Positions 1-24,153 of a stretch of 24,153 nt of DNA are shown one piece after another (the stretch's first letter is position 1; every line of letters begins with the position of its first letter). The notes under the pieces are model-generated. The model did no database searches and was not told the origin of the DNA. It worked only from the letters and a program-made list of their open reading frames with translations. Origin of the DNA: a virus. The DNA lies in the IMG/VR virus record IMGVR_UViG_3300037189_004863, positions 1 through 24,153 of that record. One strand, 5' to 3'. The position numbers and the translations under genes are program-made.

Positions 1-3000
1 CTCAAGCAAGGAGATAAAAGCATTAAGTTTGCAGACGTATTTCAATTTGTTACTGGTGACAATAAAGACGGGACAAGTCCGTTTTATTTCAAGAATGGAA
101 AGATTGTTGTCAATACCACTAAGCTAGCCAAGAACTTTAGTTTCATTAGCAATAAGGCAATTGAAAATGATGAACAAAAAACCAGCATTGCTTTGATGGT
201 AGCATCTACTGTTCGCGCTGCTCTTGAGGAAGAGATTCTGCACTTGGCCACAGTTAATGCATTTAAGCCTAGTGAGCTTGTTGGGTTTTATGATGAGCTT
301 CAATCTCTTGGTTACTTCAATGACATGATTGACCAAATTCGCGCAATGCAAGGAATTGACAATGCGAATGATTCTTTAACTGAAGCTGAAAAGATTGTCA
401 TTGCTGCTGAGATAATGTCATTCACGCATCAACGTGCAATCAATGGAGCTACGTATGGAGATGAGTATCAACGTCTTGTAGATGGATTGTATGCTAGGGC
501 CGACCAAGGTGGACGCGCTCTTGAGACAGCTCGCCAATACGGGCAGACATTGAACAACATTCTTATGGCTCGCGCTGCTACGTCTTTCATGTCTCCCAAA
601 ATGCAGCAAATGCTTGAAAAACTGAATAAGGCCAAGGTTAAGCTTGGTGTAAATCAAAGACTCAATAATACCGACAAGCTTGTTGCTGGCTATCTTAGTG
701 AGCAATACAAGATGAATAGAGCTAATCTTCAAAAGTCTATTGATAGCGCGTTCATGCAGGAGTCTGTTGCTGTTGAAGAGTTCCGTTCAGAACTTAAAGC
801 AATCAACATCCCTATTCGTCAGGTTATTGATATTGATTTCCAAAACGGAACAATTGAAATTGATCCAGACTTTGCTAAGTATTATCAGGCTAAGTATGGC
901 ACTGATAAATATGATGGGATTGTTGCTTACTTTAGCCGACTAAATGAAAGTCAAGTAGCTAAAGACCTTGCTCGCTCTGTTCGTTCATCTCGCCAAGTAA
1001 TGGATGCAATGCGTGTCTCTCTTGATTTAAATGATGGATTAGACAATCTTGCTGCTCAACTAACTGATGGTAATTTTGATTCAGTAATCGAATACTTGAA
1101 GAACTATTCTCCAGCAGATGGCATTTCATTTGATTCTTTAATTCAAATTGCTCGTTCTTTTGAATTTGATACAAATGTAACTCTTGCAAATAATTTAGAC
1201 AAAGGAGCTATTGCTTCAAGTATTTTGGATTTGTATCAAATACAAAGTCCGTTTTACAAAAATGATCCAAGGGTTGATGTTTATGGTAATTTAAAAGCAA
1301 GGCCAGATGCAGTAAAGTTTTTAACAACAATGTTTTCTGGATTAATTGAAAGAAGCAACTCAATGGATGATAGGTCTTTTGTTGATTATGGAATTTCTCA
1401 AGTTGTTCCTAGTAATATTGTGAGTCAAGGGGCAGATGCAATTATTGATTTCTTGTTTGATTATTTTTTAGCATCTGGCAAAAATAGTAATTACAATAGA
1501 GTTCAACAAAACATACAAACAAAATCAAAACTAGATGAAGCATTATCTTTGCTTATAAATAAAAACGCAGCTCCCAATCTCGCTACTGTTGTTCCAGCTT
1601 ATGCTCCATTTGCTCAAGCTGTAAATAACTACAATGATCTTGTTCTTAGTTATGATGAAATTATCTTGAACAAAAACCTTAATCGGGTTGATGACTTTGG
1701 ACGCGAATTTATTCCTCTTACTAAATACATTCCCAAACTCAGCAGAGGAATCAACTTTCAGCCTAACTTGTTTGGTTATGCAAATCAATATCCGTCTGAG
1801 GCAATTAACGATAGAAGCGCAGTTGCTGATAGAAGAAAACGTAAAGAAAGCGAAGATACAATCAAGCAATCCATTGAGTGGCAGAATTTGTTTTTGGGGC
1901 GTTATACGAGCAATGATCGTCAGGCCAACCCAGACAAGGTAATGGCTCACGAAAACAATGCTAACCATGCTGGCGAACAAGAATACAATCTCTCTGTAAT
2001 TGGGCGCATGATTGCTGCTCCACTATTGTATTCCACCTTTGATACTGATGGTAATCGCATTGATAGACAAATGTCTTATAATGAATACTATAAGACAATG
2101 GGCTTCCAGCCTATTGTAAATAGAGTTCGTGTTTTTGATGGCTACGCTGATCCAGCACCTCTTAATGAAAATCTTTTGAAATACTCTATTACTGACAAAG
2201 AAATTAAATTGTCTAGTGATATTAGCGTTAATATTCGTGGATTAAATGGGAAAGCTGCAAACATGGTTTTCAGTGATAAACCATCTGCGTATGATGCAGC
2301 AATCAAACAACTTACTGGATTTTTGTTTGAAGGTAATGATGCTGGAATCAAGATTGATGATTGGTTTAATGTTATCTCTGGACTGATTGGATACAATGAG
2401 AAAACAGGAGAGCCAATGGTTGTTGAATCCATCAACGGAGAAGAAACATTTGCTTCTAAGTTCGCAAAGCAAATGATGTTTAGATTGTTTGGCAAAAACC
2501 CAGAAGATAAGACTGACAGAAATCTAAAAGAATACATTCAACTTCTTGATAGAGCCTACAAAGCTACAAGACCTGGACAATTTGGCGATGTTAAGAAACT
2601 TTCCGATAAGGAGAAAAGAGACATTATTAACGAACTTCCTTTCTTCTTGGAGCTTATTGATGCTGCTAATAGAGATATTGGATTGGCGCGTAAAGCCTAT
2701 TCTCGTTTCAAGAGCAAGTTCCTTAATGGAACAATCAATGCCGATATTCGCCTTATCCAAGAGCAAGGAGCTGCTGGTATTCGCGCTAATGACAATCTCA
2801 GAAAAGCTATTGCCGAAAGCTATTATGACATTCAGGCAATGTTTGATATTGAATGGCACTCCAATTACTTAGCAAAAGGTGGGCCTATTGGTTATCAAGG
2901 ATTGACCGCATTGCAATTGATGTCTGAGTTTGCGCGTATTCCTAGTTCTGCATCTAAAGAATACTTCCTAAAGAGTGGTCAAATGATGCCTGAAGCTGGA

Positions 3001-6000
3001 AGATCACAAGATGCCTACAAAGCAAGTCTTCAAGTAATGCAATATGACAGACTTCCAAGTGAAATGGATGAAGAGTTTCTTGATGAAAGGGTGCAAAAAG
3101 AAGGAGAGTTTACAGAAACCCAAGACTTGCTTCCATCTGGATATGAAGGAACTGCTGAACAGCTTAAAACCAATAGAAGGATTGAAGGCATTCAAGAAGA
3201 TAAAAGAATGAAATCATGGGTAACCCATGCTGCGCTATCCATCTTCCAAAGTATTCCTAATGCTAAAAAGGATGTTTACAAGAGAACCATTTCTCCAGAT
3301 AGAGCTAAACGGTTTTTCTATTTGTTTACACAGGCACAGGACAATTTTTCATCTATTGAGGAAAAGAAAAAAGCTCAAGCAGATTTACGTGGTTTAGTTG
3401 GCGAAACAATGAGTCAGCTTGGTAAGCGTTATGGAGCAACGGAAGAGTTCGCCCAAATCACCGATAAGCTTTCTACATACAATCATCCATACTCATTGCT
3501 TATGGATGTTGTTGAGATTATTGCAGGAAAAGAAAAGCAATTTGTTGATGAGCAAAGATTGTCAGCTGAAAGCATTGCAAACAATGTTATTGAAGGTCTT
3601 CGCAACAATGTCATTATTGAGAGAGGCGCTGCAAATCAAATTGACTCCCCTGTGATTGGCTCTGGTTACTACATGTATGGTGATGATGCAAGGAAGCCGC
3701 AGCCTCCAGTCTTTGGTAAAAACGCAACTAATTCAGAAAAGAAAAAGGCTTACGATGATTATGCAAGAAATCTTGAAAGATGGAATCTTGAGAAGCGTCC
3801 TGAAAGAGCATCGGCTAAATCTACATTTAATCGAAATGCTGTTTCTTCTCAGGAAATACTTGATTCTATTGAGGAGGATATTGAAAAAGGACAATTGCTT
3901 GCTGGAACATTGTTCAATGCTCGCACGTTCCAACTCGGTGACTCGGAATCAATGATGGACAGTTCTTTGTTCATGAATACTCCACTGTTTTCTATGCTGC
4001 TTCAGGCGTTTCCAAACTTGGTCGTCTATCAGCCAGCGACATACAATGGCAAAACCAAGAACGTATCAAGAAGCATTGATATTGCCTATCTTGAAAATGG
4101 AGATGCAGTTCTTTACATTGATAATGCTGTTGGTCTTGGATCGAGTCAGCAACAAGAAATTCTTGAAAAACTCATCATTGCTAGAATTGGTCAAGAACGC
4201 GCAATTGGCAAGAATGGATTAGAAAGTGCAATTAACTTTGCTGCTGAAAATATTCGCAAACAAGTTCGCTATGCATTTAATGTCACCCCTGCTCGTATTG
4301 ACGCAATGGTTGAGAAAGCGGATAGTGCTTTGCGCTCTATTAAAGGAATGCCTCCTGAAGTAATTCAGCCAATGCTTGATAAGTATCGCCAATCTATTGA
4401 GAAAGAAGCAACCGAGAAGCTTGCATTGCTTGCTGGCAATATTGCTCCTAGTAGATTTGCCGAGAATGCTTATGGGCTTAACAGTATTGATGCAAACAGT
4501 TTCTTTGAGACATTGCTTGGAAAACCAAAAGTCGATAACGTCCCCGTTGATCGCGGCATTTATGAAAACCTGCGCATTGTCACTGAGATGTTCACCAATC
4601 CTGAGGCTTATGATGTTCTTAGTAAGATTAAAGCTCCTGAATCAGACCTGATTACTGATACTCTCAATCCAAGATATGAGGCGTTTATCGAGAAAGCTCT
4701 CAGAAGATTCCAAGCTAAAGAAGTTCAAAGCTCAATGGCTTTTGAAATTCAACTTGATAAAGGCGGCAAGCAAATGTCGCAACTTGATGAAGATGGATTC
4801 CCAGAAACCGAGAGAGACTTAACCGATTATGCTGATCCAGCTTTTGCTGTTGAATTCCTTTACGATGCTTTTGAACGTAATTTCCTTGATGCTGAACCTA
4901 GTGAGAAATCTTACGCAAAAATTAAGAAAAACATCAACAAAATCCAAAAGACCAATCCTGATACAATTAGAAACCTTGTTGATAGATTCTTGGCTGAAAG
5001 CGCTGTTGCTAATACAAGCGGCAAATTAAAACATAATCAGATTAGTCCGACTAAAGAAATCATTGAGGAGTTGGACTACAAGCCAGACTTTATGTATCGC
5101 TACGTTGCGTCTGAGCTAATCAACGCTTTGTCTCCAGCTTCTGACTACGCCTCTACAATTGAAGACATAAAAGAATTACCATCCGAGAAAAGCGCTTACG
5201 AGATTATTCAGGGCGGCGCATTCCCTCTTCTTGTTGATAATACTGGTAATGCCAATGTTTCTTCCTATGGCAATCTTACCAACTTCTACTATGGCCATTC
5301 TCCATTGACTGACATATTTGAACGCAGACGCAAAGGAGAGTTTGTTGATTTGCTTGCTTCTAAAACACCAGAAGCTAATAACCTTCTTGATGACTACACT
5401 AGGTCTTCCGTTAAGTCTGAAGCTAACAATAGAGTTGAAGTTGATGTTCTTGAAAATCCCGATTTGATTTTTGAGATGAGAAATTCACTTGAGAACATAA
5501 TTGGGGTTGATAACGTAAATCTTGCTGCCGCAAATGTTTCTCGTATTAAACAAAGAAATGACGAACTAAATAAGAGTGCGCGTGAAAGAATCGCAAGTAT
5601 TGATGCTGAGATTGTGTCTTTGCAACAAGAGGGAAGAAACTCAACTGAAACCGCATTGATTAAAAACGCTGAGAAGAAATTATCTGATGCGTCTGAAGTC
5701 ATGGATCGCGTTGCATCCGCTATTGCTGATTTGGTTGCTGACAAGCAGATGAAGATGAATAGTTATTCCAATAAAATAGCTAGGTCGCTTTCCGAAAATT
5801 CTGGCAAAGCTATTGCTGCTTACAAAGAAAAAGTTACTCAAATTTCAGACACTTATGACGACTACTGCAAAACTCTAATTGAGGAACGTCAATCAAAAGA
5901 AATAACGGTTGAGCAATTCAATAGGTCTTTTGGCGACGCTATTAACGAAAGAAATCGTTTAGCGCGTGAAATCAATGCTACGATTACTGGTATATCTTTG

Positions 6001-9000
6001 CAGATTGCGCAGCAAATTACATCAAATATTGAGAATGGAGCATTTGGTATTCTTCCTCCTAATGCTGAATTAGCGCAGGAAATTGAAAATAGGTATCTTG
6101 GCGATTTGTATATTCCACTTATTCTCGATTACCAAGTAGATGAGTCTACGCCAATGGGAATAATGTTTAGCAAGTTCTTAACCGACAAGAGCTTTAAGAC
6201 TAGAGCGGCAAATAAAGTGTTCTCTGCTGATTACATTAGCAAAATGCTTGATACTTATCTTGCCGACAAAGACCTGCGTGATCGTGTCAGCGCTGTAACC
6301 GAAAGCAAAAAACAACTGTTTAGCCAGCTAAAGAAAAATGGCAAACTCAGCAAGATCGTAGATGGCGCAATCAAAGCTAATAGAGACGTATTTGACAGAG
6401 AGCAAATTAAGAAAAATGTAGCATCTACAATTCTGACTGATGATAAAGTTCTTGAGGCTTTCAGCAATGAGTTCGCTATGGGCTTTGGCGACTTTATTGA
6501 TATGCTTGATAACAAAGATGCCGAATCTGGATTAATTGCTGAGTCTGAGGAGGCTATTGGTATTGATAATACTGGAAGAGCCATTAGCATGTTGATTGCT
6601 GAACGCGAACAATTGCAGAAAACGATTAAAGAAAGGCAGGGCGACCCATCAACAACCAAACGTATTCTTATGCAGTTGCGTAAGAGCTTGAAGTTTGATG
6701 AGAACACAACAAGACAAAGAATCTTTAATCACGGCAATCCTGTTTTTGATATGCTTATTGATCTTGAGTATGATCCAAGCAAGTCAGACGATGATGAACT
6801 AAAAGAAAGAATAGAGTTGCAGACTGAAATTATTCAGGAGGCAGCTAGGTTGTTTATTGAGCGTGAAGGAGAGGCTTTGTATAAGGCTTTGCGTGAGGAT
6901 ATTGATGTTTTTGGTTTGGGTTTTGATGTTGAGCAGAACATTGATAATGTTTTGGCTATTGTTGATATTCGCAACAGAATGGCAGAGAAAGCTCAAGACA
7001 TTTACGAAGCCAATGCTGACCCAGTATTTGATGATGAAATTGCCCAAGCCAATGAGAAAGCCAAGCAGATGTTTGGCGTTACGGTTAAGGACATGGTTAC
7101 TTACAACCTTGAGCCAGTAGTCATTTACACTGAAGATCGTATAGTTGATGGTGAACTAGTTAAAGCTGATAGCGAGAATGCTGTCTACAAAAAGCTAGAA
7201 AAGAAAGCTCTTTACACTAGCCAGAAGGAACGTCTTCAAAACTATGCTCTGTTTATTGAGGATGAATATCAAACAAGCGTATTCATGCCAACAACAACAA
7301 GACTACAAGACCTACCAAGCAAAACATATCTTCTTTACAACCAAGGCGCTCAAAACGAACTCAAGCAAATTAAGCAGAAGTCAGGAGCAAAATGGACAGT
7401 TGATAGCAAATTCAAAGATATTGTTTTCCGTGCTGCTCAAAACCCAGGAAAAGGTGGACAAGGTGGACTCAAGACTCAAACTCACAAAGAGATTGATGTT
7501 GATCCTAGCTCTGCAATATCTAATGCTTTAGCCAACGCAACTAAAGTTGATCCTAAAACTACGGTTAAAGACTTCATTAAGATGGCCAAGAAGAACTTCA
7601 GTGGTTTCTTCATCAAGAACTCAATTGGTCAATCCATCAGCGACTTTGCTCAAGGTATTGGCATTGTTGGGACAATTAAGCCAATCAACAAGCTAAAGGA
7701 TGACGAAATCAAAGATGCGTTTTCTGAGATTTACTCATTTGCCAGCGATGCGAATAATCAACAACTCTTGCAGAATTCTGGCATGGAGCTTTTGACTAAA
7801 GCAAAAGGCCAGTATTCCAAGGATGAACAAAAAGCTATTGTTGAAAAAGCTTACGGAATCGCAATCAAGGAGAATCCATTCTTGAATCCAGCATCAAAAG
7901 CTAGCCATGCATTGCTTCTTTATGAGGCGCAGCTTTCAGATATTATCAATATGCTAAACAGCAAGGATATGGAGAGCAAGGGTCAGAACTTTACTGTGTA
8001 TGTCGAGCAAGCAGTTGATTCTATTGGCAAACTATTCAACATTGAGGAAAACATTAAGTCTGCTCGCCCGATTGAGCCATACAACCTGTCTCGCGGGATT
8101 GCGGATTTAGACTTGGGTCACAACTACGCTAGACTCTTCTCTATTCTCTATGCGTCCGAAACAATGCATCAACTTGTTGTTGGCGCTATTAGTCCAGAAA
8201 AAGCAGATGATTTGCTGTCCATGATGACAGTCCATGAGAATGCATTGCTTCGCCGCAAGTTTTCTGGTGGTATTGGATCATACAATGAGGCGCTTAACCT
8301 AGTTGGATTGATTGACCATGGCATTAACGGGGCTTCTGGCAGAAACCGCTATAACGCCGAGTATCAAGCGTTCCAGAACAAGATGGGCAATGCATCCAAA
8401 GACCTTAATAACGACTTTTTAAATGGAGCTAAAGCAATGCTTATTGCCTCACTCAAAGGAATTAAGATGGCAAATCAAAAGGATGGCGGAACTGAAACTG
8501 ATTATGCATTTAAAGTTCACCAATGGGCTTACATGTTCCGTGCTGGATACAAAGACTACAAGAAAATTGATGAGAACAAAGACAAGTTTAAGCAAACAGC
8601 TAATAAACTCTCAAGAACAATTTCTAGAATCAAGCCAATTGGAAGAAAGCAAGCAAGAGAAGGCGCTGCTACTGACGAGATTTACTCCTTGCTTGAGAGA
8701 GATGTAAATTTTCTGGCTAACATTATCGGCATTAAGTCTTACAGTGAAGCTGAAATGGATACGTTTGTTCAAAACATGATTAGCAAACTTGAGGTTGGAT
8801 TAAGCCAAGAAGAATCTGCGGCTGTAAGCAAATACTCAAATGCGCTTCTCGAAGAGTTTAGCGACATTTATGAGGCTCACAGAATAGCCAATATGTTTGC
8901 GACAAGAGACAATAGGGTTAAGATTAGCGAAAACAAGATTCAATCACCAGAGAAAATGAGCGACGCCCTTGGTCGTCCGTATTCGATTCTTCCGCTCAAA

Positions 9001-10974
9001 GCTGGATATGTTCGCAACCCATTGAATGATTCTGATAACGAGTTTGATGAAGGCTCCTTGTCTATCAATGAGTTCATTGGATTTGAGCGCTCAAGCATGA
9101 ATTACAAAGGAAGACGCTCACTCTCCGTTAAAGAGAATGTTGGTGATCCACTTCGCCCACTCGACCTCAATCCATTCACAGCTGTTGACGGATTGGCTTC
9201 TGACGCAATGTATAGAACATTCCTTGCTCCTACCTTTGGAGTTATTAAGAAGTTGATGGGTAATGTTGAGTTCAATGACAAGCGCCAGATGGTAACGAGT
9301 GAAGGGTTCCTTCATGGCATTGCATCTGAGGAGATTGGCGGAATTAAAAATAGCGAATACTTCCCGCATGTTGCTTCTTATATCATGCACACAATTGAGA
9401 AGAACATTCGCAATGACATGCCCAAGCTTCTTGAGGACAGCTTTCTTAGCGACATGATTAAAGTTGGCAATATCTCAACTCTTGTCAGGGCATTGTTTAG
9501 CGTTTGGCAGATACCAATTAACGGAGTCCTTCCTGCTGTGTCTAAGTATCTAAACATCAGGATGATGAATGCTTTTAGTCACCTAAATTGGTTTGGCGTA
9601 ACTCATAAACCAGTCGAAGCATTGTCTTCTGCTTATAAACACGCCATAATAAACTATGGGAAAGACCAAAGCGATATTGCTAAGTTTGTTAAAGAAAACA
9701 GCATTAACAGTTATAAGTGGAAAGCGGAAGGATCGAACACAAGAGAAACTCAAATCAGCCTAGCTAAATACCATAAAGAAAACAGAGTCAAATATGGCAG
9801 TAGATGGCTTGCTGCTCGCGTCAGAGACGTTGGCGAAAAGTCTCTTGAATACACTATCGGCGCTCCAGAAAGAGCAAATGTTCAGGCAATTTTCTCATTT
9901 GAGCTATTTAATGAACTGCAAAGAACAATGGGCGACAAAGCTCCTCAAACTATTGAGGAAATGTTCAAGATGAATCCAGATGATATTAGCACATTGGCCA
10001 AGACCAAGGCTGATATTATGGTGGCTGACTTCATGGGTATGAGCGACAAGGCCAAGAAAGCTGGGGTTTATAACCTTGATGTTAAGCGTCCATTGGCAAG
10101 TCTTCTTGTTTCTGGTTTAACGCGATTTGGTAACCACAAGCTTACGACCAATGCTAACCTGATGGTTTATGGAAAACATTTGTTCATGAGAGCTTTGGAT
10201 AAAGAACAATACGATAAAGACATAACTCAAAATGCCGTGGAAAACGTAGCTGGAACATTGCTTCAAAACGTTCTTTACCATTTTGCCAAAGCGCAAGTTA
10301 TGATTCCAGTGTTCACATGGGGTGCGGCTGCATTAACTACATTCTTTGCAGAGTTCTTTGATGAAGATGAGCCTGATGAATCCAAACTCCAAGTAATCAA
10401 TGAGAGATATTATGATTGGCTCGAAGCAATGACTCAGGTTCTTCCCGAGCAGTTGTTTGTTTTCAACTGGATCAAAGAGCAAATCTTCCCATACATGAGC
10501 GCCTACAAGAACATTGACGAGGGCATTGGCAGCGGGCTTACCGAAACTCTTGCTAAGGCTACGGAGAATGCAATGTGGGAAACTACGGGATTTGTCCCAA
10601 TGTTTGGAGCAGGCCTTGGTATGCCAGCAATTGAGTCAGCTGCTAAGGTTGTGACAAGCTATGGAGCTAGTGCAATCATGGGAGTTGATGAAGAGCAAAC
10701 ATATAAAGACAGAATGGCTGAAAATCGTGATAAGCTGCGTCAAGCAGAAAGAGCTTTCGGAACATTCTATTCCCCGATTAGTGAGCCGATTGAGGCAACT
10801 AAAGACATGAGTGCTGTAATTTTGAATTACATGACCCCCAAAGATGGCTTTGATGGCATATCAACTCAAGAGTTTGTGTATGGCTTACTCAGCCAGTCAA
10901 TGGGGACAAGAGAAGGCAAAACAAACCAAGCTAGAAGGCACAAAGAAGAAGGAGGTTGGGGGAGCGGATATTAA
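1..10974 (+). CDS. Giant phage 'polyvalent'-type protein, 5' end outside window (at least 3657 aa)
   Basis: The frame is open from base 1 to a TAA at 10972-10974, so the start lies upstream of the window; internal ATG or TTG codons near 193 are not convincing starts. Residue numbers here count from base 1. Residues 37-81 read like a zincin-type domain: a GKIVVN strand, then E-E-I-L-H at 77-81 where HExxH would be expected. Residues 165-190 (ALETARQYGQT) resemble a stretch I recall from large polyvalent proteins. About 1843-1990 is charged and probably coiled coil. The C-terminal 250 residues hold hydrophobic stretches at about 3432-3453 and 3530-3560, followed by acidic DEDEPDE, a layout I associate with the C-terminal polyvalent domain. 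Family knowledge: such proteins are often packaged in the virion and ejected with the DNA. That role is inferred here. It is the only long plus-strand gene and converges with the minus-strand block. Confidence 0.85.
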   Translation, partial: LKQGDKSIKFADVFQFVTGDNKDGTSPFYFKNGKIVVNTTKLAKNFSFISNKAIENDEQKTSIALMVASTVRAALEEEILHLATVNAFKPSELVGFYDELQSLGYFNDMIDQIRAMQGIDNANDSLTEAEKIVIAAEIMSFTHQRAINGATYGDEYQRLVDGLYARADQGGRALETARQYGQTLNNILMARAATSFMSPKMQQMLEKLNKAKVKLGVNQRLNNTDKLVAGYLSEQYKMNRANLQKSIDSAFMQESVAVEEFRSELKAINIPIRQVIDIDFQNGTIEIDPDFAKYYQAKYGTDKYDGIVAYFSRLNESQVAKDLARSVRSSRQVMDAMRVSLDLNDGLDNLAAQLTDGNFDSVIEYLKNYSPADGISFDSLIQIARSFEFDTNVTLANNLDKGAIASSILDLYQIQSPFYKNDPRVDVYGNLKARPDAVKFLTTMFSGLIERSNSMDDRSFVDYGISQVVPSNIVSQGADAIIDFLFDYFLASGKNSNYNRVQQNIQTKSKLDEALSLLINKNAAPNLATVVPAYAPFAQAVNNYNDLVLSYDEIILNKNLNRVDDFGREFIPLTKYIPKLSRGINFQPNLFGYANQYPSEAINDRSAVADRRKRKESEDTIKQSIEWQNLFLGRYTSNDRQANPDKVMAHENNANHAGEQEYNLSVIGRMIAAPLLYSTFDTDGNRIDRQMSYNEYYKTMGFQPIVNRVRVFDGYADPAPLNENLLKYSITDKEIKLSSDISVNIRGLNGKAANMVFSDKPSAYDAAIKQLTGFLFEGNDAGIKIDDWFNVISGLIGYNEKTGEPMVVESINGEETFASKFAKQMMFRLFGKNPEDKTDRNLKEYIQLLDRAYKATRPGQFGDVKKLSDKEKRDIINELPFFLELIDAANRDIGLARKAYSRFKSKFLNGTINADIRLIQEQGAAGIRANDNLRKAIAESYYDIQAMFDIEWHSNYLAKGGPIGYQGLTALQLMSEFARIPSSASKEYFLKSGQMMPEAGRSQDAYKASLQVMQYDRLPSEMDEEFLDERVQKEGEFTETQDLLPSGYEGTAEQLKTNRRIEGIQEDKRMKSWVTHAALSIFQSIPNAKKDVYKRTISPDRAKRFFYLFTQAQDNFSSIEEKKKAQADLRGLVGETMSQLGKRYGATEEFAQITDKLSTYNHPYSLLMDVVEIIAGKEKQFVDEQRLSAESIANNVIEGLRNNVIIERGAANQIDSPVIGSGYYMYGDDARKPQPPVFGKNATNSEKKKAYDDYARNLERWNLEKRPERASAKSTFNRNAVSSQEILDSIEEDIEKGQLLAGTLFNARTFQLGDSESMMDSSLFMNTPLFSMLLQAFPNLVVYQPATYNGKTKNVSRSIDIAYLENGDAVLYIDNAVGLGSSQQQEILEKLIIARIGQERAIGKNGLESAINFAAENIRKQVRYAFNVTPARIDAMVEKADSALRSIKGMPPEVIQPMLDKYRQSIEKEATEKLALLAGNIAPSRFAENAYGLNSIDANSFFETLLGKPKVDNVPVDRGIYENLRIVTEMFTNPEAYDVLSKIKAPESDLITDTLNPRYEAFIEKALRRFQAKEVQSSMAFEIQLDKGGKQMSQLDEDGFPETERDLTDYADPAFAVEFLYDAFERNFLDAEPSEKSYAKIKKNINKIQKTNPDTIRNLVDRFLAESAVANTSGKLKHNQISPTKEIIEELDYKPDFMYRYVASELINALSPASDYASTIEDIKELPSEKSAYEIIQGGAFPLLVDNTGNANVSSYGNLTNFYYGHSPLTDIFERRRKGEFVDLLASKTPEANNLLDDYTRSSVKSEANNRVEVDVLENPDLIFEMRNSLENIIGVDNVNLAAANVSRIKQRNDELNKSARERIASIDAEIVSLQQEGRNSTETALIKNAEKKLSDASEVMDRVASAIADLVADKQMKMNSYSNKIARSLSENSGKAIAAYKEKVTQISDTYDDYCKTLIEERQSKEITVEQFNRSFGDAINERNRLAREINATITGISLQIAQQITSNIENGAFGILPPNAELAQEIENRYLGDLYIPLILDYQVDESTPMGIMFSKFLTDKSFKTRAANKVFSADYISKMLDTYLADKDLRDRVSAVTESKKQLFSQLKKNGKLSKIVDGAIKANRDVFDREQIKKNVASTILTDDKVLEAFSNEFAMGFGDFIDMLDNKDAESGLIAESEEAIGIDNTGRAISMLIAEREQLQKTIKERQGDPSTTKRILMQLRKSLKFDENTTRQRIFNHGNPVFDMLIDLEYDPSKSDDDELKERIELQTEIIQEAARLFIEREGEALYKALREDIDVFGLGFDVEQNIDNVLAIVDIRNRMAEKAQDIYEANADPVFDDEIAQANEKAKQMFGVTVKDMVTYNLEPVVIYTEDRIVDGELVKADSENAVYKKLEKKALYTSQKERLQNYALFIEDEYQTSVFMPTTTRLQDLPSKTYLLYNQGAQNELKQIKQKSGAKWTVDSKFKDIVFRAAQNPGKGGQGGLKTQTHKEIDVDPSSAISNALANATKVDPKTTVKDFIKMAKKNFSGFFIKNSIGQSISDFAQGIGIVGTIKPINKLKDDEIKDAFSEIYSFASDANNQQLLQNSGMELLTKAKGQYSKDEQKAIVEKAYGIAIKENPFLNPASKASHALLLYEAQLSDIINMLNSKDMESKGQNFTVYVEQAVDSIGKLFNIEENIKSARPIEPYNLSRGIADLDLGHNYARLFSILYASETMHQLVVGAISPEKADDLLSMMTVHENALLRRKFSGGIGSYNEALNLVGLIDHGINGASGRNRYNAEYQAFQNKMGNASKDLNNDFLNGAKAMLIASLKGIKMANQKDGGTETDYAFKVHQWAYMFRAGYKDYKKIDENKDKFKQTANKLSRTISRIKPIGRKQAREGAATDEIYSLLERDVNFLANIIGIKSYSEAEMDTFVQNMISKLEVGLSQEESAAVSKYSNALLEEFSDIYEAHRIANMFATRDNRVKISENKIQSPEKMSDALGRPYSILPLKAGYVRNPLNDSDNEFDEGSLSINEFIGFERSSMNYKGRRSLSVKENVGDPLRPLDLNPFTAVDGLASDAMYRTFLAPTFGVIKKLMGNVEFNDKRQMVTSEGFLHGIASEEIGGIKNSEYFPHVASYIMHTIEKNIRNDMPKLLEDSFLSDMIKVGNISTLVRALFSVWQIPINGVLPAVSKYLNIRMMNAFSHLNWFGVTHKPVEALSSAYKHAIINYGKDQSDIAKFVKENSINSYKWKAEGSNTRETQISLAKYHKENRVKYGSRWLAARVRDVGEKSLEYTIGAPERANVQAIFSFELFNELQRTMGDKAPQTIEEMFKMNPDDISTLAKTKADIMVADFMGMSDKAKKAGVYNLDVKRPLASLLVSGLTRFGNHKLTTNANLMVYGKHLFMRALDKEQYDKDITQNAVENVAGTLLQNVLYHFAKAQVMIPVFTWGAAALTTFFAEFFDEDEPDESKLQVINERYYDWLEAMTQVLPEQLFVFNWIKEQIFPYMSAYKNIDEGIGSGLTETLAKATENAMWETTGFVPMFGAGLGMPAIESAAKVVTSYGASAIMGVDEEQTYKDRMAENRDKLRQAERAFGTFYSPISEPIEATKDMSAVILNYMTPKDGFDGISTQEFVYGLLSQSMGTREGKTNQARRHKEEGGWGSGY

Positions 10975-11243
10975 GTATCCAATCCCTTAATCTTAGTGAG
11001 AAGAGAACTCCCTGACTCAAGACGCAATTTAATAATTTGCTTATCTACTGGAGTTATAGTTCTTTTGCTCATCAACACTCTAATAGCGTCAAGCAACAAT
11101 GGGATAATGCGAATAGCCTCCATTTTAACTTCATAAAGTTTAGAATTAGCAACCTTTGGTGGCTCAATAGAAATGACTTCTTCTTCTACTGTTTGTGTTT
11201 CTTGTTTTGATTTTTTGGGCATATTTTTCTTTGCTTGATTCAT
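10971..11243 (-). CDS. Small unidentified phage protein (90 aa)
   Basis: I do not recognise this protein. It has a Lys-rich N-terminus (KKNMPKKSKQ), an acidic patch (VEEE), and a mostly helical second half with a hydrophobic stretch (IIPLLLDAIRVLM) followed by basic residues, which could pack as a small helical bundle. Its TAA stop shares the palindrome TTAA with the TAA of the giant plus-strand gene, so the two genes end tail to tail with a four-base overlap. The ATG is preceded by ACTACAAT with no Shine-Dalgarno sequence, like most genes here. It is the last gene of the minus-strand run, about 160 bases after the acyl carrier protein gene, with a hairpin-rich stretch between them. Codon use and length look real, but there is no functional evidence. 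Confidence 0.65.
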   Translation of the reverse strand: MNQAKKNMPKKSKQETQTVEEEVISIEPPKVANSKLYEVKMEAIRIIPLLLDAIRVLMSKRTITPVDKQIIKLRLESGSSLLTKIKGLDT

Positions 11244-11260
11244 ATTGTAGTTGAGTTAAG

Positions 11261-11375
11261 TCCCCACCGATACTTGCCTCGGTAGGCACGGCAACACCTA
11301 AGTATGTCAGACTGGCTGAACCCTACCACGGGCCGTGTTCGTCTTTAGCCATTGACTATGTAGTTGACCGACTAC
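11261..11375. other. Hairpin-rich non-coding region, possible structured RNA
   Basis: The 158 bases between the 90-aa gene and the acyl carrier protein gene contain no convincing gene but dense inverted repeats. ATACTT (11270-11275) pairs with AAGTAT (11300-11305). Inside it GCCT (11276-11279) can pair with AGGC (11284-11287), competing with TTGCC (11274-11278) pairing GGCAA (11290-11294) and with ACCGA (11266-11270) pairing TCGGT (11279-11283). TGGCTGAA (11313-11320) pairs with TTTAGCCA (11344-11351), 8 bp with one G-T pair. GTAGT (11360-11364) pairs with ACTAC (11371-11375) across a 6-base loop. It is GC-richer than its flanks. It could be a minus-strand leader of the 90-aa gene, a 3' end of the acyl carrier transcript, or an RNA from the plus strand. 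No tRNA cloverleaf fits. Confidence 0.4.
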
Positions 11376-11401
11376 CCACGGTTATCTTGCGTCCAAGAAA
11401 A

Positions 11402-11638
11402 TTATTCTGATAGTATTTTATTAACTAAAGTTACAACGTCTCCTATTGTTTTGCAGGATTCGAATTGTTCTTCGTTCACTCTAATATCAAAGTCATCTTC
11501 TACATACATTGCCATTTCTACAATGTCTAAGGAATCAAATCCAATGTCGTCAAATGTTGACTCAGGAGTTATGTCTTTCTCATTGAATTGAAAATAGTCT
11601 CCCAAGATTACCAGTATTTTTTCGTATGTATCACTCAT
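11402..11638 (-). CDS. Acyl carrier protein (78 aa)
   Basis: This is a complete small acyl carrier protein. The diagnostic motif GFDSLD is at residues 33-38. Ser36 in D-S-L is the expected 4'-phosphopantetheine attachment site, the same place as in bacterial AcpP. Around it are the usual acidic helix (DIVEMAMYVEDDFDI) and the conserved N-terminal helix and loop (ITPESTFDDIG). Family knowledge: ACPs carry acyl chains as thioesters for fatty acid and related syntheses after modification by a holo-ACP synthase. No synthase or acyltransferase is visible in this window, so it presumably relies on host enzymes. The start at MSDTYEK is chosen because it gives the canonical ACP length and follows AACAAT. 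Upstream in-frame codons extend the frame to about 11701 but are not ACP-like. An ACP is unusual cargo for a phage. Confidence 0.9.
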   Translation of the reverse strand: MSDTYEKILVILGDYFQFNEKDITPESTFDDIGFDSLDIVEMAMYVEDDFDIRVNEEQFESCKTIGDVVTLVNKILSE

Positions 11639-11650
11639 ATTGTTAAATTT

Positions 11651-11692
11651 TTGCGGTGTTGAATGGGGCCGCAACTCCCTGAACATCGCCCC
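11651..11692 (-). promoter_or_regulatory. Competing inverted repeats in the leader of the acyl carrier protein gene
   Basis: In the 104 bases upstream of the ACP start, TTGCGG (11651-11656) and CCGCAA (11669-11674) form a perfect 6-bp inverted repeat with a 12-base loop, ending 13 bases before the ATG. GGGGC (11665-11669) can instead pair with GCCCC (11688-11692). The two helices share base 11669, so they exclude each other. That is the geometry of a switchable leader, but it may be chance in a short GC-rich stretch. The rest of this spacer holds no gene I can support. Confidence 0.25.
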
Positions 11693-11742
11693 CTTTCTCA
11701 ACTAACGGGACACAGGAGGAACTGAGCAACCCCCTTGGCTTT

Positions 11743-12030
11743 TTACATGTTCAAAAACGTTCCTTTAGGATTCACAAGCCAGCCATCAGCTTTTGCCTGA
11801 AATGTATTATGGTGAATCCATTCGTGACAATCATGACACAAAGGAAGAACAACGCAACAAAATTCTCTTGTTGTCCGACGATACGGATGGTGAGGCTCAA
11901 AGTCTCCATTGAATATCGTCCAATTGCTCCCTCTTTTACAGCATCGAGCGCAAGCTGTAGGCACATAGGAATACAGAATCTTCTTGTATTGCTCAAGCCA
12001 TTCAGCTCGCTTCTCTGACACTCGTCTCAT
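11743..12030 (-). CDS. Small HNH nuclease-like protein (95 aa)
   Basis: This is a compact HNH/zinc-finger protein. C27-x2-C30 is followed by EPHH (45-48) and by C65-x2-C68-H69 with H73, the usual order of zinc-knuckle cysteines and HNH histidines in short phage HNH proteins. Family knowledge: such proteins are DNA nickases or endonucleases, some acting as free-standing homing endonucleases and others in packaging. Which applies here cannot be told. The start codon overlaps the TGA that closes the amber-interrupted gene upstream (ATGA, 12027-12030), so it was probably translationally coupled to the full-length version of that gene. No Shine-Dalgarno sequence is present. The N-terminal region (EKRAEWLEQYKK) is a basic helix, possibly for DNA contact. 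Confidence 0.75.
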   Translation of the reverse strand: MRRVSEKRAEWLEQYKKILYSYVPTACARCCKRGSNWTIFNGDFEPHHPYRRTTREFCCVVLPLCHDCHEWIHHNTFQAKADGWLVNPKGTFLNM

Positions 12031-12164
12031 CTTATTGCTTCTAAATAATGCGTATTAACGTCGCCCATTGTATTTCCACACAGTGGACGAGACCAACCTT
12101 TTTCTGTTGCGGGAAAACAAGAATACAATACTCCATCTTGTCTCCAGCCAGTTCCTCTATATGC
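12027..12164 (-). pseudogene. Detached or read-through C-terminal segment (45 codons) of the 12165-12446 gene
   Basis: Directly after the TAG, the frame stays open for 45 codons and reads like true protein: AYRGTGWRQDG, VLYSCFPATEKGWSRPLCGN and an end in HYLEAIR. It closes with a TGA at 12027-12029 that overlaps the ATG of the downstream HNH gene as ATGA, exactly the coupling used elsewhere in this strand. The segment has no ATG near its beginning, so it is not an obvious separate gene. The options are a recent nonsense mutation, programmed amber read-through (TAG followed by G), suppression by a tRNA outside the window, or a sequencing error. TAG does not appear inside the other clear genes, and one gene (19015-19539) ends in TAG, so general recoding is unlikely here. 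Confidence 0.55.
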
Positions 12165-12446
12165 CTATCTACCAAATCCTTCTGGAAGAGGAGGAGCTGG
12201 AAACTGCTTGAATAAATTATCCATTACTCTGGATTCATCAATTTCTTGACTAGCTTCTTCTTCTAAACTTGTAAATACAGATTTGGGTTTTTCTGCCTCA
12301 ACAAAGCCAATGCAATGAAGAATCTCAAACCTTCTTTTAGGTTGCTCTTCAGCCAAGCGTTTAGCTTCCGCAATAGCTGATTCTTTGGTTGCGTGTTGGT
12401 ATTTTGGCGCGTTGCCATAAGGGTAGTAAACGTAGTAGTAGTCCAT
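12165..12446 (-). CDS. Small phage protein (93 aa to an in-frame amber stop)
   Basis: Residues 1-55 form a compact domain (YYVYYPYGNAPKYQHATKES followed by an Ala/Glu-rich helix and a FEILHCIG strand). I recall this type from many phage proteins of unknown function. Residues 56-93 are acidic and then Pro-rich (FPAPPLPEGFGR). The frame stops at TAG (12165-12167), but the same frame continues for 45 codons and ends at a TGA that overlaps the next start. The gene is therefore probably the front part of an originally 139-residue product (see next entry). The ATG (12446) lies one base after the TAA of the ribbon-helix-helix gene and follows AAAACACTAAT, a leader also seen in front of that gene. 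The function is unknown. Confidence 0.7.
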   Translation of the reverse strand: MDYYYVYYPYGNAPKYQHATKESAIAEAKRLAEEQPKRRFEILHCIGFVEAEKPKSVFTSLEEEASQEIDESRVMDNLFKQFPAPPLPEGFGR

Positions 12447-12447
12447 A

Positions 12448-12627
12448 TTAGTGTTTTAATTTCTTTTCAAATTTATCAAACATGTCCATCAAAAGCATTT
12501 CAATCATTTCGGACAAGCTAATTCCTCCAAGCGCAGCTAAAGCTTTTGCTTTATGAATTACAGATGGATCAAGTGTGATTGCGAGATTTTTTCTTTTGGC
12601 ATTTTGATTTAATTTAGGTCTTCCCAT
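12448..12627 (-). CDS. Ribbon-helix-helix DNA-binding protein (59 aa)
   Basis: This is a short basic protein with the pattern of Arc/CopG-type ribbon-helix-helix regulators. A basic N-terminus (MGRPKLNQNAKRKN) precedes a strand of alternating residues (LAITLD, about 15-20). Helix 1 follows (PSVIHKAKALAALG), then a turn and helix 2 (SLSEMIEMLLMDMF). Family knowledge: these proteins dimerise through the strand, which inserts in the DNA major groove, and repress small operons. The target is unknown and could be this distal gene cluster. The start is MGRPK at 12627. An upstream in-frame methionine would run into the ligase gene and add non-family sequence. It lies between the ligase gene (one base gap, TAA-C-ATG) and the 93-aa gene (TAA-T-ATG), so all three are probably one transcript. 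Confidence 0.75.
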   Translation of the reverse strand: MGRPKLNQNAKRKNLAITLDPSVIHKAKALAALGGISLSEMIEMLLMDMFDKFEKKLKH

Positions 12628-12628
12628 G

Positions 12629-13279
12629 TTAGTGTTTTGATTTTGGAAGTTCGTCTTTATCGAGTGTCTTTTTGAATCCCACATTTGCAGCAGTATGGAA
12701 GACAACAATGCCTTCGGGGTTCATAAATCCTGGGGCTGCTTGGCTTCCAGTGGCTCCCAAGTAAGTAAGAACAGCTTCAATACGTGCAGTATCAAAGATT
12801 CCTTGGTAAAGAATAGGAACAAGTCCTACGCACGGAGGGAGAACATCTTGGTATTTTACAGTATTAGGGTTTTGGCTAGGAATGATTTGAGGCTCTTGCC
12901 CATGCAAACACCAGCGAGTTACGTTAAACAGGCTCAGGCGCTTCTCTGAGAGGCCATACTTCCTTTGGATGCCTTGACCCCACCATTCGCCAAAATGCGT
13001 TCCTACGCCAAGTGTGCGCAATTCCATAGCATTATCATAAACCCATGAAGCAAAGCCAAAGTTGTCATCAACAAGCGTAATCCATCTTGTTCTGCTGCCC
13101 GCAAGCATTTTGTAGTCTAGCCCATCTTCTCCAAGCCATCCCACGATAGCATACGGGTCTTCTCTGTGATTGCCATGAGTAATATGAATGCTGGCGTTGG
13201 TTCCATCAATTTTTTCGAGGACTAAGCATTCCCTGTTTAATCTTGGTATTTTATTAAATTGCTTGAATTGTGGTGTCAT
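12629..13279 (-). CDS. RNA-ligase-type nucleotidyltransferase (216 aa)
   Basis: The protein carries the motifs of the covalent nucleotidyltransferase superfamily (T4 Rnl2-like RNA ligases and DNA ligases) in order. Motif I is EKIDGTN, with K23 as the AMP-accepting lysine. A downstream arginine element is SRTR (62-65). The motif III-like segment is FGEWWG (96-101), motif IV is PEGIVVF (188-194), and the motif V lysines are GFKK (201-204). At 216 residues it is a minimal catalytic core. Family knowledge: such phage enzymes seal nicks in RNA, often repairing host-cleaved tRNA. The substrate here is not known, and a DNA ligase role cannot be excluded. The start at 13279 follows AACATATAAT. It begins one base after the TAA of the HNH gene. 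A diverged copy of its first 24 codons lies on the other side of that HNH gene. Confidence 0.82.
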   Translation of the reverse strand: MTPQFKQFNKIPRLNRECLVLEKIDGTNASIHITHGNHREDPYAIVGWLGEDGLDYKMLAGSRTRWITLVDDNFGFASWVYDNAMELRTLGVGTHFGEWWGQGIQRKYGLSEKRLSLFNVTRWCLHGQEPQIIPSQNPNTVKYQDVLPPCVGLVPILYQGIFDTARIEAVLTYLGATGSQAAPGFMNPEGIVVFHTAANVGFKKTLDKDELPKSKH

Positions 13280-13280
13280 A

Positions 13281-13748
13281 TTATATGTTTTTTAAATGTG
13301 ATTTTCCGCTTCCAGTTCGCCTATCTCTCGTCCTTATACGATGACAGTTGGCACAAACTAAGTCGCATTTTTTCAGTTCTATTTGAATGAGTTCCATGCT
13401 GTAGTGGTGGGCAAACATGCTTCCTATATTATAAGATTTTGTTGTTTCTTCGCGGTGATCAAAATCCATACAACATATTTCAAATGTATTTCCACAATCG
13501 CAACATGGCTTGGATTTTATTTCGTTCATCCAATTTCTGAGAGCTGTTACCTTTGCCCCTGTTTCACGCCATCTACCTTCTTCTTTATATCGTTTTGCTC
13601 TATACTTCCGAACCGTTGCATTAAGTCGTTCTCTATTGTTTTGAGTCCAGTTTTTATATCTGCATTCTTTTGAACAATATTTTTGACTTTTTTTGCTTTT
13701 TGTCGGAATAAATTCTTTTTTGCATTTTTCGCATGTATTATAATCCAT
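13281..13748 (-). CDS. HNH endonuclease with N-terminal zinc finger (155 aa), homing-type candidate
   Basis: This is a two-part protein. An N-terminal zinc finger (C6-x2-C9 and C25-x3-C29) is followed by a basic linker rich in Arg and Lys (residues 38-65). The HNH nuclease then has C82/C85, D97-H98 and C132-x2-C135-H136. The ATG at 13748 is chosen over an upstream TTG because the zinc finger begins immediately after it. Family knowledge: this architecture is typical of mobile, free-standing HNH homing endonucleases in phages. Its position supports mobility: it sits exactly between a 5' fragment of a ligase gene (ending at the catalytic lysine) and a complete ligase gene that starts one base after its TAA. 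Its own start lacks the AACA leader used by its neighbours, which fits an insertion. Confidence 0.82.
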   Translation of the reverse strand: MDYNTCEKCKKEFIPTKSKKSQKYCSKECRYKNWTQNNRERLNATVRKYRAKRYKEEGRWRETGAKVTALRNWMNEIKSKPCCDCGNTFEICCMDFDHREETTKSYNIGSMFAHHYSMELIQIELKKCDLVCANCHRIRTRDRRTGSGKSHLKNI

Positions 13749-13771
13749 AAAGCTATTATGGACTAAACGGC

Positions 13772-13858
13772 TCAAGAATCAAGAGTTTTTTCAGTGATGA
13801 TGCATTCTCTTGATAATCTTCCCATCTTGGGGAACTCTTTGAATTTTGGTGTTTCCAT
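13772..13858 (-). pseudogene. Truncated 5' fragment of a second ligase gene
   Basis: A 28-codon frame begins at ATG 13858 after a normal leader (AAAACAAAT) and reads METPKFKEFPKMGRLSREC, then IITEK. It aligns with the start of the intact ligase downstream (MTPQFKQFNKIPRLNREC, then LVLEK), with 13 of 22 aligned residues identical by eye. Similarity stops right after the lysine that is the motif I nucleophile. The fragment then runs TLDS and a TGA at 13772-13774. Twenty-three bases later the HNH gene starts. It is best read as the remains of a ligase gene cut in motif I. It differs too much from the intact copy to be a fresh duplication. It could still be translated as a short peptide. Confidence 0.8.
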
Positions 13859-13878
13859 ATTTGTTTTGGTTAATTGGA

Positions 13879-13960
13879 TTGCATTAAGTGTCATGTTTTG
13901 AAGTCATTTCTGACAGGCACTAGCGTATTATCCTGAGTCGCCACCACAGCCTTAATGCAA
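13879..13960. repeat. 10-bp perfect inverted repeat flanking a 62-base non-coding segment
   Basis: TTGCATTAAG (13879-13888) and CTTAATGCAA (13951-13960) are perfect inverted repeats. The 62 bases between them contain further short pairing possibilities, such as TGACA opposite TGTCA. The segment lies between the stop of the primase-helicase gene and the orphan ligase fragment, and no gene fits here. It could fold as one long stem on the minus transcript and act as a processing site, leader or boundary. There is no T-run after it, so it is not a simple intrinsic terminator. Confidence 0.45.
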
Positions 13961-13980
13961 AATTGTTTTAGTTGACTAAA

Positions 13981-15804
13981 TTATTCCCAAGGTTTTTTGG
14001 AATACATGGGGCGAACAACGCCAGGATTTGCCAAGAACCGCTTGGTTTCTTTGTCAAACCACACGTTGGTCATTGGTATCTCGCCAGTTGCTCGCTGCTT
14101 TCTGCATAGAATTTTGCCACATGGGGTAGATTCCCAGAACTCTTTGATAGCAGATTCAGGATAGTCATTAGCCACCATCTCTGCAATACGCTCATGCTTG
14201 GCAACGTCACGCCAAACAGTGATGATGTTTTCTGGCATGTTACCCCATTCGCTAGCACCCTGAATCTCAGAGATTGCTGGTGGGCCACTATTATTTTCAC
14301 CACTCTTACGTGGATGGGCAACAACATGAACATGCACAGGATAGTTTGAGGCAAAGACACGAATAGCATCAATGGCACTAGCCTGAGCGGTGTTATCTCC
14401 ACGGTCAACATCCATAGTCATTACGTTATCAATAACAAAATTGGTTACGCCATATCGTTTGTGCGCATGGATAAACATGTTGATAAGCTTGAGGGGGTTG
14501 GCTTTCTCCCTGCTCTTGTAAATGAATACATGATCGCTGAGATATTTGTATGCTTGCTCAAACTCTAAGCCATTGGCAATCTCCGTGCTGCCAGTCATGT
14601 TCATAAGGATTGAACCGAACGTGCGCTCTGGAGGCTGCTCAAACGAAGCAACAACACTCATTACCCCACGCGCAGCTAGATTAGCCACCTGATTCTGAAC
14701 AGCCTGAGACTTACCTTGACTGGTGTAACCAAACCACAAAGTAACCTCATGCTTACGAAAAGTAAGATTGAAGCCAGGGACAAAGAAAGGATCACCATCA
14801 GAAAGATAATCACCCTTAATAAAGTCAAGAACGCCACCCTTCATGGATAGAGGATCAACAATCTCATCAAGCTGACCCTTGGCAGTAGATTCAATCAAAT
14901 TGAGAATCTCATTGCCGCGATTGGCTTTGAGCATGTCATTGGCGTCTTTAAGTGGAAGCTGGACAATAATGCAGCGGTCTGAGCCAAGGCGAGCCGCAGC
15001 GTCAGATGCACACTTCTTGCCAGCGGCATCGTTGTCCATGATTAGGACAATTGTATCAAAGTAGGAAAGGTATTCATAGTCCTCCTTGATCCAGTTCATA
15101 TTGGATACGCCAGAAGGAATAGAGACAGCGGGAAGCCCAAGCTCATACATAGCCAAAGCATCCCACTGCCCCTCAACAATAATTAATCTCTCTGAATTGA
15201 CGGAGGGATCACAAACGTCTTTACCAAACAAGTTGTGGATTGGATTTGCATTCGTCCACATGGTCTTGTTGTTATCAGGCATCCAATGTTTTAGCATGCT
15301 CAACTTATTGTCACAGTCGTAGTGAGGAAAAATAACTTCACCTTTAGGACCAGTTTTAACATTGTAAGCATCCAGTGTTTTTTGACTGATTTTACGAGAA
15401 GCTGCATAGTCAATGCATTCTTTCCTTAGATCGCCAAGAAGATTGGATAATGATTGATAACTACTAGAGCGACTTGATCCAGTAAAGTTCTGAATGGGAG
15501 TAACATTTAAGAAATTACCCAGCCAAGCAATGCTGGCAGGAATGCTCATACCCTTAACAAGGGATACTAACTTCCAAGCACTACCCTTGATAGAGGGGTT
15601 GGCATGGTCGTAGAATTGCCCGATGTTGTGGGATTTGGTGGAGATGCTCATACTGTCACCAGCATTGCCATCAATGTCTCCGATGCGGTAGCCACCAGTT
15701 TGTTTTTTAGCATTAGGAAATAGAGTTAATACAAACTCATCAATTCTGCTTTCGAGTTTTGATTTGATTTCCTGTAAGTCGTAAATGTTCTTAGTTTCAC
15801 TCAT
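13981..15804 (-). CDS. Phage replicative primase-helicase (Toprim plus DnaB/T7 gp4-type helicase), 607 aa
   Basis: This is a bifunctional replication protein. Residues 30-100 resemble a primase N-terminal domain (GGYRIGDIDGN, then a GQFYDHAN strand) but without the four zinc-binding Cys/His of a CHC2 finger. The Toprim domain spans about 205-290, with EGQWDA (211-216) and the metal-binding MDNDAAG (256-262). The RecA-like helicase spans about 325-600, with Walker A GYTSQGKS (359-366), Walker B VIDN (457-460), VVAHPRK (494-500) and the arginine segment QRATG (570-574). Family knowledge: the protein makes primers and unwinds DNA 5' to 3' as a hexamer at the phage fork, and 607 aa is near T7 gp4 length. 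The ATG follows AAAACACAAATAA and overlaps the previous gene's TGA in ATGAGTGA. No DNA polymerase gene is in the window. Confidence 0.93.
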   Translation of the reverse strand: MSETKNIYDLQEIKSKLESRIDEFVLTLFPNAKKQTGGYRIGDIDGNAGDSMSISTKSHNIGQFYDHANPSIKGSAWKLVSLVKGMSIPASIAWLGNFLNVTPIQNFTGSSRSSSYQSLSNLLGDLRKECIDYAASRKISQKTLDAYNVKTGPKGEVIFPHYDCDNKLSMLKHWMPDNNKTMWTNANPIHNLFGKDVCDPSVNSERLIIVEGQWDALAMYELGLPAVSIPSGVSNMNWIKEDYEYLSYFDTIVLIMDNDAAGKKCASDAAARLGSDRCIIVQLPLKDANDMLKANRGNEILNLIESTAKGQLDEIVDPLSMKGGVLDFIKGDYLSDGDPFFVPGFNLTFRKHEVTLWFGYTSQGKSQAVQNQVANLAARGVMSVVASFEQPPERTFGSILMNMTGSTEIANGLEFEQAYKYLSDHVFIYKSREKANPLKLINMFIHAHKRYGVTNFVIDNVMTMDVDRGDNTAQASAIDAIRVFASNYPVHVHVVAHPRKSGENNSGPPAISEIQGASEWGNMPENIITVWRDVAKHERIAEMVANDYPESAIKEFWESTPCGKILCRKQRATGEIPMTNVWFDKETKRFLANPGVVRPMYSKKPWE

Positions 15805-16201
15805 TTATTTGTGTTTTGTTGTGTTCGTCAATTAAGTCAGTAACGCTATTTGCCCCAATAATGGAGCAAACAGTTCCAATAATTGTAACCAATAGGTTAA
15901 TTTTTAATTCATGAGCAACAGGGAAAAGCAAAAGCATTCTTTTGATTTCTCTCTCCATTGCTTCATGTGATTGATTCTCGGGCAAATCCGAGATTCGTTT
16001 AACCTCTGATTTCAAATCATCATCATCAATAGCAAGGCTAATTTCGTCTTGTAGGAACGTCGTGAATCCGATTATGTCCCCAATGAAGGTCCGTAGGTCA
16101 ATTGGATTTTGACTTCCTTGTCCTCCTCCTTCAGCGTGTTGGTCTTCAGATTGATGATTATGTCCCCCGAAGGCTCCGTCAATGATTTTATTCTCGTCCA
16201 T
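15797..16201 (-). CDS. Small protein with possible membrane helix (134 aa), start deep inside the previous gene
   Basis: I do not recognise this protein. The first 33 residues are unusual (rich in Gly, His, Gln and Asp: GGHNHQSEDQHAEGGGQGSQ), then an acidic helical part (LQDEISLAIDDDDLKSEVKR). Near the C-terminus is a hydrophobic stretch (INLLVTIIGTVCSIIGA) that could be one membrane helix. The ATG at 16201 lies 130 bases before the end of the upstream 341-aa gene, so about 43 codons are read in two frames. I kept this start because it follows AAGACAACAT, the leader type used by other genes here, and there is no other ATG before residue 80. A later TTG start is possible. It overlaps the primase-helicase start by 8 bases. 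Confidence 0.6.
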   Translation of the reverse strand: MDENKIIDGAFGGHNHQSEDQHAEGGGQGSQNPIDLRTFIGDIIGFTTFLQDEISLAIDDDDLKSEVKRISDLPENQSHEAMEREIKRMLLLFPVAHELKINLLVTIIGTVCSIIGANSVTDLIDEHNKTQINE

Positions 16202-17097
16202 ATGTTGTCTTCTTTACTGTATACAAGGTAATCAACGGTTGCATCTTTACAGGCGTTGATAAGGTCTTTGATTTGATCTTTGCTGGTGATACCTTCAACC
16301 ACCGAGCGACCTAGCCGTTTCACAATGCTAGCCATTGAGCGAACATCTTTTGAGGACAAGCCAACCTCTTCTGCTTTTTGAAGCAAAAGTTCTTTATCTT
16401 CTTTTTCAATCTTAGCGTAGAAAGCTTCTTTGTGGTGAGTGAACGACAAAGCATACTTTTTATGACCATACTCTTTGAATACACCAACAGCAGTAACAAC
16501 CGTGTTGTATGCTTTCTCTGAGGTTTCCAGCACCTGACCAATATCAAACTGTGAACCAAAGTAGTTCTCAAGTTCATTGGTAATACTGCCAAGCAACCAA
16601 GTTGAATAATCATTGATCTTGTCGGTAGTTTCCCGCGCAACGAAGATGCGATCAATAACTTTGTAGGATTCTTCAAGCGTAGGAGGATTGTCAGCCCTGA
16701 GAGTGGCCATACCAGAGTTATTGATATGGAAGAACTCAGCAATAGGATTGGTTACAATCTGCACCATCTGGGCAATCTCGCTGTTCTTTATCTCTGCTTG
16801 AGCTTCAACAATGTCTTTGTAAATAATAATTTGTCCTTCAGTGTTATCTACAACCTCAAACTCAACATCTTCTGGTTCAGCAGGAACATCATCTGGCTTG
16901 TCAGATAAAAGACTAATGATTTCCTCAACACGTTTACGTAATACGCCAGAGTAAGCGCCAAGGAACACTTGTTTTCCTTCGCTAAACAATGTCATGACTT
17001 CTGTCACAACATTAAATGGCACTGAGTAAGACTCGCTGATGTATGGGTAGTCATCTGGAGTGATTTCTTCTCCTTCAAAGTAGATTTGTTTTTCCAT
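16072..17097 (-). CDS. Phage protein with ParB/KorB-like DNA-binding segment (341 aa)
   Basis: The middle of the protein (residues about 195-265) reads as a helical region ending in LSFTHHKEAFYA (217-228), then ELLLQKAEEVGLSSKDVR. The pattern LS-x-(S/T)-HH-x-E, followed by 'L-x-x-A-E-E-x-G-L/W-S-x-x-x-(L/V)-R', is one I know from ParB/KorB-type helix-turn-helix domains and related phage DNA-binding proteins. The N-terminal 150 residues are acidic and not recognised. The C-terminal 50 look like beta strands (GDIIINLKTNTL, KEVKIQLTYG). A DNA-binding role near the replication gene is inferred: a replication initiator, loader or regulator are all possible. The start at 17097 follows AAACAAAACA and overlaps the 115-aa gene by 23 bases. 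Its last 130 bases also encode the start of the next gene in another frame. Confidence 0.6.
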   Translation of the reverse strand: MEKQIYFEGEEITPDDYPYISESYSVPFNVVTEVMTLFSEGKQVFLGAYSGVLRKRVEEIISLLSDKPDDVPAEPEDVEFEVVDNTEGQIIIYKDIVEAQAEIKNSEIAQMVQIVTNPIAEFFHINNSGMATLRADNPPTLEESYKVIDRIFVARETTDKINDYSTWLLGSITNELENYFGSQFDIGQVLETSEKAYNTVVTAVGVFKEYGHKKYALSFTHHKEAFYAKIEKEDKELLLQKAEEVGLSSKDVRSMASIVKRLGRSVVEGITSKDQIKDLINACKDATVDYLVYSKEDNIWTRIKSLTEPSGDIIINLKTNTLKEEDKEVKIQLTYGPSLGT

Positions 17098-17422
17098 TGT
17101 TTTGTTTCTTGGTTATGTTGTTTTTGATATTTTGTTTTAGTCTTGAATAGGTTGCTACTCCATTTTTCTCTTGAGCTTTAATAATGCTTCCATCGTAAAG
17201 GTCAATAATGTGCATCAAGCCTCCGTCGACCAATGATCTTGGCATTCTTTTGGCAGTCTCAAGTTTGCGATACTTAGAGATAACCAACGTTCCTTTCCAG
17301 ATACTCAAGACAAGAAAGTGGTAGTTCTTTCTAATCTTGATTGTTTTAGCAGAAAACCATCTGCAATACCTCCACAAAGGGAGGCAAGCAGAAAACTTGG
17401 TAGGTAGATATAGTGTAATCAT
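17075..17422 (-). CDS. Unidentified basic phage protein (115 aa)
   Basis: I do not recognise this protein. It is basic and lacks clear motifs. Segments such as GTLVISKYRKLETAKRMPRS and DLYDGSIIKAQEKNGVATYS suggest a small DNA- or RNA-binding fold, and the C-terminus is Lys/Asn-rich (NIKNNITKKQNNGK). The start overlaps the stop of the 187-aa gene as ATGA, and its own stop overlaps the start of the 341-aa gene by 23 bases. This tight packing supports it as a real, translationally coupled gene. The N-terminal third (residues 1-30) is rich in Trp, Tyr and Phe. Confidence 0.6.
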   Translation of the reverse strand: MITLYLPTKFSACLPLWRYCRWFSAKTIKIRKNYHFLVLSIWKGTLVISKYRKLETAKRMPRSLVDGGLMHIIDLYDGSIIKAQEKNGVATYSRLKQNIKNNITKKQNNGKTNLL

Positions 17423-17982
17423 GCGTCGTTGTAATCAACAATGTCAGTTTCAAAGCCACAGCCAATGACAGCTCCGCCATAAAGCAAAGCATCGAAGCGT
17501 TCTTCTTTGCTTTGAGATTGATTGAGAAGCTTATCCACTGTTCCCAATGAAACAACTTTTTCAAAAAGGTCTTCATGGTTTACTGGATACCATGTTTCAA
17601 ACAGAGAATCATACTTGATATAGATGAATGTATCTGTTGGAATAATGGCGGTTTTTTGAGTAGTTGGTTGCGCAACCCCTTCAGACTTAGGGCCATACTC
17701 AACAATCTCAGAATTGCCTTTGATAATTGATTGCAACTTTTCTAGTCGGCTTTTTGATTTGCATCCAGCTACAAACTCTCCATTGGAAAATAGAGCATAG
17801 ATTGTTGGAGGATCTGCTGGCACGGCTGGTTTGGTTGGTGGAGTCAAAGAATAGTCGTATTTGGTGAAATCTAAATCAGAATTTGTGTCATACTCCCATT
17901 CCGCGTCGGGATAGCCCTTGAGTTTTGAGTAAATGTCTTTGCCTTGGGCGCAGCCCACGATGATATCAATTTGGTTTGTCAT
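17419..17982 (-). CDS. Unidentified phage protein (187 aa)
   Basis: I do not recognise a family. There are three parts: residues 1-45 (MTNQIDIIVGCAQGKDIYS, then an acidic stretch), a Pro-rich linker (TPPTKPAVPADPP), and a small alpha/beta segment from about residue 60 (IYALFSNGEFVAGCKSKSRL, then a KLQSIIKGNSEIVEYG strand) of the kind found in many short phage proteins. The C-terminal 60 residues are mixed and end in an acidic tail. It lies 12 bases after the DUF932 gene stop, and its own TGA overlaps the next ATG. It therefore belongs to the same minus-strand transcript between DUF932 and the replication genes. The start codon has the leader CCAATAATT and no Shine-Dalgarno sequence. Confidence 0.65.
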   Translation of the reverse strand: MTNQIDIIVGCAQGKDIYSKLKGYPDAEWEYDTNSDLDFTKYDYSLTPPTKPAVPADPPTIYALFSNGEFVAGCKSKSRLEKLQSIIKGNSEIVEYGPKSEGVAQPTTQKTAIIPTDTFIYIKYDSLFETWYPVNHEDLFEKVVSLGTVDKLLNQSQSKEERFDALLYGGAVIGCGFETDIVDYNDA

Positions 17983-17994
17983 AATTATTGGAGA

Positions 17995-18987
17995 TTAGTT
18001 GGCTAAAGCTAGGCTGGAGGTAAGGAGTTTTTCTCCACGCTTGACGTTGGTGTCCCAGTCAGATTCGAAACGAGAAGCAGCAAGCCCCTTGGTAGCGGCA
18101 GAAGCACCCCAGTTGCTAGTGTAAGACTGAGCAGATGGATCTTTGCGATTGGATGACTCATGCGTCTCAAACTCTGTCAATGCTTGGAATGCATCAAGAC
18201 GGGTTTGACCGACGTTTCCACGACCAAACTCAAACAACTCACCAATGCGAGCTACTTTCTGAATAAGCCCATTGGTTGCTTCAGTCATATTGCGTCCTTG
18301 AATGCCAGCAGCCCAAGCCTTGGCTTCATCGCGGCTGCACGGTTTCTCGTAAGCACGTTGGAGCATGGCTTTAAACTTATTGGATGTGCCAGCAAATTGG
18401 TCAATAGCGTCAATCAGGCGAGCAACATTGACTTCCAGCATCTGCGTGTGCTTGGCTTTGCCAATCTCCGTGCCAGCATTGAGCGTGGCCATGAACGTAT
18501 TATTGCAAACAGTGCAAAAGTTAAGGTATTTGGCCGTAAGCGCCGTAGATTTGTCAAAGGAATCGAGGATGGTGATGTAGTCTTTGAACTCACGACCAGC
18601 AACCTCAAACCCTTCAGTAACTTTGAGAGATGCAAAAATCTTCTGGCGATTATCTACTGTGCCAGCAGAAATAATTTGATATGGAGTGCTGCCCATACCT
18701 TTTTTGATAACCTCCCAAAACATAGAAATGGAGGATGGTTGATAAGAGGATGCATATGGCTGACCAACTGGAAGCCAGTCATCATTAGCTAGCAAAATCT
18801 TGAACTCAGGATCTTCAAAGTAAACATCCTGACCAAGATTATCTTGTTTTTTGTAGAAGATGGGAGACTCGACAACCTCATGGGGCATAGAGTTCTCTCT
18901 GGTAACCTCGTCAACGACAGTGGTTAGTCCGTGCCAAGCCTGGAAAATACCTGCTTGAATATCTCTCTGTTCAATTTTGTGTGACAT
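17995..18987 (-). CDS. DUF932 phage/plasmid-like protein (330 aa)
   Basis: The two best conserved blocks of the DUF932 family (phage/plasmid-like protein, often annotated TIGR03299) are present: VCNNT (160-164) followed by hydrophobic residues, and GRGNVGQTRLDAFQALTEF (255-273). The N-terminal part (WHGLTTVV, 18-25) also fits the family's opening. Length is typical. The biochemical role of DUF932 is not established. Members occur in phage and plasmid early regions and near replication or anti-restriction genes. The start at MSHKIEQ (18987) is chosen because it follows ACAAATAAT. Upstream in-frame sequence to 19098 would run antisense through the plus-strand cysteine-rich gene and is not DUF932-like. 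The stop codon lies inside the motif TTAGTTGGCTAAA (17995-18007), which recurs in the window. Confidence 0.88.
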   Translation of the reverse strand: MSHKIEQRDIQAGIFQAWHGLTTVVDEVTRENSMPHEVVESPIFYKKQDNLGQDVYFEDPEFKILLANDDWLPVGQPYASSYQPSSISMFWEVIKKGMGSTPYQIISAGTVDNRQKIFASLKVTEGFEVAGREFKDYITILDSFDKSTALTAKYLNFCTVCNNTFMATLNAGTEIGKAKHTQMLEVNVARLIDAIDQFAGTSNKFKAMLQRAYEKPCSRDEAKAWAAGIQGRNMTEATNGLIQKVARIGELFEFGRGNVGQTRLDAFQALTEFETHESSNRKDPSAQSYTSNWGASAATKGLAASRFESDWDTNVKRGEKLLTSSLALAN

Positions 18988-19014
18988 ATTATTTGTTTGT
19001 GTTATTGTTTCGGC

Positions 19015-19539
19015 ATGAAGCCATCTGGTGTATCCATAAATCCCCCCGTCTCCATACAATGGAAGGGAGAGACTGTGAAAGTTAGTAGTGCTGCGCAATC
19101 TATTAAGTTGCTTAACATTCCATTTGAGGAAATTGATTTATTTCTTACTGAGGTTTACAAGGCCAATCCTATGCTTGTTAGTGACGCCGACTCTATTGCG
19201 ACAAGAAGAGTTCATTTTTCAGACATACAACAATACCTCAAGGCACTAAAGTCGCGCTGGATGGATTCAAAGATTCCAATCGTTGATGAAGAAACTGCAG
19301 AAAAAAGATTTAAGATTTGCGACACTTGTCCCCAAAAAATTAGAATTGCTGGTTGTTTTGGATGCTCGTCTGTAAGTAAATTGTTAATGCATATTCCCTA
19401 CAACTTCACTTATAACGAAGTAGGTTGTGGAGTTTGTAGTTGCTATCTCAACAATAAAGTTTGGATGGGTAAGGAGGTTCTCAATGAGGACTCAAGAAAC
19501 TTAGAATATCCTGAGCATTGTTGGATTAACAAGATTTAG
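19015..19539 (+). CDS. Cysteine-rich zinc-binding protein (174 aa), only plus-strand gene in the minus block
   Basis: Residues 1-95 are helical (QSIKLLNIPFEEIDLFLTEV and HFSDIQQYLKALKSRWMDSK) and not recognised. The last 75 hold a cysteine cluster: C-D-T-C, then CFGC, then GCGVCSCYLNNKVW, ending in EHCW. I recall a similar pattern (a 'R-x-x-I-C-x-x-C ... C-G-C ... CP-x-x-x-W' zinc ribbon) from small phage proteins, though here the spacing is longer. The ATG at 19015 is preferred over an upstream TTG. It is divergent from DUF932, whose ATG is only 27 bases away, and its end overlaps the HNH gene by 14 bases. Any promoter must lie in or over the DUF932 start. Its isolated orientation suggests separate timing or recent arrival. 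Confidence 0.7.
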   Translation: MKPSGVSINPPVSIQWKGETVKVSSAAQSIKLLNIPFEEIDLFLTEVYKANPMLVSDADSIATRRVHFSDIQQYLKALKSRWMDSKIPIVDEETAEKRFKICDTCPQKIRIAGCFGCSSVSKLLMHIPYNFTYNEVGCGVCSCYLNNKVWMGKEVLNEDSRNLEYPEHCWINKI

Positions 19540-19936
19540 ATTTTTGTTCTTTGGTTACTCCAGCATGACATTCAATGCACAAAACCCTAAAGCCATCTAT
19601 TTCACAGAATAGTCTTTGAGCAAACCCAGGAAGATCGTCAAAAGAACTCAGTGATCCAGCGGGAATAATGTGGTCAATGTTTACTTCCTTACGTGGAAAC
19701 TCACCACAGCATAATGCACATTGATAATGCATGGCTAGTCTACCAGTCTTTTTGTTGATTAGCTTTGCTGTTTCTGCCTTCTTGAGGCAAGCATAGGCTG
19801 GCTGCCAGCGAGATGATGCTCTTCTCAATGCTGTCCTAATGAATTGAAAGAACCTAGCATTAGTCCATTGACCACTACAAAATGGACGAGCAATGTCTGC
19901 GCGTTTGCCTCTCTTAAATTTTGTTTTTGTCTTCAT
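19526..19936 (-). CDS. HNH endonuclease (136 aa)
   Basis: The C-terminal half has the standard HNH zinc-finger nuclease layout. C73-x2-C76 (YQCALCC) is followed by IDHIIPAG, with D88-H89 as the catalytic pair, then CEIDGFRVLC-x2-C-H (C120, C123, H124). The N-terminal 60 residues are strongly basic (KFKRGKRADIARPF, RTALRRASSRW) and probably bind DNA. This architecture, with the 'LFCEIDGFRVLC' segment, is common in phage genomes as a structural HNH with no sign of mobility. Unlike the HNH at 13281-13748, no broken gene lies beside it. It overlaps the zinc-ribbon gene upstream by 23 bases and the convergent plus-strand gene by 14. No Shine-Dalgarno sequence precedes the ATG. Confidence 0.83.
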   Translation of the reverse strand: MKTKTKFKRGKRADIARPFCSGQWTNARFFQFIRTALRRASSRWQPAYACLKKAETAKLINKKTGRLAMHYQCALCCGEFPRKEVNIDHIIPAGSLSSFDDLPGFAQRLFCEIDGFRVLCIECHAGVTKEQKSKSC

Positions 19937-20138
19937 GGCACAACTCGCAGGAGAACTTCATTAATTTAAGTGACTCCGCCATTTTTTCTGAAACTCCTTT
20001 ATCTGGAAACTTGATGAATGACATGTGCTTCCATGAGTAGTAACGCTCTACGTCATTGTTGATTTCACGGGCATTTGCTTTTGATCCGCATGTTGTGCAT
20101 TGAAGGACAACTTCTTCTAGTAGAACTTTATCTGACAT
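19914..20138 (-). CDS. Small zinc-ribbon protein (74 aa)
   Basis: There are two Cys pairs, C14-x2-C17 (LQCTTCGS) and C64-x2-C67 (FSCELCHE), separated by 46 residues with a WKHMSFIKFPDKG stretch between them. This is a classic two-knuckle zinc ribbon. The function is unknown; such proteins bind nucleic acid or act as transcription accessory factors. The ATG at 20138 follows ACTAAACA and lies 12 bases after the T-run of an intrinsic terminator, so translation begins just past a termination point. It is the first gene of the transcript segment that continues through the HNH gene. Confidence 0.65.
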   Translation of the reverse strand: MSDKVLLEEVVLQCTTCGSKANAREINNDVERYYSWKHMSFIKFPDKGVSEKMAESLKLMKFSCELCHEDKNKI

Positions 20139-20141
20139 TGT

Positions 20142-20154
20142 TTAGTTGGCTAAA
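20142..20154 (-). repeat. Copy of the 13-base motif TTAGTTGRCTAAA
   Basis: TTAGTTGGCTAAA occurs at 20142-20154 and at 17995-18007, and TTAGTTGACTAAA at 13968-13980. The core TTAG-n4-CTAA is palindromic. All three copies lie at gene ends or beginnings on the minus strand: before the zinc-ribbon gene, across the DUF932 stop, and just past the primase-helicase stop. It may be an operator, promoter element or processing site, or chance in AT-rich DNA. Confidence 0.35.
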
Positions 20155-20178
20155 AAGGCAGACTTTAAGCGGTCTGCC
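20151..20178 (-). terminator. Intrinsic (rho-independent) terminator
   Basis: On the minus strand GGCAGAC and GTCTGCC form a perfect 7-bp stem (20172-20178 with 20157-20163) with an 8-base loop, followed directly by TTTTT (20152-20156). It lies after the OB-fold gene and would end, or partly end, the transcript carrying the nuclease and OB-fold genes, before the zinc-ribbon gene. No promoter is obvious between the T-run and the next ATG 12 bases away, so partial read-through is likely. Confidence 0.7.
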
Positions 20179-20233
20179 AGCGCTGCTATGCATTATACAC
20201 CATCTGTCGCCAGACTGGTATTACTACTTTCTC

Positions 20234-20785
20234 TCAAAAGGCTTCTTCTTCAACCTCATTGACAAAGGTTTGCTTGAGTTGCTTTTCACCAAACCACCAT
20301 AGAGCCGCAATCTGAGGGGCGTTTTTAGTGATTTCATTAGTGATTGTAGCATCAATCTCCATTGCAATAAGAGCTTGCTGAAGTTCATAAGTGAAGAGTG
20401 CGATCTGACGAGCCATTTCGTCAAGAGGGATTTTGTTGGAGCTACCACCAAGACCAGATTGTGGTTGGCTAGGAGCTGATGGAGCAGCGCCATTGGAGTC
20501 AACAGTGGCATTCTCAGTAACAATGCTAGTAACGCCATTGTAGTCATTACGCTTAATCTTGCCAATGAAGGTAACGGTGTCGCCTTGATTGAGATTGAGG
20601 CTAGCTGCTGCGCCCCATAGGGTCATCTTGGATTTGCCTGAACTGTCAGATACGGTGATGTTACGCATAGCTTTACCTGTTTTGGTAACAGATGCTGGGA
20701 ATGCGCTTTCAATCTTGACTGGGCCAAGAGACAATGCTTCTCCTTTAGGTGGGAGGTTCAATACTTGATGGATAGATGTAGACAT
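20234..20785 (-). CDS. OB-fold protein, probable single-stranded DNA-binding protein (183 aa)
   Basis: Residues 15-95 have the strand pattern of an OB fold: KIESAFPASVTKTGKAMRNI, then VSDSSGKSKMTLWG, LNQGDTVTFIGKIKRN and NGVTSIVTENATV. A flexible linker rich in Ser, Pro and Gln (98-118) leads to a helical C-terminal part. The protein ends in VEEEAF, an acidic tail with terminal Phe, as in bacterial SSB and T7 gp2.5, where the tail contacts replication partners. An SSB role is inferred from this tail and from its position next to a recombination nuclease and in the same strand as the primase-helicase. The helical region between linker and tail (IALFTYELQQALIAMEIDAT) is not part of the standard SSB layout. 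The ATG follows AATAACATAT. Confidence 0.65.
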   Translation of the reverse strand: MSTSIHQVLNLPPKGEALSLGPVKIESAFPASVTKTGKAMRNITVSDSSGKSKMTLWGAAASLNLNQGDTVTFIGKIKRNDYNGVTSIVTENATVDSNGAAPSAPSQPQSGLGGSSNKIPLDEMARQIALFTYELQQALIAMEIDATITNEITKNAPQIAALWWFGEKQLKQTFVNEVEEEAF

Positions 20786-20818
20786 ATATGTTATTCTAGT
20801 TTGGTATTCAGTTACTCC

Positions 20819-21652
20819 TTACAGACTTTGTTGATATTGCGCACACACGTGAGCAAATCCGCAGAAGGATTGGCAGAAAGTTTTTTCGCCAGCACGTTTC
20901 TCAATAATCTCGCCTGGCTTTTTATCTTCTTCGGCTTCGGCAAGAGAATCAAACAATCGTCTTGCTCGTTTACTATCTGGTTTTTTAACAGCATAGGTAT
21001 CTGGTTTTGCCCATTGTTCATCCGAAGTGCAATTTCTTGACTGCCCCAAGGAAGCTAATAAATGCTGTTCGGTCAAGGAGTAAATTAGTTTCTCAGCTTC
21101 TTGTTCGTCATATGGATGGATGAAGATTTTGAATGGAGTTTTGGGATAGGTTGGGTCAACTTTGGACTGCATGTATTTCCAATCACGCTGGAAATAAACA
21201 ACGCCTACATACTCACAATGAATACCATTACGGGATGCGAGCCAAGCATTCATCTGGACTTGCTTGTAATGCTCGTCCTTCATTTTGTCTTGAATGCCGC
21301 CAGTAACTTTGTAGTCATAGACACAGTTATCAGCCCAAAAGTCCATTTGGCCAGAAATGGTAACGTCGCGATCTAATACTTTTATTGTCGCAAAGTTACG
21401 CACTTCGGCCAGTTCGTTGTCTTCCGCAGACACATAGTTTTCTAGGATGGCATGAACTGCTGTCCCTAGTAGTGCCATAAAGCTCGCGTAGCCATCTTTG
21501 ATGGGTTCATGCTGGGTTGCATGGTAAGTGCGCTGTGGAGGACTTACAAGCTGGGTAACAGAGAAGTCGCATTTACCTTTGCTGTATTTATCATCTGCCA
21601 ATGCACGGGCAAATGGCGCTGGCATTGATTCAATTTGTTTTGCTTGATTCAT
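20819..21652 (-). CDS. Cas4/RecB-like PD-(D/E)XK nuclease with Fe-S type cysteines (277 aa)
   Basis: Core motifs appear in order: GTAVHAILE (63-71, motif I His), GQMDFW (101-106, D104), VYDYK (111-115, the D-x-K catalytic pair) and the motif IV-like HYKQVQMNAW (128-137). Four cysteines fit the Fe-S cluster of Cas4/AddB-type enzymes: C208 upstream of EQWAKPD, then C260-x3-C264-x5-C270 at the C-terminus. Family knowledge: such phage proteins are 5'-3' or end-processing exonucleases in recombination and replication. The neighbouring OB-fold protein fits a role with single-stranded DNA. There are no cas1, cas2 or CRISPR repeats, so this is not an adaptive-immunity gene. Its start overlaps the 73-aa gene by 23 bases. 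The ATG follows AAACAAA. Confidence 0.88.
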   Translation of the reverse strand: MNQAKQIESMPAPFARALADDKYSKGKCDFSVTQLVSPPQRTYHATQHEPIKDGYASFMALLGTAVHAILENYVSAEDNELAEVRNFATIKVLDRDVTISGQMDFWADNCVYDYKVTGGIQDKMKDEHYKQVQMNAWLASRNGIHCEYVGVVYFQRDWKYMQSKVDPTYPKTPFKIFIHPYDEQEAEKLIYSLTEQHLLASLGQSRNCTSDEQWAKPDTYAVKKPDSKRARRLFDSLAEAEEDKKPGEIIEKRAGEKTFCQSFCGFAHVCAQYQQSL

Positions 21653-21851
21653 TTTGTTTATATTCTATGAATAATGGACATTTGTAATTCACTAATTCTG
21701 GTGGAGCAGTCCAAGGAACCAATCCCCAATTACCATTAGCGGGAGCTAATTTCCTGAGACAGTTCCTGCATTGATGCCATTCTTGTGTCTCTGCCGCATC
21801 ATACGTTAAACCAGCACAACGCGCAACATCATTCGGTAAAAAGGGCTTCAT
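21630..21851 (-). CDS. Small cysteine-containing phage protein (73 aa)
   Basis: The protein opens with MKPFLPNDVARCAG and has W-H-Q-C-R-N-C-L-R-K in the middle and YKCPLFI near the end. Four Cys (12, 28, 31 and about 58) could hold a zinc ion. I recall short phage proteins with the same opening (MKPFLPxDVARC) and a closing CP-x-(F/Y)I, all of unknown role. It is tightly packed: its ATG overlaps the TGA of the GHKL gene (ATGA at 21848-21851) and its end overlaps the nuclease start, which suggests it is co-translated with them. The leader is GAGAACAA, without a Shine-Dalgarno sequence. Confidence 0.7.
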   Translation of the reverse strand: MKPFLPNDVARCAGLTYDAAETQEWHQCRNCLRKLAPANGNWGLVPWTAPPELVNYKCPLFIEYKQNESSKTN

Positions 21852-23044
21852 TTGTTCTCAATCAGCCAAATCAATTTGGAAATAGTTTCGCACAGGTATT
21901 GTTCATACGTCCTGCTTTCGTCGTGATACCCCAGAATATGGGAGAATTCTTCCATGAGGGTAGAGATGAGGTAGTCTTGGCTCTTGAATGCGCGTTCGGT
22001 AAGGTAGACACACTTCTGATTCTTTCTGTCAACAAAAGCAACAAGCTCATTGTCGTCAATCTCAACACACTTAACATCGTCAAAAATGGGGAGTCCGCAG
22101 TTAAGCATGGAGGCTAGTGCAGCACTGAGCATTTTCTGCTGTGTTACACTAAACGCAATCTCATTGTAATTATTCTTCTCAAGTTTGGGGAGGAATGACT
22201 TGAGACAGTTAAGCAATGTATGTGGATTAGACGCATTGAATCGCTTGATAGCGTCAATCATGCTTTCGTGCGGTGTAATCCAATCAGCGCAATAGAAGTT
22301 GTTCTCTGCCCAGCTACCAGCAAGCATGAACTCTTTTTTGCTTTCTTCGTATTCTGTCTGGAGAATAGACTCAACAATACGGCGTTGAACTTGATACTCG
22401 CTCTGGTAAGTTCTGTCTTCAGTGAGGGTGAGTTCTTTGAGGATATTGTAGCCAAACCTAGTTGACTCCATTTGGCCAACTAAAATGTTTCTGTAGAACA
22501 CTTTGCCAACATATCTGGAATCAAGGATTTGAATGTCATCATTCTCGTAAATAACATTTTGTTCGCTGTTTTCTCTAAGAATGTAGTCTTCAATGTTTCT
22601 GGCAAACTCGGCAATGTCTTCAGACTCAATGACAAATGCCGTGCATCCGTCTGGAGTCTTAATAATTTCATCGTTTTCAGTAATTTCCATGAAGCCATTC
22701 TCATCAATGGTGTTGCTGTAAAGTTCGCGGAGAACAGTCCAGTTTTCCCAATGGTTGCCATAATGGGTGGTGAATGGAAGCTTCTCATCATTGCATGTAA
22801 CAATATCATGTTCGTTGCCACGGAAGTCTGCTTTGGTGCTGCCGAAATGATAAACTTTGACTGCATCTCCAGAGTTAGCTACAGCTTTGATTGGCCAACC
22901 ATTGCGAACGCAAATAGCAATAGCATACTTGAGTCCAGTTCCAAACTTGCCAATTGGATTGGAAGAGTTGGGCTTGGCGGAGACTCCTACGAGACTCCAA
23001 GACAATGGGTTGATGATGCTTGGTGTGATGAAGTGGACTTTCAT
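21848..23044 (-). CDS. GHKL (HSP90/histidine-kinase fold) ATPase-like protein with C-terminal zincin-like motif (398 aa)
   Basis: The N-terminal 140 residues have the look of a GHKL ATP-binding domain: a glycine-rich lid GKFGTGLKYAIA (32-43), a strand after it, and a later RELYSNTIDE segment that may be the N-box equivalent. At the C-terminus STLMEEFSHILGYHDESRTY (361-380) matches the metallopeptidase layout HExxH-x-x-G-x-x-D, but the first His is Glu (E365-E366-x-x-H369, G372, D375). Whether it binds metal or cleaves protein is unknown. An ATP-driven remodelling or maturation role is only a guess. The first residues (MKVHFITPSIINPLS) look complete and the ATG follows ACTGAATAAA. Its stop overlaps the 73-aa gene (ATGA). 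It is not a classical histidine kinase: no H-box or receiver domain is seen. Confidence 0.65.
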   Translation of the reverse strand: MKVHFITPSIINPLSWSLVGVSAKPNSSNPIGKFGTGLKYAIAICVRNGWPIKAVANSGDAVKVYHFGSTKADFRGNEHDIVTCNDEKLPFTTHYGNHWENWTVLRELYSNTIDENGFMEITENDEIIKTPDGCTAFVIESEDIAEFARNIEDYILRENSEQNVIYENDDIQILDSRYVGKVFYRNILVGQMESTRFGYNILKELTLTEDRTYQSEYQVQRRIVESILQTEYEESKKEFMLAGSWAENNFYCADWITPHESMIDAIKRFNASNPHTLLNCLKSFLPKLEKNNYNEIAFSVTQQKMLSAALASMLNCGLPIFDDVKCVEIDDNELVAFVDRKNQKCVYLTERAFKSQDYLISTLMEEFSHILGYHDESRTYEQYLCETISKLIWLIENK

Positions 23045-23049
23045 TTTAT

Positions 23050-23328
23050 TCAGTTTTCGTATTTAAGTGTATCAACATTGATGCAATCATTTATTCTGAT
23101 TAAACATTCACTTAATTCATCAAGCGAAGCTATCAATAAATGATCGAGATTTAGTGGCTTATTATTGGCTTGATAGGCTGTAATAAGCATTCCGTAGTCA
23201 TGATGTGCAAAATTTTTGATTATGTTTAGGTATTCTGCTTTTTCTGAGATTTGTTGAACAAGCTCTTTCTCTCTGGGTTTTAAGTAAAACTTAGGAAACT
23301 TTAATATCTTTTTTTGCAATTTGGGCAT
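23050..23328 (-). CDS. Unidentified small phage protein (92 aa)
   Basis: I do not recognise this protein. It is helical, with a Lys-rich front (MPKLQKKILKFPKFYLKPRE) and a hydrophobic and acidic back (LDHLLIASLDELSECLIRIN). The ATG at 23328 overlaps the 43-aa zinc-ribbon gene by 28 bases. A later non-ATG start at about residue 15 would avoid the overlap. It ends 5 bases before the ATG of the GHKL gene, so they are probably co-transcribed. Base composition is AT-rich like the genes to its left, unlike the GC-richer genes on its right, so the composition boundary runs through this overlap. Confidence 0.55.
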   Translation of the reverse strand: MPKLQKKILKFPKFYLKPREKELVQQISEKAEYLNIIKNFAHHDYGMLITAYQANNKPLNLDHLLIASLDELSECLIRINDCINVDTLKYEN

Positions 23329-23432
23329 AAGCCTTGTCCGTTTTTTGTGAAATTTAATTTTGATTTACAATCACGGCAAAACCCAAGGAACTTACATAGC
23401 TTGCCGAGGTAGTAACGGAATTTGTGACTCAT
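23301..23432 (-). CDS. Tiny zinc-ribbon protein (43 aa)
   Basis: The 43-residue frame reads MSHKFRYYLGKLCKFLGFCR, then DCKSKLNFTKNGQGLCPNCK and a closing KRY. The knuckles C19-x2-C22 and C36-x2-C39 make a textbook zinc ribbon. The ATG (23430-23432) overlaps the TGA of the 83-aa gene (ATGA), and AAAGGA lies 8 bases upstream at 23441-23446, a good Shine-Dalgarno sequence. Both support expression. The function is unknown; similar 40-50 residue zinc ribbons are frequent in phage small-gene clusters. Confidence 0.75.
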   Translation of the reverse strand: MSHKFRYYLGKLCKFLGFCRDCKSKLNFTKNGQGLCPNCKKRY

Positions 23433-23680
23433 TCACTGCATCCTTTCACGGCGGCGAGTTCCTTGTTCGGCTGATAATGATTGCGGCACAGCGTCTCCCA
23501 TGTTTCGTAGGACACTGCGCTATCTGGAGTTTTCATCATGTGGACTGCTGCCCCGCTTTCGAGGTCTGCGAAGCCGATCAGTCTCCCGCACACGTCGCAC
23601 TTATTCCACAAGTCGCGGCGATGCCGAACAAGACGTGGCTGGTCAACTGCTGCCAGCGTTAAAGTTGGTTCTGTATTCAT
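23429..23680 (-). CDS. Small zinc-knuckle phage protein (83 aa)
   Basis: After a variable N-terminus the protein has CDVCGRLIGFADLESGAAVH (C28-x2-C31), then TPDSAVSYETWETLCRNHYQ, giving C28, C31, C65 and H68 as a likely zinc site. I recall short phage proteins with the same 'C-D-x-C-G ... W-E-x-x-C-x-x-H' pattern, function unknown. It lies in a coupled chain: its ATG overlaps the preceding gene's TGA (ATGA at 23677-23680), and its own TGA overlaps the next ATG. It has no clear Shine-Dalgarno sequence of its own and probably depends on re-initiation. It is GC-richer than the left part of the window. Confidence 0.72.
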   Translation of the reverse strand: MNTEPTLTLAAVDQPRLVRHRRDLWNKCDVCGRLIGFADLESGAAVHMMKTPDSAVSYETWETLCRNHYQPNKELAAVKGCSE

Positions 23681-23952
23681 AGCGTTTTCTCGCTGGCATC
23701 AGTGCCAGCACTTTTTGCGATGGCTTGAAGAATCTTGAATCCGTGAGCCGACTTGTGTTCCTGCTTCGGAACTCCTAGAAGCTCGCCAGCGTAATCAATC
23801 AAAGAAAACGCTCCATCGCGTTGCTCGCGCGCCTCAGTAAGCTCACGTTCGAGTTTCTGTGCGTGTTCCATCATTTCACTATACCGATCCACAATAATGC
23901 GAGGGTTATGTAGTTCGCAATTCAGCGCATCCGTCCTCGGTGTATCACTCAT
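23677..23952 (-). CDS. Small coiled-coil phage protein starting MSDTPRTDA (91 aa)
   Basis: The protein begins MSDTPRTDALN, a hallmark I recall from a large family of short phage proteins. A helix follows (YSEMMEHAQKLERELTEARE) that is probably a coiled coil, then a part ending in AGTDASEKTL. The role is unknown. The start is secured by a strong Shine-Dalgarno sequence AAAGGAGGT (23957-23965) 4 bases upstream, the best in the window and inside the end of the previous gene. Its ATG also overlaps that gene's TGA by 8 bases (ATGAGTGA). It differs from the genes to its left in GC content and initiation signal. Confidence 0.8.
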   Translation of the reverse strand: MSDTPRTDALNCELHNPRIIVDRYSEMMEHAQKLERELTEAREQRDGAFSLIDYAGELLGVPKQEHKSAHGFKILQAIAKSAGTDASEKTL

Positions 23953-24153
23953 GCTGACCTCCTTTCGCGGCAGCTAGGGCTTGCTTGGCGACATATTGCG
24001 GTGAGTAGCCATTATCGCACTGCCCGTCTGCGTATGTGTGCGTTGCGACCATTTCCAAAGCCTCCGCCAGCGTGTCGCGTTGTTGGCGCGTTTCATTGTA
24101 TTGGCGGTCAAGAAATCCACGGTCTGCGTCACGACTTTTAAGAGTCGCTGCCA
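23945..24153 (-). CDS. Small phage protein, 5' end outside the window (68 or more aa)
   Basis: The frame enters from the right edge and ends at the TGA 23945-23947. It starts in the window with AATLKSRDADRGFLDRQYNE and continues TRQQRDTLAEALEMVATHTY, then DGQCDNGYSPQYVAKQALAA. The C-terminal part 'THTYADGQC-DNGYSPQYVAKQAL' is a stretch I recall from short phage proteins that travel with MSDTPRTDA proteins; the function is unknown. The front is a helix rich in Arg and Gln. Its last bases carry the Shine-Dalgarno sequence of the next gene, with which it overlaps by 8 bases. The start codon is not in the window. Confidence 0.7.
   Translation of the reverse strand, partial: AATLKSRDADRGFLDRQYNETRQQRDTLAEALEMVATHTYADGQCDNGYSPQYVAKQALAAAKGGQHE

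Follow-up and report, generated by a model that had tools for sequence, protein, structure and literature searches.

Introduction

Each integration of a WHO element, a mobile element of Torulaspora and Lachancea yeasts, swaps the 3' end of the FBA1 gene; the old end is left behind as a fragment, no splicing is involved, and the substitute gives resistance (Coughlan et al. 2020, PMC7282813). Gene hybrids associated with mobile ORFs occur in fungal mitochondria, namely atp6 in Allomyces and atp6, atp9, cox2 and nad3 in Glomus, and in these the native end stands at 91–98% against relatives and the inserted end at 64–81% (Beaudet et al. 2013, PMC3630166). Free-standing homing endonucleases of phages include the products of the seg and mob genes of T4, and MobE, which splits nrdA in phage Aeh1 (reviewed in PMC2988022). 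Those known so far split genes or sit between genes (PMC2988022; PMC10448857). T4/T6 SegB and HNH genes have also been described in phage tRNA arrays (PMC13096335; PMC5966550), and the latter source cites Pope et al. 2014 for HNH genes together with tRNA diversity.

Here, the sequence around an RNA ligase gene with a second, truncated start is described for an uncultured phage, and compared with related loci and with these systems.

Results

Organisation of the RNA ligase locus

The stretch of DNA that was analysed, referred to as the window, is a 24-kb metagenomic fragment (24,153 nucleotides; IMG/VR virus record IMGVR_UViG_3300037189_004863). Its minus strand carries, in the 5' to 3' direction, a leader, 24 ligase codons, the codons for TLDS with a stop, an HNH endonuclease gene, a single base and a complete RNA ligase gene. 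The truncated frame of 28 codons (13772–13858, minus strand) translates as METPKFKEFPKMGRLSRECIITEK-TLDS. Its ligase-like part, the 24 codons at 13787–13858, is cut directly after the motif I lysine codon, and the frame continues through TLDS to a stop at 13772. The HNH gene (13281–13748, minus strand, with the ATG at 13748 as the best start) encodes a protein of 155 aa (MDYNTCEKC...MDFDHRE...LVCANCHRIRT). The intact ligase gene (12629–13279, minus strand) matched PF09414 (E 9.3e-8) and phrog_548 (E 2.3e-24), and these profile matches, together with the KxDG of motif I and the positions of the further motifs, identify its product as a phage RNA ligase of the PF09414 type. The ligase body (12629–13210, minus strand) includes motif I from IDGTN onward, GSRTRW, FGEWWG, PEGIVV and FKK. 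Translation and coordinates confirmed what the initial annotation, made without database searches, had recorded here: a ligase start of 28 codons that halts at the motif I lysine, with an HNH gene between it and an intact ligase.

The annotation had named similarity no better than chance as a possible objection, and the check was run. When the record was searched with the intact ligase protein, the fragment came up unprompted (13778–13852, E 1.1e-4). Fragment and intact start are identical in 13 of 22 residues, and their ungapped BLOSUM62 score of 77 compares with a best score of 40 among 100,000 shuffles and of 26 for the runner-up stretch in a six-frame scan of the window.

Comparison with an empty site

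A relative that lacks the HNH gene and whose ligase start is closer to the fragment than the local start, as the annotation had proposed to look for, was found in L003. This viral contig of 60,967 bases has the same gene neighbourhood as the window and a ligase of 87% protein identity, and of the relatives that lack the HNH gene it is the closest. L003 contains a single ligase, and no HNH gene of the window kind was found anywhere in the 61-kb contig. Its ligase starts with MNTPTFKEFPKMGRLSRECIVTEK, which agrees with the window fragment at 55/66 nt (83%) and with the start of the intact window gene at 43/66 nt (65%), while past the motif I lysine the two ligases agree at 491/579 nt (85%). The difference in divergence from L003 between the new start and the body gave p 2e-4 in Fisher's test, and none of 172 windows of 66 nt along the body was as low as the new start, the minimum being 50/66. 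The leader of the fragment is collinear with the leader in L003, and the blastn match stops at 13786, one base past the Lys codon.

Because the L003 start matches the fragment better than it matches the local intact start, the fragment was taken as the leftover native 5' end, and it is referred to below as the scar. Judged by this comparison, the scar and the ligase body are native and the intact gene's initial 23 codons (13211–13279, minus strand; MTPQFKQFNKIPRLNRECLVLEK) are foreign, such that one native ligase was opened at motif I and 576 bp (13211–13786, minus strand), with the HNH gene and another 5' end, were placed in it. This insert, which extends from motif I to motif I, consists of a short left end with a promoter-like sequence (13746–13782, minus strand), the HNH gene and the substitute ligase 5' end. 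The initial annotation had offered two origins for the fragment. The first, arrival of the HNH gene with a 5' piece of another phage's ligase, was right in that a foreign start came along, but the foreign piece is the 23 codons of the intact gene and not the fragment, given the values of 83% for the fragment, 65% for the intact start and 85% for the body. The second, an older ligase that was cut while another survived, did not stand, since a single gene appears to have been interrupted at motif I and given a new start.

Nothing close to the new start of the window, and no donor ligase, was found in phage genomes. A scan with the pattern LVLEKIDGT returned two contigs only, with starts that were unrelated or matched poorly.

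Some further features of the two sequences were recorded. The leader above the ligase scar (window 13873–13960, minus strand; L003 2878–2973) is conserved between both and bounded by an inverted repeat (TTGCATTAAG...CTTAATGCAA); the folding z-scores were −1.5 and −2.6, Rfam gave no match for the leader of the window or of L003, and it is possibly a structured leader or a regulatory RNA. A stretch of 102 bp, 78% identical, differs in location between them: it is found at the 3' end of an acyl-carrier-like gene in the window (11306–11407) and above the ligase leader in L003 (2763–2864); its folding in the window was not notable (z −0.6). An ORF at 11402–11701 (minus strand) resembles acyl carrier protein (FDDIGFDSLDIVE), by eye only, and positions 1–10974 (plus strand) form a single open frame of 3657 codons that is open at the left end of the record.

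Occurrence in other phages

The nearest relative of the window HNH protein (66% over the match, 62% overall) is encoded in L092, an unrelated phage contig, again with a truncated ligase start on one side and a complete ligase on the other. Two further contigs with the same layout, L265 and L266, were found through GSMFAHHY, a peptide peculiar to the HNH proteins of the window and L092; as a short exact pattern, it may well have missed other members. The survey of recurrence, including the search for members that break the rule, covered the collections scanned here, and the phages of all four ligase cases are uncultured. A protein scan of HNH loci for scars, in which low-complexity matches in GC-rich loci were disregarded, gave only the window and L092 as distinct by position.

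The scars read MEFAGFPKMARYSREAIASE-N in L092, MTEFKPFPKMARLSRECMITEK in L265 and MEFLEFPKIARLSRECVITEK in L266, and each is followed by the HNH gene and by a ligase with a different start. The position of the left junction is common to these three and the window: each of the four scars breaks off at the Glu-Lys codons of motif I, within 1–2 bases, that of L092 ending inside the Lys codon.

For the L266 ligase three relatives of 90–93% protein identity were available, L279, L272 and L273, with no HNH gene at the site. The L266 scar agrees with them at 56/63 (21/21 aa), 54/63 and 51/63 nt, respectively, the new start at 41/63, 40/63 and 39/63, and the body at 414/471, 410/471 and 405/471, which corresponds to 81–89% for the scar, 62–65% for the new start and 86–88% for the body. 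The blastn match over the scar ends in all three relatives at base 1377, the last of the Lys codon. No close empty-site relative of L092 or L265 was found among the loci fetched.

Two explanations that need no gene-end replacement can be judged at this point. Phages often carry free-standing HNH genes and remnants of genes do occur, and the window might hold an ordinary HNH gene beside a ligase, with a fragment that is chance similarity or recombination debris. The shuffle and window-wide six-frame controls exclude chance, however, and with the same codon boundary in four phages and clean empty sites for two of them, chance similarity and random debris were ruled out; the probability left to an ordinary HNH insertion of this kind is negligible. 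The presence of two ligase starts side by side would also follow if two tandem ligases had existed, one of them destroyed by the HNH insertion and the second surviving. Close relatives have a single ligase, however, and the same codon would have to be hit in four phages; furthermore, the scar and the body are taken to come from one gene because both are equally close to the relative, in the window (83% and 85%) as well as in L266 (81–89% and 86–88%). Tandem ligases are considered most improbable, and replacement of the 5' end of a single gene is preferred.

Sequence of the new ligase start

Across the four phages, the scar and the new start have 60–64% nucleotide identity (36–40% of the bases differ), and the residues kept are 13/24, 13/21, 16/22 and 18/21. 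The differences are mostly at third positions, of which 6–12 of 21–24 are identical, and the new start is in frame with the ligase body. The fragment is too diverged to be a fresh copy, as had been annotated. The pattern looks like that of a coding sequence under selection, which suggests that the new start is used.

The residue before Glu-Lys was compared in 165 ligases and was Thr in 158 and Ser in 6; the window was the only one with Leu. Ser is also the residue in the new starts of L092 and L265, as well as in the scar of L092. This change of residue may reflect resistance to the enzyme, although we offer this as a guess.

The same residue, Leu in the new start of the window and Ser in those of L092 and L265 where 158 of the 165 have Thr, fits a further explanation, in which the element made a second copy of the resident 5' end that then changed rapidly and so evaded the enzyme, with no foreign DNA involved; the similarity of the proteins of the new starts is also in its favour. 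However, the third-position differences are near saturation, set against an identity of 85% in the body, and the new start of L266 has a GC content of 35%, where its scar has 51% and its body 60%. Duplication is considered unlikely, and a foreign origin of the new start is retained.

Without the insert, the native gene would be precisely reconstituted, and introns preferentially occupy conserved codons and anticodon loops (PMC2988022). Both are compatible with an HNH gene inside a group I (or II) intron, splicing of which would join the scar to IDGTN and make the second start irrelevant. Against this, Rfam gave no intron family over the insert even at E 1, and no intron match at gathering score in the window, L003, L266 or L092; about 40 nt remain outside the HNH gene and the substitute start; and the substitute start is in frame, with its protein kept while the DNA diverges. 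A spliced intron is judged to be very unlikely, and a replacement without splicing is preferred. An intein was rejected on the basis of the stop four codons after the scar in the window, and of insert lengths in L265 and L266 that are not multiples of 3.

The HNH gene and its upstream sequence

The HNH protein of the window matched phrog_3106 (E 3.6e-22) and phrog_2255 (E 5.7e-22) and had no match in Pfam; the residues DFDH and CANCH are conserved in the family alignment, in line with an HNH domain. The four ligase-linked HNH proteins are 57–64% identical to one another. These profile matches, and the scar boundary at the motif I lysine, bore out the annotation of a homing-type HNH gene at a conserved active-site codon. 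Of all 21-nt stretches in the 165 ligase genes, motif I and motif III (HFGEWWG) are the two with the highest conservation, and such conservation is what a homing target would lead one to expect. Presence and absence of the gene at one site, a mark of free-standing HNH homing genes, was found for the window and L003, for L266 and its three empty relatives (L272, L273, L279), and for phages Riptide and Bmoc (see below). No HNH relative was found on plasmids, and among solved structures no sequence relative of the HNH protein or of the ligase was found, four weak matches being unrelated proteins. Two more HNH-like genes are present in the window, at 19526–19936 and at 11743–12030 (both minus strand), the latter occurring also in L003 (4332–4622).

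The left end of the insert in the window reads TTGATT-N16-CATAAT, followed by 6 nt and the ATG of the HNH gene. The layout TTGA(C/T)(T/A)-N16-CATA(A/C)T-N6-ATG, in which the ATG is the HNH start, is found just inside the insert in the window, L265 and L266, with a pairwise identity of 24–28/37 over its 37 nt, and a relaxed form of the pattern has a single match per sequence in these three, each time at the HNH gene. L092 has instead TTGACA-N17-CATAAT and a purine-rich ribosome-binding stretch. Since promoter-like matches in the window alone were no more frequent than chance, support for a promoter rests on recurrence. From these sequences, the left end of the insert looks like the HNH gene's own promoter, and a leaderless HNH message is suggested for the window, L265 and L266. 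In the window the ligase gene starts one base after the HNH gene, and in L092, L265 and L266 its start lies within the HNH 3' end.

Related HNH genes at tRNA genes

In many more distant relatives, the HNH gene runs up to or into the 5' end of an entire tRNA gene, and at least five of these loci have, upstream of the HNH gene, the 5' half of a matching tRNA that breaks off at or close to the anticodon. The scars comprise nt 2–40 of tRNA-Phe in L174, nt 1–37 of tRNA-Gly in L183, nt 1–28 of tRNA-Pro in L120 and nt 22–40 of tRNA-Met in L094, and these four matches exceed all 500 shuffles and the other tRNAs tried. The match in L170 was ambiguous in this search for 5' halves upstream of the HNH gene, and no tRNA scar was detectable there in L121, L130, L173, L085 and L185. 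A control with mismatched upstream and downstream pairs yielded 977 null scores with a maximum of 36. Six loci scored above this value; L170 and L173 match complete neighbouring tRNAs and the match in L130 lies too far upstream, and only L120, L174 and L183 were retained as scars by this control. By nucleotide scoring in the same control the window reached 32 and L092 30 (p about 0.004–0.005). L161 was rejected as a scar case, as two complete tRNA-Gln-like genes flank its HNH gene.

Cultured phages provide one such site in both states. In Streptomyces phage Bmoc the second tRNA-Met is uninterrupted (empty site). Riptide and Anedea keep the first 39 nt of it exactly (39/39), and behind these lie an HNH gene, a different tRNA-Met in complete form and an additional ORF; Wofford, which belongs to another genus, has a block as in Riptide and Anedea. 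Because the right junction in Riptide lies beyond the tRNA and not inside it, this case is a looser replacement than those at the ligase.

Other contexts of HNH genes were seen in the collections. The HNH gene overlaps a tRNA 5' end in L268 (974–1201, Mycobacterium phage Cosmo), L269 (722–1207, Patelgo) and L258 (1216–1642, Phabba). In L088 (2824–4453) an HNH relative lies directly 5' of a large ORF that by eye resembles DUF932-type proteins, and no scar was seen. In L157 a short repeat (GGCGGTTAACCAGATG..GCGG) is present on both sides of the HNH gene (2226–2247 and 2830–2851), in a context that is apparently noncoding and perhaps structured; possibly it is another type of target.

Discussion

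Taken together, the sequence comparisons point very probably to a splicing-free homing element at motif I of a phage RNA ligase, which replaces the 5' end of the gene that is cut. Its HNH enzyme would nick or cut ligase genes, presumably at motif I itself, and during co-infection repair of the break would copy the element from a phage already carrying it. In this process the scar of the donor would pair with the left broken end and its ligase body with the right one, so that scar and body would play the role of the two exons that flank an intron. The element would then stay in place, and the in-frame substitute 5' part would let the gene, now encoding a putatively functional chimeric ligase, work at once. 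With the substitute protein kept and about 36–40% of the bases different, the filled gene would be shielded from the enzyme, and the old 5' end would remain upstream as the scar.

It seems fairly likely that the ligase and tRNA loci belong to a broad phage class of splicing-free elements which are built on one HNH family and cut conserved sites. If so, the sites would be ligase motif I, the tRNA anticodon loop and perhaps others; in each the 5' part would be left as a scar and homology arm, while a recoded 5' part would restore the gene and give resistance. Through such a class, phages would continually be supplied with chimeric genes and additional tRNA copies, and a selfish gene could occupy an essential codon without an intron or intein by bringing the missing piece along. 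It would also explain why HNH genes often adjoin tRNA genes, how chimeric gene starts originate, and why boundaries of recombination coincide with free-standing nuclease genes. A direct test is possible with a cultured pair, Riptide (filled) and Bmoc (empty).

In the open-access literature no phage paper on a substitute 5' end with a scar was found; within that literature, priority for the tRNA-site cases is uncertain. Free-standing phage endonucleases are phage-borne, include HNH enzymes in the mob genes, have functionally critical targets and are thought to spread by break repair in co-infection, like the element proposed here; they differ in that they are intergenic or split a gene, a substitute 5' end with a scar not being reported for them (PMC2988022, PMC10448857). 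SegB and the HNH genes of tRNA arrays share with the present cases the spread of endonuclease genes together with tRNA genes. SegB, however, is a GIY-YIG enzyme that cuts in the tRNA region, and for the array HNH genes tRNA 5' halves truncated at the anticodon are not reported beside the HNH gene in PMC13096335 and PMC5966550, as far as could be found.

The closest parallels are fungal. The mobile ORFs of fungal mitochondria likewise combine an endonuclease ORF with a foreign gene end, the native end being relative-like and the inserted one diverged, but there the foreign end is C-terminal and the gene mitochondrial, whereas here it is N-terminal and in a phage gene. WHO elements have in common with the four phages an endonuclease gene, a substitute end of the target gene and an old end kept as a fragment. 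The differences are the end replaced (3' of FBA1 there, 5' of the RNA ligase here), the enzyme (intein/HO-type with a zinc finger there, HNH by PHROG profiles here) and the target (a nuclear yeast gene there, a phage RNA ligase and tRNA genes here). As far as could be found, the principle of gene-end replacement has so far been known from fungi only, at the opposite end of the gene, and by this comparison the layout at the phage ligase can be regarded as the mirror image of that of the WHO elements, which act at the 3' end, and of the fungal mitochondrial mobile ORFs.
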